From Desulfovibrionaceae bacterium (GTDB lineage: Bacteria > Desulfobacterota > Desulfovibrionia > Desulfovibrionales > Desulfovibrionaceae), in contig JAFTDR010000204.1 of NCBI GenBank assembly GCA_017454105.1, positions 1 through 64,000 of the forward strand: 64,000 bases of DNA, read 5' to 3'. Shown here piece after piece: positions 1 through 64,000 of this stretch (position 1 is its first letter; every line of letters begins with the position of its first letter). Below the pieces are notes generated by a model. It ran no database searches. It was not told the origin of the DNA and worked only from the letters and a program-made list of their open reading frames with translations. Both the position numbers and the translations under genes were made by a program.

Positions 1-1594
1 TGCTTATGCTCGCCGTAACGCACGCAACGTAGAGATAATTTCTTATCCCGGTCTTCGGCTAAAACAACAGACTCGACCCTGACATTGCATATATTTCGAG
101 GCTGAATTACGCGGCCTACTCGCTTACTACGACATAATGCTACTTTGCCACGGCTCCATAGCACTATACCGCCCGAGGCTTCGCACATGAACATTACTGC
201 CATGCACGCTCGGTTTGTTTCTAATTAGGCGGCTCACCTAACTAGGAGGTTGTTGCAACCACATGAGACATACGCCCTCGTGGCGCACTTTTCGTATTAT
301 TCTAAAAAATAAATCAAATACACCTAAAATATATTTAAGTAAAATTGATTATAGTTCTAAAGTTAAACGATTAACCATATTGAATTAAAGATAAAATACG
401 TTATAATAAAAAAACTAAATACATCTATCCATAAACTTAACAAATCTATTAAATACAAAAGTGATGATTAACTTTTTATCTAACAACATGGTTCACGAAT
501 TAAACACACCTTACTATATTGAAAAATAAACACCAATAAAGACATTAATTCATATACTCTTTATATTATCCGCTTAAAATATGAAGAAATTTAAATGATT
601 ATGACCTGCTGTGTATGTTACGACATGATATATCTGGAACCACGAAGGTCGCCACTTCCACGTCTTTCATGACGATGTGAAGACAAGCTACACGCGTAGT
701 GCAGCTCAAAGAAAGCCTTGATCAGCAGTTGGGGCATATGCTACGAAAAAATGCCTGTCTTGATGGCTTTGCAAATTTTTAGAGCTTACGATAAAAGAAC
801 ACATCCAGCGCAAGGGCAAAAAGGAAGAACGCTACGTATTGAAACAAGAAGAAATCCAAAAAATTATGGATACAAAAAATTATGGATTGGACAGTTTTTT
901 CTGTATTGTCTCAAAGTGTGAGAGCGATAGTTTTACAGCACTTGGAACCTATCGGGGGGCATGACAACATCGAAAAATTCCTCCGCTCAATACAGTGGGA
1001 AATGGATGTGGGTACATTCAAAGGACGTCTTGTCTCGCAAAATTCATCTGCTTTTTTTGGCAGGTATCTTACTGAATCGTTTGCTTTAAGCAAGAGACCG
1101 GTAACAAACGCAACGTCACAGTCCCAGGTAGTATTGATCAGCTAGAGATGATTGAGTGCGCGAGGTCAGCGCAAGGTTGCTACCGTCGCCGATACGCATT
1201 AACTGCCAATAGGCTTCACAGAAGTTGAGCTTGATTAGGAAGGTGGCTCACTGAATTGTAGGTACGCAATGATGAAGAGTCTACGATTGGAATTAAGAGA
1301 GGCAATACGCTTACGTACCCTATCAAAAGGAACGTACGCTTAAGAGATGTTAGGTTCAGTAGACTAAGGACTGAAAAGTCCAAAGAGACTCCTGTCAGAG
1401 GCTCGAACAGAAGAGTACTCGTAGCGAAGCTTCGATGAGCCGGCGTTCCCCCGTCATGGTGTGGGGCGGAACTCACATTGCTACCGTAAACCCGGGCGGA
1501 TACCCCAAGACCTATAGTTCTGGCAAAAGACGGTCTTTTTTAGTAGCCTGTACCCTGTACTGTGTGTCTTGAAATCAACCAATGTAATCACGAA

Positions 1595-1739
1595 GTATCC
1601 GCTCACGGGGTACGGTGGAATCGCGCCTATCAGACGATTTTACGCTATTTCTCAGACGGTAGAAGTGAACTTTGCTGACGCTGGTACGATTCGTTGAGGT
1701 GTAAAGCCAGCATAGTACCGTTGCCCTGTGAGCGGATAC
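1595..1739. mobile_element. MITE-like element, family 1 copy A, with 8-bp target duplication
   Basis: The 145 bp unit begins with GTATCCGCTCACGGGGTA at 1595 and ends with the near-exact inverse at 1717-1739, giving terminal inverted repeats of about 22 bp. It is flanked on both sides by the same 8 bases, ATCACGAA, at 1587-1594 and 1740-1747. It encodes no protein. Short size, terminal inverted repeats and an exact direct duplication are the marks of a non-autonomous transposon moved by a transposase supplied elsewhere. A second copy is at 47893-48038. The donor insertion-sequence family cannot be named from this window. Confidence 0.85.
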
Positions 1740-2117
1740 ATCACGAAAGTCTAACCAGCCAAAGATTGCCAGACGTATTTTACGCGGGAGGCTCTTATAT
1801 TGTAGTCAAGTAGCTTCAAAAACTTGCCAACCGTTACTACGATCACGATTTGGAAAGCCTCGAAATTGCATTGGGAAACAGATCTCTCTGCAAGTATGCG
1901 ACTGTTCGCGCAGGAGTCCATTTGCGAGTGCATACAGCGCAAAAGCTTTAGCCGTTTTGCGCGAAAGACTTTTTTGGCCCAAGTCTATCCAACGGAAGAG
2001 ACAGAAGAATATTCCTGACTCGCACATTGGCAGCCACAAATCTTGCATGCAACTCGAAAAGTGACCTAAAAACGACTCACCCGCTTGCTTTTCTGCCGGA
2101 AGATTGAAAATTGGAAA

Positions 2118-2151
2118 CAAAAAAAGCCCCCACACCGTGCGATGAGGGGGC
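2118..2151 (-). terminator. Terminator-like hairpin, leftward
   Basis: GCCCCC at 2126-2131 pairs with GGGGGC at 2146-2151, and an A-run at 2119-2125 gives a U-run when read leftward. No intact leftward gene lies upstream of it, so it may be a relic of a decayed gene. Confidence 0.45.
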
Positions 2152-3185
2152 GCGCAAAAAAAATCACAGATCCAGCAAGGCGTATGCACCCATAAGGAAA
2201 GGCAATCAAGCCAAAGCGGTATACAAAACCGCGTACAGATTTTCCTAGGCAGTCCAAGGGAAACGCTCGCAATTGGCAACTCAAGCAAAATATAAGACGT
2301 GCAAATCGCGGGGAATACATGGTACCACCTGAAAACTGTTTTTTTTGCTATACTCGGCGTCGCAATAATTCTTCCCATGCCGACCAATTAAGGGTGATCG
2401 TCTTTGGCTCTTGTGGGAAAAACATTATGCGACCGGGTACACGCTTCATTGCGAAGAAACATCCTCCTTGTGCAAACTGCGTGCATTCTTTCGGAAAGAG
2501 ACATTGGGGGATCTGGTGAGGAGCGCAGTCTTTGGCATGTTTCTGGGCAATGCGCATTACATTGATCGAGCCTGGCTGCATTTGAGAAAAAAAGTTACTA
2601 ACGTTGCGCTTCGAGCCCGCATGATTCTGCATGGCATGCAGAGATGTATGAGGCTCCTTTCGATTTGATTCCCCGTATCTAATGCGCCGGCAAAACCAAA
2701 TCATCCGGCAGCATTCCTCTGTATCCCTCTATATCTCTGGGGTGAGTATTCTAGACGCGCGAATTGTCACCCCATGCCGGAAGCCGCAGATTCCTTGCAC
2801 TCATTAAAAAAAAACACAAGAGGGGCTGCTATTTTCCGCGCAAAAACAGTGCGAGCCCGCAAGCCGAGCGCAAAAAAAAAGCCTTGTACGGCTCATCCTG
2901 ACTCAATGCAGCAAATTCCGGCTTTTCTCGCTCAAAGTGATGGGTTTTCGCTCAAACTCAGAGTCAAAAAATCCTTGTACGGCCGACTTGACTTTTTTGC
3001 ATGCGTACAACAAGACAGCAGAGGCAGTCTCTGTGCATCGCGAGATACCCACGAAGGCGGAAAATAACTCGCTCGCCATTCCCGCATTCAGCAAGCGTTA
3101 CTCTGTGCGCCCAAGAAAGTAAGACGTTCTCTCAAAGAAAAAGCAAGCCAATATCGCCGAGTGCCAAGGCCAGGAGGAAAAAGCT

Positions 3186-4538
3186 GTGGACAGCAAAGCT
3201 ATGCGCAAGCGACTCTTTCGCTTGGCCCGACCCATTTTTTTTGAAACACTGCTCCTCATGTCGCTCGGCATGATCGATGTTTTTATGCTCAGCCAGATTT
3301 CCGATGCGAGCGTTGCAGCGGTCGGTCTTGTCAATCAAATCCTCAACATGATTTTTCTCGTCTTTATCGTCGGGGCAACAGGCTCGCTTGTTGTCTGCTC
3401 CCAATATCTGGGCGCAAAACGGCCAGGCGACTTTCTTGTGGCAGCGCGCGTCTCAATGCTTTTGAACGCCGCAATCGGCCTTATCGTAAGTCTCCTGCTC
3501 TTCTTTGGGGCGCAGACGATCCTTGAAATTATGGACGCAAAAGCGGATCTGCTTGAGAATGCGACAAACTACTGTGAAATCGTGGGCGGCTTTGCCTTCC
3601 TGGTTGCTCTTACCTTTGCCGCGACAAGCATTCTGCGTGCGCGGGAAATGGCCCAGTACCCGATGTATGTCTCGCTCATCACAAATATCGTCAATATCAT
3701 CGGAAATTATCTTCTTATTTTCGGGCACATGGGCTTTCCTGCGCTCGCTGTCGAAGGAGCCGCATGGGCCACAGTTGTGAGCCGCCTTGCAGGACTCATT
3801 CTTCTGCTCTTCTTTCTCGCTAAACGGGGACTTCGTGTGGAGGAAAATGGAGCAGCACACGCTGCAAAAAAGCTCTGCGCCGATGCATTAACAAAACTTC
3901 TTCAGATTCTGCGCATCGGCATCCCAGGCGCAGGTGAGATGTTTTCCTACGCGTCATCCCAGGTTGTTATCACCTATTTCATCAATATGCTGGGAACCGA
4001 TGCGCTCGCAGCGCGAACCTACATGATGAACATTGTTATCTGCACCTTCATCTTCGCGATATCAATCGCGCAGGCCGCATCGGTAAGCTGCGGGCATCTT
4101 GTGGGAAAACACAGCTTTGCTGCGGCAAAAGCGCTCGGCAGTTTCGCAATCAACAGGGCTCTCCTCATTTCTGGCGCACTTTCCCTCCTTCTTGCCCTGC
4201 TAGCCCCCCTCTTTATGCCAGTAATGACAGAGAATCAGCACATCCTCTCCCTCTGCCTGACACTTTTTTGGATCGACATCCTCCTGGAACTTGGGCGGGC
4301 GGTCAACATTCTCACCGGGCGCCTCCTCTCAGCGGTTGGCGATCCCCTCTTCCCCCTCAAGGTCAGCATTATCGTCGTCTGGTCTGTCGCAACGCTCGGA
4401 GGCTATATTGCGGGTATCACTCTTGGTTTTGGTCTTATCGGCATGTGGACACTCTTTCTTATTGACGAGTGCCTCCGCGCAAGCATTCAGTGGCACTACT
4501 GGAGAACAGGGCGCTGGATGAACAAAAGCATCTGCTGA
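3186..4538 (+). CDS. MATE-family multidrug/Na+ efflux transporter
   Basis: This 450-residue inner-membrane protein has the length and roughly twelve hydrophobic segments of MATE exporters (NorM/DinF/VmrA type), which expel cationic drugs and metabolites using a Na+ or H+ gradient. The N-terminal helix region around residues 17-40 and the repeat of the six-helix bundle in the second half (from about residue 240) fit the family; the polar loop near residues 215-235 separates the halves. A GTG start at 3186 is preferred over the ATG at 3201 because AGGAGG lies eight bases before it. It stands alone, next to decayed DNA upstream and a pair of direct repeats downstream (4551-4588). Its substrate cannot be read from the sequence. 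Confidence 0.9.
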   Translation: MDSKAMRKRLFRLARPIFFETLLLMSLGMIDVFMLSQISDASVAAVGLVNQILNMIFLVFIVGATGSLVVCSQYLGAKRPGDFLVAARVSMLLNAAIGLIVSLLLFFGAQTILEIMDAKADLLENATNYCEIVGGFAFLVALTFAATSILRAREMAQYPMYVSLITNIVNIIGNYLLIFGHMGFPALAVEGAAWATVVSRLAGLILLLFFLAKRGLRVEENGAAHAAKKLCADALTKLLQILRIGIPGAGEMFSYASSQVVITYFINMLGTDALAARTYMMNIVICTFIFAISIAQAASVSCGHLVGKHSFAAAKALGSFAINRALLISGALSLLLALLAPLFMPVMTENQHILSLCLTLFWIDILLELGRAVNILTGRLLSAVGDPLFPLKVSIIVVWSVATLGGYIAGITLGFGLIGMWTLFLIDECLRASIQWHYWRTGRWMNKSIC

Positions 4539-4550
4539 TGCAAAAAACAC

Positions 4551-4588
4551 GTGTACAGGTGCGCAATGTGGGGTGTACAGAGCGCAAT
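4551..4588. repeat. Direct repeat GTGTACAG..GCGCAAT, two copies 22 bp apart
   Basis: GTGTACAGGTGCGCAAT at 4551-4567 is followed at 4573-4588 by GTGTACAGAGCGCAAT. The 22-bp spacing is two helical turns, so this may be a tandem protein-binding site. It lies just after the MATE gene. Confidence 0.5.
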
Positions 4589-4623
4589 CCGCCAAAGATT
4601 TTTTTGAGCCTAACGCGCAATGT

Positions 4624-4649
4624 AAAAAAAATCCCCCGCTAAAGCGGGG
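4624..4649 (-). terminator. Rho-independent terminator, leftward
   Basis: CCCCGCT and AGCGGGG (4634-4649) form a perfect 7-bp stem with a two-base loop, and the A-run at 4624-4631 becomes a U-run for leftward transcription. The nearest leftward gene is the Panacea-domain gene ending at 5513. Confidence 0.6.
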
Positions 4650-4677
4650 AACAACTTGGCTCTTGCACCCCTTCAAG

Positions 4678-4745
4678 TATATTTGGGCCAGAAATAAACT
4701 TGCCGCCTAAAACTGGCTCCTGATCGCAAAAATGGCAATTCGGTG
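4678..4745. repeat. Degenerate left half of the 103-105 bp repeat family
   Basis: The segment starts TATATTTGGGCCAGAAA and continues with AAACTTGCC, matching the left end of the copy at 8328. The right end (GAGTATA) is not found, so only the left half is kept. Confidence 0.4.
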
Positions 4746-5419
4746 GGCAAGTTTGCACAATCAGGCAGCCCTCTCTATCTCATAAGCGCAAGTCGCGAGA
4801 GAGGACTCTTCTTGGCTGCCATCCGATAGACGTCATACGACTGAGTGAAACCTTCCATCCCAACATCTATATGTAGCGGTGGAGGATAGTCTCTAACGCT
4901 TTTGTCGCATTTCCTACTTTGATACAAATTGCCACGTGAAACTCATAGACCGCTTTAGCGAAGTATGCGGACGTACGTTGCGGAATCAGCCTTCTTTGAG
5001 GCGCAGAAAGCCAGACGCAAGGCGCGTGGGTCCAAGCCTCGGGAATGAAATATCTCACTTGAGCAGATTCTCATATGCGAGAAACTAAATCGAGTGAGTT
5101 AAAACAACCGCTTACGAGAACTGCGCTTATCTGGATCCCTTCGTAGCTTTTTTAAGCGGAGACATAAAGCCAGGATTCATCACCAACAAAGATCCCGTAA
5201 TCCCTACTTGATACCTTACTCTAGACCGTGGAGGCACACGGCGCACAATCGAGCGGGCGTAAAGACAGAAACGAAAGCAAGCATGAAATTCGACAAGGCC
5301 CTCTGGAGGCCGAGGAATAAAAAAGCCCTCCAGCGAGCTTTATGTCAGTAGCTCTGTGCTAAGTAGAACGACTGAAAAGCCTAGTTCTTTGTGGATCGAG
5401 AGTTTGAGTGATAGTATGC

Positions 5420-5435
5420 CAATCCGTACACGCGG
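5420..5435. repeat. Lone terminal repeat of MITE family 2
   Basis: CAATCCGTACACGCGG matches the right terminal repeat of the element at 6165-6349 in 14 of 16 positions, and the preceding GATAGTAT is also shared. No left partner is visible upstream, so this may be a remnant, or the shared ~30 bp may instead be a regulatory motif. Confidence 0.55.
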
Positions 5436-5512
5436 AAAATTTCCTTACCGCGATCGTACTCCTCTGGGAATGACCAGCGATTGTTGCGTTGTCGAACTTT
5501 TGTATTGAACGC

Positions 5513-6052
5513 TCATGACAACGCCCACTCAATATCATCTGGTGTAGGCTCGCGAGTCTGAGAGGCTAACACGGCAACCATCTTGATAGGCTCCCGCAGT
5601 TTAAAGAGGTCCCATGTTCTATCGTGGGAAATGGTGCTGATCTGCCTAGCTGACATCTGGGCTATGTGAGAGGCCGTCCTTGCGACAATATCGACCTCCT
5701 CTTGCGAAAAAGATGAGATGTCAGGCGCGGAAAGACTCACGTACTCTGTCCGGTGGCAGTCGCACACACGAGATTGACGTTCAACAATTAAGCCGCGCCT
5801 CATGAGATCCTGTAGAGTTGGCAAAAGATGCTGTGCCACCGGTCCTTCTGGAAATTTTAGATACGTCTCCCCAGTGAGGGTATGACCGTACTTAATGTAC
5901 ATTTCGCGCTCCGAGAACCAAAGTATTTTGTTGAGCTTCGTTTTTCCGAGTCGCGAGGGATCCAGGAAGTCTATGATGTAGTGGACAAGCTGTGTAAACT
6001 TTTCGACATCAAACACGCTTGTCTGTTCTGACAGTGAGGGAATAGCAGACAT
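5513..6052 (-). CDS. Panacea (DUF4065/SocA-like) domain protein
   Basis: This 179-residue protein carries the Panacea/DUF4065 signature: a KLNKILWF segment near residue 40, the Y-x-K-Y-G-H stretch, and F-P-E-G-P-V near residue 68, followed by a helical C-terminal half. Panacea proteins are promiscuous antitoxin-type modules paired with many unrelated toxins; SocA of Caulobacter is a known example. The start at 6052 follows GGAGACAAAGAC. No toxin gene is visible on either side, so it is either an orphan or its partner has decayed in 6053-6971. An ImmA/IrrE peptidase gene lies divergently 0.9 kb away. Repeat ends of MITE family 2 lie on both sides (5420-5435 and 6165-6180). The domain call is firm, the biological role is inference. 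Confidence 0.75.
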   Translation of the reverse strand: MSAIPSLSEQTSVFDVEKFTQLVHYIIDFLDPSRLGKTKLNKILWFSEREMYIKYGHTLTGETYLKFPEGPVAQHLLPTLQDLMRRGLIVERQSRVCDCHRTEYVSLSAPDISSFSQEEVDIVARTASHIAQMSARQISTISHDRTWDLFKLREPIKMVAVLASQTREPTPDDIEWALS

Positions 6053-6971
6053 GTCTTTGTCTCCGCAACAAGTAGTTCAAGAGGTACTATAAATCGTGCC
6101 ATCCTTTGATGGACAATGTCGCTTAAGGCAGCCTACCGACTTTCACCGTTTTTGGCAAAAAATCCCGCGTGTACGGATTAATAGTATATCGGTCAAGCTC
6201 GAAAGTCCCAAAGAACCAGGCTTTTTCAGTTGCTCAGGGCATTCTTGCTTTCTTTTTGCAGTCACTGACTCCAGAGGCAGATGAAGGTCCGCGTCACGAG
6301 AAGTTCAGTGTCCACTGTTGAACGATAGTATTGTAATCCGTACACGTGGAAAAAATCTAGCCGCTATCTACGGCAACATTTGTGTTGTACGCTACGCGTT
6401 CAGTGAGCCGAAGGAGCATGGGTAAGCTATGGCGTGTAGGATCGTGTAGGCAGTCTGACATCAGGATTTCTAACACATACACAGCCCACCGTGCGAGTTT
6501 CGAGCTGCCCATTACATGGGCGAGGAGTTCTACGCAGTCGTCCTTGTGACAGAGCGGCGCACATTCGCGACCCTTTGCTGGGAGTCGCGAGAGGCCGAAG
6601 AGCCGGGGGTGTTCCTCGGTGAAACACTTCACATGCCGAGAAAGGCCAAGGAATCGGGCGAGTCGCAGACTCCTCCAACAAACACAAAGGCTAGTGCCCT
6701 GGCGATAAGACTGAAGGTCGCAAGGGAGTGGCCGAGGCCGAGCTACGCGCTGGGCTAGTCGGCGTGCCAATAGAAACAAAAAATCCCCCATGGGCCAATG
6801 CTCTTGAGAGATTTTTTGTTTTTGTTGAAAATCTCTGTTACAGGTAAATCGACTGACAAATTCACCAAATTTTGCTTGCAATGCCAGCAAAAAACACGAT
6901 ACTCTAACACTATGATTAAAAAATGTCACAGCGAATAACGTGAATTTGTCTCAAACCCAAGGAGCCTAGCA
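6053..6971. other. Intergenic region between Panacea and ImmA/IrrE genes
   Basis: The 919 bp hold the 185 bp element at 6165-6349 and about 600 bp of sequence with open but unrecognisable frames (for example 6357-6929 on the minus strand). I see no toxin, regulator or integrase that I could defend. Confidence 0.45.
6165..6349. mobile_element. MITE-like element, family 2, with 8-bp target duplication
   Basis: The left terminal repeat CCGCGTGTACGGATTA (6165-6180) is matched in inverse orientation by TAATCCGTACACGTGG (6334-6349), 15 of 16 positions. The unit is bounded exactly by AAAAAATC on both sides (6157-6164 and 6350-6357). At 185 bp it codes for nothing. It is a second family of non-autonomous element that, like family 1, is bounded by 8-base duplications. 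Confidence 0.75.
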
Positions 6972-7415
6972 ATGACACCGGTAGACGCCGCGAATAACGT
7001 GTTGGGCCAATTCTGGGATCTGACCTTACCTGTGGACCCAATTGCAATTGCGGGAAAGATGGGAATTACGGTGTATTACTCGGATGATCTCGGTGATTTG
7101 TCTGGGTTTTACGATGAGGAAGAAAAAGAGATTCTGGTCCACCCGCACGAGTCCTCCCAGCACCAGCGCTTTTCGATAGCCCATGAGCTAGGGCATTCCG
7201 TCTTGGGACATGGAACGAGTACACGAAAGAGACATGCGCCTTCAGACTTTAAGGAAAGGTCAGCGAATATTTTTGCAGAATCCCTGCTAATGCCTGCAAT
7301 CGCTGTGAGTACGCTTGTTGAGCAGCGTAAAATGACGTTTGATGAGCTATGTAGGGCGTTTGATGTGTCTGAACAAGCGATGGGTATCAGATTAACGGAG
7401 CTTGGACTTGCATAA
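6972..7415 (+). CDS. ImmA/IrrE-family zinc metallopeptidase
   Basis: The 147-residue protein has the zinc-peptidase motif HELGH near residues 71-75 followed by GH, and the F-A-E-S-L-L-M-P segment near residue 100 that completes the family fold. ImmA of ICEBs1 and IrrE/PprI cut DNA-binding repressors and so switch on a mobile element or a damage response. Here no XRE-type repressor gene is joined to it, which is unusual because the two are normally adjacent. AAGGAG precedes the ATG by nine bases. The nearest other gene is the divergent Panacea-domain gene, so a link between these two is possible but unproven. A terminator-like hairpin lies downstream at 7754-7778. Confidence 0.85.
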   Translation: MTPVDAANNVLGQFWDLTLPVDPIAIAGKMGITVYYSDDLGDLSGFYDEEEKEILVHPHESSQHQRFSIAHELGHSVLGHGTSTRKRHAPSDFKERSANIFAESLLMPAIAVSTLVEQRKMTFDELCRAFDVSEQAMGIRLTELGLA

Positions 7416-7753
7416 GTAAACCAAGAAAAAGCGGAAATGCGCTGCAGACTGAGTCTAATACTGGCTTCTCTAAGTCCGTGTTGTAAAAATATTGTGGGGC
7501 CCCTACGCTCAAAGGACAGGAGAGCGTATACGATACACATGTACTTTGCGAATACAAAGATGGAGGAGATACTCCTACATCGTTACGATAATTGTGGGCA
7601 AAAGATACACACGTATTTCGGTAAACCAGTACTAGCAAGCAAAAGACCGTTACGTCAGAATGGTTGAGGATAGCCTTGGCAGGAGCTTAGAGATGAATTG
7701 AGCAGAGTGGTACTATGTAGATCTATGTGGGATTGCTCTGGTAGCAATCAAGA

Positions 7754-7778
7754 GGGCTTCTACGGAGGCCCTTTTTTA
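7754..7778 (+). terminator. Rho-independent terminator, rightward
   Basis: GGGCTTC and GAGGCCC pair around a short loop and run into TTTTTT at 7772-7777. It could end a transcript from the ImmA/IrrE gene 340 bp upstream. Confidence 0.6.
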
Positions 7779-8327
7779 TTGCGCGTATCCACTTGAAGCC
7801 TTCGCGTTGCTTGGAGAGATATCCGTCTGGTCGCCTCGCAAACCATACGCACGTTTCGAGCTGCTTAAGGGATTGCGAACAGAGTGACAAGCCCTTACAC
7901 GAGGCCATGCGGGGATAGAGCGTGCATAACACGGACATATGGTAGACGATGAGAGACTCTGTGCTGAAGGGCGCGCAAGGTTAAATTTTGGGCACAAAAA
8001 AACTCCCCCGCACTCGCGAGAGAGTCAAAAAGTGCGGAAAAAGGAGGCAAAGTGTACAGAGAGGATAACGACGACGCTGAGAGGCGCGGCAAGCAACTCG
8101 AAGAAAAGATTTTAGAGCTATGTTGCGGCCATACGTATCAGGCGGTGTCGATAGCATTACCTAGGCTGAGCTATCATCGTAGCTCTGCGGCTCTTGATGA
8201 GAATTGGGAGAAAGAACTTTCTCCTCGCGCAAAGCCGTAATTGCAAGGTTACTCGTAGCGTCTTGGACCTGCGTCGTGATGTCCAACACTAAGGCAATCA
8301 GGGCGCCCAGCTTCATTTGTTCTGGTT

Positions 8328-8432
8328 TATACTGCGGCCAGAAAAAAAAACTTGCCACTTGGATTTGGCTACACAAGAATCAGTGCTAACTCCAGTTCGC
8401 AAAAAAGTCAGTTTGTTTCAGGCTAGAGTATA
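8328..8432. repeat. 105 bp inverted-repeat element, family R copy A
   Basis: The unit starts TATACTGCGGCCAGAAA and ends with the inverse GGCTAGAGTATA. Inside, a second inverted pair built on CTAAC/GTCAG surrounds CAGTTCGCAAA. Copies at 44361-44464 and 47777-47879 share this order and length. Both ends carry TATA, so a TA target duplication of the IS630/Tc1 type is possible. Confidence 0.7.
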
Positions 8433-8506
8433 CAAAAAAACTGACAGTGTACAGCGCGCTGTGCCAAACATTGTCAGCCAAAAGCCCACACGCAGCCATC
8501 TGTGCG

Positions 8507-9103
8507 CTATCTTGGGCGGATGGCGTGCATAAGAGCGGGAAAGAGGACACCAAGGCCAAGAGCTATGCTGTGTGATGGAAGAGGAAGGGTATCAGGAAGA
8601 AAGAGGAGAATTGCCGTAGCAAGGACAGCTCCGAGCAGGGAGCGCATGAGGCGGGAACTTTCTGTGAGTATGCGGGCTACATCACCTAAAACAACATCAC
8701 AGAAGATGAAAGGGAGGGCTGAAAGGAAGAAGGCGCAGAGAATCGCCCCTGAGACACTTGTCACTGGCAAAAGGCAGAGTACACCAAAAGTGGCCGCAAG
8801 CGACAGGGCAATAATCTCCATCCAGGCGACTACGCGTTCAAAAATCCCAAGGCAGCGGGAAGAAAGCGTGCCGACTAACGATCCCATAGCCAGGGCCGCA
8901 AGAAGTGGAGGGGTAGAAAAAAGAGCGAGGGGGCTTCCGTGCAAAACAAGTTCGCGCGAAAGCGGCCACACGCACGCACTAAAGAGCCCCACAAGAAGGC
9001 ATCCGGTCGGGGGTTCCCCCGCCACGCGTCCTCGTGAGGCACACGAAGCTGCCAGAAAAAAAAGAGTCAGGCAGTCATAGCAGGTAAAAAGAAAGGCATT
9101 CAT
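8507..9103 (-). CDS. Multi-spanning membrane protein, possibly TRIC/UPF0126 (YicG) family
   Basis: This 198-residue protein has about six or seven hydrophobic helices and two internally similar segments, a short helix ending in S-R-E near residue 38 and a later G-D-V-A-R-I near residue 128. These positions resemble the G-G-x-x-R-D pairs of UPF0126/trimeric intracellular cation channel proteins, but the glycines are poorly kept, so the call is tentative. The ATG at 9103 follows the rny stop by four bases and suggests translational coupling to RNase Y. The upstream alternative start lies inside rny. It may be a divergent or decaying member of the family. Confidence 0.5.
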   Translation of the reverse strand: MNAFLFTCYDCLTLFFLAASCASRGRVAGEPPTGCLLVGLFSACVWPLSRELVLHGSPLALFSTPPLLAALAMGSLVGTLSSRCLGIFERVVAWMEIIALSLAATFGVLCLLPVTSVSGAILCAFFLSALPFIFCDVVLGDVARILTESSRLMRSLLGAVLATAILLFLPDTLPLPSHSIALGLGVLFPALMHAIRPR

Positions 9104-9107
9104 AGCT

Positions 9108-10667
9108 CTATTTGGCGTAACCAACAGCCCGCCGCTCTCTGATGATTGTAACCCGAATCTGTCCAGGATAGGTCATCTTGTCCTCAATCTGCTTTGTTAT
9201 ATCCTTGCAGAGCAGATAGGCTGAATCGTCATCGATATGATCCGGATTGACAAGCACACGAAGTTCTCTCCCGGCCTGTATGGCATAGGCTTTGACAACA
9301 CCCTCAAAGGATGTCGCAATATCCTCCAGATCCTGCAGGCGTTTTACATAATTTTCCAGGAGTTCTTTCCGCGCCCCTGGTCGGGCCCCTGAGAGGGAAT
9401 CTCCGGCCTGAACAAGGACAGCGAGCGCAGTCGACGGCGCCTGATCCTCGTGGTGGGCGGCAATGGCATGCACTATTTCCTGATTTTCATTATATTTGCG
9501 GGCTAGATCCGCGCCGATTAAAGCATGCGGACCCTCAACTTCGTGATCAACAGCTTTGCCTATATCATGCAAAAGCCCCGCACGCTTGGCTCGCTTGACA
9601 TCCATGCCAAGCTCGGCGGCCATCATGCCGCAAAGCGCCGAGACCTCAAGAGAGTGCTGAAGAACATTCTGTGTAAAGGATGTTCTGTAGCGCAATTGGC
9701 CCAAAAGTTTGATCAGCTCTGGGTGAATTCCGTGAACGCCCGCATCAAACGTCGCTTGCTCCCCAAGCTCGCGGACATGGGCATCCATCTCGCGCTCGCA
9801 TTTCTGAACAATGTCCTCAATGCGCGCCGGATGGATTCTGCCGTCCTGAATGAGCCGCTCAAGAGCCATTTTGGCGATCTGCCTGCGCAGGGGACTAAAA
9901 GCGGAGAGAATCACTGTCTCAGGTGTATCGTCAATAATCAGATCAACGCCTGTCGCAGCCTCGATTGCGCGGATATTTCGGCCCTCGCGTCCAATAATGC
10001 GTCCCTTCATATCCTCACTTGGTAGGGAAACCGCAGTCACTGTCTGCTCGTTCACATAGTCGCCGGCATAGCGCTGCATGACAGTACAGAGGATATTCTT
10101 CGCTTTTCTATCCGCTGTCTCAAGAGCCTCGGTCTCAATCTGCCGGATCATGCGGGCTGACTCATGCCGAGTCTTGGCTTCTACCTCTTTGATAATACGC
10201 TCACGCGCCTCATCTCGAGTTAGACCCGCAATCTCTGTCAGTCGAACCTCTTCCTCCTCAATGCGCGCCTTTAAATCCGCCTCAGCCTCGCCAAGCTGAC
10301 GCTCTTTCAGCGCCAGGTCCTTTTCAAGACGAAGAAGATCGCCTTCTTTTTCCGTAGATTTTTCTTGCCGTTCTTCAAGGCGTTCGCCGAGTTCATCAAG
10401 TTTTCTCTCGCGGTTCTTTACTTCGCGTTCCCGTTCCCTAAACTCGTTCTCCAGTTCTTTTTTCTGATTGTATAAATCGTCCTGACCCTGCAGCAAAATT
10501 TCCTTTTTCTGTGCTTGGGCTTCTTTTCTCGCCTCTTCGACAATGCGTTTTGCGAGCAGCTCGGCATCACCAAGCCTGCGCGTTGTCACCGTGCGCTGGG
10601 CGATAAAACCACCCACTGCAGCAAGTATTGCTACAACAAAAAGAGTGAAATAATACAGAAAGCTCAT
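9108..10667 (-). CDS. rny: Ribonuclease Y
   Basis: RNase Y is a membrane-anchored endoribonuclease that starts mRNA decay. The 519-residue product has the family layout: an N-terminal membrane helix (residues about 5-25), a long charged coiled coil to about residue 190, a KH RNA-binding domain with GREGRNI near residues 225-231, and an HD phosphohydrolase domain with the metal-binding HDIGK near residues 361-365. Length matches the usual ~520. The start at 10667 is chosen because it begins directly with the membrane anchor; the longer frame would add 53 residues that actually overlap the 6S RNA gene. It lies downstream of zapA and 6S RNA and is followed by the TRIC-like gene. Confidence 0.95.
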   Translation of the reverse strand: MSFLYYFTLFVVAILAAVGGFIAQRTVTTRRLGDAELLAKRIVEEARKEAQAQKKEILLQGQDDLYNQKKELENEFREREREVKNRERKLDELGERLEERQEKSTEKEGDLLRLEKDLALKERQLGEAEADLKARIEEEEVRLTEIAGLTRDEARERIIKEVEAKTRHESARMIRQIETEALETADRKAKNILCTVMQRYAGDYVNEQTVTAVSLPSEDMKGRIIGREGRNIRAIEAATGVDLIIDDTPETVILSAFSPLRRQIAKMALERLIQDGRIHPARIEDIVQKCEREMDAHVRELGEQATFDAGVHGIHPELIKLLGQLRYRTSFTQNVLQHSLEVSALCGMMAAELGMDVKRAKRAGLLHDIGKAVDHEVEGPHALIGADLARKYNENQEIVHAIAAHHEDQAPSTALAVLVQAGDSLSGARPGARKELLENYVKRLQDLEDIATSFEGVVKAYAIQAGRELRVLVNPDHIDDDSAYLLCKDITKQIEDKMTYPGQIRVTIIRERRAVGYAK

Positions 10668-10764
10668 TTCTGCCCACCAACTACGTCGCGTGGGAGCTCT
10701 ACGGGTATGAACAGCAACTGCTACGGGAGATAAAAAATTGGTCGCTTTGCGATGGGTTGTACGA

Positions 10765-10947
10765 ATTCCCCGGGAGCGCCGTGTCTGTCTGCGGTTCAGA
10801 ACCTGGTTAACCAGGTCGGAAACCATATACCTTTATCAGGCTTCCTGCGGAGCAGGCATGCACACAAAAGGCAGGGACAGTCTCCTTATAAAGAAAGAAA
10901 CTTGTCAGGTCAGCACCGAGACAAGGATCACATGCGTCCCAGGGAAA
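10765..10947 (-). ncRNA. ssrS: 6S RNA
   Basis: 6S RNA binds the housekeeping RNA polymerase holoenzyme and mimics an open promoter. On the minus strand the 5' end TTCCCTGGGA (near 10946) pairs over about ten bases with TCCCGGGGAA at the 3' end (near 10767), closing a ~183-base hairpin. Inside is GTGTGCATGCCTGC..GCAGGAAGCCTGA, close to the E. coli 6S segment GCATGCTCGG..GAGAAGCCT, and the length equals the E. coli RNA. The position immediately after zapA is the classical 6S location. Exact ends are estimated from the closing stem. Confidence 0.85.
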
Positions 10948-10951
10948 TTTT

Positions 10952-11227
10952 TTATTCAGATTTTTCTATCTTCTCAAGAAGCGAAGCCATACCGCTTTCC
11001 AGGGCTTCTATCTTGTTTTTAGCCTGCAGTAAGTCGTCTGCCAGCCCGAGGGCAAGGAAGGTCAGTATGACCGTTTCCTTACTCTGCCCCCCAGCGGACC
11101 TTTGCTTTTGTTCAGTATATCGGTCCTCTACCAGCTGAGCAGCCTGACGGGCACGTTCGAGATTGACTCCTGACTTAAACCGTATGTCGACACCAAGAAC
11201 TTTCAGGACCGAGGAGTTTGTAGTCAT
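10952..11227 (-). CDS. zapA: Cell division protein ZapA
   Basis: ZapA bundles FtsZ filaments at the division ring. The 91-residue protein has the compact N-terminal head starting V-L-K-V-L-G-V-D-I-R-F-K-S-G, the family's early strand-turn pattern, and then a long helix and coiled coil to the end, with A-L-G-L-A-D-D-L near residue 60. Its ATG overlaps the stop of the upstream coiled-coil gene by four bases (ATGA), indicating co-translation. 6S RNA follows directly after its stop, as in many proteobacteria. Confidence 0.9.
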   Translation of the reverse strand: MTTNSSVLKVLGVDIRFKSGVNLERARQAAQLVEDRYTEQKQRSAGGQSKETVILTFLALGLADDLLQAKNKIEALESGMASLLEKIEKSE

Positions 11228-11484
11228 ACAGTACTCTGTTGGTTTTTACTGTCAAAATCCTGAATTTTTTGGAGAAGCGAATTGATCTGTCCGAGTGCCT
11301 TCATACGTACCGCTTTTTCCTTGGCAAGTGCATCCGTCAGACTCTGTGTCTTTTCTTCTAGAGCAGTTATCGTTTCTTTCAGGGATTCCAGCTCTATTCG
11401 AAGGCCTTCGTTCTCAGCCCGCAGTGTTTGGACGTTCTGGAGAAGGTTCGTCACCTGTGTATCAAGCTGCTCTAAAATTTTCAT
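11224..11484 (-). CDS. ZapB-like coiled-coil protein
   Basis: This 86-residue protein is almost entirely coiled coil, with leucines at heptad spacing and runs of E, K and Q, like ZapB, the ZapA-dependent division factor. It overlaps zapA by four bases, which supports a role in the same FtsZ-ring complex, but there is no sequence motif that proves ZapB identity. The ATG at 11484 (M-K-I-L-E-Q-L) is preferred over a TTG 12 codons upstream; neither has a strong ribosome binding site. Confidence 0.65.
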   Translation of the reverse strand: MKILEQLDTQVTNLLQNVQTLRAENEGLRIELESLKETITALEEKTQSLTDALAKEKAVRMKALGQINSLLQKIQDFDSKNQQSTV

Positions 11485-11858
11485 AGCGTCAATAGTACCA
11501 CTGTGACCATCACTTGGCAAGCAGGAAACGGCTCCTGCCCAAAAATCATATGGGCAAAACCGCCTCGGTGATTCTCCAGGATGCCTGGCTTAGCCGCCTG
11601 AAGTTTTTCGTTCCGGGGCCTCCATAAAAACTCTTTGATCCGTAAAGTAGCCTATTCACAAAAAAATTCAAGGTCCCGCTGCTCGAAAGTGCGCAGGAGA
11701 CAAAAAAGAATAGGCGTAGGCCTTGGTATCTCTCGAAAAAAAAATCGGGCAAATAAAAAGAGAGGTGCAAGCCATGGGGCAAAAGGTCTGCTTAGGCTCT
11801 CGCTCGATCGTTTGTACCAATCAATGCAAAACTGTGCAAGGCTCCATGCGGGACAAAC
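11485..11858. other. Intergenic region between glmU and the zapB-like gene
   Basis: These 374 bp carry no convincing gene. There are short hairpins such as GCCCA..TGGGC near 11538-11560. A structured leader or small RNA is possible but I cannot name one. Confidence 0.4.
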
Positions 11859-13265
11859 TTATTCCTTCGGAGAATCTTCCTGACTCTTCACTGGCTCGCT
11901 CATCGAGACCACAGTCTTGCGGAGTCTTTCGGCAAAAACCTTCTGCTTGCCACGGGCAACGGCAAGGCTTCCGGCCGGCACATCCCGGGTGATCGTTGAT
12001 CCAGCGCCAATTAGAGCGCCCTCGCCGATTGTCACAGGCGCGACAAGAGCCGTATTGCTGCCGATAAAGGCCGTATCTCCGATCACTGTTTTATGTTTGT
12101 TCACACCGTCGTAATTGCAGGTGATCGTTCCTGCGCCGATATTGGTCCCTGCGCCAATCTCCGCATCCCCCAGATAGGTCAGGTGATTGGCTTTCGCGCC
12201 AAAGCCTAAGCGCGCTTTTTTTAACTCAACGAAATTGCCGACATGCGACTGTTCGCAAAGCTCAGCGCCCGGACGAAGTCTCGCGTATGGCCCAACAAGG
12301 GCTTTGCGGCCAACATGCGCGCAATCTAAATGCGAGAACTCATGGATACGGGCATTGGACTCTATGACCGAATCGCGGATCACACAGTGAGACGACACAC
12401 GCGCACCCGCACAGATGCGGCTTTTCCCATACACTTCGCAGGGGCCTGTTATTTCAGCGCCCGGCTCAATCTCTACGAAAGGCCCAATGCGCACAAGGTC
12501 AGGGGCGTGCATGACAACACCAGAGTCTATGAGCTGGTCGACAATCTGCGCGCGCTTGTACTCCTCCATCATGCTAAGTTCCCGAGGGGTGTTTACGCCA
12601 AGAAGGTTCGTGTCGCGGCCAAGGACTATGCCGTCCACACGATAGCCAGCAGCTAAAGCAAGAGCGACTAAATCCGTTATATAGAATTCACGCGAAAGCG
12701 CATTGCGCTCAATTTTGGGCACAAGAGAGAGGGCGAGATCGTACGATATGACATAGAGACCGACATTGATTTCCCCGCTCGGAGGCCCCATGGTCTCTGT
12801 GTCGTAATTTTTCGCCTCAACTATTCCAGTGACCTTGCCCTCGCGCCGTATGACCCTGCCGTAGGCTTTAGGATCAGACAACTCGGCTGTGGCAAAAGCG
12901 AGATCGAAGTCTCCGGCCTTATCTAAAAAAGACGAGAGAATATCCGTGCGTATAAGCGGGGCATCGCCGTTCACAACAAGGATTCTGTCAAACTTTGAGA
13001 GTGCTGGAAGCGCGCAGCGCAGGGCGTCGCCTGTGCCCGCAAGTTCCTCCTGCAGCACATACTTTTTGTCGGGGAAGGCTGCGCGGACCATCTCTGCGTG
13101 CGCACCGATGACTGTCCACACCGTGTCACCGAAAAGCGGTGTCAAAGCCTGATAGACATAGGCAAGCATGGGACACTCAAGCAGTGTCTGCAAAACCTTC
13201 GGCTTCTCCGAATGCATGCGCGTCCCTTTTCCTGCCGCTAACACAAGGGCAGCGTTTTTCGACAT
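11859..13265 (-). CDS. glmU: Bifunctional GlmU: GlcNAc-1-P uridyltransferase / GlcN-1-P acetyltransferase
   Basis: GlmU makes UDP-N-acetylglucosamine, the precursor of peptidoglycan and lipopolysaccharide, in two steps. Residues 1-230 form the pyrophosphorylase domain with LAAGKGTRM near residue 8 and the GTGDAL substrate loop near residue 80. The rest is a left-handed beta-helix of hexapeptide repeats with acetyl-CoA binding features (N-H-L-T-Y-L-G-D, I-G-A-G-T-I-T-C-N-Y-D-G). The length of 468 is normal. The ATG at 13265 follows GGGAGGAG by five bases; the longer frame starts within that ribosome binding site. A clpB terminator sits just upstream, so glmU probably has its own promoter. Confidence 0.95.
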   Translation of the reverse strand: MSKNAALVLAAGKGTRMHSEKPKVLQTLLECPMLAYVYQALTPLFGDTVWTVIGAHAEMVRAAFPDKKYVLQEELAGTGDALRCALPALSKFDRILVVNGDAPLIRTDILSSFLDKAGDFDLAFATAELSDPKAYGRVIRREGKVTGIVEAKNYDTETMGPPSGEINVGLYVISYDLALSLVPKIERNALSREFYITDLVALALAAGYRVDGIVLGRDTNLLGVNTPRELSMMEEYKRAQIVDQLIDSGVVMHAPDLVRIGPFVEIEPGAEITGPCEVYGKSRICAGARVSSHCVIRDSVIESNARIHEFSHLDCAHVGRKALVGPYARLRPGAELCEQSHVGNFVELKKARLGFGAKANHLTYLGDAEIGAGTNIGAGTITCNYDGVNKHKTVIGDTAFIGSNTALVAPVTIGEGALIGAGSTITRDVPAGSLAVARGKQKVFAERLRKTVVSMSEPVKSQEDSPKE

Positions 13266-13285
13266 GGCTCCTCCCACGAGAATCT

Positions 13286-13324
13286 CAAAAAGACAGGAAA
13301 CGGGAAGGCCCCGTCTCCTGTCTT
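13286..13324 (-). terminator. Terminator after clpB
   Basis: AGACAGGA (13291-13298) pairs with TCCTGTCT (13316-13323), with an inner ACGGG/CCCGT stem, and the A-run at 13287-13291 gives a U-run leftward. It separates clpB from glmU. Confidence 0.75.
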
Positions 13325-13392
13325 TTCCTTATCGTATCAAAGTCTATGTATACGCGCAACGGCACATACGAGGGGACTGCACTCAAAGCTCA

Positions 13393-16032
13393 TCAGGCGT
13401 CCGTCTTCGTATCGCCTGTCTTCTCAAATTTCCCAGTCTTTGAAAAGACGAGACCATCGCCTGCGACGCTCACAAGAACATTCTCGCCATCGCGGATCTC
13501 CCCAGAAACGAGCTTGCGCGCAAGCGGAGTCTCGATTTCCTGCTGCAAGTAGCGGCGCAAGGGCCGCGCGCCATAGATCGGATCATAGGCCTCTTGGGCG
13601 ACAAAATCCTTCGCTTTGTCGTCAAGCTCCACACTGATCTGCCGATCCTTAAGACGGGCACGCAGGCGCTTCATCTGCAAATCGACAATGCGGCCAACCT
13701 GCTCGCGCTTAAGCGGCAAAAAGAGGACTGTTTCATCGATACGGTTCAAAAACTCCGGTCTAAAATGCGCGCGCAGGGCGTCAAAGACATGCTCCCGCGC
13801 CCCCTCCTTAAGTGATCCGTCCTTGGCTATGCCCTCAAGCAGGTAGGAGGAGCCGATGTTTGAGGTCATAATCACGATACAGTTGCGGAAATCGACGGTC
13901 TTGCCCTGATTGTCGGTTAAGCGCCCATCGTCTAGAAGCTGGAGGAGGGTGTTAAAGACATCGGGATGGGCCTTTTCGATTTCATCAAACAGGACGACTG
14001 AATACGGATGCCGCCTAACAGCCTCTGTCAGCTGACCGCCCTGATCGTAGCCCACATAGCCTGGAGGCGCGCCGATAAGACGCGAGACAGAGTGCTTCTC
14101 CATGTACTCGCTCATATCCAGACGAACGATATTGTCCTCAGAATCAAAGAGCGCTTCAGCGAGAGCCTCGGAGAGTTCCGTCTTGCCAACGCCAGTCGGC
14201 CCAAGGAAGATGAAGGATCCTGTCGGGCGCGAGGGATCGGAGAGACCGGCGCGGGCTCGCAAAACTGCGTCAGCGACCGCCTTGACCGCCTCGTCCTGAC
14301 CGACAACGCGCTCATGGAGAACATCGCGCAGCCTAAGAAGCTTTTCTCTCTCAGACTCAAGGAGTCGAGTCACAGGTATGCCCGTCCACTTCGCGACAAT
14401 GCCCGCGATATCGTCAGGCCGGACCTCCTCGCGCAAAAGGCGCGGCGCGCCGTCTGCTGCTGGCGCTTCGGCCTCAGCCAATTCCTTTTGCAGGGCTGGC
14501 AAGCGCGAATAGAGGAGTTCTGATGCGCGGATAAGGTCGGATGCGCGCTTCGCCTGATCGATAGCCAAATGGGTCTTCTCAATCGCAGACTTAAGCTCTT
14601 TTACGCGGTCAATTGCGCCTTTCTCTCTGTCCCACTGCGCCTTAAGCTTTGCCTGAAGGCTCCTCTGCTCTTCAAGCTCGCTTTCAAGCTTGCTTAAACG
14701 CTCGCGGCTTGCCTCGTCGGTCTCCTTGTTTAAGGCCTCTCTATCGATCTCAAGCTGCATGACCTTGCGGTTTGCCTCGTCTAATTCCGTAGGGAGCGAG
14801 TCGATCTCAGTTCGGATCATGGCCCCAGCCTCATCGATCAAGTCAATGGCCTTATCTGGAAGCTGACGGTCTGTTATGTAGCGGTGGGAGAGGATGACCG
14901 CGTCCACAAGAGCGGAGTCGCTTATGCGCACCCCATGGTGGACCTCAAAGCGGCCCTTAAGACCTCTCAAAATCGATATGGCGTCCTCGACAGTCGGCTC
15001 TTCGACTAAGACAGGCTGGAAGCGCCGCTCAAGAGCGGGATCCTTTTCTAAGTACTTTCTGTACTCATCAATTGTCGTTGCGCCAATGCAGTGGAGTTCA
15101 CCGCGGGCGAGCATGGGCTTTAACAGATTGCCGGCATCCATTGCGCCTTCGGTTTTCCCAGCGCCAACAATTGTGTGCAGCTCATCGATAAAGAGGATAA
15201 TCTGGCCCTGGCTTTTCTCAACCTCGTTTAAAACAGCCTTAAGCCTCTCCTCAAACTCGCCTCTGTATTTTGCACCGGCAATAAGCGAGCCCATATCCAG
15301 GGCAAAGACTTTATTGTTCTTGAGATTCTCGGGCACATCGCCTTTTGCGATGCGGAAAGCGAGCCCCTCAACTATCGCGGTCTTACCGACACCGGCCTCG
15401 CCAATTAGGACGGGATTATTCTTTGTGCGGCGTGAGAGGATGCGGATTACGCGTCTGATCTCGCCATCGCGGCCAATCACAGGATCCATCTTGCCCTTCA
15501 GGGCAAAGTCAACCAGATCGCGCGCGTACTTTGTGAGAGCCTCAAAGGTGTCTTCAGGATTTGGACTTGTTATCGTTGCGCCATTTCTCGCCTTTTCCAT
15601 CACTTGCGTGAAACGGGCGCGGGATATGTTCAGGCTGGTAAACAGGCGCCCCAAGGGGCTTGACTGCTCAACATCCAAGAGGGACGCGAAGAGGACATCG
15701 ACACTCACAAAGGTGTCGCCCATGCGCTTCGCTTCCTTTTGCGCGCGGCTAAGCACTTGCGCAAGTTCCTGTGTCACCAGTATTTTATCCGGCTCTATGG
15801 CCGTTCCTGTAATCTGGGGCTTTTTCTGCAGAAGATCCTGCAGGCCGGCAAGAACGGATTTTGGGGGGATATTGAGCCGCTCAAGCAGGACCGGCACAAT
15901 CCCCTTCTCCTGCTGGACTAAGGCCAAAGCCAGATGCTCGCAGTCTGTGTTCGTATGCCGCATGCCGCAGGCGATATCGCGCGCCTCCTGCAGGGCCTCT
16001 CTTGATTTTTCTGTAAACATCGTAATGTCCAT
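13393..16032 (-). CDS. clpB: ATP-dependent disaggregase ClpB
   Basis: ClpB is a hexameric AAA+ chaperone that threads aggregated proteins together with the DnaK system. The 879-residue protein has the N-terminal Clp repeat domain (residues 1-150), a first AAA+ module with Walker A GEAGVGKT near residue 205, the long coiled-coil middle domain (about 410-530) and a second AAA+ module with GPTGVGKT near residue 610. The start at 16032 follows GGAGG; an internal ATG four codons later is the alternative. It is the last gene of the cbpA-cbpM-clpB run and is closed by the terminator at 13286-13324. No heat-shock operator such as CIRCE is visible before the run. Confidence 0.96.
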
Positions 16033-16062
16033 AACAACACACCTCCGCCACAAGCGCGCGCG

Positions 16063-16338
16063 TTACTGGATGCGCTGCGTCCCTTTGATCTCCTGCACTG
16101 TCTCCTCAAGCAGACGAATCCGCTCAAGCAGATCGACGATGATCGTCCCGCCAATCAAAGGTAGTTCAAAATCCTCGCATATGCGCATCATTTTCCGCAC
16201 GCGATAAATATCTGTATCGGAAAACAAAAGATTGTTTTCGTCGTCAGTCTCAGTCTCAACCCATTCGAGTGAGAGCAAATCGTCAAATTTTTCCCGGCTT
16301 ATTCCGGTCGCAAGCAGAAATTCTTCCGTCCGTAGCAT
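16063..16338 (-). CDS. cbpM: CbpM-like MerR-type chaperone modulator
   Basis: The 91-residue protein has the degenerate MerR-like helix-turn-helix fold of CbpM/HspR-type modulators: F-L-L-A-T-G-I-S early, L-L-S-L-E-W-V in the middle, and [11 protein letters not shown] near the C terminus. CbpM binds the J domain of CbpA and inhibits it. It sits between cbpA and clpB, 22 and 31 bp away, so all three are most likely one stress operon. The acidic insertion with E-T-E-T-D-D-E-N-N is typical of the winged region being shortened. Confidence 0.8.
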
Positions 16339-16359
16339 ACAAAACCTCGGTCTTACTTC

Positions 16360-17289
16360 CTACGCATGCGCCCTGAACGATGATACCTCGGCAAGTTTCC
16401 GCCAAAGCGCCTCTTCTTCGCCAGAGACAGCCTGCGGAACTCGAATCATCACCTGCACAAGAATATCTCCCCGCGACCTTGGCGATCCGAGCCCCTTGCC
16501 GCGCAGGCGAAACTTCTTCCCAGAGCTTGTTCCAGGCGGGATCGAAAGTTCGACGCTTCCCTCAAGTGTCGGCACAGCGACACGGCAGCCAAAAAGAGCC
16601 TCCCAGGGTGCAAGGTGGACGTCGCAGACTAAATTCTCGCCATCTACCCGAAAGCGCTCATGGGGCTTGTAGCGGACTGTGAGGAAAAGATCCCCAGCAA
16701 TGCCGCTTGTCGAGGGCTCGCCCTGGCCTGAGAGGCGCAGTTTCTTGCCCTCAGCTATGCCTTTCGGAATTGTGATCGAAAGACTCTTTGGCCCCATGGA
16801 TGTGGACACTGTGACTTGGCGGGAACCGCCTGTCACAACATCTTCAAGGGAGAGAAAAAGTTCCGATTCGATGTCCCGTCCGCGCCGCGACTTCTGTGAA
16901 AAACCGGCAAAAGGATCCGGACCAAAAGGACTTCCACCGTGGCCGCCACCGCCAAACAGGGTCTCAAAAAAATCCGAGAAACCAGAGCCGTCAAAGGACC
17001 GGCCATTGAAGGTGAAATGGGCTCCCTCAAAACCGGGCTCGCCCTGGAACGCCTGGCCGTGCTGCCAGTTCGGACCAAGTTGATCGTAGAGTTTGCGCTT
17101 CTGCGGATCCTTCAGAACCTCATAGGCCTCATTGACTTCTTTAAAATTTTCTTCGGCTTTTTTATTATTCGGATTAAGATCCGGATGATATTTTCGCGCT
17201 AATTTTTTAAAAGCACGGGTGATTTCTTCATCGGTTGCTTTGCGATCAACACCAAGCAATTTATAGTAATCTTTATAGGTTGTTGACAT
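16360..17289 (-). CDS. cbpA: CbpA-type DnaJ co-chaperone
   Basis: This 309-residue J-domain protein stimulates DnaK. It has an N-terminal J domain with the HPD motif in K-Y-H-P-D-L-N (about residue 37), a glycine/phenylalanine-rich linker (residues about 95-140) and the two C-terminal substrate-binding barrels. The cysteine-rich zinc finger of true DnaJ is missing, which marks it as CbpA type. The ATG at 17289 is chosen because it begins directly with M-S-T-T-Y-K-D-Y-Y; the longer frame adds 37 non-conserved residues. It heads the cbpA-cbpM-clpB cluster. Confidence 0.92.
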   Translation of the reverse strand: MSTTYKDYYKLLGVDRKATDEEITRAFKKLARKYHPDLNPNNKKAEENFKEVNEAYEVLKDPQKRKLYDQLGPNWQHGQAFQGEPGFEGAHFTFNGRSFDGSGFSDFFETLFGGGGHGGSPFGPDPFAGFSQKSRRGRDIESELFLSLEDVVTGGSRQVTVSTSMGPKSLSITIPKGIAEGKKLRLSGQGEPSTSGIAGDLFLTVRYKPHERFRVDGENLVCDVHLAPWEALFGCRVAVPTLEGSVELSIPPGTSSGKKFRLRGKGLGSPRSRGDILVQVMIRVPQAVSGEEEALWRKLAEVSSFRAHA

Positions 17290-17397
17290 TGTCCCCCCGA
17301 CTGTCCCGAATACACGATTATCTGGACCAATTCGTTTTGTACTCTGTTCTGCACTATAAGATAAGACCGCCCTACGATCTGTCAAGAGAGAAAAAGG

Positions 17398-17426
17398 CAA
17401 AAAAAAGGCCTGTACGCATACAGGCC
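17398..17426 (-). terminator. Terminator after secF
   Basis: GGCCTGTACGCATACAGGCC folds into an 8-bp stem (17407-17426), and the A-run to its left becomes a U-run in the leftward transcript. Confidence 0.8.
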
Positions 17427-17433
17427 AGAAAAA

Positions 17434-18534
17434 CTAGACGACGCCGTGTTCGCCAGGCTTCTCGTAGTGTTCCTCCTCTTGAGATTTCTCGTATTCTTCC
17501 TCGCTGCCCAAGAAAAGGAGCAGGGAGGAGGAGATGAAGATCGAAGAGAAGGTGCCGATACACACGCCAATCAGCATGGTTAAGGCAAAGGAGTGGATCA
17601 CACCGCCGCCAAGGAAGAAGAGGGCCAAGGCTGCGGCAATTGTCGTCGCACTTGTCACAAGGGTGCGCGAGAGGGTCTGATTCACGCTTTTATTAATGAT
17701 CCGCGCAAGAGACTCTTCTTTCTTTTTGCGCAAATGCTCGCGTAATCTGTCATAAATAATAATCGTATCATTGAGCGAGTAGCCGATAATTGTGAGAAGC
17801 GCTGCGATAACATTCAAATCAATATCCATATTTGCAAGAGACAAAAATCCCGTCGTTATCACAACATCATGAATAAGGGCGAGAATGGCGCCTAAAGCAA
17901 AATGGAGGCGCAGAAAATAGCAGGTCGCGATTGTGATAAGAAGCGCCATAAGCACAAGCCAGCCCATAGACAGACTAACCAGGCTTGAGACCGCGTACAT
18001 GCATCCCCAGAGGATCGCGGCCATAAGCGCCGCTGTGAGCCAGCGGTGTTCAAAACGGCCGGATATGTAGACGGCAATCAATAATATCGCGTAGTAGAGG
18101 GCGCTTAAGGCCTTGTTTGTCAAATCGCTGCCAACCTTTGGCCCGACCACTTCCATGCGCTCAATGCGCGAGGGATTGTCGGGAAAAGCGGAGGCAAGAC
18201 GCTCAAGGACAAGAGAGCGCAGATCGCTTGAGGATCCGTCCTCTTGCTTGGCAAAACGCAAAAGGTAGACCCGGTCCGCCTCGCCGAAACGCTGTGTGCT
18301 TGTTCCTGGAAGGCCCGGGATATCGAGGCTTTTTTTGAGCGCCTCATCCGAAACACCGCGATCAAAGCGGACCTGAACGATAACACCGCCTGCGAAGTCG
18401 ATGCCAAGGCGGAAGCCGTTCCCAAAAAGGCAAGAGAAAAGACCCACAAGCAGCATACAGACCGATGCCGCATAGGCGAGGCGCCTTTTCCCTATAAAAT
18501 CAATGGACGTCTGTTTTAAGAGAACAAGAGGCAT
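17434..18534 (-). CDS. secF: Protein translocase subunit SecF
   Basis: SecF works with SecD to pull secreted proteins out of the Sec channel using the proton gradient. The 366-residue protein has the N-terminal helix, a periplasmic domain starting with the G-I-D-F-A-G-G-V pattern near residue 42, and five C-terminal helices containing the Y-S-L-N-D-T-I-I-I-Y-D-R-L-R motif near residue 255. The C-terminal ~25 residues (E-E-E-Y-E-K-S-Q-E-E-E) are strongly charged and longer than usual. It follows secD by 71 bp in the same transcript. Confidence 0.95.
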   Translation of the reverse strand: MPLVLLKQTSIDFIGKRRLAYAASVCMLLVGLFSCLFGNGFRLGIDFAGGVIVQVRFDRGVSDEALKKSLDIPGLPGTSTQRFGEADRVYLLRFAKQEDGSSSDLRSLVLERLASAFPDNPSRIERMEVVGPKVGSDLTNKALSALYYAILLIAVYISGRFEHRWLTAALMAAILWGCMYAVSSLVSLSMGWLVLMALLITIATCYFLRLHFALGAILALIHDVVITTGFLSLANMDIDLNVIAALLTIIGYSLNDTIIIYDRLREHLRKKKEESLARIINKSVNQTLSRTLVTSATTIAAALALFFLGGGVIHSFALTMLIGVCIGTFSSIFISSSLLLFLGSEEEYEKSQEEEHYEKPGEHGVV

Positions 18535-18605
18535 GGGCAGATTCCTGTGTCACAAAATGATGGAGGCGCAACCTAAAAAAAAGAGGGATGAGCGCACAAA
18601 GAAGC

Positions 18606-20180
18606 CTATATGCTGATTCCGCGCGCACCGGCGTTGCGGGCCCAGCATTCGAAAAGAGCGCGGGAGACGAAGATTGCGGTGAACATGGAGGCTATGATGC
18701 CCAAGGAGAGAGTCACAGCAAAGCCCCGGACAGGCCCTGTTCCGAACTGGTAGAGGATCACAGCTGTGATGATCGTTGTGAGATTCGAGTCCGTGATTGT
18801 GATCGCGGCCCTGTCAAAACCGGCCCGGACAGCCGCGAAGGGCGAAAAACCAGCCCTCAGTTCCTCGCGTATGCGCTCATAAATAAGAACATTCGCATCC
18901 ACACTCATGCCTATGGTCAGAACAATACCGGCTATGCCAGGCAAGGTCAAAGTCGCGCCAAATGCGCCCATGCCGGCTAAAAGAATAAGCAGGGTAAAAC
19001 AGAGCATGCCGTCAGCGATAAGCCCGCTTGCGCCGTAGTAGATGGCCATAAAGCCAAGAACAAGCGCGGCGCCGACAAGTGAGGCTGAGATACCGCTATC
19101 AATGGACTCCTTGCCAAGCGATGGCCCAACTGTGCGCTCCTCAAGCACCGTGACTGGCGCTGGCAGCGATCCTGCGCGCAAGACGATCGCAAGATCCTGG
19201 GCCTCCTCTGTTGTGAAGCTCCCTGAAATGCTCGCCCTGCCACCACCTATGCGCTCGCGGATGACAGGCGCGGAATATATTTTGTCGTCCAGGACAATGG
19301 CCATGCGCCGGCCCACGTTTTCACCGGTCACTTTTTCAAAGATGCGTCCGCCCCGGCTGTTGAAGGTCAGGGAGACATAGGCCTGGTTCATCTGATCAAA
19401 GGCAGGCCGCGCGTCCTCGACATCCTCGCCACTCAACATGGCGTCCTTCTCTATCGCAAGCTTGCGATCCCCCATCTCCCCTTTTTCCTGGTAGGGAAGA
19501 GCGATCACACCCGCAGGAAGAACGGTCTTCTCAAGATCCACATCCTCGCGCACAAGATGAAACTCAAGGTGTGCCGTCTGCCCGATAATCTGCACGGCCC
19601 TCTTCGGATCCGAGACGCCTGGCAGCTGAATCTGTATTCTATTGCCCGCTTGCTTGCGTATGTCCGGCTCGGCCACACCGAACTGGTCAATACGGTTGCG
19701 TATGGTCTTTAAAGCCTGCTCAAGGGCCATTGATTCGAGCCGTTCAACTTCCTGATCAGTAAAGCGCACTGTGCAGCGCACTTGCCCGTTTTCAGCCCGA
19801 ACAAAGGAGTCAGGGGTTAGCTGCGGATAGTGCTTGTCCAGAAGCTGTCTTACTTTTTCCTCATGCTCCGCTCGTGTCAGAATAAAGTCTAGCACAGTCC
19901 CGCCTATGACCCGCGGCCGAAGGACCGCAAAACGCTCTTCCTGGGCCTGTCTGCGCAGATCCTGGCCTAAAATTGCGAGCGTGTTGCTCACAGCCTTCGC
20001 AACATCGACCCCAAGGGTCAGATGAATGCCGCCCCGCAGATCAAGTCCAAGATTGACGCGGCTCGAGGGTAGGATAGCCGAAAGACTCGATTCCCCGCCA
20101 AGAAAGGTCGGCAGGGCATAGACCAATGACACAAGAAAAACCAGCACGGCAATGGCCAGACGCCAACGCACACCCATCAT
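18606..20180 (-). CDS. secD: Protein translocase subunit SecD
   Basis: The 524-residue partner of SecF. It has the early N-L-G-L-D-L-R-G-G-I-H motif near residue 43, a large periplasmic domain (residues about 60-340) and six helices, the last set containing G-M-S-V-D-A-N-V-L-I-Y-E-R-I-R-E near residue 430, the conserved proton-relay segment. GAGG lies upstream of the ATG at 20180; the next codon is also ATG. The gene order yajC-secD-secF is the standard one and all three are read leftward. Confidence 0.95.
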   Translation of the reverse strand: MMGVRWRLAIAVLVFLVSLVYALPTFLGGESSLSAILPSSRVNLGLDLRGGIHLTLGVDVAKAVSNTLAILGQDLRRQAQEERFAVLRPRVIGGTVLDFILTRAEHEEKVRQLLDKHYPQLTPDSFVRAENGQVRCTVRFTDQEVERLESMALEQALKTIRNRIDQFGVAEPDIRKQAGNRIQIQLPGVSDPKRAVQIIGQTAHLEFHLVREDVDLEKTVLPAGVIALPYQEKGEMGDRKLAIEKDAMLSGEDVEDARPAFDQMNQAYVSLTFNSRGGRIFEKVTGENVGRRMAIVLDDKIYSAPVIRERIGGGRASISGSFTTEEAQDLAIVLRAGSLPAPVTVLEERTVGPSLGKESIDSGISASLVGAALVLGFMAIYYGASGLIADGMLCFTLLILLAGMGAFGATLTLPGIAGIVLTIGMSVDANVLIYERIREELRAGFSPFAAVRAGFDRAAITITDSNLTTIITAVILYQFGTGPVRGFAVTLSLGIIASMFTAIFVSRALFECWARNAGARGISI

Positions 20181-20197
20181 GCACCTCAAGGGGGGAA

Positions 20198-20626
20198 TTA
20201 TTTCTTTTCAGTCGGTTCGCTGTCCGAACCGCTCTCTGCGTCTTGCTTCTCAAGACGTACCTCTTTTTTCTCTTTTTTGTCTTTCTTCTCTTTTTTATCC
20301 TTCTTATCCTTTTTTTCGACAACGCCGCCTACAGCTGAGCGCGAAAGACGCAGCTTCGCATCACCGCATTCAAGGAGGATCTCCTCTTTGTCGATTTCCA
20401 GGATTTTGCCAAGCAAGCCGCTGTGGGTGATGATCGCATCCCCCCTCCCAAGGCTCTCAAGCATCTCGCGGTGCGCCTTAGCCCTTTTCTGCTGCGGCCG
20501 AATCAAAAGAAACCAGAAAATGATGAACATGAGAATAAAAGGCATAAAGCTCGCGAGCATGCTCATGCCGTCGCCAGCAGGGGCGCCGGGCTGGGGGCCC
20601 ATCGCATACGCTATTTGTGCAAACAT
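20198..20626 (-). CDS. yajC: SecDF accessory protein YajC with lysine-rich tail
   Basis: YajC is the small membrane subunit of the SecDF complex. Residues about 20-45 form the single helix ending in the family motif L-L-I-R-P-Q-Q-K-R, followed by the cytoplasmic domain with G-D-x-I-I-T-H-S-G-L-L-G-K. After the normal end (about residue 100) there is an extra tail built of K-K-D-K-K-D and K-K-E-K-K-D units and then an acidic serine-rich end, unusual for the family. The start at 20626 is chosen over a start nine codons upstream because it gives the expected short N terminus and follows a GGAGG. Confidence 0.9.
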   Translation of the reverse strand: MFAQIAYAMGPQPGAPAGDGMSMLASFMPFILMFIIFWFLLIRPQQKRAKAHREMLESLGRGDAIITHSGLLGKILEIDKEEILLECGDAKLRLSRSAVGGVVEKKDKKDKKEKKDKKEKKEVRLEKQDAESGSDSEPTEKK

Positions 20627-20664
20627 AGATTTCCTCCAAGGGGGGTGGTACAAAAAGGGGCCGA

Positions 20665-21381
20665 TTAATAGCCCGATCCGCTCAAAATTGTCGACGTTTC
20701 CTTCTTGGCCGCCTTGCGCGCAGCCCCAGGGTTGACCCAGGCAAGAAGGATCTGGCTCATATCCCAGGCAAGCGAGCGGACAATCAAGCCTGCCGGATCG
20801 TCGGGATTGCGCTCCTTCACGGCAAAAAGATAAAAATCATGGCTCTGCCTGGCTTCTAACATGCCTCCCTGGGCCATGGACCACAGAAGGACGCCTGAGC
20901 GCACATCATATATTTCAAGGGCGATGGACAGCGTGCTTGGCCCAGTTGCGCCCCCGTCAAAATAGTGGTGGATGTATCCGCCAACAGCAAGTTCCGCCCC
21001 CTTCGACCGACCAACAGAAATCGCAGTCGAGGGCGTATACGGCGCCCGTGTCTCGACAAACTCAAGTGTGTGGAAAATGCTCTGGGAGAGCATGATATTC
21101 CATATCTGGCGTGAGAGAAGGCGGCTAAAGGAGTCTGCGCCATTAATCTGCTGCGTCATACGGAAAGGCAGAAAAACAGCCCGTGGTCTGTGTGTCGCCT
21201 GGCCCTGTGGGCGGATGGATATGGCCGGAGGTTGCCTGCGCACATGGTTATCGATCTGAATCTGGAAGGGGGTCGCGAAATCATCCGTAGCTTCGATCGA
21301 GATCCGGCTGTTGTCTGGGCTTTTAGAGCAGCCAAGGCTCAAAAGAAGAAGGCAGAAAACGAGAATTCGAAGTGACGGCAT
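20665..21381 (-). CDS. Hypothetical lipoprotein
   Basis: The 238-residue product begins with a signal peptide and a lipobox L-L-S-L-G-C with cysteine at residue 18, so it is a lipoprotein of the outer or inner membrane. The central part (residues about 95-165) has the pattern A-E-L-A-V-G-G-Y-I-H-H-Y followed by alternating strands, L-E-I-Y-D-V-R-S-G-x-L-L-W-S, reminiscent of the small curved-sheet domain found in FlgT/LpoB-like and other assembly lipoproteins. I do not recognise a named family. It lies just upstream of yajC and downstream of the zinc-ribbon gene. Confidence 0.7.
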   Translation of the reverse strand: MPSLRILVFCLLLLSLGCSKSPDNSRISIEATDDFATPFQIQIDNHVRRQPPAISIRPQGQATHRPRAVFLPFRMTQQINGADSFSRLLSRQIWNIMLSQSIFHTLEFVETRAPYTPSTAISVGRSKGAELAVGGYIHHYFDGGATGPSTLSIALEIYDVRSGVLLWSMAQGGMLEARQSHDFYLFAVKERNPDDPAGLIVRSLAWDMSQILLAWVNPGAARKAAKKETSTILSGSGY

Positions 21382-21403
21382 AGACGCTCCGGAAAAAATG
21401 CGG

Positions 21404-22387
21404 CTAGATTGTCGAGAAGAAGCGCAGGCTCATCAGGTACACAAGAAGAACAGGAATAAAACCGAGAAAAATCTTGGACCAGGAAAGGGTAAGCACCTGG
21501 CGCAGTCCAACGGCCATGCAGGCAAAACTCCACAGTCCCCCGGCGGCAAGGCCAGCTAAGGGCACAATTGACAGTATGGCAGGCGCTATGCTGTAGGCAA
21601 CAACCTGGAAAATCGCCACAAAGGACGGCACGTCACGAGTTAAGAATTTGAAGACAACAAAGAAGACCGTCGTGAAAAGATAGAGTTTTAAGGTAAAGAA
21701 GGCCGTCTGCAAAAGAAGCGTCAGAATTGCGTTCCCCTGAGGCGCAATATAGGAAAAAACAGTGGCGAGCTGCGGATCAACGCTCTCGCCCAAAACCATT
21801 CTAAAAACAGAAACCCACCCTATATTGCACAGCGAGACAAAAGCGGAGATGATAATGAAAAAGGCTAAAGCGCGGTAGATCTGGGCGTTCGGGGCGATTG
21901 TCCGAAAAAAACGCGGTGCTGCGAGCATAATCCCCAAGAGCGTCTGATAAAAGGACATAAGCCAGCCGACCTCACCAGGAGCTTCATCCCAGGGATTGCC
22001 GAAATCGAGCGCTCTGCTAAAGCCCGAGACACCCGCAGACTTCCGCCCTGTTTTTCTGCCGCCCTCATCGCTCTCAGACGATTCCCCCTTGCCTCTCGGC
22101 AAGAGGACGATTGCGCCCTTTGGCAGGGGATCGTCCGCGCTCTCTCCACGCACTCCCCCATCTATCTCCTCACGTATCTCCTCATTTGTCCTCTCATTGA
22201 CCTCTGTCGGCTCCAAGGGCGGTTGCTCTTGTGTCACTCCCGGCTCAACGATCGCAAGCACCCCCTCGCTTGGTGAAAAACGAAAACGGCAGCCGCATTT
22301 TGGACAATTGGCTATCACCGTACGCGGAGGCAGATCCTCGCGCGCCACATCCCTCGTAAAGGAGCAATCAGGGCAGGTAATCTTCAT
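21404..22387 (-). CDS. Zinc-ribbon (MJ0042-type) protein with Yip1-like membrane domain
   Basis: The 327-residue protein opens with C-P-D-C and C-P-K-C-G-C-R-F, two cysteine pairs of an MJ0042-type zinc ribbon (residues 4-35). A low-complexity acidic linker follows (about 50-130), then five or so helices with the layout of Yip1-family proteins. Such proteins are common in Desulfobacterota and have no assigned function. The gene ends 22 bp before the lipoprotein gene, so it may head the yajC-secDF transcript. Confidence 0.75.
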   Translation of the reverse strand: MKITCPDCSFTRDVAREDLPPRTVIANCPKCGCRFRFSPSEGVLAIVEPGVTQEQPPLEPTEVNERTNEEIREEIDGGVRGESADDPLPKGAIVLLPRGKGESSESDEGGRKTGRKSAGVSGFSRALDFGNPWDEAPGEVGWLMSFYQTLLGIMLAAPRFFRTIAPNAQIYRALAFFIIISAFVSLCNIGWVSVFRMVLGESVDPQLATVFSYIAPQGNAILTLLLQTAFFTLKLYLFTTVFFVVFKFLTRDVPSFVAIFQVVAYSIAPAILSIVPLAGLAAGGLWSFACMAVGLRQVLTLSWSKIFLGFIPVLLVYLMSLRFFSTI

Positions 22388-22467
22388 GGCGTCTCCGGCT
22401 CTCTGGAAAAAACCGACCTACAGAAAGTAAAAGTGTACAGAAAAGAAAGTCTCTTGTCGATACGTAA

Positions 22468-22499
22468 GCGAAAAGGCCGCAGTGATGCGGCCTTTTCGC
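22468..22499. terminator. Strong bidirectional hairpin after pal
   Basis: GCGAAAAGGCCGCA and TGCGGCCTTTTCGC form a perfect 14-bp stem with a four-base GTGA loop. The A and T tracts are within the stem, so it could stop transcription in both directions. It lies between pal and the zinc-ribbon gene. Confidence 0.8.
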
Positions 22500-22584
22500 A
22501 TGGTTGCATGTATAGCGCGCCCTCACCGCTCTTGGCGTACAGAGATCCTTCCAGAGAAACGTGAGGGAGATGTTGTGCAACGAA

Positions 22585-23061
22585 CTACTGGGCAATGACG
22601 CGGAAATCGTCGCGGCGGTTCTGCTGCCACACGGCTTCGCCGGAACCCTGCACAGCGGGATTTTCCTTACCGAAGCTTATTGTCTCCATCTGGCTCGGAT
22701 TCACACCAAGAGTGGTCAAGAATTCCTGGGCGGCATGGGCGCGGCGCTCGCCAAGAGCGAGGTTGTATTCCTGGGTTCCGCGCTCATCGCAGTTGCCTTC
22801 AATACGCACGCGGATGCTCGGGAAGCGCTTCATAAGCTCAGCCTTATTCTTCAGCACTTCCTTGCCCTCAGGCAGAAGAGAATATTTGTCAAAGGCAAAG
22901 TAGACACGGCCGTCAGTAATCTGCTGCACGGCAGCGTTCTTCTCATTGTCTATCCCGTCATCATAGGCAACGGGAGCAGGTTCAGCCTGCTGTTTTTTCG
23001 CACAACCAAAACCTGCCGTCAAAGCACAGATAAGCGCTAAAACCAAAGCAAACCGTTTCAT
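22585..23061 (-). CDS. pal: Peptidoglycan-associated lipoprotein Pal
   Basis: Pal tethers the outer membrane to peptidoglycan and is recycled by Tol proteins during division. The 158-residue product has a signal peptide with lipobox G-F-G-C (cysteine near residue 20) and an OmpA-like domain with V-Y-F-A-F-D-K-Y, the E-G-N-C-D-E-R-G-T motif near residue 92 that contacts diaminopimelate, and the paired arginines near the C terminus. AGGAGG precedes the ATG at 23061. It is the last gene of the tol cluster, separated from tolB by a terminator-like hairpin. Confidence 0.95.
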   Translation of the reverse strand: MKRFALVLALICALTAGFGCAKKQQAEPAPVAYDDGIDNEKNAAVQQITDGRVYFAFDKYSLLPEGKEVLKNKAELMKRFPSIRVRIEGNCDERGTQEYNLALGERRAHAAQEFLTTLGVNPSQMETISFGKENPAVQGSGEAVWQQNRRDDFRVIAQ

Positions 23062-23138
23062 ATAAGTCCTCCTGAGACCATGTACAGACGGTTCGTAAAA
23101 CAAGCGCGAACTCTCCGCCAGAAAAAACAAGCTTTTCG

Positions 23139-23161
23139 CAAAAAAGCCCGCCCCAGCGGGT
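23139..23161 (-). terminator. Hairpin between tolB and pal
   Basis: GCCCGC and GCGGGT pair (23146-23161) with an A-run to the left, so it can end or attenuate tolB transcription before pal. Confidence 0.6.
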
Positions 23162-23225
23162 CCGCTATCAACAATAGTAGCGTTGATTATGACTTTGTCA
23201 AGACGCATGCCGAAATATTGCGCAG

Positions 23226-24539
23226 CTATTTGCCCGATCCGCTAAGGCCCCAGCGCGGAAAGGAAGCCCCTCCGCCTGTCGGAATTTTTTTGGCGTCGCC
23301 TCCATGGCGCGTTGTGAGATAAATATTGCGGCCGCCGCCCCGAGACGAGGTGAAGGCGATAAAATAGCTGTCCGCGCAGAAAGAGGGCTGCTCATCGCTG
23401 CCCGGCCCAAAACTCACCTGCCGCTCCTCACCTGAGACCATATCCTGAACAAAGATGCGGTTCCCATACGAGGTCATGCGGCTGTAGACAACAAGTGTCC
23501 CGTCTGGGGAGATGTTTGGCTCTGTATTGTAGCCCCCATTCATGCTCACCCTGACAACGCCGCCCCCGCCAAGATCCTTCATGAAAATCTGAGGGCCGCC
23601 AAGGCGCGAGGAGGTAAAGGCCATCTTTGAGCCTGTGCTGTCAAAGGACGGGGAGACATTGATGCAATTGCCCCCCTCAAGCAGACGCTCTTTTTTAAAC
23701 GCCCGGTCCAAAAGAAAGATCGCCGGATACTTTCCGTGCGAGAGCGCAACCGCAACCTTATTGCCCGGGGTAAACGCTGGGCCAATCACGACATTGCCTG
23801 GGAAGCGGATGCGGCTCACCTTCCCTGATGCGCCATCCCAGACACCTAGGGCATGGGATGTTGGCTCAATATGCGTAAACACGATAAAACGGCCGTCCGG
23901 CGACCAGGAGGGCGACATGGCCTTGCCCTTAAGATTGGTTATCTGCCTAAGATTGCGACCGGTCGGCTTGGTCAGCCAGACGTTTGCGCTCATTTTTCCA
24001 GACGAGCGGGTGAAGGCAATTGTTGACCTGAAAAAGGCCCCATTGCCGGTTAAAGCCTCAAGAAGATCCGCGCAGAAGCGGTCGGCCACTTCCGGCAGAT
24101 TGCCTTTTTTTACCCCGCCGTACTCCTTGCCAAAGAGGCTTGAGCCGGAATTGGTCTCAAAGACGCGCATCTCAACGGTTTTTGTTCCGCTGTCGCCTCC
24201 AGGCCAGTGCGCTGTAACCAGAAGGTCCGCTCCAGCCAGCTGAAAACGCTTGAAATCGAGTTCAGGCGGCTCGTAGCCGTCCATGAGCGTTCCCCCAAGG
24301 ACTGCTTTCGGATCGGTTAAGCGCATAAAGGGGAGAAAACTCAAATTGTTTTCTATCAGCTGATTGAGTCCCCGCCCCATGTCCGTCGCCTCGACGCTTT
24401 TGCCGCGAAGCGGGGCTGCGAGCGCAAGAGAGACAATATTTTGGCCCGGACCATAGATATCGACGCGCAACGCTGCGTGTGCGGGGGCACAAAGACTTGT
24501 CAGACAAAAAAGAGCGACTGCAAAAACCAGAGATTTCAT
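23226..24539 (-). CDS. tolB: Tol-Pal system protein TolB
   Basis: TolB is the periplasmic beta-propeller that links Pal to the inner-membrane TolQRA motor. The 437-residue protein has a cleavable signal peptide ending A-H-A near residue 22, an N-terminal alpha/beta domain, and a six-bladed propeller of WD-like repeats such as W-S-P-D-G and S-P-D-G-T-L-V-V-Y-S. The ATG at 24539 starts directly with the signal peptide M-K-S-L-V-F; upstream starts would add a poor N terminus. It follows the second TolA/TonB-type gene. Confidence 0.93.
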   Translation of the reverse strand: MKSLVFAVALFCLTSLCAPAHAALRVDIYGPGQNIVSLALAAPLRGKSVEATDMGRGLNQLIENNLSFLPFMRLTDPKAVLGGTLMDGYEPPELDFKRFQLAGADLLVTAHWPGGDSGTKTVEMRVFETNSGSSLFGKEYGGVKKGNLPEVADRFCADLLEALTGNGAFFRSTIAFTRSSGKMSANVWLTKPTGRNLRQITNLKGKAMSPSWSPDGRFIVFTHIEPTSHALGVWDGASGKVSRIRFPGNVVIGPAFTPGNKVAVALSHGKYPAIFLLDRAFKKERLLEGGNCINVSPSFDSTGSKMAFTSSRLGGPQIFMKDLGGGGVVRVSMNGGYNTEPNISPDGTLVVYSRMTSYGNRIFVQDMVSGEERQVSFGPGSDEQPSFCADSYFIAFTSSRGGGRNIYLTTRHGGDAKKIPTGGGASFPRWGLSGSGK

Positions 24540-24608
24540 CAAGTATTCAGCGCGGAGCCTTGGCATACGCAAGGAGCGCTGCCTCCTTTGGCTAAGTGTT
24601 GCGGTCGC

Positions 24609-25595
24609 TTACGGATTTTTTTTCGTTGCCGTAAGCGGCACAGAAAATGTCTGCCCTATGCCCTTGGGCGGTGCGGGAACAGTCCTTGCCTGCAGAACGC
24701 AGCGCACAAGGGCTGCGTCAATAGCCTCGTCCCCCGAACTCTCTAGAACCTGAACATTCGAGAGGCGCCCCTTGGCATCAACAGACATGCGCACGCGCAT
24801 GCTGTAGCTTGAACGCTGCGCGTTTTTCGGCAGAACGAGAACGCGATTGAGTGAATTGTGCAGAAGGTCTGTGTATTTCTGAACGCGCAGGTCTGTATTT
24901 GAAGAGAGGACAGGAAGCTCGGCCTTTGCCCGCATATCTTTTATATCCCGTTCACTCTCTCCGTACGAATGCAGAGTCTGTTCTTTTTTTGCTGGCTTCT
25001 GCTTGGCACTCACGCGTTCTTTGGGCTCACTCTGGGCAATAGGCTGGGGCTTAATCTTCGGCAAAGCCTCGCCGCGCTCTTTGGCAACCGCCTGCGCCTT
25101 GGCCCGTGAGCGCTCCTCGTTTGCCGCGGCCTGGGCGCTTGCACGCTCATTTTCTAAGCGGTTCTTCTCCTTAAGCTCTGCGCGCAGCTTTTCGATCTCA
25201 GTCAAACTCTCCTTCGATTCCTGCGATCCCGTGCGGAATGTGAGATAGATCGTCAAGGGAGCCTCGTAGCTTGTCCTGCCAAAAGGAGCCGCTTTGCGGA
25301 TCGCGCTGCATGCGACATTGTCAAAGGCGTCGAGCGACGAGCGTTTAAGAGGCGTGCAGGCGGACACAGCGCCGCTGCCGTCAAGCAGAACCTTGACAAG
25401 CACAGTGTGTGTTCCCCGAACTTGAGGTGGCGACCATTTTTGCATGACCTTCTCGATCACCCGCCCCGCATAGCCATTGTCATCGTCAATAGCAATGCCT
25501 TGCGTCTGCGCGTATGTCTGTTCAGATAAAAGGCCAAGAATACATGCGAGAAGGAAAACGATAGGTGCGCAGCGCGCTTTGCGACAGTCAAACAT
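24609..25595 (-). CDS. Periplasmic protein with two TonB/TolA C-terminal-like modules
   Basis: The 328-residue protein starts with a short signal-like hydrophobic segment ending T-Y-A near residue 29, then a TonB/TolA C-terminal-like module (about 35-120), a charged helical linker rich in K, E, A and R (about 130-210) and a second similar module (about 225-328). Both modules share the pattern of a residue run K-x-x-x-x-P, strands with the V-x-V-x-x-D-x-x-G motif, and A-I-D-A-A-L or F-D-N-V-A-C before the last strand. It lies between tolA and tolB, only three bases after the tolA stop. This is inserted at a place where classical tol clusters have nothing. Confidence 0.75.
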   Translation of the reverse strand: MFDCRKARCAPIVFLLACILGLLSEQTYAQTQGIAIDDDNGYAGRVIEKVMQKWSPPQVRGTHTVLVKVLLDGSGAVSACTPLKRSSLDAFDNVACSAIRKAAPFGRTSYEAPLTIYLTFRTGSQESKESLTEIEKLRAELKEKNRLENERASAQAAANEERSRAKAQAVAKERGEALPKIKPQPIAQSEPKERVSAKQKPAKKEQTLHSYGESERDIKDMRAKAELPVLSSNTDLRVQKYTDLLHNSLNRVLVLPKNAQRSSYSMRVRMSVDAKGRLSNVQVLESSGDEAIDAALVRCVLQARTVPAPPKGIGQTFSVPLTATKKNP

Positions 25596-25598
25596 AGG

Positions 25599-26645
25599 CT
25601 AGCGCCCCATAAGTTCATTGAGTGAAAAATTGAGTTCAAGATCCGAGTAGGCCGCCGATGGCGGCGGAGGAAAGGCTCCGTTATTGCTCGTGCGCCATAT
25701 GGCGCTCACAGCAGACTGATCAAATTGGGCGTTGCCGGAGCTACGAGTGATTTTCGCCTCTTGCACCTTGCCCTGCATATCGACTTTCACGTTGATTGCG
25801 CAGGAAAGATTCTTCCGCGCAGTCGAGGCATACCCCCAATTGGGCCGAACCGCAAGCATAACCTGACCGCGGTAGACATCGGCGAGCCCTCCGCCTCCAG
25901 GCCCCCGGCCGCTCCCGCCACCACCGCCGCGCTTGCCCCCGGCCTCGCGCTTAGCCTGCGCTAAAGCCTGCTCGACGGCATTGCCGGTCTCGCCCTGCTC
26001 AAGGCGCGATGAGGCGTCTCGTCGCGCCTGTTTTAAGGCCGCAGCTACGGGATCGTCGGAGGATGAGTCGCGTTTGGTCTTTTTGTTTTCTTTGGGCTTG
26101 TCTTTGGTTTTTTCTTTCTGTTTTTCTTGGGTTTTTTCTTTCGGCTTGTCTTTCACTTTTTCTTTGGCGTCTTCTTTTTCTTTAGGCTTCTCTTTCTCTT
26201 TGGGCTTTTCTTTCACTTTTTCTTTCAGGAGAGGCTTGTCTGTATCCTTCGGCTTCGGCTTCGGTTTTTCCTTGACTTTTTCTTTTTCTTTGGGCTTGGG
26301 TTTTTCCTTCAGAGGCTCAACGTCCTTTTTTTCAGCCTGCTCCTCCGGAACAACTGCGGCTCGCGCCGGCTCCTTTAGCTTTGTCTCCCGCACTTCTTCC
26401 TGTTTGGGCGCTGCCACTTCCTTCCTTTTTGCCGGCGGCTGCGGCGCAAGTTCCCCAGATCCCGGTTCCCCCACATGCCCAAGAATATTCGAGGGGCTTT
26501 TGTTTCCGCCTATGTCGCCCTCGACAAGGCTGATCATAACTGCCTGCGGCTCAAGGCGGAGGGGGGGAGACGTCGGCCAGAACCAGAGTATGAGGAAAAA
26601 AAGAAGGTGCAGGCAAAGCGAGAGCAAAAAGGAATGCCATTGCAT
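25599..26645 (-). CDS. tolA: TolA-like cell-envelope protein with PKEK-repeat spacer
   Basis: TolA spans the periplasm from TolQR to Pal/TolB. The 348-residue protein has an N-terminal membrane helix (residues about 5-25), a very long spacer (about 85-195) of K-E-K-P-K-E-K units instead of the usual alanine-rich helix, a glycine-rich hinge near residue 240, and a C-terminal TolA/TonB-like domain with V-Y-R-G-Q-V-M near residue 260 and A-V-S-A-I-W near 315. Placed after tolR in the usual order Q-R-A. The repeat makes the minus-strand and plus-strand frames look open here; only this frame is real. Confidence 0.9.
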   Translation of the reverse strand: MQWHSFLLSLCLHLLFFLILWFWPTSPPLRLEPQAVMISLVEGDIGGNKSPSNILGHVGEPGSGELAPQPPAKRKEVAAPKQEEVRETKLKEPARAAVVPEEQAEKKDVEPLKEKPKPKEKEKVKEKPKPKPKDTDKPLLKEKVKEKPKEKEKPKEKEDAKEKVKDKPKEKTQEKQKEKTKDKPKENKKTKRDSSSDDPVAAALKQARRDASSRLEQGETGNAVEQALAQAKREAGGKRGGGGGSGRGPGGGGLADVYRGQVMLAVRPNWGYASTARKNLSCAINVKVDMQGKVQEAKITRSSGNAQFDQSAVSAIWRTSNNGAFPPPPSAAYSDLELNFSLNELMGR

Positions 26646-26660
26646 GCGAAGAACCTGTTC

Positions 26661-27077
26661 CTACGGCCCCTTGGCGGGCTCGGTGTCTTGAGCATCTGCC
26701 ATGATGCCCATTTTTTCAATTCCAACAGCCTTGATGCGCCCAATAACCGCGACAACTATGCCGTAGGGAACATCCTTGTCGGCCTTAAGAAAAAGTGTCC
26801 TATCCTTCTCCTTGACAAGGCGCCGCAGATAGTCCTCAAGCGAATCGAGATTGCCTACCTGATATTCCTCAAGAGAGAGGCTTCCGTCCCTCCCTATAGT
26901 GAGTGTCATGTGGTCGCTTTCTGTCGGAAGGACCTCTGCCTGCTTGGCTTGCGGCAAATCGACATCCAGGCCCTGGCTCATCATAGGTGTTGCGACCATG
27001 AAGATGATAAGCAAAACAAGCATGACATCAACAAAGGGAGTCACATTGATCTCTGATACAAAACGCCCACCTGCCAT
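26661..27077 (-). CDS. tolR: Tol-Pal proton channel subunit TolR
   Basis: TolR, an ExbD-type protein, uses proton flow with TolQ to energise TolA. The 138-residue product has the single helix with V-T-P-F-V-D-V-M-L-V-L-L near residue 15, including the essential aspartate, and a periplasmic domain with Q-G-L-D-V-D-L-P and G-I-V-V-A-V-I-G-R-I-K. The ATG at 27077 is chosen because GGAG lies before it and the product then begins close to the helix; it starts one base after the tolQ stop. Confidence 0.93.
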   Translation of the reverse strand: MAGGRFVSEINVTPFVDVMLVLLIIFMVATPMMSQGLDVDLPQAKQAEVLPTESDHMTLTIGRDGSLSLEEYQVGNLDSLEDYLRRLVKEKDRTLFLKADKDVPYGIVVAVIGRIKAVGIEKMGIMADAQDTEPAKGP

Positions 27078-27078
27078 A

Positions 27079-27774
27079 TCAGAGCTCCGTTGCGCCGGTT
27101 TTCTGGACTGTTCTGTGGGCATTGAGTTCGCGCTGAACGCGGTTTAAGAAATACCCGGCAAAATTCACAAGCAGGGTATCGATCTGGGAGAGCTTGCCCA
27201 TAAAGAGGTTGAAGCCAACAGTTGCGGGAATTGCGACACCAAGACCTATGGCTGTCGCAACCAGTGCCTCGGAAATACCGGGAGCGACTGTGGCAAGCGA
27301 GGCACTCTTAAGCAGGCCTATCGCGTGGAAGGAGTGCATGATGCCCCAGACTGTGCCGAAAAGACCGATAAAGGGGGCCGTATTTGATGTTGTCGCCAGA
27401 TAGGAGAGAGAGTTCTCAAGCCGCGCAACTTCGCTTGCGACCCCTTGTCGTAAGGCCCGCCGCACATTGTCGACAACAACATCCGATGAATTGCCCATTT
27501 CCTTTGAGCGGTTGAATTCAAGCACACCCTGGTGCGCCACATAGTACAGAGGAGAACTTGGATCGGCGCCGATCGACTGCACTGCGTCTCTCAGAGAACC
27601 AGACCTGTCAAAACGTTCAATGCCGGCCAAAGACTTGCGGTAGGCAGCCCCGAGCGAAAAAAACTTCGCGATCATCAGTCCCCAGCTCCCAATCGACATG
27701 CACAGAAGAATGCCAAGAACAATCTTGGACAGGAGCCCGGCCTGGCTGATCACCTGAAAAAAACTAAATTCCAT
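27079..27774 (-). CDS. tolQ: Tol-Pal proton channel subunit TolQ
   Basis: TolQ, an ExbB/MotA-type protein, forms the proton channel of the Tol motor. The 231-residue protein has a first helix near residues 15-35, a cytoplasmic loop, and two further helices near 130-190 with the family motif F-I-G-L-F-G-T-V-W-G-I-M and A-T-A-I-G-L-G-V-A-I-P. GGAG precedes the ATG at 27774. tolQ, tolR and tolA follow each other with almost no gaps, so they form one transcript. Confidence 0.95.
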   Translation of the reverse strand: MEFSFFQVISQAGLLSKIVLGILLCMSIGSWGLMIAKFFSLGAAYRKSLAGIERFDRSGSLRDAVQSIGADPSSPLYYVAHQGVLEFNRSKEMGNSSDVVVDNVRRALRQGVASEVARLENSLSYLATTSNTAPFIGLFGTVWGIMHSFHAIGLLKSASLATVAPGISEALVATAIGLGVAIPATVGFNLFMGKLSQIDTLLVNFAGYFLNRVQRELNAHRTVQKTGATEL

Positions 27775-27811
27775 ACAACGCTCCGTACGCACAAAACAGC
27801 ATGGCAGACTC

Positions 27812-29491
27812 CTACACGCTCCGAAGCAGAGGAACCACGATGGGATCGCGGTCTAAGACGCGCCGAAAGAAGCGGCGGACCGCCGAACGGATATTCTCCG
27901 CAAGCTGGGCGCTCTGCGCTCCTCCGAGCAGCTCCACTTCCTCAAGAACAATGCATTTCGCGTCCTCAAGAACGTAGTTGTACTCCTGCTCGAAAACAAA
28001 ACCCCGCGAGATAATCTCAGGTCCCTCGAGAATGCTGCCTGTCTCCTGGTCATAAATGATAACGACAATCACAAGCCCCTCGTCGCCAAGTATGCGGCGC
28101 TCGCGAAGGACTGTTTCCTCCACATCCCCGACTCCCTTGCCGTCCACAAGCGTGTACTCAAACGGAATTCTCTCCTCAAGGTGAAATCCCTCGAAACTCA
28201 CAGAATGCTCATCTGGGAAGAGGGTCAGCGGACAGCCGTCCTCAAGGATAATCACGTTTTTCCTGTCAAGACCATTCTGGCAGGCAAGCTCGGCGTGCTT
28301 GACAAGGTGTCTGTATTCACCGTGTATCGGCACAAAAAGCTTTGGCCTAATTGTGCGCAGAAGGGTAATAAGTTCCTCTTTGTGGGCGTGGCCCGAGGCG
28401 TGGATAGCATGGGCGCTCTCATAGATGACTTCAGCCCCAAGATGGTAGAGCGCATTGATGAGCCGGATAATGGCCCGCGTGTTCCCAGGGATCATCCGGG
28501 AACTCATAAGGACTGTGTCGCCGCATCGAACCGAAAGCTGCTTGTGCCCGCCAAAAGCCATGCGCGAAAGCGCCGAGAGCGGCTCTCCCTGGGCGCCGGT
28601 CACAATTAAGACAAGCTCCGTATCCGGCAGATCGGGAACGCCATTGTGGGCGTTATAATAATTGGGGGGAAATTTCACAAGACCGAGTTCGCGCGCAAGC
28701 TCAAGGTTTGTCGCAAGACTCCTGCCGCTCACAACAACGCTCCGCCCGTATTCGAGGGCAAGGTCAAAAACCTCTTGGATGCGCTGGATATGGCTTGAGA
28801 AGAGGGTGATAATAATGCGGCCACAGGCCTCGGAAAAGATCCTGCGCAGTGACTCCTTGACCTCCCGCTCACTTAACGAATGGCCCTCGCGCGTCACATT
28901 GGTCGAATCAGAGAGCAGAAGCCGCACGCCGGCTTTTGCAAAATCGGATAAAGCCGCCATATCCGTCCCTGTCCCTGAGAGGGGGCGCGCCTCGATCTTG
29001 AAATCGCCGCTATGGACAATGCGGCCGACAGGACTTTCAATGCATAGGGCATAGCCCTGGGGAATAGAGTGGCAGACTGGGATGCAGTGAAAGGTCAGGC
29101 CCGCAAGCTCACAGGTGTCATAGGGCATAAGAGATGTGAGTTCAGCACAGTCTAAGAGATTGTGATCCTGAAGCTTGTGCCGAACAAGGGCCAGGGTGAA
29201 GGGGGAGCCATAAATGCGCACGCCCCTGACCTTCGGCACAATCCAGGGCAGAGCGCCTATGTGATCCTCGTGGCCGTGGGTTAGGATAATGCCCCGCAAG
29301 CGGTCGCGCACCCCTTGGACGACCTGAAAATCGGGGATAATGACATCGACACCAACATGCTCGTCAGCGGGAAACATAAGGCCGCAGTCGATCATAACGA
29401 TCCCTAGGGCTGTCTCCCAAAGCTGACAATTGAGACCGATTTCTCCCAGACCACCGAGTGGCGTTATTCGTACAAATGGTTCTTTGGGCAT
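27812..29491 (-). CDS. rnj: Ribonuclease J
   Basis: RNase J is a metallo-beta-lactamase/beta-CASP enzyme with 5'-to-3' exo- and endoribonuclease activity. The 559-residue protein has the zinc-binding H-G-H-E-D-H-I-G-A near residue 72, the beta-CASP insertion (about 220-350), and the later H-A-S-G-H-A motif. Together with RNase Y it gives this organism a Gram-positive-style decay toolkit, although it is a Gram-negative-type cell. It lies four bases from tolC and 38 bp before tolQ, so it may share their transcript. Confidence 0.95.
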   Translation of the reverse strand: MPKEPFVRITPLGGLGEIGLNCQLWETALGIVMIDCGLMFPADEHVGVDVIIPDFQVVQGVRDRLRGIILTHGHEDHIGALPWIVPKVRGVRIYGSPFTLALVRHKLQDHNLLDCAELTSLMPYDTCELAGLTFHCIPVCHSIPQGYALCIESPVGRIVHSGDFKIEARPLSGTGTDMAALSDFAKAGVRLLLSDSTNVTREGHSLSEREVKESLRRIFSEACGRIIITLFSSHIQRIQEVFDLALEYGRSVVVSGRSLATNLELARELGLVKFPPNYYNAHNGVPDLPDTELVLIVTGAQGEPLSALSRMAFGGHKQLSVRCGDTVLMSSRMIPGNTRAIIRLINALYHLGAEVIYESAHAIHASGHAHKEELITLLRTIRPKLFVPIHGEYRHLVKHAELACQNGLDRKNVIILEDGCPLTLFPDEHSVSFEGFHLEERIPFEYTLVDGKGVGDVEETVLRERRILGDEGLVIVVIIYDQETGSILEGPEIISRGFVFEQEYNYVLEDAKCIVLEEVELLGGAQSAQLAENIRSAVRRFFRRVLDRDPIVVPLLRSV

Positions 29492-29494
29492 GTC

Positions 29495-30865
29495 TTACTC
29501 GTATAATATGCCGGGGTGTTCCTCGCCCATTGCTGTGTACAGCTGTGCAAGCGCTGTCAGATAATCGGCGTAGGCGCTGCTTAGAGAAAAACGGGCGGTC
29601 GTAAGCTTTGAGGATGTGTCTAGGACATCAAAGCCTGTTCCCACCTGCTCGCGATACCTTGCAAGCGCTGCGCGATAGGCCTCGTCTGCGCTGGCAACAC
29701 TTGCTTTCGCGGCGGAAATTCGCTTTTTCGCCTCGCGCAGCGCAAGGTATTTCGTCTTCAAATCATAGCCGACTTTGAGCCTAAGCTCATTTTCTTCGTA
29801 GCGCATACGCGTCACAAGCTCGCCGGCCTGCTTGTCAGCATAGTAGGTTGTCCCGAACTGGAAGACATCCCACGTTGCCCTCGCCCCGACTTCCCAGCTT
29901 GTGTAGCGCGAGCCGTTCTCTCCTTCGCGCTTCAAAAGAGGTGTGTTTCCGGCATTTGTCATATTGTAGTAGGCTTCGATATGCGGGTAATAGCCCGCCT
30001 GCACGCTTTTCTGATCCTTTCCGGCTATAGCGACAGATAAAGCCGCCATGCGCAGATCGGGACGGTTACGGTAGGCCCGCTCAAGACAGGTCTCCAGAGA
30101 GTCGGCAAAAGGCACGTAGCCTAAGGTTCCTTTGTAGGTGAGATGGGCATTTGCCGAAAGTCCCAAAAGTGTGTTTAGGCGCGCGGACTCCGTATCGCGG
30201 CTATGCTCAATCTGCAGAAGCAGACGCTCCGCCTCGCGGAAATCGACCTCAGCCTGCAGGACATCGAGTTTGGGCTTAAGCCCCGCAAGATAATAGCCAC
30301 GTGTGATTTCAAGCTGATCGCGCAGCCTATCCAGCGCTTCCCTCTGACTTTTGCAGTTCTCCTGAGATCGCAGAAGACTGATAAAACTTGTCTGTACAGA
30401 TTCTATAACCTGAAGCCTGGAATTTTTCAAAGCGAGAGCATTGCTCTCCTCCTCTAGAGCGGCCTTCTGATAGGCTGCCAAAAGGCGGAAGCCCTGGAAA
30501 ACCGGCTGCGATACCTCGAAACCAAGAGAATAGGAGCCGAGTTCTGGAGTCTTTGTCGGTGTGGGCTCGCTCTCCCGCTCCTGTTTCATCGCGGTGTACA
30601 CAATCCCAAGTTTCGGCCCAAACGCCCCGCGCGCGGCTTTGCGTCCCGCAGTGGCCGCGCGGGATGAGGCCGCCTGCGCACCTAATGTCGGATTCGCCTT
30701 TAAGGCAAAAAGCACGGCCTCACGCATGCTAACCGTGCTTTTAAGCGCAGCCCTTTTGGGTACGCGCTCAGAAGCAAGAAGTGCGACTGGCGAAAGAAGA
30801 GACAAAAAAAAGAGCAGCACAATACCATGCGCTCCAAACCATGCCAGAGAGAGTTCGAATTTCAT
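29495..30865 (-). CDS. TolC-family outer-membrane efflux protein
   Basis: The 456-residue protein has a signal peptide (hydrophobic core residues 14-30) and the tandem pairs of long helices and strands of TolC-type channels, with the repeat motif A-L-x-x-N-P-x-L near residue 55 and the related R-N-R-P-D-L-R-M near residue 265. Such channels serve tripartite drug pumps and type I secretion. No membrane fusion or pump gene is beside it. Its gene lies directly before rnj, an arrangement that also leads into the tol operon. Confidence 0.9.
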   Translation of the reverse strand: MKFELSLAWFGAHGIVLLFFLSLLSPVALLASERVPKRAALKSTVSMREAVLFALKANPTLGAQAASSRAATAGRKAARGAFGPKLGIVYTAMKQERESEPTPTKTPELGSYSLGFEVSQPVFQGFRLLAAYQKAALEEESNALALKNSRLQVIESVQTSFISLLRSQENCKSQREALDRLRDQLEITRGYYLAGLKPKLDVLQAEVDFREAERLLLQIEHSRDTESARLNTLLGLSANAHLTYKGTLGYVPFADSLETCLERAYRNRPDLRMAALSVAIAGKDQKSVQAGYYPHIEAYYNMTNAGNTPLLKREGENGSRYTSWEVGARATWDVFQFGTTYYADKQAGELVTRMRYEENELRLKVGYDLKTKYLALREAKKRISAAKASVASADEAYRAALARYREQVGTGFDVLDTSSKLTTARFSLSSAYADYLTALAQLYTAMGEEHPGILYE

Positions 30866-31022
30866 GGCAAAGTGTATGCAATACTTTTAGTTTTTTAGCA
30901 ACATATCAAAGGTGGTAGTTTGAAAAAAAATAGCCAAAAGCAGAAACGGACAAAGGACAAAAAAGCTGTTGTGTCCGGCGGAAGTCCTGTGATAGACTTT
31001 TGTTTGAGAGAAGGAGAATATC

Positions 31023-32636
31023 ATGGAGAACACCATCCCGGCGCGACTTGCCACATCATTTCTTGCGGACATAACAACGCATATGCCTGGCGGACTGGTT
31101 GTCTACCATGCCGATGCCGAAGAAAAAATTATCTATGTGAACGAGGGCACCTTACACATCTACGGCTGCGAGACAAAAGAGGCCTTTCTCTCTCTTGTCG
31201 GCGGCTCTTTTCGCGGCATGGTCTATCCTGAAGACTTGGAGGTGGTCGAGCAGACGATCAGAATGCAAATCGAGAGCAATACAGACGATCAGGTCTCCTA
31301 CCGCATACGGCGTGCCGACGGTCAAATGCGCTGGGTGCAGGATTATGGACACTTTGTCGCGACCAAGGAGTACGGTGACCTGTTCTATGTGTTCATCTAC
31401 GACATAACCGACGTGAAACTCGCAGAAAAGGAAGCGCACAGAGCAGCCGAGGAACTCGCGAACGCGAAGAACCTGAACAAGGCAAAGAACGCCTTTATTT
31501 TCAATCTCTCCCACGACATCCGCACGCCGATGAACGCCATTTTAGGCTATATCGATCTGGCAAGACGCCACAAAAACGAAGCGGCCGCAGTCGAGGAGCA
31601 TCTGGAAAAAGCAAACAGAGCGGGCATTCATATGCTAACCCTCATCGACGAGCTTCTTGAGCTTGCCGAAGTGGACGCAGCCCAGGCGAAACTTAAGCCA
31701 AGCGAAAACGTTCTTGCAAAAATCGTCCAGGACGCGGTCATGCTTGTTGAGCCGAAAATGCGCTCAAAGTCCATCACCCAAGTCTCTGACCTTGCAGCGG
31801 GCGAAGAGACAGTCATGGTCGACCCAACCTGCCTCCACCGTGTCCTCTCCCACATTCTGTCGAATGCAATCAAATTCACCCCTGATGGCGGCAGAATAAC
31901 AACGACAATCACACGGGGCGAGATTTCGGAGACAGGCTATGCGCGCTTTGCCGTAAGCATTCAAGACACAGGCATCGGCATGAGCGAAGAATTCCAGAAA
32001 AAAGCCTTTGATGCATTTGAGCGCGAAGCGACCTCAACGGAAAGCGGTCATTTCGGCACAGGCATTGGGCTAACTGTTAGCCGGCGCATCGTCGAAATGA
32101 TGGGCGGCTCAATTGAGGTCTCAAGTGTCAAGGATAAGGGCTCAACCTTTACCATCGCCCTGCCCCTCAAGATTTGCGATAAAAACGTGCAGGAAGAAAA
32201 AGCAGAGGTGAGTACGGAAGACGCGCAAGAAAAAACGCAGCGCCGCATTCTTGTCGTCGAAGATATTGAACTCAACCGTATGCTCGCAGAGACTGTTCTC
32301 ACAGAATCCGGCTTTCTTGTGGACTCGGTCCCTGACGGCTGTGATGCAGTCGACACGGTTCTTGCAAAACCCGCAGGCTACTACGATGCCATTCTTATGG
32401 ACATCCAGATGCCTATCATGAATGGCTACGAGGCGACCAAGGCCATACGGGCCCAGAGCCGCAAGGATTTAAAAAAGCTGCCCATTATCGCCCTAAGTGC
32501 CAACGCAAGGCCTGAAGACACAGAAGCCTCCTACGCAAGCGGTATGAACGCCCATGTGGCCAAACCCTTTGACGTCGAAGGCCTGGTCAACACGCTCTAC
32601 AAGTACATGCACACAGACGACAGCAAAAAGTCTTGA
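31023..32636 (+). CDS. Soluble PAS hybrid sensor histidine kinase
   Basis: The 537-residue protein contains a PAS domain (about residues 15-135), a HisKA dimerisation domain with phospho-acceptor histidine in N-L-S-H-D-I-R-T-P at residue 164, a catalytic ATPase domain with N-A-I-K-F-T and G-T-G-I-G-L (about 215-380), and a C-terminal receiver with acceptor aspartate in L-M-D-I-Q-M-P near residue 459. There is no signal peptide or membrane helix, so the sensor is cytoplasmic. AGAAGGAG precedes the ATG by seven bases. No response regulator or output gene is next to it. Its stop codon lies inside the promoter of the SRP RNA gene. Confidence 0.92.
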   Translation: MENTIPARLATSFLADITTHMPGGLVVYHADAEEKIIYVNEGTLHIYGCETKEAFLSLVGGSFRGMVYPEDLEVVEQTIRMQIESNTDDQVSYRIRRADGQMRWVQDYGHFVATKEYGDLFYVFIYDITDVKLAEKEAHRAAEELANAKNLNKAKNAFIFNLSHDIRTPMNAILGYIDLARRHKNEAAAVEEHLEKANRAGIHMLTLIDELLELAEVDAAQAKLKPSENVLAKIVQDAVMLVEPKMRSKSITQVSDLAAGEETVMVDPTCLHRVLSHILSNAIKFTPDGGRITTTITRGEISETGYARFAVSIQDTGIGMSEEFQKKAFDAFEREATSTESGHFGTGIGLTVSRRIVEMMGGSIEVSSVKDKGSTFTIALPLKICDKNVQEEKAEVSTEDAQEKTQRRILVVEDIELNRMLAETVLTESGFLVDSVPDGCDAVDTVLAKPAGYYDAILMDIQMPIMNGYEATKAIRAQSRKDLKKLPIIALSANARPEDTEASYASGMNAHVAKPFDVEGLVNTLYKYMHTDDSKKS

Positions 32637-32661
32637 CAAAAAATACGAGTTTCCGTACACT
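32633..32661 (+). promoter_or_regulatory. Sigma-70 promoter of the SRP RNA gene
   Basis: TTGACA at 32633-32638 is followed after exactly 17 bases by TACACT at 32656-32661, and the RNA begins about seven bases on. The TGA stop of the kinase gene (32634-32636) is part of the -35 element. Confidence 0.85.
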
Positions 32662-32668
32662 TTGTTTT

Positions 32669-32751
32669 GGGTCGGATGGCGGAGTCGCTGGGAACCCCGT
32701 CAGGTCTGAAAGGAAGCAGCGGTACCAGTTGGCTTCGGGTGTCCGACCTTC
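32669..32751 (+). ncRNA. ffs: Signal recognition particle RNA (4.5S, small bacterial type)
   Basis: The RNA of the signal recognition particle guides nascent membrane proteins to the translocase. The segment has the universal SRP core GTCAGGTCTGAAAGGAAGCA and closing stem GGTCGGA/TCCGACC. Length about 83 bases fits the small bacterial type without an Alu domain. A strong promoter lies at 32633-32661 and a long terminator at 32752-32790. Confidence 0.95.
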
Positions 32752-32790
32752 AAGAAAACGCGATTTTGCGATCGCGTTTTCTTTTTTTTT
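32752..32790 (+). terminator. Terminator of SRP RNA gene
   Basis: AAGAAAACGCGA and TCGCGTTTTCTT form a 12-bp stem with an eight-base loop, followed by a run of T to 32790. Confidence 0.92.
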
Positions 32791-32810
32791 GCTCTCTCGG
32801 CTCTAATCTG

Positions 32811-33797
32811 TCAGCGGTATTCCTCTGGGCAGGCGCAGCGCGGGGGGAAATCCCCGCTCAGCACATCCTCTGCGATCCCATTGCCCGGCGAAAGCGAGGG
32901 AGCCTTAAGCAGAGTTTCTGAAATAGCCACCATAGCCGGCTCCCACGGAAGAATATCGTAGATCTCTCCTGTGATATCGAGGACTATCTGCTCAATCTCC
33001 CCTCCGTCATGCACAAGATAGAGGGCCATGCCCCCGCCCTCGCTTTTGTGGCGGGGACAGGAGCCGCCAAGGACCCACATGTCGCTTAGTCTGAGCGCAC
33101 CCCGTACAAAATGCGTGTCCGTCACATGGATGCACTCAGAAAGCCTAAGTGAATAGTCGCGCTCCCGCACAAAGTGCAGAAAATCGCCGGAGGCAGACGA
33201 GCAGCAGAAAATATCATCCCTAAAGCGAGTGAGCGAGTGTGGGCAGGCGATGCCCGAGGCGGCAATGCGGGCGATTGTTGTCTCATGCTCGCGCGAAAGA
33301 TAAAAAAGCGTGCCGAGCTTCCATCTAGCCCAGGGCAAGTTTTTTTTCTTGAGTCGCGAAAACGGCTGATGGCTAAAGGCTGAGACAAGAAAACCGTCTG
33401 CAAAAGGCAGCATGTCGTTTACATGGATTGCGTCAAGGGGGACGGCCTCGCCCCACTCCTCAATCGGCGAGAGCGCCAGGGGAAAAAGGCTGCCATCAAA
33501 GAGGAGGACACGGGAATTGCCCGTATCGGCCACAGCAAAGAGTCCGTCGTCTATGCGGTGTATGCTGTGGGCATAATTTGGGTAGGGGCCGGGTAGGGCC
33601 ACAAAAGAGAGTCCCTTCCCGTCTATGCGTGTAAGCTGTCTATCGGAAGCAGCCCAGAGGGCCTCTCCGTCATAGCAGACACCGCAGGCGCGCAGGACAT
33701 TTGCCGGACAAAACCAAAACGGCACTCTTCGCTCAAGGTCAAAGCCGATGAGCGAGACTCGCGTATTCACACAGCTTATGCAGAGACGGCTTGACAT
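32811..33797 (-). CDS. Predicted beta-propeller protein of unknown function
   Basis: The 328-residue protein has repeated short strands typical of beta-propellers (for example L-W-A-A-S-D-R-Q-L-T, L-F-A-V-A-D-T-G-N-S-R-V), resembling the NHL or TIGR03032-like groups, and is rich in cysteine and histidine for its size. No signal peptide or membrane helix is seen. The ATG at 33797 is chosen because GAGG lies before it and the extension upstream is not protein-like. It stands between the SRP RNA gene and leuB and is read leftward. I cannot assign a function. Confidence 0.65.
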   Translation of the reverse strand: MSSRLCISCVNTRVSLIGFDLERRVPFWFCPANVLRACGVCYDGEALWAASDRQLTRIDGKGLSFVALPGPYPNYAHSIHRIDDGLFAVADTGNSRVLLFDGSLFPLALSPIEEWGEAVPLDAIHVNDMLPFADGFLVSAFSHQPFSRLKKKNLPWARWKLGTLFYLSREHETTIARIAASGIACPHSLTRFRDDIFCCSSASGDFLHFVRERDYSLRLSECIHVTDTHFVRGALRLSDMWVLGGSCPRHKSEGGGMALYLVHDGGEIEQIVLDITGEIYDILPWEPAMVAISETLLKAPSLSPGNGIAEDVLSGDFPPRCACPEEYR

Positions 33798-33895
33798 ACA
33801 GACCTCACAAAGACAGGCCGACAACGGATGCGTTGTCAGCCTGTTTTTTTTGTGTCTCACAGTCACGGAACACTCTGGCCGCTTAGGATCCTAAA

Positions 33896-34975
33896 TCAGG
33901 CTCCGATGCGTTCGCACACAAGCTGGCCCATTTCCCGGCAGCCAACCTTCTTCTTGCCTTGCTCCATAATGTCCGCCGTGCGGTAGCCGTCCTCAAGTGT
34001 CTTGTGAACAGCAGCCTCAATCGCGCTTGCCTCCTCTGGCATGCCAAGTCCAAGCCTAAGCAGAAGAGCAGCCGAAAGAATGGTCGCAAGCGGGTTTGCG
34101 CAGTCCTTGCCCGCTATGTCCGGCGCTGAGCCGTGTACCGGCTCAAAGAGCCCAGGACCCTTGTCCGAGAGCGAGGCTGAGGGAAGCATGCCAAGGGAGC
34201 CTGTGAGTACAGAGGCCTCATCGGACAGAATGTCGCCAAAAATATTGCCTGTCAGAATGACATCGAACTGCGAGGGATTGCGCACAAGCTGCATGGCGGC
34301 ATTGTCCACATAGAGATGCTCAAGAGCAACATCGGGATAGGAGGCAGCGACTTCCGTCACAACCTCTCGCCACAGCCGCGAGGTCTCAAGCACATTGCTC
34401 TTGTCGACAGATGTGACGCGTTTTCTGCGGACACGGGCCGTCTTAAAGGCGACATGGGCGATGCGGCGAATCTCGTCCTCATCGTAGATCATTGTATTAA
34501 AACCAACACGCTTCCCATCCCGCTCAGTAAGCCCGCGCGGCTCGCCAAAATAGATGTCTCCAGTCAGTTCCCGCACAACTATCAAGTCAAGCCCAGCTTC
34601 TGCAATGTCAGGTCGAAGGAGACAGGCGTGAGAGAGTTCAGGGAAAAGCGTTGCCGGGCGGAGATTGGCAAAAAGGCCGAGCCCTTTGCGTATGGCGAGA
34701 AGCCCGCGCTCAGGTCGAACTTTGGGATCAAGGGCGTCCCATTTCGGCCCACCCACAGCAGCGAGAAAGACGGCGTCCGAGTCTTGGCAAATTTTCAAAG
34801 TCTCGTCTGGGAGGGGGACGCCTGTTCTATCAATTGCGTCGCCACCGATGAGCGCTGTCATGCAACGGGCAGTATGCCCGCCTAGGGCTAAAGCGCGCTC
34901 AAGAGCGGCCCTGCCCTGGGCTAAAATTTCTGGACCTATGCCGTCACCAGGCAAAAGACAGATCGTTTTTTCCAT
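33896..34975 (-). CDS. leuB: 3-isopropylmalate dehydrogenase
   Basis: LeuB oxidises and decarboxylates 3-isopropylmalate with NAD+ to give 2-ketoisocaproate, the last dedicated step before leucine. The 359-residue protein shows [10 protein letters not shown] near residue 7, the substrate-binding R-P, and V-D-K-S-N-V-L near residue 200 and the C-terminal G-S-A-P-D-I-A-G near residue 286. GAGGAAG precedes the ATG. It is the last gene of the psd-pssA-leuA-leuC-leuD-leuB run. Confidence 0.96.
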
Positions 34976-34991
34976 TGTGCTTCCTCGCGGC

Positions 34992-35492
34992 CTACTTTCC
35001 GCTTCCTAGCCTTTCCTGCACATAGCCGACAAGCCCACCTGCCCGCACAATGCGCTCCATGGACGGGGGCAGTGGGGGACAGGTCACCTGATAGCCTGTT
35101 GTGACATTGGTGATTGCGCCGCAATCGGTGTCAACCGACACAGTGTCGCCCTCGCTAAAAGCTGAAACCGCATCGCCTATTTCAAAGAGAGGGAGGCCCA
35201 TGTTGAAGGCATTTCTATAGAAGATGCGCGCAAACGAGTGCCCTATGACAAGGGGTATGCCTGCGCCAAGAACCGCGAGAGGGGCGTGTTCCCGCGAGGA
35301 GCCACAGCCAAAGTTTCTGCCGGCAACAAGAATGTCCCCTTTCTTGACACGCGCAACCCAGTCTGGCTCAATACCCGACATGCAGTGTTTGCCGAGTGTT
35401 TCGGGATCCCCTGTCACCAAAAAGCGCGCAGGAATGATGGCATCTGTATCAATGTGTTCCCCAACCGTATGCACAGTTCCCGTGTACAACAT
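34992..35492 (-). CDS. leuD: 3-isopropylmalate dehydratase small subunit
   Basis: LeuD is the swivelling domain of isopropylmalate isomerase. The 166-residue size and the motifs D-T-D-A-I-I-P-A near residue 15, [10 protein letters not shown] near residue 61 and N-A-F-N-M-G-L-P mark the archaeal/anaerobe-type small subunit that pairs with the ~420-residue LeuC. AGGGGG precedes its ATG. It starts nine bases after leuC. Confidence 0.95.
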
Positions 35493-35501
35493 GCCTTCCC
35501 C

Positions 35502-36761
35502 CTAGAGAGCGGCCGGACCGGCGACGACACCGGCCACTGCACTTGCTGCCGCAACGAGCGGGCTCGCCAGATAGACTTCGGACGAAAGACTGCCCATGCG
35601 GCCTTTGAAATTGCGGTTGCTCGTTGAGACCGCGCGCTCGCCATCTCCGAGTATGCCCATGTGCCCGCCAAGGCAGGGCCCGCAGGTACACGGACCGACA
35701 ATGCAGCCGGCATCCATGAAAATTTCGATCAGCCCCTCTTTCAGGCTCTCCTTCCAGACAGTGGGCGTCGAGGGAAGAACAATGCAGCGGACTTTGGGAT
35801 GCACTTTTCTGCCGCGCAGAATCTTGGCCGCATCCCGCATGTCGCTTATACGCCCATTGGTACAGGATCCGATCACAACCTGCTCTATAGGCAAATCTTT
35901 GATGGCCGAGACTGGTTGCACATTGCCCGGCAGATGCGGACAGGCGACCAAGGGCTCAAGATTGCTCACATCAAAGTCGACAGTCTTCTCGTACTGGCAG
36001 TTAGGATCCGCAGCAAAGGGTTCAGCCGCCCGTCCTCCATGCTCTGCGCAATACTTGGCTGTCTCTGCGTCGCAGGCAAAAAGACCAGCCTTAGCGCCCG
36101 CCTCAATGGCCATATTCGCCATTGTAAGACGCCCTTCGACAGGAAGCGCGTCAATGACCGGTCCTCCGAACTCAAGCGCTTTATAGAGAGCGCCGTCAAC
36201 GCCGATCGTGCCTATGAGCTGCAAGATCAGATCCTTTGCCCGCAGATCCCTTGGAAGGGTCCCCTTGTACTCGACGCGTATCGTCGGCGGCACCTTAAGC
36301 CAGGTCTCACCAAGGGCCATAGCGGCCGCAATGTCAGTTGAGCCCATGCCAGTCGCAAAAGCGGAAATTCCGCCGTATGTACAGGTATGGCTGTCTGCGC
36401 CAACAACTAGATCCCCTGGACCAACTAAGCCCTGCTCAGGGAGAAGAGTGTGTTCGACACCGCAGTCGCCGCCCTCGTAATAATGGCGTATGCCCTGATC
36501 ATGCGCAAAGGCCCGGCTGATTAAGACTTGATTTGCCGAATCAATATCTTTTTGCGGGGTGAAATGGTCCATGACCAAGAATATGCGCTCAGGATCAAAG
36601 ACTTTTGTGGCTCCCATGCCCTTGAAGGACTTGATGGCCAAGGGCCCTGTGATATCGTTCGCCAAAACGGCCGAGACGCGGCAGGAGAGGATCTGTCCGT
36701 CCTGCGTAATCTCTTCGTCGGTATGGCGCTGCAAAAGTTTCTGCGCAAGCGTTTTTTGCAT
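35502..36761 (-). CDS. leuC: 3-isopropylmalate dehydratase large subunit
   Basis: LeuC carries the [4Fe-4S] cluster of the isomerase and interconverts 2- and 3-isopropylmalate. The 419-residue protein belongs to the shorter anaerobe/archaeal type. Cluster ligands are visible in G-S-C-T-N-G-R near residue 296 and C-G-P-C-L-G-G-H near residue 359, and A-D-S-H-T-C-T-Y-G near residue 124. AAGGAG is in front of the ATG. It follows leuA by nine bases. Confidence 0.96.
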   Translation of the reverse strand: MQKTLAQKLLQRHTDEEITQDGQILSCRVSAVLANDITGPLAIKSFKGMGATKVFDPERIFLVMDHFTPQKDIDSANQVLISRAFAHDQGIRHYYEGGDCGVEHTLLPEQGLVGPGDLVVGADSHTCTYGGISAFATGMGSTDIAAAMALGETWLKVPPTIRVEYKGTLPRDLRAKDLILQLIGTIGVDGALYKALEFGGPVIDALPVEGRLTMANMAIEAGAKAGLFACDAETAKYCAEHGGRAAEPFAADPNCQYEKTVDFDVSNLEPLVACPHLPGNVQPVSAIKDLPIEQVVIGSCTNGRISDMRDAAKILRGRKVHPKVRCIVLPSTPTVWKESLKEGLIEIFMDAGCIVGPCTCGPCLGGHMGILGDGERAVSTSNRNFKGRMGSLSSEVYLASPLVAAASAVAGVVAGPAAL

Positions 36762-36770
36762 GAATGCTCC

Positions 36771-38345
36771 TTATTCCTGCGGCTGCTCGGCCTCGTGGCT
36801 GCTTAGCTGGTGCAGGCGCATGCCTTCGGCCTCGCGCTTAGCCAAGTTGTTTAAGGCATCCACATAGGCTCTCGCGCTCGCGACAAAGATGTCTGGATGA
36901 TTCCCGCGCCCTATGGCCGAAAAATTCTTTTCACGCACCCTGACTGTGACCTCGCCGAGCGCGTCCGTGCCGCCTGTGATGGCATTGATGGCGTACTGCT
37001 CAAGGGCTGGCGCGCGGCCAACGAGATCGCTTATCACGTTAAAGAGCGCGTCAATTGGGCCGCAGCCAAAACCGGCCGCGCTTTTTTCCTCTCCGTCAAT
37101 ATCCATGAGTACTGCGGCAACCGGCGGCACACTCCCGCCATCCGAGCATTGGACGCTCACATGGCGAAGTTTGATGCGGTCGGGTATGCGGTAGATCTCT
37201 TGCTGAACAAGAGCCATGAGATCTTCGTCGTGAATATTCTTCTTTCTGTCGGCGAGATCCTTGACTGCGACGAAGAGGGCGTTTAATTCGCTCTCGTCAA
37301 AATGATAGCCCAGACTCTCAAACTTCTGGCGGATCGCATTGTGTCCAGAATGCTTGCCGATCACAAGGTGCGTTTCCTTGCGCCCGACAGACTGGGGTGT
37401 CATGATTTCATAGGTTTCCCTATGCTTTAACATGCCATCCTGGTGAATGCCGGACTCGTGGGCAAAGGCGTTTGCGCCGACAATGGACTTATTGAGCGGT
37501 ATGGGCTGACCGATGATCATTGAGAGCAGACGGCAGGAGGGATAGAGCTGCTCGCTCTGTATGCCGTGGGTGAGTCCGTAGATGTCGCGCCTAACTTGAA
37601 GCGCCATGACAACTTCCTCAAGCGCCGCATTGCCTGCGCGCTCGCCAATCCCGTTTAAGGTCACCTCAACCTGGCGGACACCCACTTTGAGGGCTGCCAG
37701 GCTATTTGCGACAGCTAAGCCCAGATCGTCATGGCAGTGGACACTCCAGACGACTTTCTCGCTGCCAGGGGTGTTCAAAATGACATAGGAGACAAAATCG
37801 GCAAACTCTTCGGGCTGCGAATAGCCGACCGTGTCCGGCAAATTGATTGTCGTGGCTCCGGCCGCTATGACCTCACCGACTATGCGCACAACAAAGTCGC
37901 GGTCAGAGCGCGAAAAATCCTCACAGGAGAATTCGACATTGCCTGTGTAGGAGCGGGCGCGCGTAACCCCTGCGACGGCCATAGCGACCACTTCGTCTGG
38001 CGACTTGCGCAGCTTGTACTGCATATGCAAGGGCGAGGTCGAAATAAAGGTGTGAATGCGCGGATGCTTCGCCTCTTTCACAGCCTCCCAGCACGCATCG
38101 ATGTCTTTTGCGACACAGCGGGCAAGTCCCGCTATCTGCACATTGTCGCCTGCTTGCCTGGCTATTGCCTGAACCGAGGCAAAATCACCCTGGCTTGAAG
38201 CCGGAAAACCGGCTTCTATGCAGTCGACACCCAGGATCTCAAGCTGATGCGCAAGACGCAGTTTTTCATGAAAGTTCATGGTCGCGCCGGGCGACTGTTC
38301 TCCATCCCGAAGTGTTGTGTCAAAAAAATAGACACGGTCTGCCAT
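36771..38345 (-). CDS. leuA: 2-isopropylmalate synthase
   Basis: LeuA condenses 2-ketoisovalerate with acetyl-CoA, committing carbon to leucine. The 524-residue protein has the metal-binding [13 protein letters not shown] at the N terminus, the catalytic V-H-C-H-D-D-L-G-L near residue 200, and a C-terminal regulatory domain (about 390-510) that usually binds leucine for feedback control. It is the first leu gene, 30 bp after pssA, and there is no leader-peptide attenuator visible upstream. Confidence 0.96.
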
Positions 38346-38375
38346 AGATGTTCTCCATACTAACGATTTGTATTC

Positions 38376-39140
38376 TTATTTTGTCGTATTGTGCGTAAAT
38401 GAGCGCATAAGCTGACGGTCGCGCCTTGGAAGCAGGACTGAGGTGTAGACTATGCCGCTTCCTATATAGACAAGACAGAAAATAAAGGCGAAAAGGCGCG
38501 GAACGGAAAAAAGGAGGCCAAGCAAAAAGAAAAGCGCCACAAGCGAGCGCACCGGGTGAGTCCGGATAAAATCGTATTCCTTAAAGGAAAAATAGCGCAC
38601 CCGGCTCACCATAAGGACTCCTATCAGGAGGGGAAAGAAGAGCGAAAACCAGGGGATAAGATCCGCCAAAAACTCAGGTAACGCTGTCGCGAAGAAATAA
38701 AATGTCGCAAGAGCGCAGCCGCCTGCAGGAATCGGAAGGCCAATAAAAAAACGTTTACTCAGGACAGCAGTTAATATATTGAAACGGGCAAGACGGAGTA
38801 CGCCGCAGGCAGCGTAAAAAAAGGCGACCGCCACCCCAAGATTGCCAAAATTCGTGAGCTGCCACTGCCACATGAAGATAGCAGGCGCAATGCCGAAGGC
38901 AACAGAATCAGCGAGTGAATCGTATTGAACCCCAAATTCACTGGCCGTGTGGGTCAGCCGGGCCACCTTGCCGTCCAGGCCATCCATGAGGGCGGAAATC
39001 AGTATGGCGATACACGCGTCGGAATAGCGTCCCTGCACTGACCAGACCATCGACAAAAAACCGAGAAACATGCTCACGGTTGTAATGAGATTGGGGAGCA
39101 GATACGCACTCCGCCGCATCTTTTGTTCTTTAAAGCCCAT
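38376..39140 (-). CDS. pssA: CDP-diacylglycerol-serine O-phosphatidyltransferase
   Basis: PssA makes phosphatidylserine from CDP-diacylglycerol and serine in the inner membrane. The 254-residue protein has about seven to eight helices and the CDP-alcohol phosphotransferase motif D-G-L-D-G-K-V-A-R near residue 71, extended by F-G-x-Q-Y-D-S-L-A-D. The start at 39140 leads straight into the family's N terminus; the ORF could extend 21 codons upstream, over poor sequence. Its product is the substrate of Psd, whose gene lies directly upstream. Confidence 0.94.
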   Translation of the reverse strand: MGFKEQKMRRSAYLLPNLITTVSMFLGFLSMVWSVQGRYSDACIAILISALMDGLDGKVARLTHTASEFGVQYDSLADSVAFGIAPAIFMWQWQLTNFGNLGVAVAFFYAACGVLRLARFNILTAVLSKRFFIGLPIPAGGCALATFYFFATALPEFLADLIPWFSLFFPLLIGVLMVSRVRYFSFKEYDFIRTHPVRSLVALFFLLGLLFSVPRLFAFIFCLVYIGSGIVYTSVLLPRRDRQLMRSFTHNTTK

Positions 39141-39160
39141 ACAACTCTCGCATCGTGGAA

Positions 39161-39802
39161 TCAGGACCTTTTTGCCACTACGGTCTGACCGGCGAAAACA
39201 CATTCGCCTTCCCGTACATTTGGATGATAGCCTGCGGGTAGATAAAGGTCAACTCGCGAGCCAAAGCGTATGATGCCGACTCGCTCTCCGCGCTCAAGTC
39301 TATCGCCAACCTCGGCCCGGGCGACGATCCGCCGCGCAACGAGTCCGGCAATCTGCACCATATACCAGCGCTCCCCCTCTTCGCTATCCAAGACCCAGAC
39401 AAGACGCTCATTGAGTTCAGAGGCCTTGTCAAAGGACGCGTTCACAAAAGCGCCTGGATGATAGATGCGGCTTACAACCGTACTCTTGACCGGCACACGA
39501 TTGACATGCACATTAAAGAGATTCATAAAAATACATATGCAGGTGCGCTCTTCCTGACTCACTGGATCCTGGCGTGTCAGGACTTTGATGACGCGTCCAT
39601 CGGCAGGACTTACGGCAAGGCCTGCTCCGTCTGGCACAACGCGTTCTGGATCGCGAAAAAAATAGACGGTGAAGGCGCACACAAGAAGGAAGAAAATGGC
39701 GGGAAGTGGGTAGTCGAGCAGAGCAAACAGAAAAGCGGCAAAAGCCGAGAGAAATATAAAGGGTTTTCCCTCGTGAGCTACGCCAGCTTGCGGTGCGATC
39801 AT
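39161..39802 (-). CDS. psd: Phosphatidylserine decarboxylase (short, archaetidylserine-type)
   Basis: Psd converts phosphatidylserine to phosphatidylethanolamine. The 213-residue length and the self-processing site F-G-S-R-V near residue 180, where serine becomes the pyruvoyl group, mark the short Psd-A type. The N-terminal hydrophobic segment (residues about 15-40) anchors it in the membrane. pssA starts 20 bp after its stop, so the two steps are encoded together. Confidence 0.94.
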   Translation of the reverse strand: MIAPQAGVAHEGKPFIFLSAFAAFLFALLDYPLPAIFFLLVCAFTVYFFRDPERVVPDGAGLAVSPADGRVIKVLTRQDPVSQEERTCICIFMNLFNVHVNRVPVKSTVVSRIYHPGAFVNASFDKASELNERLVWVLDSEEGERWYMVQIAGLVARRIVARAEVGDRLERGERVGIIRFGSRVDLYLPAGYHPNVREGECVFAGQTVVAKRS

Positions 39803-39840
39803 AGTCTTTTCTCCTTAGCAAAAGGTATCTCTAGCAAAAA

Positions 39841-39857
39841 ATGCAGGATACCTGCAT
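39841..39857. promoter_or_regulatory. Perfect palindrome in the divergent psd/lipoprotein promoter region
   Basis: ATGCAGG ATA CCTGCAT is a perfect 7+7 inverted repeat. It lies between divergent genes, 38 bp before psd and 37 bp before the small lipoprotein gene, so it is a candidate operator. Its regulator is unknown. Confidence 0.5.
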
Positions 39858-39893
39858 GACCTATGATTGACAAGCGTCCAAACGGTGATCACT

Positions 39894-40172
39894 ATGACAA
39901 CACGGATATTCCTTTCGGCGACACTTATCACCCTTCTTTGCGCATGCGGACCAAGGGACATTGCGGGAACAGAGGAGCCTGACAGCTCGTCTGTTCAGGT
40001 AGCCGAACAGATGCGCTATCCGCTCTACGGAAGCGACAATACGCAGCGCATGCTCTACCAATTCAATACTGTCAACTCGATGCTTCTCCGCCAGTCGGCG
40101 ATTGAGGCGTCCCTCAAAAATCCAGACCAGACTCAAAAAGCGCCCAAGGAGCGCTGCCCATTTCTTGAGTAG
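39894..40172 (+). CDS. Small hypothetical lipoprotein
   Basis: The 92-residue product has a signal peptide with lipobox L-L-C-A-C near residue 17, then an acidic stretch and a helical C-terminal half without known domains. The ATG at 39894 follows GGTGATCACT; an in-frame start nine codons upstream is less likely because it would disrupt the signal peptide. It lies 23 bp before moaC and may be co-transcribed with moaC and lgt. Confidence 0.65.
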   Translation: MTTRIFLSATLITLLCACGPRDIAGTEEPDSSSVQVAEQMRYPLYGSDNTQRMLYQFNTVNSMLLRQSAIEASLKNPDQTQKAPKERCPFLE

Positions 40173-40195
40173 CAGGAGGAAAAGGACAAGAGACA

Positions 40196-40741
40196 ATGGA
40201 ACAGGAACTGACACACATAGCGGAGGACGGCTCGGTCACAATGGTTGATGTGGGGGAGAAGGCGGAAAGCCGCAGACTGGCCAAAGCGCAAGGCATAATC
40301 CACCTACGCAAGGAAACCCTGGATCTGCTCATTCAAAAAGCCCTGCCCAAGGGCGACGCCATTGCCTGCGCGCGCATCGCGGGTATTCTTGCGGCAAAAG
40401 AGACGCCGCATTTAATTCCGCTCTGCCATCCACTTCTTTTAACCTTCGTCGATATCCAGGCTGAGATTTTGCCCGATCTTCCAGGTATCCGGCTTGAGTC
40501 GGAAGTCCGCTGCAAGGGAACAACTGGTGTTGAGATGGAGGCCTTAATTGCGGTCGAGGTGGCACTAGCGACAATCTATGATATGTGCAAGGCTGTGCAG
40601 CGCGACATGGTGATCGACGATATCCGCTTACTCCACAAAAGCGGCGGCAGACGGGGGACCTATACGGCGGAAGGATACACGCCACATCCAGCCGACCAAG
40701 TACAGTCTGAAGAACCTGAGTCTAAAGGACGGGCGCAGTGA
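40196..40741 (+). CDS. moaC: Cyclic pyranopterin monophosphate synthase MoaC
   Basis: MoaC forms cyclic pyranopterin monophosphate in molybdenum (or tungsten) cofactor synthesis. The 181-residue protein shows M-V-D-V-G near the N terminus, I-P-L-C-H-P-L near residue 80, T-G-V-E-M-E-A-L near residue 110 and D-M-C-K-A-V-Q-R near residue 130, all family motifs. The cofactor is needed by enzymes such as formate dehydrogenase. Its TGA stop overlaps the GTG start of lgt (GTGA). Confidence 0.96.
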   Translation: MEQELTHIAEDGSVTMVDVGEKAESRRLAKAQGIIHLRKETLDLLIQKALPKGDAIACARIAGILAAKETPHLIPLCHPLLLTFVDIQAEILPDLPGIRLESEVRCKGTTGVEMEALIAVEVALATIYDMCKAVQRDMVIDDIRLLHKSGGRRGTYTAEGYTPHPADQVQSEEPESKGRAQ

Positions 40742-41526
40742 TCCACACCCTCTCCCCAGTCGCCTTGTCCATCGGATCCTTCGAGGTCCGCTGGTACGGC
40801 CTCATGTATCTGGCTGGCTTTTTGCTCGGATGGTGCATCGGGCGATACAGGGCATCTCGCGTCTGCCCCGACTGGACAACGGGTGAAGTGGACGATCTCT
40901 TAACCTTCTCGATGCTCGCTGTTGTCATTGGCGGACGCATAGGCTATGTGCTGTTCTACGATCCAGGCGTCTATCTTGCCAATCCCCTTGAGATTTTCTT
41001 TATCTGGAACGGCGGCATGTCGTTTCACGGAGGCCTGCTCGGCGTTCTCTGCGCCTTCTGGTACTTTTCAAAGACAAGGAAAAAGACATTCCTCGAGGTC
41101 TCCGATTTCGTGGCGCCTCTTGTGCCGCAGGCGATTTTCTTCGGGAGGCTCGGCAATTTCATCAATGGGGAACTCTGGGGAAAAGCGACGGATTTGCCCT
41201 GGGGCATCGTCTTTCCTCAAGCAGGCCCCTGGCCGAGGCACCCCTCCCAACTGTACGAGGCTTTTTTTGAAGGCCTTGTCCTTTTTGTCATTCTTATGGT
41301 CTACGCGCGGAAAAAACGCAGACCGGGAGCTGTGTCCGCTCTTTTTGCCATGGGATACGCCGTTTTTCGCTCAGCAATCGAATGCATACGCGTGCCGGAC
41401 GAGCAATTGGGCTACTTGGCCTTTGGGTGGCTTACGATGGGCCAGGTCCTCTGCATACCCCTTTTTCTTGCGGGTCTTGTTCTTTTTCTCAAGAAAGAGC
41501 CCAGCGAGAAGCAATCCCGGGATTGA
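40738..41526 (+). CDS. lgt: Prolipoprotein diacylglyceryl transferase
   Basis: Lgt transfers diacylglycerol to the lipobox cysteine of prolipoproteins in the inner membrane. The 262-residue protein has seven predicted helices, the R-W-Y-G-L-M-Y motif near residue 18, the signature [13 protein letters not shown] near residue 137 and the H-P-S-Q-L-Y-E segment near residue 165. It uses a GTG start and overlaps moaC by four bases. Several lipoproteins of this window are its substrates. Confidence 0.96.
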
Positions 41527-41609
41527 CAGAACGCGTTTTTTTGACGACTGTACATCTTTACATTTACAAAAGAGCAGAGATATATCGGAACTGTTCTTGG
41601 GAGGATCAG

Positions 41610-41828
41610 ATGGCTAAAGAAGGCTCCATCGAAGTCGATGGCGTTGTCCAAGAAGCTTTGCCGAACGCCATGTTTCGGGTTGAGCTTGAAAACGGACACG
41701 TTGTTCTTGCTCATATATCGGGGAAGATGCGGAAATTTTATATCCGCATTCTTCCAGGCGACCACGTTAAGGTGGAACTGTCACCATACGACCTGACAAG
41801 AGGCCGGATCACATACCGTGTCAAATAG
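41610..41828 (+). CDS. infA: Translation initiation factor IF-1
   Basis: IF-1 binds the ribosomal A site during initiation. The 72-residue length and OB-fold motifs [20 protein letters not shown] and L-T-R-G-R-I-T-Y-R are diagnostic. TGGGAGGATC precedes the ATG at 41610. It is a stand-alone gene after lgt. Confidence 0.98.
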
Positions 41829-42176
41829 TTCCCGATGGTCTTGCTTTTTTCTGTTCTTTGTTGTACAGCTGTACAGGTACTGTTCATGTGACGATTGCTG
41901 TGAAAACAGACACCTTTGTTTTGCAGAAGCGAGAAACAAAGTGACAATCCCATAGACTTCATAGCCAAAGGTTGCCGCTTTATTTCTACCCGCAGCTCGT
42001 GTACGCACGCGAGTGACACAAGTGATGCCAAAAGGTACCCATGCTCTCGGGAGATCGCTTTAGGATAGTTACGAGAATAAAGACTCTTTGTGCCTAAAAG
42101 AATCTCCCTCATTCAGCAGAGTCAGAGTCATTGCATTCTCGGCACTGTCCACCATTTCAAGTCTTTCTCGTTGTTT
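41829..42176. other. Intergenic region after infA
   Basis: About 350 bp without a gene. A 14-base perfect palindrome TGTACAGCTGTACA lies at 41862-41875, containing two copies of the TGTACA core that recurs in other gaps of the window. No clear terminator after infA is seen apart from a short T-run. Confidence 0.45.
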
Positions 42177-42572
42177 ATGGATAAAACAAGCTGTGAAATT
42201 TTTGGTCACTTCATATATGACGACAGTTTGACCTACGATGAGCTTTTATCGCTCGAAGAGCAATTTATGAACGAGATCGAAGATCTCTTGGAGCGCGCGG
42301 AAGCGGTAAACATCGACTTCACTCCTTTGGGCGACTCATTGATGGTTCAGTGCAGCTTCAATGGGCATAAAGTGTACATCTTTCGAAAAATAGCCTGTGA
42401 TCTCGCAGAGTCTCTTCCACGCACGATATCGGGGAAGCTTGTCTGTATCACCCATTCCCTGGACGCCTGCCATATATATTGGCTGCATTCAAAGAAATGG
42501 GAAGAGCAGACCCTTTCCATCCCGGTTTTGCCGCCTGAAGGGCTCAAAAAGTGGGCTTCGCAGCACGTATGA
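42177..42572 (+). CDS. Conserved-looking hypothetical protein
   Basis: The 131-residue product, starting M-D-K-T-S-C, has an acidic helix E-E-Q-F-M-N-E-I-E-D-L-L-E-R and then mixed strands and helices, ending with P-P-E-G-L-K-K-W. It has no signal peptide, membrane helix or motif I can name. Codon usage and charge look like a real gene. It lies 58 bp before tRNA-Leu on the same strand. The frame can be extended 29 codons upstream but without a better start. Confidence 0.6.
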   Translation: MDKTSCEIFGHFIYDDSLTYDELLSLEEQFMNEIEDLLERAEAVNIDFTPLGDSLMVQCSFNGHKVYIFRKIACDLAESLPRTISGKLVCITHSLDACHIYWLHSKKWEEQTLSIPVLPPEGLKKWASQHV

Positions 42573-42629
42573 GATGTGCATGTGTTGTCCGAAGGTACAT
42601 TGCACTAATACTATGAACTGATACTCCAT

Positions 42630-42715
42630 GCACGGATGATGGAATTGGTAGACATAAGGGACTTAAAATCCCTCGGCCCTAGGCCATGCGGGTTCAAATC
42701 CCGCTCCGTGTACCA
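42630..42715 (+). tRNA. tRNA-Leu (anticodon TAA)
   Basis: The 86-base cloverleaf has the acceptor stem GCACGGA/TCCGTGT, a long variable arm typical of class II tRNAs, anticodon loop CTTAAAA with TAA, T-loop GTTCAAATC and an encoded CCA end at 42713-42715. Decodes UUA and UUG. A terminator follows. Confidence 0.97.
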
Positions 42716-42732
42716 AATATTTAAAAAAATAA

Positions 42733-42759
42733 GTCCTCTCAGAGGGCTTTTTTTTTGTA
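42733..42759 (+). terminator. Terminator after tRNA-Leu
   Basis: GTCCTC pairs with GAGGGC over six bases, followed by nine T. Confidence 0.7.
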
Positions 42760-42961
42760 TCAAAGCCCCCTACTCTCAGCCCCGCATACATTGCGGGCTT
42801 TCTTGCTACCTTCCGAATCCCTTTCGTTTCGCTTTGTCGCCCATAATGCATTGTGAAAAGCTGGCGATGAAACATATGCCAAAACGTACGCGGAAGGGAT
42901 GCGTATACAGCAAAAGCTAAACTGCTGACGCACGGGGGATGCCGTCACGCATCTCCCCAGC

Positions 42962-43078
42962 GTATACCCGACCGCATAATGATTTTCCCCGTCAGCCAAA
43001 GGGAAGGGACCTCAATTTGCCGGCGCCCACAGGACTCACTTCGTGTAGCGGGAAGAATCATTGTGACGCCGAGTATAC
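42962..43078. repeat. 117 bp inverted-repeat element (MITE-like, family 3)
   Basis: Both ends carry GTATAC. The left end reads CCCGACCGCATAATGATT and the inverse of the right end CTCGGCGTCACAATGATT, matching in 18 of the first 25 positions. TATA at each edge would fit a TA target duplication. Only one copy is seen, so the call is tentative. Confidence 0.5.
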
Positions 43079-43208
43079 CGTGACAGATCACCAACTTTTG
43101 GCACTCGCGTTGAGTTGAGAAAAATGAGTGGAGGGCGCAATGGCTCAAGTTTGTACAGAAGATTAGCATACAGAAGTATTGTCGTATACTTTTTTAGGCT
43201 CATGTATT

Positions 43209-44119
43209 GATAAGCAGGAAATAGAGCTGACTCTTCTTGCTGATAGCCTCATGGCCTTCCGATCACTTGCGGAAAAGGCGGCAGCAGCTTTACGGGAAAC
43301 AATCGAGCTTGGCGGTTACGGTACAAGGAAGTCCCAAAGCTGGCTCCTTTGAAATAGGCTTAGTTTTAGATAGGACAGGCCAAAATCCTGGAGACGCGGC
43401 TCCTGTCGGGACATATGCAGAAGCCACAATTGTCGGGACAGTTAAAGGCGTTATTTCCTTGGCGTCGTGGGCGAAAGGGAAATTTCTTTCGATTGTCGGC
43501 AAAAACGGAGAGCAATGTCAGGTACGAAATGTTGACTATGAGGAAAAACTATTCAACCCTGTCATTGTCACTATTACAATTCGTGAAGTTGATTGCAATG
43601 GGCCCTACCCAGCGCATGTGAGAGTATCCGGCTTTCAGACACAAACGCCTCCTATATCTTGCAATCAACCTGTAGAATCGTAATATCTACAACAGCCAGT
43701 CAACGCAACGAGATATCGACAAAATGACAAGGGCTTTAGACCAGGATGGCGTCGACGCAATTATATTAGGCACGAAAGATGAAGAAGCTTTGGAAATAAA
43801 TAAAAAAGACAGACAATATTTACGGCGCGAAAAAGAAGGCGTTCTTCATGACGAAGAAAGCACCATGATTCTTGACATACTCTCGGCAAGCATAAGCGGA
43901 AAAGAGGATGGATGGCGGTTCTCTGATGGTAGCGTGGAGTTTGTTGCGCCAATGGTAGACGATGAGTTTCTTAAACGCATAAAGAATGGGGAGATTACCT
44001 TTAGCGCAGGCTCCTCGATCGAGGCGCGAGTTCGAGCAATCCAAAGCAGGCCAAACATGCGCCTAAAAACTGAACGCTCTATCGTAAGGGTACTCAATTT
44101 TTTTTCGCCAAAAAAGTAA
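43209..44119 (+). pseudogene. Frameshifted gene of an unnamed hypothetical-protein family
   Basis: Three consecutive pieces in three frames join into one plausible protein. Frame 3 (about 43209-43310) gives E-L-T-L-L-A-D-S-L-M-A-F-R-S-L-A-E-K-A; frame 1 (about 43300-43683) gives A-V-T-V-Q-G-S-P-K-A-G-S-F-E-I-G-L-V-L-D; frame 2 (about 43690-44119) gives R-F-S-D-G-S-V-E-F-V-A-P-M-V-D-D-E-F-L and L-K-T-E-R-S-I-V-R-V-L near the end. This order matches, as I recall, a family of ~300-residue hypothetical proteins found in accessory regions. Two frameshifts leave it broken unless sequencing errors are involved. A strong terminator follows at 44225-44278. Confidence 0.7.
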
Positions 44120-44224
44120 TCGTACCGCATTTGCTGACGCTGACACGACTAACATACGATACCCTGTGATGGGTACCCCCAAAAAGAGCCAAACTGCCAA
44201 AATCTGTCTCCCCAAAAACGCATA

Positions 44225-44278
44225 GGGGCTGTCAAGGGTCGCTTGCCGCGCGCCCTTGACAGCCCCCTTTTTTTTTTG
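44225..44278 (+). terminator. Very strong Rho-independent terminator
   Basis: GGGGCTGTCAAGGG (44225-44238) and CCCTTGACAGCCCC (44253-44266) form a perfect 14-bp stem with a 14-base loop, followed by about ten T. It lies 100 bp after the broken gene. Confidence 0.88.
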
Positions 44279-44360
44279 CTGGTCAAGCTATCGCCTGTGA
44301 TACCGGCCAAGGGGTTACGGCCGACTTAAAGAGAGTGTGCGCGCAGTCTCTCACTTCTAC

Positions 44361-44464
44361 ACACTTGCGGTCAGAAAAAAAAAGTTGCCACTTTACGTTG
44401 AAGAGAGCGACTCAGTGCTGACTCGCGTTCGTAAACGTGTCAGTTCGCTTATGGCTGGAGTATA
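44361..44464. repeat. 104 bp inverted-repeat element, family R copy B
   Basis: Starts ACTTGCGGTCAGAAA and ends GGCTGGAGTATA. The inner pair CTGAC/GTCAG encloses CGCGTTCGTAAACG. The left TATA has mutated to ACAC. Same order and size as copies at 8328 and 47777. Confidence 0.7.
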
Positions 44465-44636
44465 CCAGTACTTTGCGTACCTTCGTGTCTTTAGGACAAA
44501 GGAGAATCGCCTGTGGGCTTTGATCGGACAAGAAATAGGCGAGAAAATCAGGAGACACCGCGTTTTCTGGCTGCCCATGAATTTACGGGAATAATCCGTC
44601 CGACTGGATCACTCGCAAACAGTGTACACATTGGGA

Positions 44637-46088
44637 TCACAGAGTACGATGTTCCTCTACACTCTTCACCTGAATCGCCGCGAAAGGTCGAGCGGGACAA
44701 ATATATTCGCACGCGCCGCAGCCAATGCATTTCTCCGTGTCGACAAAAGGAATTTTTGGCTCTTCTGTACTCACAAGGCGTATCGCGCCAGTCGGGCAGA
44801 CACGCTGACAGGCGGTACAGGAAACTCTGTCCACTGCAACGACACAGGTATGTCTCAGAACAAAAGCCCTGCCAACCTGGATTTTTGCTTTCTGAGAGAC
44901 ACTCACAGGGCGTATGGCCCCTGTCGGACAGACTGTGCCGCAGAGTACACAATTGGTATGGCAATAGCCATATTCGAAGGTCATCGAGGGTTGTAGAGCC
45001 CCTTTTCCCCGATCATAGGCGCGGAGAACACTGTGCGGGCAGGCTGAAACACAGAGTTGGCAGCCTGTGCAGCGGGAGGAAAAGTGGGTCTGCCCCAAAG
45101 CTCCAGGCGGAAGAAGCGGCATGTCGTGCAGTCTGCGCTCCTTATACTGAATGGCTGCGACATCATGCTCTTCTGCAGCGAACACTTTTTCAACTGGGTA
45201 GGCAAGAAGAGAAGCCAAAGCGACAAGCGTCACACGCCGCCCGTCTCTATCGACTGTGCTACCTTGGACTTTTTCTTTTGCTGGGAGAAAGTGCAGCGCA
45301 TCCTTTTGGCATACTGAAGAACAGTTCCAGCAGGAAAGGCAGCGGGAGGCATCGATTGTCCCATATTTTGCGTCGATACAGTTCGCTTTACAGACAGAGG
45401 CGCATCGGCCGCAGTGAACGCATGCGTCGGCCTTAATTCGCGGGCGGATGAGCGCATGGCGGGAGAGGAAGCCTAAAACAGTCCCAACAGGACAGATGGC
45501 GGTACACCATATGCGACCCCGGGTTAGGGCAAAAAAGAGGAGGATTGCCAGGGTGCTCCCTGCGACAATGAGCGTACTCTCACTGCCTACGATAACCGTC
45601 TGCGGGTACAACAGAAGCACTCCACAACTTTGCGCAATCCATTCCACGCCGTTTGCGGCCATACGAGTGATCGGCTCACCAAAATATGTGGTTATCCGGC
45701 CAAAGGCACTGTAGGGCTCAAGAATGCCGAAGAGAACGGGAATTCCCAAAAGAAAAGCGGCAAGAAAAAGAATCAAAAACACAAGCCTAAGTATCGGATG
45801 CCCCTCACTGTACGTATATTTCCGCCAGATTACACACGCTCCGAAAATATCCTGGAGAACACCGAGAGGGCAGAGGACCGAGCAGTAGATCCGGCCAAAC
45901 AGCGCAGTGACTATGAGAAGAAGAGCGACAAGCAGAAAACTCCCAGCCAAAATGGCGGGAACAAGCTGAAGACTCGCAAGCCAGGAAAGAGACTTGGCAA
46001 GGACTGCCTCCTCGCTTGGGTCAAAAAAAAGAAGCATAAAGCCGAGAAACGTGAGGCTTGCAAGCCATATCCTCAATGTTTTAGCCAT
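44637..46088 (-). CDS. Membrane polyferredoxin, NapH/NapG-like fusion
   Basis: The 483-residue protein begins with membrane helices (residues about 8-30, 43-65, 100-120 and further to about 190) carrying NapH-type motifs C-S-V-L-C-P-L-G and C-T-A-I-C-P-V-G. Two ferredoxin-type sites follow (C-V-H-C-G-R-C-A-S-V-C-K, C-L-S-C-W-N-C), then an internal Tat-like segment G-R-R-V-T-L-V-A-L-A-S-L near residue 280, and four more [4Fe-4S] motifs ending with C-I-G-C-G-A-C-E-Y-I-C-P. The layout suggests a quinol-linked electron carrier that hands electrons to a periplasmic partner. The Tat-type aldo/keto reductase gene lies three bases upstream, so the two probably work together. Confidence 0.85.
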   Translation of the reverse strand: MAKTLRIWLASLTFLGFMLLFFDPSEEAVLAKSLSWLASLQLVPAILAGSFLLVALLLIVTALFGRIYCSVLCPLGVLQDIFGACVIWRKYTYSEGHPILRLVFLILFLAAFLLGIPVLFGILEPYSAFGRITTYFGEPITRMAANGVEWIAQSCGVLLLYPQTVIVGSESTLIVAGSTLAILLFFALTRGRIWCTAICPVGTVLGFLSRHALIRPRIKADACVHCGRCASVCKANCIDAKYGTIDASRCLSCWNCSSVCQKDALHFLPAKEKVQGSTVDRDGRRVTLVALASLLAYPVEKVFAAEEHDVAAIQYKERRLHDMPLLPPGALGQTHFSSRCTGCQLCVSACPHSVLRAYDRGKGALQPSMTFEYGYCHTNCVLCGTVCPTGAIRPVSVSQKAKIQVGRAFVLRHTCVVAVDRVSCTACQRVCPTGAIRLVSTEEPKIPFVDTEKCIGCGACEYICPARPFAAIQVKSVEEHRTL

Positions 46089-46091
46089 AAA

Positions 46092-47525
46092 CTACACCGT
46101 AAGCCCTTGCTCTTCGAGGATACTCGCAAGCTTGGCCATCTCGTGGGGTATGTCGATAAACTGGGGACAGAGTTTGACACATTGTCCGCAGCCAATGCAG
46201 TGGCTTGCTGTGCGCAATTCAGGCACACGGCTTGCAAGACGCAGACGGTAGTTGCGCCGCAATTCCTTGTAGTCTGCGCTTTGGACGTTTCTCGGCACAA
46301 GATCATCGTCAAGGCAGTCATTGTGGTGGCGGAAAACCATGGGAATATCGACGCCATACGGACAGGGCATGCAGTAGCCACAGGTGGTGCAGCGAATATT
46401 ATCCGCCACCACAAAAGCGTCGAGGGCCTTGCGCAGCACCTGTGTCTCATGATCCGAAAGGGGCGAGAAGGGAGCGTATGTGCGGAGATTGTCCTGCAAA
46501 TGCTCCATATAGGTCATGCCGGATAAAACAGTCATAATGTTTGGCAGACCGGCGACAAAACGAAAAGCCCAGGATGCCGCTGTGGCTATGGGATGCTCAG
46601 CCTGGAGAATACTCAAGGATTTTTTGTTTAAGCGCGCAAGTCGTCCCCCAAGCAGGGGCTCCATAACGACAAGCGGCAGACCGCTTGCCACCATTTTTTC
46701 AAACATCCATTTGGACGGGGCAGGAGATGGCAGTTTTCGGTATGGCGGCTGGATATACTGGTATAAGAGATCATGGTAGTTGATCTGAATCATGGCAAAA
46801 TCCCATGGAACGTCCCGCGATAGGACATACTCAAGCATCGGCTTGTCTCCATGGAAGGACCAACCAAGATTGCGGATGCGGCCTTTTTGCTTTTGCTCAA
46901 GCAAGAAATCCAGCACTTTTTCCTTCTCGTAAACCGCCTGGTAGTTGTCAACTGTTGAAAGGGTGTGCAAGAGGTAGTAGTCGAAATATTCCACCTGGCA
47001 TTTTTTAAGCTGCGTGAAAAATATTTTTTTTGCCTCGTCCAGCGTGGGATTCTGGTAACTTGGCATCTTAGTTGCAAGATAAAATGTCTCACGCGGATGG
47101 CGCCGCAAAGCGCGGCCTGTGAGTATCTCCGATGCGCCGCCGTGATAGCCCCAAGCCGTGTCAAAATAGTTGACACCGTGCGCGATGGCATAATCGACCA
47201 GAGCAAAGGCCGACTTCTCGTCAATGCGCGGGCTTCTCGGGGATGTTTCCCCAGGCATAACTGGATAGCGCATGCAGCCAAAGCCCAAGAGTGACACAGA
47301 ATCGCCGCTATTTGGATTTTTGCGGTACGTCATGGAATCTGTTGGCGGCTCAGGCAAACCGGCCGGTATACCGATCGGATCAAGGCCAGGTCTGCCCTCC
47401 TTAAGGGAGGAAACAAGACCGAGTCCCGCCATGCCGCCAACTGTGGCGGCCACGCCCGCAAGCACCCGTCTTCTTGTTACTAAGGTTCTCCCACCGCCTC
47501 CGTCCTTGCTCTTCTGATTCTTCAT
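46092..47525 (-). CDS. Tat-exported aldo/keto reductase with [4Fe-4S] domain
   Basis: The 477-residue protein starts with a twin-arginine signal (T-R-R-R-V-L-A-G near residue 18). The aldo/keto reductase barrel shows the catalytic Asp and Tyr in Y-F-D-T-A-W-G-Y near residue 120, K in L-A-T-K-M near 152 and H in L-L-H-T-L. The C-terminal domain (about 380-477) has two ferredoxin-like cysteine sets, C-T-T-C-G-Y-C-M-P-C-P and C-I-G-C-G-Q-C-V-K-L-C-P. Electrons probably come from the Fe-S membrane protein encoded directly downstream rather than from NADPH. The substrate is unknown. Confidence 0.88.
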   Translation of the reverse strand: MKNQKSKDGGGGRTLVTRRRVLAGVAATVGGMAGLGLVSSLKEGRPGLDPIGIPAGLPEPPTDSMTYRKNPNSGDSVSLLGFGCMRYPVMPGETSPRSPRIDEKSAFALVDYAIAHGVNYFDTAWGYHGGASEILTGRALRRHPRETFYLATKMPSYQNPTLDEAKKIFFTQLKKCQVEYFDYYLLHTLSTVDNYQAVYEKEKVLDFLLEQKQKGRIRNLGWSFHGDKPMLEYVLSRDVPWDFAMIQINYHDLLYQYIQPPYRKLPSPAPSKWMFEKMVASGLPLVVMEPLLGGRLARLNKKSLSILQAEHPIATAASWAFRFVAGLPNIMTVLSGMTYMEHLQDNLRTYAPFSPLSDHETQVLRKALDAFVVADNIRCTTCGYCMPCPYGVDIPMVFRHHNDCLDDDLVPRNVQSADYKELRRNYRLRLASRVPELRTASHCIGCGQCVKLCPQFIDIPHEMAKLASILEEQGLTV

Positions 47526-47776
47526 TTGTTTTTCGGCCCCCCCCGTCGGACACGCAAGGAGAAAAGGCCGCCTCCATTACTTTTTTTTGCAGGATCGCAC
47601 ACCTAAAACAGCCGAATCCATACAGTTGTTCATTCGGGACAGAGTGTACTGCTTGTGATACGCACCCTTTGTCTCTCCCTCCCGCAATGCCCAGACAGCC
47701 TGTTTTCCAGGCAAGAAGTCTTTCAAGCGCAAGCGTCTGGTCAATAGCTAGGCAAGCCCTTCTCCATCCAGATATG

Positions 47777-47879
47777 TATACTGCGGTCAGAAAAAAATTG
47801 TCACTTTGAGTTGAAAATACCAGACTTGAGTGCTGACTCTCGTTCGCAAATATGTCAGTTACTTTCTGGCTAGAGTATA
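47777..47879. repeat. 103 bp inverted-repeat element, family R copy C
   Basis: Starts TATACTGCGGTCAGAAA and ends TTTCTGGCTAGAGTATA, the best-kept pair of ends. Inner CTGAC/GTCAG surrounds CTCGTTCGCAAATAT. The ends carry TATA on both sides. Confidence 0.75.
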
Positions 47880-47892
47880 TCTTGCAAAAAAG

Positions 47893-48038
47893 GTATCCGC
47901 TCAAGGGGCAGCGGCACTACGCGGATTTTGTAATTCTTCAAACGTATTATTGTTGACAAACACCGCATTCTGCCGCTCGTGAGATGCCTGGAGAGTAGGC
48001 TAAAAGGCGCATTTCATCGTACACCCGTGAGCGGATAC
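47893..48038. mobile_element. MITE-like element, family 1 copy B, with 8-bp target duplication
   Basis: Left end GTATCCGCTCAAGGGG and right end, read inverse, GTATCCGCTCACGGG. The unit of 146 bp is flanked exactly by CAAAAAAG at 47885-47892 and 48039-48046. The terminal 11 bases are identical to those of the element at 1595-1739, and the length differs by one base. Confidence 0.85.
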
Positions 48039-48083
48039 CAAAAAAGCGCAAAGGGACGCTCAGATCTATGAAAAAAAGCGACC

Positions 48084-49283
48084 CTATTTTTTTATAGCAA
48101 AGACCCCGACAGTATTTCCGCCTTCACCATTGCGGCCCTGGGATGTCACGACAGCCAAAGTCTCATCGGGATTGATACACAGCCCAACCCCATAGGGGGC
48201 GACACGCACGCTGGTCAATATTTTCCAGCTCTGAATATCGACACAGGTCAAGGAGGACGAAAGATTGCACACGGCGTAGAGACGGGTGCCGTCTGGAGAA
48301 AGCGCAATGGTCCTTGCGCCACGCCCGACAGTCAGCACGCGGCCCCGCACAGCCGAATGGGACGGCGCCTGGGCAAGAATATCGGCGACTGAGAGTTCCG
48401 CGACCTTTCCTGGAATATTGAAGCTCACATAGAGCTTGCTTCCGTCAGGACCAAGAACGCAATGTCTTGGGTTCACAACCGGCAGGCGGACAAAACCAAG
48501 TGGCTTGCCGCTTTCTACATCAAAAACGTGCAGATTGCCGCTGCGCATACCGCAGACAAGAAGAAAACGACTATCCCCGGTGAAGCATGTGCCGCGCAGG
48601 CAAAGTCCGCAGGCACTATCACGATTACCCTGTATATTCTTCACTGAAAGACGGCTACCGACGACAATCTGGCGCTCATAGGAAAAAGAGGCGGGATCCT
48701 CGCCGCTCACATTGATGAGCGCAACTGTGTTATCGCCCCAGTTTGTCACGGCAAGTCGCCTGCCGTCTGGAGAGGCAACCAGCATTTTGGGCAAGGGCGG
48801 ACTTGGGAGAACGCGCACAATCGTGTCTGTCTCTGTGTCGATCACAGCTATCGCCGACGGAGACGAGGCATTCTGATCGCATTCCCGTCTGTAGTAGGAA
48901 ACCCAGAGATATCGGCCGCCATGGGTGAAGACGCATTCCACAGGCTTGCCGCTAAAGATATTGCGGTCGCCGCTCCCAAAGCAGTTGTTGTACGGGTAGT
49001 CGAAGACCGTGTTCTCATTGTTCAAAAAAAGAGCGGCATCGTCGCTTGTAAAGCGGTGAGGAATGACAGTTTTGAGCGCAAGTGTCTTGGCATCAAAAAC
49101 CAAGGTCTCCTTTCCCTCAAGCGCATGAACATAGAATTTGCTGCCGTCACGAGAAAAAATGGCGGACTTGGGCGAGTAAATGTGTGCTGAGCGGAGATTT
49201 TTTACGAGAGTTAACTCATAGGCCTTGGCCTCGCCTGCGAAAAAGAAGATCAGGGCCAAAAGAAGCAGGATAGTTTTCTTCAT
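48084..49283 (-). CDS. Secreted YncE/YVTN-type beta-propeller protein
   Basis: The 399-residue protein has a signal peptide ending near residue 21 (A-K-A-Y) and seven-bladed propeller repeats of the YVTN type, for example I-D-T-E-T-D-T-I-V-R-V-L, S-P-D-G-R-R-L-A-V-T-N-W, S-P-D-G-T-R-L-Y-A-V. Such proteins act as scaffolds or lactonase-like enzymes in the periplasm. Two cysteine pairs (C-G-L-C and C-F-T-G) in one blade could form disulfides. It precedes nothing obvious; its downstream side holds the MITE. Confidence 0.8.
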   Translation of the reverse strand: MKKTILLLLALIFFFAGEAKAYELTLVKNLRSAHIYSPKSAIFSRDGSKFYVHALEGKETLVFDAKTLALKTVIPHRFTSDDAALFLNNENTVFDYPYNNCFGSGDRNIFSGKPVECVFTHGGRYLWVSYYRRECDQNASSPSAIAVIDTETDTIVRVLPSPPLPKMLVASPDGRRLAVTNWGDNTVALINVSGEDPASFSYERQIVVGSRLSVKNIQGNRDSACGLCLRGTCFTGDSRFLLVCGMRSGNLHVFDVESGKPLGFVRLPVVNPRHCVLGPDGSKLYVSFNIPGKVAELSVADILAQAPSHSAVRGRVLTVGRGARTIALSPDGTRLYAVCNLSSSLTCVDIQSWKILTSVRVAPYGVGLCINPDETLAVVTSQGRNGEGGNTVGVFAIKK

Positions 49284-49307
49284 ATATCTCCCAGACGCAG
49301 AATAGAG

Positions 49308-49338
49308 AAAAAAACCTGCACACGAAACGATGTGCAGG
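49308..49338 (-). terminator. Terminator after galU
   Basis: CCTGCACA and TGTGCAGG (49315-49338) form an 8-bp stem; the A-run at 49308-49314 is the U-run of the leftward transcript. Confidence 0.85.
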
Positions 49339-49356
49339 CAAAAAAAAATCGGTCGA

Positions 49357-50229
49357 TTATTTGAACTGAACGAAGTTCTTCAGCTTGTCAAGCAGCTCAT
49401 AGCGCAGATCTTCGTCCTGCAGCGCAAAATAGATGTTTGCCGTCAGGTATTCGGCCCAGTCACCGGCGTCAAAGCGCATGCCGCTCATTCTGACCGCGAG
49501 CATCCCATTGTTCTGGGCAAGGCCCTGCATGGCGTCAGTCAACTGGATTTCACCGCCAACGCCGGCCTTCGCATTCTCAAGGAAAGAAAAGATCTCAGGC
49601 TTCAGAACATAGCGGCCGACTATGGCAAGACGCGAGGGGGCTTTGTCTTTGGCCGGTTTCTCAACAAGGTTGTTGACACGGTAGACGCCAGGAGAGATTT
49701 CGTCGCCATCGATGATACCGTATTTATCAACTTTTTCCGCCGGCACTTCCATGACGCCAACCACGGACATGTTTTCAGCGACAGCGACATCAATCAGCTG
49801 TTTTATGCCCGGCACACCACCAAACATCAAATCGTCACCGACCATGATGGCAAAGGGCTCGTTGCCGACAATATCCTTGGCGCAAAGGACAGCGTGGCCC
49901 AAACCAAGCTGTTTTTTCTGACGGACGGCCATAATGTTGACCATTTCCGCCACTTCGCGCACTGTCTTCAGCTTATCCATTTTTCCAGCACGCTCAAGGA
50001 CGCCCTCAAGCTGGAGGTTGTAGTCAAAGTGATCCTCAATGACGCTCTTATCGCGGTTTGTCACGAAAATAACGTCTTTCACTCCGGAACGCTGCGCCTC
50101 CTCAACCACATACTGGATGACTGGCTTATTGTAGATGGGCAGCATTTCCTTGGGAATATTCTTGCTCGCCGGAAGAGAGCGGGTACCCCAGCCTGCAACG
50201 GGAATGACAACCTTTTTCACTGGATCCAT
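49357..50229 (-). CDS. galU: UTP-glucose-1-phosphate uridylyltransferase
   Basis: GalU makes UDP-glucose for cell-surface polysaccharides. The 290-residue protein shows the nucleotidyltransferase motif V-A-G-W-G-T-R near residue 13, P-K-E-M-L-P-I near residue 27, and M-V-G-D-D-L-M near residue 137, and a length normal for GalU. It ends with its own terminator. The GH57 gene lies upstream on the same strand. Confidence 0.95.
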   Translation of the reverse strand: MDPVKKVVIPVAGWGTRSLPASKNIPKEMLPIYNKPVIQYVVEEAQRSGVKDVIFVTNRDKSVIEDHFDYNLQLEGVLERAGKMDKLKTVREVAEMVNIMAVRQKKQLGLGHAVLCAKDIVGNEPFAIMVGDDLMFGGVPGIKQLIDVAVAENMSVVGVMEVPAEKVDKYGIIDGDEISPGVYRVNNLVEKPAKDKAPSRLAIVGRYVLKPEIFSFLENAKAGVGGEIQLTDAMQGLAQNNGMLAVRMSGMRFDAGDWAEYLTANIYFALQDEDLRYELLDKLKNFVQFK

Positions 50230-50562
50230 AGATCACCTCAAGCGTTAGAAAGAGTCAAAGAATTGAGAATTTTTGACGGAGTACGCGCATTAATCCGTGC
50301 GCATCCTGATCCATCCTGATCGAAACCAAGTCACAAAGCGCGCCGACACTCAAACAAAATCATGCGTTTACTCAAATCCGACGCGCAAGAAAAATTCAAA
50401 AGGCACATCTCAAGGCTCTAAACACTCAGTATCTATCACATCCCACAAATCAAGCAAACTCCTTTCTCGCAAACAAATTCCCGTGGCTTATGATGCACAA
50501 GAGAGAGGAAAAATTTGAAGACCCAGTGCCAGAAAAGCGCTGGGTCACAAAAATACAAGGTA
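50230..50562. other. Intergenic region between GH57 gene and galU
   Basis: About 330 bp with the terminator of the GH57 gene at 50520-50546; the rest is A-rich sequence without a gene. Confidence 0.5.
50520..50546 (-). terminator. Terminator after the GH57 gene
   Basis: GACCCAGTGC and GCGCTGGGTC form a ten-bp stem (one mismatch) directly after the stop at 50563, with an A-rich left side. Confidence 0.75.
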
Positions 50563-51849
50563 TTAGGCTACGAGTTGCTTTGCAACAAGTGCGGCATCCT
50601 CGCCTTTTTCGACAGTCACGGACTCGCCATTCATATCGGGATAGCCTTGCTCTTTTTCGGCATCTTCTTTTTCAAGCTCGGCATATTCAAGGCGCATATC
50701 GAAATCGGCCAGGATATTCATATATGTTGTGTACGCGCTCTGGGCATTCTTGAAGGGGGAATCCTCCTTGATGCTCGAAGAAAACCACTTTGTACTCATC
50801 CAGCGCAGGTAATTCGAGGCCTGCAGGCGGGTGAAATCGTGGTAGAGTTCGGGATCATTGATCTTGTGAACGCGATCGGTCATGCTGTAGAGATAGTGGA
50901 CGGCATCCTTCTGCATGTCATTCCCAAGCCAGGAGTTCAAGTCGCCCCCTGCGTCGTCCCAGCTAATAAACTGCCGCACATCAATGCTGTCCCGTACGGG
51001 ATATTTGTAGGCAATCTCTGTTGGGGTGCCGAAGGTGAGCTCATTTTTGATCATCTGATCGGGAATATTCTTCAGAAATTCAAAGATGCCGCTTTCTTTG
51101 GTATTGCGGACACCAAAGACATTCATGTTGATGAAAATATTGATTGTGTCGGCATTCTTGCCCGCCTCGCCAAGCCAGGCAGCGTAGGAGTCGGCGGTAA
51201 GAGGCCACTTATCCCAGGTTCTGTCTGAGAAACGTAAGGAGAGATCCTTGGAGAGATTCCGGTTTCTCACAAGAAGGCGAATCGACTGCGTCGTCTCGGG
51301 CTGATAGACAAAGTTCGGGCTGCGCCAGCCTAAGATGTAATCGGCACCTTCAGCCATCATGACCTTGAAATTCATGGACTCAAGAAAAGCCGCAAAATCA
51401 TTATTATAAATAAGTTCGGTTGAACAGAAACAGCTCGGTTTCTGCCCGAACATTTGCTGAGTAAGGGTAGAGTAGCTTAAAAGCTGACGTTTGAACTCTT
51501 TACGAGAGTAGAGGAAAGCGAGCGAGTGAGCTGCTCCGGCGACGAATTCCACATTCTTCGTTTCTGCCAGGGCCTTCAAACCGTCAATAACTTCCGGACA
51601 ATACTGATCGAAGAGTTCCAAAGCAGGGATTGAGACGTGTACTGCAAAACGAAAATCACCCTGCTTGCGAATCAATTCTTTATGAAGGATATCTATTGCA
51701 GGAAGGTATGCGGTTTTTGCAAGATGGCGAATTCTGTCGCAATTTCTTTCATCATCCTCATATAAAGAATTTTGACCTAAATCAAAAACAGAATAATTCC
51801 TCAACATGAAAGGTTCGTGAATAGAAAAAAAGAAACAGATCGAAGCCAT
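50563..51849 (-). CDS. Glycoside hydrolase family 57 alpha-amylase-like protein
   Basis: The 428-residue protein begins F-F-F-S-I-H-E-P-F, the GH57 opening motif (usually H-x-H-x-P; here the first histidine position is serine), followed by the conserved F-A-V-H-V-S and the C-S-T-E-L-I-Y segment, and D-D-A-G near residue 320. GH57 enzymes act on alpha-1,4-glucans such as glycogen. The glutamate in C-S-T-E-L could be the nucleophile. The start follows no strong ribosome binding site. Upstream neighbour is a gap with tRNA-Thr, downstream is galU, which fits a role in glucan metabolism. Confidence 0.85.
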   Translation of the reverse strand: MASICFFFSIHEPFMLRNYSVFDLGQNSLYEDDERNCDRIRHLAKTAYLPAIDILHKELIRKQGDFRFAVHVSIPALELFDQYCPEVIDGLKALAETKNVEFVAGAAHSLAFLYSRKEFKRQLLSYSTLTQQMFGQKPSCFCSTELIYNNDFAAFLESMNFKVMMAEGADYILGWRSPNFVYQPETTQSIRLLVRNRNLSKDLSLRFSDRTWDKWPLTADSYAAWLGEAGKNADTINIFINMNVFGVRNTKESGIFEFLKNIPDQMIKNELTFGTPTEIAYKYPVRDSIDVRQFISWDDAGGDLNSWLGNDMQKDAVHYLYSMTDRVHKINDPELYHDFTRLQASNYLRWMSTKWFSSSIKEDSPFKNAQSAYTTYMNILADFDMRLEYAELEKEDAEKEQGYPDMNGESVTVEKGEDAALVAKQLVA

Positions 51850-52043
51850 ATATGCCTCGCAGTAATGGTTAATAAGCTAGCAGTACAAAAGTCGCATTGC
51901 AATTGATATGCCAATTTTCAGACACGCTCCTCTCTGTACACTAGCCAACGACAAGACCATAAGTCGTTTGCACAGCATGGCGGTATTACTAAGTTTGTCC
52001 AAACATCACTATGAAAATGTACAACTCTGCGCATTTCGTGTTT

Positions 52044-52069
52044 CGCAATAATTGCGCGCAATTGTTGCG
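52044..52069. promoter_or_regulatory. 26-bp near-perfect palindrome
   Basis: CGCAATAATTGCG is followed by CGCAATTGTTGCG; the two halves are inverse complements with one mismatch. No gene overlaps it, so it may be an operator or recombination site. Confidence 0.5.
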
Positions 52070-52204
52070 CTATGCAAACAGCCGCAATCAATGCGAACTA
52101 CGCGCCTTTTGACTGTACAACGCTCATGGTTTCGCGCAAAACCGTCCGCGCGAATGCAAAGACAACGATGATGAAAAAAAATAAAAAAATATCCGACTTT
52201 TTAC

Positions 52205-52233
52205 TTGACAGGACCTCCTTGTCATTATATAAA
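52205..52233 (+). promoter_or_regulatory. Promoter of tRNA-Thr
   Basis: TTGACA at 52205-52210 and TATAAA at 52228-52233 with a 17-base spacer, ending ten bases before the tRNA: a near-ideal sigma-70 promoter. Confidence 0.88.
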
Positions 52234-52242
52234 GGACGTGTT

Positions 52243-52318
52243 GCCAGCTTAGCTCAGTTGGTAGAGCAGCTGATTCGTAATCAGCAGGCCAAGAGTTCAA
52301 GTCTCTTAGCTGGCTCCA
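52243..52318 (+). tRNA. tRNA-Thr (anticodon CGT)
   Basis: 76-base cloverleaf: acceptor GCCAGCT/AGCTGGC, D-arm GCTC..GAGC, anticodon loop TTCGTAA with CGT for ACG codons, T-loop GTTCAAGTC and encoded CCA. Confidence 0.97.
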
Positions 52319-52331
52319 TCCTTGTTGATAC

Positions 52332-52357
52332 CACCCGGGAAACCGGGTGTTTTTTTT
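52332..52357 (+). terminator. Terminator after tRNA-Thr
   Basis: CACCCGG GAAA CCGGGTG with eight T following; a GNRA-type tetraloop caps a perfect 7-bp stem. Confidence 0.9.
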
Positions 52358-52374
52358 GTGCTTTGACAGAAGCC

Positions 52375-53316
52375 TCACAGAAAGAGTCTTTCGCAGTCAA
52401 GCACAATGTCATTGACTGGCAAAGATGTGTAGGTAAAGGCGCTCACAAGCTCGTGCGGGTACCTTGGCGCCATGCCGGGATTTATTCCGGCTAGATAGGC
52501 GAGATACCCAACTATTGTCTCTGCCGCCACACATCTCTCGCGAAGCGAGGCAAGAGTAAGACTTTTATGGCGCTTCGCAAGACGGACTCCTGTCTGGTCG
52601 ATCAAAAGCGGGAAGTGGATATACTCGCTAGGCAGTGAGAGGCCAAGCAGGGTTTGCAGAATTCGCTGTCTTGCTGTTGAGACAAGAATGTCACGGCCGC
52701 GGACAACCTGGCTTATCCCCATAAGGGAATCGTCGATTGCGCAGCAAAGCTGATAGGAAAAAAGACCGTCTGAACGGCGGATCGGAAAATCGCCGCCATA
52801 GTCACAAGGTCCGAGCGACTGCAATCCATATACCCTGTCTGTAAATACTATATTTTCCGAAGGAACGCAAAGCCTAAGCGAGTGCTTATCCCCTGCCAAG
52901 AGGCGAGCTTGTACAATCTCTTGCGGAAGCTCCCTGCAGGTACCAGGATAGAAGGGTTGCCCATCGACACCGTTTGGGGCGCTCGCAAGCTCTTTCAGTT
53001 CCTTTCGTGTGCAGAAACAGGGATAGAGGTGGGGGGTAAGCTTGCAAAAAGCCTCTTCGTAGAGAGCTATGCGCTCGCTTTGGCGGTATGGCCCTTCATC
53101 CCAGTCAAGACCGAGCCAGCGCAGATCACGCATCAGTTGCTCGGCGAAAATTGGGCGCGAGCGCTGCGTGTCTATATCCTCTAGTCTTAAGATGAGACGG
53201 CCACCACACTTGCGTACAGCAAGCCACGCAAGTAAAAAAGCCCAGGCGTTTCCTAAATGAAGCAGGCCAGTTGGACTTGGAGCCAACCGGCCTGCGACTG
53301 TATTATTCATGAGCAT
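52375..53316 (-). CDS. gluQ: Glutamyl-Q tRNA(Asp) synthetase
   Basis: GluQ (YadB) attaches glutamate to queuosine in the anticodon loop of tRNA-Asp. The 313-residue protein is the catalytic half of a glutamyl-tRNA synthetase without anticodon-binding domain. It shows R-L-A-P-S-P-T-G-L-L-H-L-G-N near residue 9, the zinc-site cysteines C-F-C-T and C-R-E-L near residues 100-130, and K-R-H-K-S near residue 250 in place of KMSKS. Its start abuts the stop of the NlpC/P60 gene. Confidence 0.92.
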   Translation of the reverse strand: MLMNNTVAGRLAPSPTGLLHLGNAWAFLLAWLAVRKCGGRLILRLEDIDTQRSRPIFAEQLMRDLRWLGLDWDEGPYRQSERIALYEEAFCKLTPHLYPCFCTRKELKELASAPNGVDGQPFYPGTCRELPQEIVQARLLAGDKHSLRLCVPSENIVFTDRVYGLQSLGPCDYGGDFPIRRSDGLFSYQLCCAIDDSLMGISQVVRGRDILVSTARQRILQTLLGLSLPSEYIHFPLLIDQTGVRLAKRHKSLTLASLRERCVAAETIVGYLAYLAGINPGMAPRYPHELVSAFTYTSLPVNDIVLDCERLFL

Positions 53317-54501
53317 CTATTTTTTCTTCGACTTTTTTTCGTCACGCGAACGTTTGCTTGACGGACGATCCTCTTTGCGCCCAAGAGACTCTCCACTACG
53401 GCGAGATTCTTTCTTCATGTCGCGGGACTCTCTTTTGGACGGACGCTCCTTGCGGAAATCCTCACGCTTCCGTGAGCGTTCTGCACGCAAGTCCTCGCGC
53501 TCACGCTTCCGTGAGCGTTCAGAACGCACATCCTCGCGCTCGCGTTTACGTGAACGTTCAGAACGCACATCCTCGCGATCACGCTTCCGCGAGCGATCAG
53601 AGCGAAAATCCTCGCGATCCCGTACAGACGAAGACTTTCTCTCACGGCGCTCAGCGACAGTAATCTTTCTGTTCGAACGAGTACTCTCTTGTTTCGACCG
53701 AGAGAGCGATGAGCGTCTGTAACGACTCGCGTTTCTTGAGGTCCGGCTATCCTCACGGTGGGCGACAGACGGAGCTGTTCCCGCATCCTGCACGAGACGC
53801 CGTTCGGCCTGCGCGAGCAAATTTTCACGGCTGCCGATATGGATGCGTCGGGCGCTCAGAAAGGTATTGCGAAAATACGGATCGTCAAGCGAATTTATTT
53901 TGACACGGCTTCTTGTACGGGGGCTATGGATAAACTTGCCGTTGCCAACATAGATGCCAGAATGGTACCCGCGCTTCGGATGGCGGAAGGTCACAATGTC
54001 TCCAGCCTGCATATCTTCAAGACGGCCGACCCTCGACCCAACAACGGACTGCTCGCGTGCTGTTCTAGGCAGCCTAACACCGACATTGCCATATGCCCAG
54101 CAGACAAGACCCGAGCAGTCAAAACCGCCTGGAGCCATGCCGCCGAGTACGTAGGGAGTGCCGATCGCTGATTCAGCCGCGCGCAAAAGCTGACGACGTG
54201 TCTCAGGAAGATTAGACGGCAAAGTAAGAGTGCCGTAATTTCTTGAGGCACGTCTCTGTTTTGCTTTCTTTTTAGCGGGAAAGGGGGATTCGAGGCGTCC
54301 GCGATATCCGGCGAGTTCGCCAAGAGCCAGAGTTTCAATCTTCTGAGGAAAATAATATTCGTGATATTCGACAAAAAGGTCGTCTTGGGAATCCTCGTCA
54401 ACTGCCTGCGTTTTATTTCCGCACCCGCTCAAAGTCATGCAGCACAGCAGGAACAGCGACACTATAAGGACTGGTATTCTCTGCATTACGTAACCCAGCA
54501 T
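53317..54501 (-). CDS. NlpC/P60 lipoprotein with SR/RE-rich C-terminal tail
   Basis: The 394-residue product has a signal peptide with lipobox L-S-G-C near residue 28 and an NlpC/P60 peptidase domain (about 85-205) with catalytic Cys in F-D-C-S-G-L-V near residue 128 and His in Y-H-S-G-I-Y-V-G near residue 179. Such enzymes cut peptidoglycan stem peptides. From about residue 265 the chain changes into a ~130-residue tail of R, S, E, D and K with repeating units R-S-E-R-S-R-K-R-E-R-E-D-V, encoded by tandem 39-base DNA repeats between about 53460 and 53640. The start at 54501 is set by GGGGGAG; the frame upstream is not protein-like. Confidence 0.88.
   Translation of the reverse strand: MLGYVMQRIPVLIVSLFLLCCMTLSGCGNKTQAVDEDSQDDLFVEYHEYYFPQKIETLALGELAGYRGRLESPFPAKKKAKQRRASRNYGTLTLPSNLPETRRQLLRAAESAIGTPYVLGGMAPGGFDCSGLVCWAYGNVGVRLPRTAREQSVVGSRVGRLEDMQAGDIVTFRHPKRGYHSGIYVGNGKFIHSPRTRSRVKINSLDDPYFRNTFLSARRIHIGSRENLLAQAERRLVQDAGTAPSVAHREDSRTSRNASRYRRSSLSRSKQESTRSNRKITVAERRERKSSSVRDREDFRSDRSRKRDREDVRSERSRKREREDVRSERSRKREREDLRAERSRKREDFRKERPSKRESRDMKKESRRSGESLGRKEDRPSSKRSRDEKKSKKK
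53460..53640. repeat. Tandem 39-base repeats within the NlpC/P60 gene
   Basis: The segment repeats CGCTTCCGTGAGCGTTC-type units with GAACGCACATCCTCGCG between them, each encoding 13 residues of the R-S-E-R-S-R-K-R tail. About four to five imperfect copies are seen, and copy number may vary between strains. Confidence 0.75.
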
Positions 54502-55024
54502 TTCAACTCCCCCTAATGGGAGAGCTGGAACACTGCCTCCTTTTATTTGCGACAAATTTTCATTGCGTCAAAATATTTGCGTCAAACGTACGCTGTTCAC
54601 GATAGAGTGCGCCTCTTTGAAAAGCGACCATTCTAAGAATCCGACGTCAACCGCGCAATCAAATAGCACAAAATAAAGGAAAGGCAAACTGCAAAAAGCT
54701 TTTGCACAGAAATACCTGCAGACTCTCGTCCCATACGCGATGCACAATCTCATGAAAGCATCTCTCGTCTTTCCCCTATTCTGCTCTATCTGACAAATCC
54801 TCCATCCATCGCTTTTCCTTGCAAGGCACTCGCTTTGCGTGACTCTTACAGAAAAAGCCAGTCGACCTTTTTCTCACGTTTCCGGTATCTCTTGCGTGTC
54901 TACCGTTTCCCTTATTCAAGACATTGGAATATTGCTCCTACCACACTCAGCACAAAGGCACAAGTATTTTTCCACAAGAGCCGCACTGGCCGACCAACTT
55001 GCACAGCCACGTGTTCTGCTCGCT
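54502..55024. other. Intergenic region between nikR and the NlpC/P60 gene
   Basis: About 520 bp with no gene I can support and no strong terminator; possibly the long promoter region of the NlpC/P60 gene. Confidence 0.4.
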
Positions 55025-55489
55025 TCAGCGCTTCCGGCCATCTGGCCTTTGGGGAGTGCCTGTTGGCTCATCATCGTGCTTTGCTCCGCCCTCCGTGCCA
55101 CAGAAAACACCGTATTTGACACCTGTGCAGGATATGAGCTTATCAGACAGTTTGCGCACCCGCTCGGCATCGCCTTTCAGAACCAAAACCTCAAGACAGG
55201 TTTCGTGATCGAGATGGACATGCACAGTTGTGATGATGATATCAAAATCCTCATGCTGAATCTGCGTCATCTTCTTTGAGAGATCATTTCTGTGATGATC
55301 GTAGAGGAGGGTGAGTGTCCCTGTGCTGTAGTCAAGAGTTCTCTCAAAAGAATCTGTCACAAGCGCCTTGCGAATGAGATCCCGTATGGCCTCAGATCGG
55401 TTGGTGTATCCTTTTCTCCCGCACAGGGCGTCAAAAGGCGTCAGCAGATCGCAATCGAGCGATACACCAAAACGGACAAGCGATCCCAT
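55025..55489 (-). CDS. nikR: Nickel-responsive regulator NikR
   Basis: NikR is a ribbon-helix-helix repressor that binds nickel and shuts down nickel uptake. The 154-residue protein has the N-terminal F-G-V-S-L-D..L-L-x-x-F-D motif, the [10 protein letters not shown] helix near residue 31, and nickel ligands in the ACT-like domain: H-V-H-L-D-H near residues 90-95 and E-x-C near 97-100. The ATG at 55489 fits the family N terminus; the open frame goes 115 codons further upstream, into the cvpA promoter and gene, and is not real. Nickel control fits hydrogenases of this group of organisms. A short charged tail (residues 131-154) is unusual. Confidence 0.92.
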
Positions 55490-55632
55490 GACACCTGCCC
55501 CCTTATTTAGAGTAGCACACACTCTGTCTTGCGCGGGCGCAAAAAAACGGACGATCCTGCAGGTGTGGCAGTATACAATATTTTTTGAAGTATAGGTGAA
55601 ATGCGAGAAAAAGTAAACGATGTACTCTCGAA

Positions 55633-55648
55633 AGATCTGTACAGGTCT
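55633..55648. promoter_or_regulatory. Palindrome AGATCTGTACAGGTCT in the nikR/cvpA gap
   Basis: Seven of eight base pairs are symmetrical around CTGTACAG. It lies between the divergent nikR and cvpA genes, so it may be an operator. The same CTGTACAG core recurs elsewhere in gaps of the window. Confidence 0.45.
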
Positions 55649-55693
55649 AGACAATATGCGTATACAAAAAGGACTTGAGTTGAGGAGGCTTAC

Positions 55694-56188
55694 ATGGGAA
55701 GCGACATTTTTGACCTGATTATCATCCTGCTTCTTGTTTTTTTCAGTTTCAACGGTGGCAAGAACGGTTTTATCTGCGAGGTTGCCGGCATCATTTCCCT
55801 GATTGCCGCATTTACCATCGCGAATACGACACACCCGCTTGTCTCATCCTATATGACGTTCATCTCAAATCCCGATCTGCGCACAATTATCACCTATATA
55901 CTCCTTTTTGTCTCAACCATGCTTCTTGTCTCATTCATCGCCCGCCTTATACAGAAGGCTGTTGACTACTCGTTTGCGCGCTGGGTTGACAGGCTGGCGG
56001 GCGTGCTTTTCGGCCTTGCGAAAGGCCTTCTTGTCTGCTCGATTATCATGCTCGTTGTGCAGACACTTTTTAGCAATGCGCAGTTTATCAAAGATTCGCA
56101 CACAATACCCTATCTTACGGCGGTCATCGAACGCATCAGAGCGTGGCTCCCCGATGATCTCACAGCACGCCTGGGCATTCGCGCGTAA
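55694..56188 (+). CDS. CvpA-family membrane protein
   Basis: The 164-residue protein has four helices (residues about 5-22, 27-45, 62-85, 100-125) with the family's [12 protein letters not shown] and the internal G-L-A-K-G-L-L-V segment. CvpA of E. coli is required for colicin V production; the homologues are thought to act in envelope homeostasis. GAGGAGG precedes the ATG. It is followed 17 bp later by mazG, so the two are probably co-transcribed. Confidence 0.88.
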
Positions 56189-56205
56189 CAAAAGGATCAG
56201 AGAAT

Positions 56206-57009
56206 ATGGAACAAAACACGGCAAACGAGCGAGCGCTCACAGAACTCAACAAAGTGATTGCTCATCTCACCGCTGAAAACGGCTGTCCTTGGGATAAAGA
56301 GCAGACACCTGAAAGTCTCGCCGATTATGTCATCGAAGAAAGCCATGAACTGGTTGCCGCAATACGGCAGGGCGATGTGTCGAGTGTGTGCGAGGAATTG
56401 GGCGACGTCGCTTTTCTTCTGCTCTTTCTCGCGCACCTCTATCAGAAAAAAGGCGCTTTTTCCCTTGCGGACGCGCTCACAGTCAACAAGGAAAAAATGA
56501 TTCGACGTCATCCGCATGTTTTCGGTGAGACGCACTTTGAAAACCGCGATGAGCAGTTAAAAACATGGGAGCAGATTAAGCGTGCGGAACATAAAGACGC
56601 CGACGGTGCGCCAGCCGGAGTCTTCGCGAGTCTGCCGACCGGACTCCCCTCGTTAATTAAGGCCTACCGCATCCATTCCAAGGCTGCCCGCGCAGGCTTC
56701 ACCTGGGATAAGGACACAGATGTCGAGCAGCAGGTCGAAGCTGAATGGCTCGAATGGCTAGATGCCTGTGCAAACGAGGGCGAAGAGCAGCAGAAGCACG
56801 AATTAGGCGATCTTGTCTTCACGCTTGCAGAACTTGGACGGCGCAAGGGCATAAAAATAAATGAGGCACTCGATCTCGCAAACATCCGCTTTTTGCGACG
56901 CTTTGAGCGCATGGAGCAGATGGCTAGGCAAGACGGCCACGACATAACAGAACTCACACAAGACGAAAAGGATGCCCTGTGGGAGAAAGCAAAAGCAGAA
57001 GAACAATAG
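56206..57009 (+). CDS. mazG: Nucleoside triphosphate pyrophosphohydrolase MazG
   Basis: MazG hydrolyses NTPs to NMP and pyrophosphate and protects against aberrant nucleotides. The 267-residue protein has two MazG domains; the first starts with G-C-P-W-D-K-E-Q-T near residue 25 and shows the E-E-S-H-E..E-E-L-G-D metal motifs near residues 45-68, the second has E-L-G-D-L-V-F-T-L near residue 200. Full length is normal. The following lipoprotein gene starts inside its 3' end (31-base overlap). Confidence 0.95.
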   Translation: MEQNTANERALTELNKVIAHLTAENGCPWDKEQTPESLADYVIEESHELVAAIRQGDVSSVCEELGDVAFLLLFLAHLYQKKGAFSLADALTVNKEKMIRRHPHVFGETHFENRDEQLKTWEQIKRAEHKDADGAPAGVFASLPTGLPSLIKAYRIHSKAARAGFTWDKDTDVEQQVEAEWLEWLDACANEGEEQQKHELGDLVFTLAELGRRKGIKINEALDLANIRFLRRFERMEQMARQDGHDITELTQDEKDALWEKAKAEEQ

Positions 57010-58718
57010 CCTGGCTCCTGCTTTTTCTCGCCTTGACATCTCTCATCTTCGCAGGATGCCGCCCGGCAAAGAAAAATCCAAAGAACCAGGCCTTTACTTT
57101 GCCGCGCCCAAGTCCCGCCTATATACAGTTTCTTACCCAGCAGTCGATGACAGGCCAAGCAGCCAATCTTATCGCGCAGGTCTCAGGCACAGACCGCATG
57201 TGGCGTTTTAGCGGGACTGACGAGCGCTACGCGCTCTTGCTTAAAGAAGCCCCGACTTGGCTTGCGATACAGCCGCAAAAAGCACCCAACCCTCTCTTCG
57301 CGCACCTTGCGGCAGGCGAAACCCTCGCTCGGGTCCGCGATTGCGCAATACAAGGTATCTATCTTGCGCAGACAGGCGAAACAGATGCCGCGTGGACAAA
57401 AAACCCTCTGCCAGATCCATACGGCGAGCGGGTCGCTTCATTTTCCTTTGCCAAATGCGTCGGAGATGATGACGACTTCGCCCGCTATGCCGGGGCTGCA
57501 GCTGCCGCGAATCTGCAAATCGGCGGAAGTCTCCCCCCTGCGGCGACCGGCATGGGTCCTGATTTCATGCTCGCAACGCGCGCTCACCCCTCCTATGAGG
57601 GTCTCTACGCATCTCTCCCCCTTCCGAAAGAAACATGGTATCTTCTCCCCAATATAGAGCAGGGGGACGTCGCAAGCCTATCAAAAAAAACCTGCGCGGC
57701 TCTTGTTGAGAAGGGCATTCTTCCTGAAAGCCTCCGCAAGGAAAAGCTCCCTTGGGCAAATGCCTCAGGCTGGGCTGTCACAGCCGAGATTACAGGAGCT
57801 GACGGCAACAAACGGCGCTTTGCCTACTCTTTTGACACAGATATCTATAGACCCGTTCTTCTCTGGCAGGACCCTTCAGGCTATGCCAGACGCCTCTATG
57901 CCGCGGCAGTTATCAGACACACAGGTCTCCAGCAGCACACCTTAGCTGGCCTCCCCTTAAAAGCCCTTATGGGACTTGACGCCAATCGCCAAGGCGAAAG
58001 CGTACACAATGGGCCAGCGGATCTTGAACCCGGCATATCGGCGTTTACGGAAATATCGCAGGCTGTCCACAGGTACGGCGGATGGAGCATGACGACAGAA
58101 TCATATCCTGCGGAAGTTCTCGCAACTCTTTCAGCAAATGTCGATTTCTTCTACGACGCAAAGCTCACAGAAGCGTTTTCCGCAGCCCTCGCAAAAGAGG
58201 ACGCGCGGCCAATAGTTGCGCTCATAAAACACTATGAAGACTGCGGGCTTCCGCAAAAGCGCCTTGTCCACAGCACACCGGAAAATGACACAGTACTCAG
58301 CCAAAATCTCCTCTTGAGTCTTGCTCTTCCTGTGGCCCTGCCGGGACTCTGCTTTCTTGCTCCAGAATACGTCGACAAAGGCCTGCCTGAACGCGACACA
58401 AAAACACTGCGCACACTTCTAGGCCAAAGACGGAATCTTCGGGCCGCAGAGGGTGCGATCGCAATCACAAAGACCAAGCCAAGCACCCTTGTCATTGAAA
58501 ACCGCTTGCCAGGCGGGGATATTTGGCTTGTTGCGCTCAATTTCTCGCAGAAAGAAACAGTCCCTATAGCCCTTCGGGGCGCAGGCTCTTTTTTCGATCT
58601 CGCAACCAAAAACAGGCTTGAAGAGATGACAAACGCTAGCGGTCAACGTATACTGACCCTAAAGCCTCGAGAAGCCCGACATATACTTCTGAGCCAAAAA
58701 ACATTTCCACATTTCTAA
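56979..58718 (+). CDS. GH13-like lipoprotein, probably catalytically inactive
   Basis: The 579-residue product has a lipoprotein signal with cysteine at residue 27 (I-F-A-G-C). The last third resembles the end of GH13/trehalose synthase proteins: L-L-S-L-A-L-P-V-A-L-P-G, then T-L-R-T-L-L-G-Q-R-R-N-L, strands with V-A-L-N-F-S near residue 530 and a C-terminal beta domain. I could not locate the usual GH13 catalytic aspartate-glutamate-aspartate motifs. It uses a GTG start preceded by AAGGA and overlaps mazG. It may bind rather than cut sugars. Homology is inferred from pattern only. Confidence 0.6.
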   Translation: MGESKSRRTIAWLLLFLALTSLIFAGCRPAKKNPKNQAFTLPRPSPAYIQFLTQQSMTGQAANLIAQVSGTDRMWRFSGTDERYALLLKEAPTWLAIQPQKAPNPLFAHLAAGETLARVRDCAIQGIYLAQTGETDAAWTKNPLPDPYGERVASFSFAKCVGDDDDFARYAGAAAAANLQIGGSLPPAATGMGPDFMLATRAHPSYEGLYASLPLPKETWYLLPNIEQGDVASLSKKTCAALVEKGILPESLRKEKLPWANASGWAVTAEITGADGNKRRFAYSFDTDIYRPVLLWQDPSGYARRLYAAAVIRHTGLQQHTLAGLPLKALMGLDANRQGESVHNGPADLEPGISAFTEISQAVHRYGGWSMTTESYPAEVLATLSANVDFFYDAKLTEAFSAALAKEDARPIVALIKHYEDCGLPQKRLVHSTPENDTVLSQNLLLSLALPVALPGLCFLAPEYVDKGLPERDTKTLRTLLGQRRNLRAAEGAIAITKTKPSTLVIENRLPGGDIWLVALNFSQKETVPIALRGAGSFFDLATKNRLEEMTNASGQRILTLKPREARHILLSQKTFPHF

Positions 58719-58820
58719 AGGGCTTGAGCATTCGCATCAAACCCCGATTGGGGATTTGTGCGGCGAAATTCTCCGGCACACAAACCCAATCCATCAAGGA
58801 CACCATTACGTAGAGGAACC

Positions 58821-61538
58821 ATGCGTATGGCCACAGAACCAAAGAAAAAAAGCTTCTGGTCCAGTCTGTTCGGGAAAAAGGATCCCGAACCTACAAGAAC
58901 AGACGCAACAGAGGAAAGTGCGGCCCGGCCTGAGAGCGAGCGCCTGCCTGAATCAGCAACGCTTCGCGCGGAGGAACCAGCAAAGGAGGCTCCAGAAGAG
59001 GCTCTCAAAACAGCACCGGAAAGAGTATCGGAAAGAGTATCAGTGGATGCCGAAGCCGTAGAGGATGCGCTCGCAGAACCAGTCCCTGTTTTTGCGGATA
59101 CAAAATCATCCTCGCACAAGGCCGCGAAACGAATGATGGTGCGGTCACAGTCCTCTCAGATCCAGAAAAAGGCGAAGCGCCTGATTATCCCGCATAAGAA
59201 AGAGAAAGCGAGCGAAGAAGAAAATACTGCGCAAAAGAAGCGGGTTCAGAAAAAGACCTCCGCTAGCAAGAAGAAGGAAGCCCCCATTTTGGCAAAGGAA
59301 AGCGTCCAGCCAGCCAAAAAAGTGCCTAAACCGGAAAAGCCGGCGGCCGCAGCGCCCGCACCTGCGCCAGTCAGAGAGGAGAAAAAACAGGGCTTTTTTG
59401 CCTCGCTCTTCTCATCAAAGAAAAGCGAGCCTGTGAAGGCACCAGAGCCGCCAGTTGAGCAGGTAAAAAAAGAAGAGCCCGAGCCAGCCCCGGCAAAAAA
59501 GAGCCGCATCGATTTTATGAGAAAGAGGGCGAAGCATTCGCTCGAAGATTGGAGACAAGCGGAGCGAGCGCGGGTTTCGCAGGAAATGAGTAAAGACGAG
59601 CGCATGTGGGCTCAGCTTCAACAAGAGGTTCCTAAAGAGCCGGAAAAAACGCAGGATAAAAAAATCGAGAGTAAGAAAGTTGATACAAAGCCCGAATGGA
59701 CGAGCGATGTTCGTAAGACACCGGCCTATTCTAGCCAGGCCTCAAACAATATCCTCGAAAACTTTGGTATCAACGGTCTTATCCTCGCGCTCTTCCTTCT
59801 CTGCATCCAGACCATACCGGACATCCTGCACGCAACCAAGGGAACGTCCCTTTTCTCGCCCGCTGAATTTGCGAACATAAAGGCCTATCTGTCCACAGCT
59901 GCCTCTGGTCTGTGGATTGCGCCGACATCTGTCATGCCCGCGCAGTGGCCTGGATTCTACTGGCTCTCAACGGCCATCGCCCAGGTACTCCCGAATGAAC
60001 TGCTCATTCTGACCCTGTCAACACTTGCCGGCACAGCCTTAGCCGTGATTGCGACCTGGATTCTCTGCCGCGGAGCCTATGGCGGAACGACGGCCACAGC
60101 AGCGTCGCTCATCCTCGTGAGTACGCCGCTCTTTGCGCCTGTTGTCCACTTCTACGGACCAGCCGCTCTGGCCGGAGCCTTTGTCCTCCTCGCGATCTTT
60201 TTCTTTAGCCGCGGCTGGCTTGGCGATGGATCCTGGCTTTCTCTGCCACTCGCCTTCATCTGCACGGCCATCGCCGGTCTGACAGGCGGACTCTTCCATC
60301 TCCTGCTTCCTCTGATAACGAGCTTCTTTTTCCTCATCTGGTGTGGACGCTATCGCCGCGCCCAGCGTTCTGATGCGATTTTTGGCTTTTTCTGCTTTAT
60401 CGCCATTATCGCCGGCTGGTTCGGCTACATGTACGTTGTTGTCAAAAACGGCGCCTACATCAACAGTCTCTTGCGCTCCTCGTTTACAAGCCCGCTTGCG
60501 CTCGCAAACTGGTGGACTCCATTTCTTCTTCTCCTTGCCGGCACACTCCCGTGGCTCATCGCTCTCATCTTTCCTTCGTGGATACGCGTTATCGCCACGT
60601 CAATTCGCGCGCTCAAAGCCTCGCAAGGTGAAAACGCAGCGTCGACCTTTATCTGGTTCTCTCTCGCTGTTGGACTCGGTCTTGCCGTATGCGTGCAAAA
60701 GGATGCGCAGACAAGCGCGATAGTCTGTCTTCTCTTCATCATGGTCCCCCTGCTCGCAAAGACCGTTGTGCGCCTCTCAAAATTCGGCGCGCGCCTGTTT
60801 ATTTTCTCCTGCATGCTTCTTCTTTTTGTTGTTGGCTTGGTCTTCCTCTTGAGTTATTTCCCCTACGCGCATGAACAGGCATCCCTCTATCTTCCGGTTA
60901 TGCCGCCAAAAGACATTTTAAGCCAGCTCACAGCAATCAAAGCGCTTCCGATCATCGGCGGTATTCTTCTTGTCGCCGCCCTGTATCTCAAAACAAGTTT
61001 GAAACGCGGCGACACTGGACGCCTGGCCATCACGGGCGCATTCCTTGCGACAATACTGACCTTCCCGGCCAACTTCATGCTTGTCCGCGACATCTATAAG
61101 CATCCGATGATGCAACTGCAGTCACTCGCCCAGATTAAAGCACCGGCCGCTCAGCCAGCCAAAACGGAAGCCCCGAAAAAAGCCGAGCCGGCTGCCCCCG
61201 CAGAACAAAAAGCTCCGGCTGCGCAAAAGGCCCCTGAAGCGCAGAAGCCTGCTGCGAAGGAAGCTCCTAAGCCTGCTGAGGCTCAGAAGACCGAAGCACC
61301 GAAGCCTGCTAGCGCTCCAAAGACTGAAGCTCCCAAAGCCGAAGCGCCAAAGCCTGCTGACGCTCCAAAGACTGAGGCTCCCAAAGCCGAAGCTCCAAAG
61401 CCCGCTGACGCTCCAAAGACTGAAGCTCCCAAAGCCGAAGCGCCAAAGACTGAGGCACCCAAAACCGAAGCACCAAAGCCTGCTGACGCAAAACCAGCTG
61501 CACCACAAGAAAACGCTCCAAGCAAGCCTGCTAATTAA
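58821..61538 (+). CDS. Large membrane protein with charged N-terminal and proline-alanine C-terminal tails
   Basis: The 905-residue product has a highly charged, lysine- and proline-rich N-terminal region (residues about 1-305), then ten or so membrane helices (about 310-755) and a C-terminal tail (about 770-905) made of repeats such as K-P-A-D-A-P-K-T-E-A-P-K-A-E-A-P. The helical part resembles GT-C type polyprenyl glycosyltransferases in layout, but no acidic D-x-D or E-x-D motif was identified, so it is not assigned. AGAGG precedes the ATG at 58821; another ATG lies two codons later. A terminator follows at 61602-61632. Confidence 0.65.
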   Translation: MRMATEPKKKSFWSSLFGKKDPEPTRTDATEESAARPESERLPESATLRAEEPAKEAPEEALKTAPERVSERVSVDAEAVEDALAEPVPVFADTKSSSHKAAKRMMVRSQSSQIQKKAKRLIIPHKKEKASEEENTAQKKRVQKKTSASKKKEAPILAKESVQPAKKVPKPEKPAAAAPAPAPVREEKKQGFFASLFSSKKSEPVKAPEPPVEQVKKEEPEPAPAKKSRIDFMRKRAKHSLEDWRQAERARVSQEMSKDERMWAQLQQEVPKEPEKTQDKKIESKKVDTKPEWTSDVRKTPAYSSQASNNILENFGINGLILALFLLCIQTIPDILHATKGTSLFSPAEFANIKAYLSTAASGLWIAPTSVMPAQWPGFYWLSTAIAQVLPNELLILTLSTLAGTALAVIATWILCRGAYGGTTATAASLILVSTPLFAPVVHFYGPAALAGAFVLLAIFFFSRGWLGDGSWLSLPLAFICTAIAGLTGGLFHLLLPLITSFFFLIWCGRYRRAQRSDAIFGFFCFIAIIAGWFGYMYVVVKNGAYINSLLRSSFTSPLALANWWTPFLLLLAGTLPWLIALIFPSWIRVIATSIRALKASQGENAASTFIWFSLAVGLGLAVCVQKDAQTSAIVCLLFIMVPLLAKTVVRLSKFGARLFIFSCMLLLFVVGLVFLLSYFPYAHEQASLYLPVMPPKDILSQLTAIKALPIIGGILLVAALYLKTSLKRGDTGRLAITGAFLATILTFPANFMLVRDIYKHPMMQLQSLAQIKAPAAQPAKTEAPKKAEPAAPAEQKAPAAQKAPEAQKPAAKEAPKPAEAQKTEAPKPASAPKTEAPKAEAPKPADAPKTEAPKAEAPKPADAPKTEAPKAEAPKTEAPKTEAPKPADAKPAAPQENAPSKPAN
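61260..61510. repeat. Tandem repeat encoding the proline-alanine tail
   Basis: Units around AAGCCTGCTGACGCTCC and GCCGAAGC repeat five to seven times and encode A-P-K-T-E-A-P-K-A-E blocks. Confidence 0.75.
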
Positions 61539-61601
61539 GTGTGTGACGCTGGTCGGATCTGCCGCTTAGCCAGATTTTTTTGACTCTTGCCTAACAAAAA
61601 G

Positions 61602-61632
61602 AGCCCCAGTCACAAGCTGGGGCTTTTTTTTT
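61602..61632 (+). terminator. Rho-independent terminator
   Basis: AGCCCCAG and CTGGGGCT form an 8-bp stem followed by nine T. It ends the rightward gene and separates it from trmFO, read leftward. Confidence 0.88.
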
Positions 61633-61663
61633 CGGGTCAACTCATTCTTTTCGACGCTCTGGA

Positions 61664-63022
61664 TCACGCTATCCCGCACATCTCGCGCTTCCACACGGCA
61701 AAGGCCGCGCGGGCACGTTCTAAATAGGCCTGTTTGCGGTCGATTTTCCGCATTTTTTGACTTATCTCAGGGAGCAAGCCAAAGTGCGCGTTTGAAGGCT
61801 GAAAATGCGCGCTTGGAACTTCAAGATATCTGAGAAGTCCGCCGAGGGCTGTTTCCGCTGGCGGTTTTGTGAATACCTGCCCCTCGCGCTTTGAGCGAAG
61901 CTTATAGCCAAGCCACAGGCCGCAGGCCGCTGATTCCACATAGCCTTCAACGCCTGTGATCTGCCCGGCAAGATAGACATTTGGCCGAGCTTTCAGCATA
62001 AGGTCCTCTGTCAGCACCTGTGGCGCGTTGACAAAGGTATTGCGGTGCATGCTGCCCAGCCGGACAAATTCCGCTCTCTCAAGGCCAGGCACAAGACGGA
62101 AAACACGCTCCTGATCGGCATAGCGCATGCGTGTCTGGCAGCCGACAAGATTCACCGTTTCCCACGATCGGGTCTCGGCCCGCAATTGGAGGACAGCGTA
62201 CGGCCGCCTCCCTGTGCGCGGATCAATAAAGCCGACAGGCTTCATGGGACCAAAGGTGAGTGTACGCTCACCACGCGCGGCAAGAGCCTCTATGGGCATG
62301 CAGCCCTCAAAATGCTTCAGTTTTTCAAAATCCCGGCTGGCAACGGTTTCTGCACTTGTGAGTGCTGCGTAAAAACGCACATATTCTTCCTGTGTCATTG
62401 GGCAATTCAGATAATCGCCCGTGCCACGTGAGGGCTCAAAGCCTTCTTTGTCGCATTCATAGCGCGATGCGCGGAAAACAATCGAGTGGTCGAGTGACTG
62501 CGTCCAGACTATCGGGGCTATCGCATCGTAGAAATAGCACGAGTCCTGCCCAATGCACTCTGCTAAGGATCGGGAGAGATCCTCCTGGACAAGGGGCCCT
62601 GCGGCAATAACCAGACAGTCAATTGTCGGATCGGCAAGGGCTGGATCGTCAAGCGAGCGGATAACGCGCTCAATGCGCGTAATATACGGACTTGCCTGAA
62701 CCTCTTCCGTGAGCCTGCGGGAGAAGGCCTCCCGGTCAACAGCAAGCGCCTTGTCCGCAGGCACACTTGAGGCATCGGCCGCAGCCATACAATGGCTTCC
62801 GAGATCGCGCATCTCCTGCTTTAAAAGGCCCACACCGCTTGTAAGAGCTGCGGAACGCAGAGAGTTTGAGCAAACAAGTTCCGCAAGATTTGGACTCTTG
62901 TGCGCCGCAGAGTATGCAAGTGGCTTTTGCTCAAACAAAAGAACCGGAATGCCCGCATCAGCGAGTGTGAGTGCGCACTCGCACCCAGCAAGCCCACCTC
63001 CTACAATGGCTATGCTACCCAT
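61664..63022 (-). CDS. trmFO: tRNA m5U54 methyltransferase TrmFO
   Basis: TrmFO uses methylenetetrahydrofolate and FAD to make 5-methyluridine in the T-loop of tRNAs. The 452-residue protein shows the FAD-binding G-G-G-L-A-G-C-E near residue 8, the C-S-N-S-L-R-S motif near residue 52 with a reactive cysteine, and a G-Q-I-T-G-V-E-G-Y-V-E-S near residue 344. The ATG at 63022 follows GGAGGACGCC; the longer frame would run into the glycosyltransferase gene. It overlaps the end of that gene by eight bases. Confidence 0.95.
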   Translation of the reverse strand: MGSIAIVGGGLAGCECALTLADAGIPVLLFEQKPLAYSAAHKSPNLAELVCSNSLRSAALTSGVGLLKQEMRDLGSHCMAAADASSVPADKALAVDREAFSRRLTEEVQASPYITRIERVIRSLDDPALADPTIDCLVIAAGPLVQEDLSRSLAECIGQDSCYFYDAIAPIVWTQSLDHSIVFRASRYECDKEGFEPSRGTGDYLNCPMTQEEYVRFYAALTSAETVASRDFEKLKHFEGCMPIEALAARGERTLTFGPMKPVGFIDPRTGRRPYAVLQLRAETRSWETVNLVGCQTRMRYADQERVFRLVPGLERAEFVRLGSMHRNTFVNAPQVLTEDLMLKARPNVYLAGQITGVEGYVESAACGLWLGYKLRSKREGQVFTKPPAETALGGLLRYLEVPSAHFQPSNAHFGLLPEISQKMRKIDRKQAYLERARAAFAVWKREMCGIA

Positions 63023-64000
63023 GGCGTCCTCCCAAGCCTTTTGCGTACGCAAGATACCGCCCCTTGATCCCGTCATCCTGGCATTCCTTTGCCCAGAGAA
63101 GATAGAGTAACTTGAGAAAACGCTCGCGAATGTATTCACTTATGGCCAAGCGATGCGCGACAACCGATTGTTTCCTCTCCCAGAGTTCTGCGACCTTCTC
63201 AGTAAAGGTTCGCGCGCGGTGGGATGCTCTGTGCTTTTCATCAATGCGCGATAGGGCATTTTCCTGCACAGAGAGACGCAATCTGTCATCGGAAAGCAGT
63301 CGATCAATTGCGCGCAGGGCATCCACTGGATCGGAAGGATTCGTCGGATCATAGAGAAGATAGTCCCGCCCATTCGTAAACAACGCGTCTTGACGATTGC
63401 CTATGCGCGGGCTGACAAGCGCTGAGGCTAAACCCATGGCCTCAAACACCCTAAAATTGAGATCCCCGTGTTCACAAAAATTAAGCACAACGCGGGCCTT
63501 GGGAAAGAGGGAGACAAAATCCCCCCGCTCAACGTGCAGCCCAGGAAAATACGCGCTCAATTTTTCAAGAAAGATCTTGCGCAAGGGGGTGTTCTCACTC
63601 ACCGTCCCAACAAAGAGGCAATCCCACAGAAGCTCACTCGAACCCTTGGGGCGAAAGGCGTCCTGGGCATAGGGAGGAGACCAGAGTATACGGTCACTTG
63701 GCAAAATTTCTGTCTTGAAAAAAGGGATATGGTCAAAGAGAGAGACCAGGCAAAGATCAAAGGCCTGGGCGTAGAGTGGAAACCAGGAGTGGAGATGGGA
63801 ATCCACAACATAGAGAACTGTCAGACACTGCGCTTTTTCCATGCCGACAACAAAGGGCGGAAAACTCCTGTCCGCAACGACCAGGACATCGGGAGTAAAG
63901 CCCGCCACATCGACGAGGTTCTCATAGGTAAAGAGCGTAAAGGACTCGGGTGTGTGGACATACACATCCTCCCAGCCCATGTCGCCAAGCATATTCGAAA
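63015..64000 (-). CDS. CgeB-like glycosyltransferase, 5' end outside window
   Basis: At least 325 residues of a glycosyltransferase. The frame stays open to the window edge, so the start may be beyond it. The sequence shows D-C-L-F-V-G-T-V near residue 125 and a second Rossmann half with L-N-F-R-V-F-E-A-M-G-L-A near residue 180 (F-E-A-x-G-x-G in the family), G-R-D-Y-L-L-Y-D and a C-terminal helix with repeated R residues, as in CgeB and spore-coat type GT enzymes. It lies in the same transcript as trmFO, with an eight-base overlap. Confidence 0.75.
   Translation of the reverse strand, partial: SNMLGDMGWEDVYVHTPESFTLFTYENLVDVAGFTPDVLVVADRSFPPFVVGMEKAQCLTVLYVVDSHLHSWFPLYAQAFDLCLVSLFDHIPFFKTEILPSDRILWSPPYAQDAFRPKGSSELLWDCLFVGTVSENTPLRKIFLEKLSAYFPGLHVERGDFVSLFPKARVVLNFCEHGDLNFRVFEAMGLASALVSPRIGNRQDALFTNGRDYLLYDPTNPSDPVDALRAIDRLLSDDRLRLSVQENALSRIDEKHRASHRARTFTEKVAELWERKQSVVAHRLAISEYIRERFLKLLYLLWAKECQDDGIKGRYLAYAKGLGGRHG

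Follow-up and report, generated by a model that had tools for sequence, protein, structure and literature searches.

The basic tail of a predicted MepS-like lipoprotein from Desulfovibrionaceae appears to be conserved in net charge and not in arginine-serine content

Introduction

Why should a lipoprotein of the bacterial envelope end in a long run of arginine, serine and acidic residues reminiscent of a eukaryotic splicing factor? The question arises from a stretch of 64,000 nucleotides of a Desulfovibrionaceae bacterium (contig JAFTDR010000204.1; hereafter the window). An initial annotation had described the last ~130 residues of an NlpC/P60 protein encoded there as composed almost only of R, S, E, D and K. 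It regarded such tails as rare on secreted peptidoglycan hydrolases, and suggested binding to lipopolysaccharide (LPS) or peptidoglycan, or mimicry of SR proteins, among possible roles. A literature search found no paper on this Desulfovibrio protein. Here, we analyze its tail together with those of its orthologs in the genus that holds Candidatus Desulfovibrio kirbyi.

Results

The gene occupies positions 53317-54501 of the minus strand and was recognized as an ORF with a Pfam NlpC/P60 match, encoding a MepS/Spr-like lipoprotein of 394 aa from ATG 54501. This ATG is most likely the start: it is preceded by a GGGGGAG motif, and relatives begin at the same place. The putative lipoprotein signal peptide (54421-54501, minus strand) carries the lipobox LSGC, in which Cys27 is invariant in an alignment of 42 sequences. 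The +2 residue is Gly, as expected for a MepS-like outer-membrane lipoprotein, and not the Asp associated with inner-membrane retention; an outer-membrane location is predicted. Directly after the stop codon begins a gluQ-like gene (52375-53316, minus strand; class I glutamyl/glutaminyl tRNA synthetase catalytic domain, Pfam tRNA-synt_1c, 2.3e-48), and a same-strand gluQ lies downstream of the tailed gene in 65 loci, 2 of which repeat an already counted genome.

The catalytic domain (53845-54162, minus strand; Pfam NLPC_P60, 1e-27) contains Cys129, His180 and His192, all three invariant in the 42 aligned sequences, as is characteristic of NlpC/P60 enzymes (peptidase family C40). An AF2 model built on 42 orthologs reached pLDDT >90 over approximately residues 97-222, and the best Foldseek matches of the domain were the E. 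coli MepS structures 8xud, 8xup and 7v6s, with ~33% identity. The protein scored 83.7 bits against the NCBIfam equivalog PRK10838.1, below the cut-off of 186, and we therefore call it MepS-like and do not file it as MepS. E. coli MepS (Spr) shares with it the lipobox Cys, a disordered N-terminal linker, the NlpC/P60 domain with the same Cys/His/His and a flexible C-terminus; however, it stops shortly past the domain with LSRS and lacks a basic tail of 150 aa. The protein is predicted to be an outer-membrane-anchored DD-endopeptidase of MepS-like type. Two paralogs encoded in its own genome (L002 and L003) have no tail.

Past the domain, a linker predicted to be partly helical (residues 228-267; 53701-53820, minus strand; AF2 helices 228-242 and 246-267) includes the sequence ENLxAQAExRL, which is conserved among relatives. 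The basic low-complexity C-terminal tail (53320-53775, minus strand) comprises 152 aa with a net charge of +29, and is unstructured from residue 268. R/S/E/D/K make up 84% of the 132 aa encoded by 53320-53715 and 88% of the best 100-aa window, and four in-frame 39-bp tandem repeats lie at 53461-53616 (minus strand; TRF, 84% matching), each encoding 13 aa of a REDVRSERSRKRE-like unit. The annotated composition is therefore real; the tail itself starts nearer 53775 than the 53715 originally given. Beyond residue 267 the model has pLDDT ~50 and no secondary structure, and this low confidence, together with composition, predicts an intrinsically disordered tail. The description of a charged, disordered extension on a secreted peptidoglycan hydrolase was in this respect borne out.

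A frameshift or mis-assembled repeat, which had been named as a possible source of the tail, can be ruled out. The frame runs uninterrupted from the NlpC/P60 domain through the tail to TAG 53319-53317, the two alternative sense frames are interrupted by 1 and 11 stops, and relatives across the genus keep the tail. Opposite the tail lies an antisense ORF (53309-53722, plus strand, 137 aa) that is R/S-rich as well; we rejected it as a real gene, as it is a reverse-complement echo of the repeats and the own-genome search matched it only as their mirror.

Elsewhere in the window, the only stretches with at least 70% R/S/E/D/K were the antisense of the tail region and a K/E/P-rich segment near 26350 (70%), and searching the organism's own genome found no second RS/RE tail. 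Other low-complexity proteins were observed. One is a K/E/P-rich protein with a long KPKEKEK stretch (25599-26645, minus strand) beside a small ORF at 26661-27122, presumably a TolA/TonB-like and ExbD/TolR-like pair. An ORF at ~20200-20500 (minus strand), which we take to resemble YajC, has a KKDKKEKK-type tail, and a 926-aa membrane protein (58758-61538, plus strand) contains a 48-bp tandem repeat (61291-61452) encoding C-terminal EAPKPADAPKT-like units.

The protein was found (E<=1e-35) in 72 of the 79 genomes of the genus, including 54 of the 55 of good quality. Two genomes (G072 and G078) have three good matches each, which suggests either that the tailed hydrolase has been duplicated or that the bins are mixed. 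The complete genus tails (n=71) are 79-245 aa long with net charges of +19 to +52, and every one of them is basic and of low complexity; in sister genera of the family, tails are shorter or variable (18-144 aa) and some matches are tail-less. The supposed rarity of such a tail thus needs qualifying, since within the genus it is the rule for this ortholog. Composition swings across the genus from R/S/E/D to K/A/S. Tandem repeats occur in 41 of the 71 tails (TRF), with periods mostly multiples of three, and their units (39, 72, 78, 81 bp and others) differ between clades. A distant clade (L073, L077) has long R-rich tails built of its own R/D/E/S repeats, RDRDRDEARSSRR units, with net charges of +32 to +33. 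The choice of R or K showed no correlation with GC among the tails, and GC bias was ruled out as its cause.

Net charge behaves otherwise. It remains close to +30 with little dependence on length, rising by ~+0.04 per residue compared to +0.23 for an unconstrained composition; K+R and D+E both climb with tail length, but net charge barely does, and its CV is 0.20 against 0.29 for tail length. Phylogenetic contrasts gave slopes of 0.04-0.07 per residue, with bootstrap upper bounds of 0.10-0.16, to be compared with a mean NCPR of 0.23. For 40 representatives, neither 5000 composition draws nor 20000 NCPR permutations produced a single slope this flat, and the SD of net charge was 6.3 as opposed to 10.8 in random draws from pooled composition. 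The effect is weaker without the first 30 residues of the tail (slope 0.08 vs 0.23). Because the tree underlying the contrasts is built from 137 columns and is weakly resolved, with many forks open, we take these results as good evidence, not proof, that the charge of the tail is under constraint. Judged from the orthologous sequences, what the tail conserves appears to be net charge and not SR dipeptides.

Discussion

The tails of this protein differ among relatives in letters and length and yet carry nearly equal total charge, so that the tail is probably an electrostatic tether to the envelope and not a copy of an animal splicing protein. The explanation we favor, to which we assign a probability of about 50%, is that an outer-membrane MepS-like endopeptidase bears a cationic disordered tail selected for its net charge, which would hold the enzyme on an anionic polymer of the envelope. 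The ~150-residue tail would then be a disordered polymer in which selection acts on a net charge of about +30 and not on sequence. It might bind the anionic envelope matrix through peptidoglycan carboxylates and/or LPS phosphates, and such tethering could restrict both the site and the duration of hydrolase action on the sacculus. Of the originally suggested roles, the evolutionary data (charge constrained, sequence free) most favor electrostatic binding, with LPS and peptidoglycan as candidate ligands. Net charge is commonly constrained in disordered regions, as described in yeast (PMC6634968), and the constraint alone therefore names no ligand. The best-studied disordered region of a cell-wall enzyme is that of B. 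subtilis PBP1, a C-terminal extension that affects where and when the enzyme acts and for which a role in pore sensing has been proposed (PMC13270295). It is an example of a disordered tail directing a cell-wall enzyme. However, this extension is anionic and belongs to a synthase of a Gram-positive cell wall, a different logic that counts against the tether.

It was suggested that the tail could mimic eukaryotic SR proteins in a host. The tail does resemble RS/RE repeats, with 26% of its residues in RS/SR dipeptides, and one member of the genus is recorded as Candidatus Desulfovibrio kirbyi, which is known from termite-gut protists. The likeness is not kept by descent, however, as L004, the ortholog closest in the tree, has only 7% of its tail residues in such dipeptides and tails elsewhere in the genus are of the K/A/S kind. 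An R/S-rich low-complexity tail is shared with SR and SR-related proteins of eukaryotes and bacteria alike, and since SR-related proteins occur in ~25-30% of bacterial and archaeal proteomes (PMC9479744), it is not extraordinary per se. The RS domain is defined there by at least 70% S+R in a 20-residue window; the best such window of our tail reaches 65%, and 2 of the 71 orthologs pass. Pfam found NLPC_P60 alone in the window protein and no RNA recognition motif, and the protein carries a lipoprotein signal for export. We consider mimicry unsupported and extremely improbable.

A tail without function of its own, a spacer generated by repeat slippage and tolerated on account of its solubility and disorder, would account for tandem repeats whose units are unlike between clades, and for a charge and composition that vary within limits. 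Neutral slippage, however, would not yield tails that are basic in 71 of 71 cases with net charge buffered against length, and the choice of R or K is independent of GC; we regard this explanation as unlikely. Binding of nucleic acid at the cell surface, for instance to extracellular DNA of a biofilm matrix, seems very unlikely. Strongly cationic disordered tails can generally bind nucleic acid, but this role requires that the lipoprotein be exposed on the surface.

A different possibility is that what matters in the tail is its conserved end, read by a protease as in E. coli MepS and as CtpA does with the MepS homologs of P. aeruginosa. In the 40 representatives, the two terminal positions stand out from background more than any others of the last 20 (z 8.4 and 7.2, the next being 3.4), although the representatives are still related, so that the z-scores overstate independence. 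Ser occupies position -1 in 26 of the 40 (46 of 71 overall) and K/N/R position -2 in 32. The terminal Ser is encoded by TCN in 45 of 46 cases, although AGY accounts for 35% of Ser codons at internal positions; variation within TCN but scarcely to AGY points to an inherited residue kept at the protein level. The organism's own genome has one S41 protease match (E 3.2e-55), taken as a C-terminal processing protease. A search of that genome found no Prc-type DUF3340 domain, so this protease is not of Prc type and a Prc-type enzyme was ruled out. E. coli MepS ends in LSRS, a peptide that modelling has placed in the Prc PDZ groove (PMC5686067), and the [K/N/R]-Ser end, the best-conserved point of the tail, recalls that C-terminus, which we treat as a lead only. 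PA1198 and PA1199 of P. aeruginosa are likewise MepS-like NlpC/P60 outer-membrane lipoproteins under a C-terminal processing protease, being degraded by CtpA; the part of that report drawn on here describes no long cationic tail on them (PMC6050968). Against this explanation, the window protein itself ends in KKK, and the constraint on net charge is left unexplained. We regard it as rather unlikely.

Charge-based tethering might also be combined with such an end. Selection across the genus would act on the net charge of a fast-turnover tail, repeatedly rebuilt from unrelated tandem repeats to give a tunable anchor, and [K/N/R]-Ser would serve as a separate protease-readable terminus. We hold this broader proposal only tentatively. 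If true, it would provide a bacterial cell-wall example of charge-conserved disorder. The ~70 orthologous tails, varied in sequence and length and similar in net charge, are a natural series on one enzyme. This series could be used to test directly whether total charge is sufficient to position such a peptidoglycan hydrolase within the Gram-negative envelope, and whether its turnover is set by the C-terminal residues.
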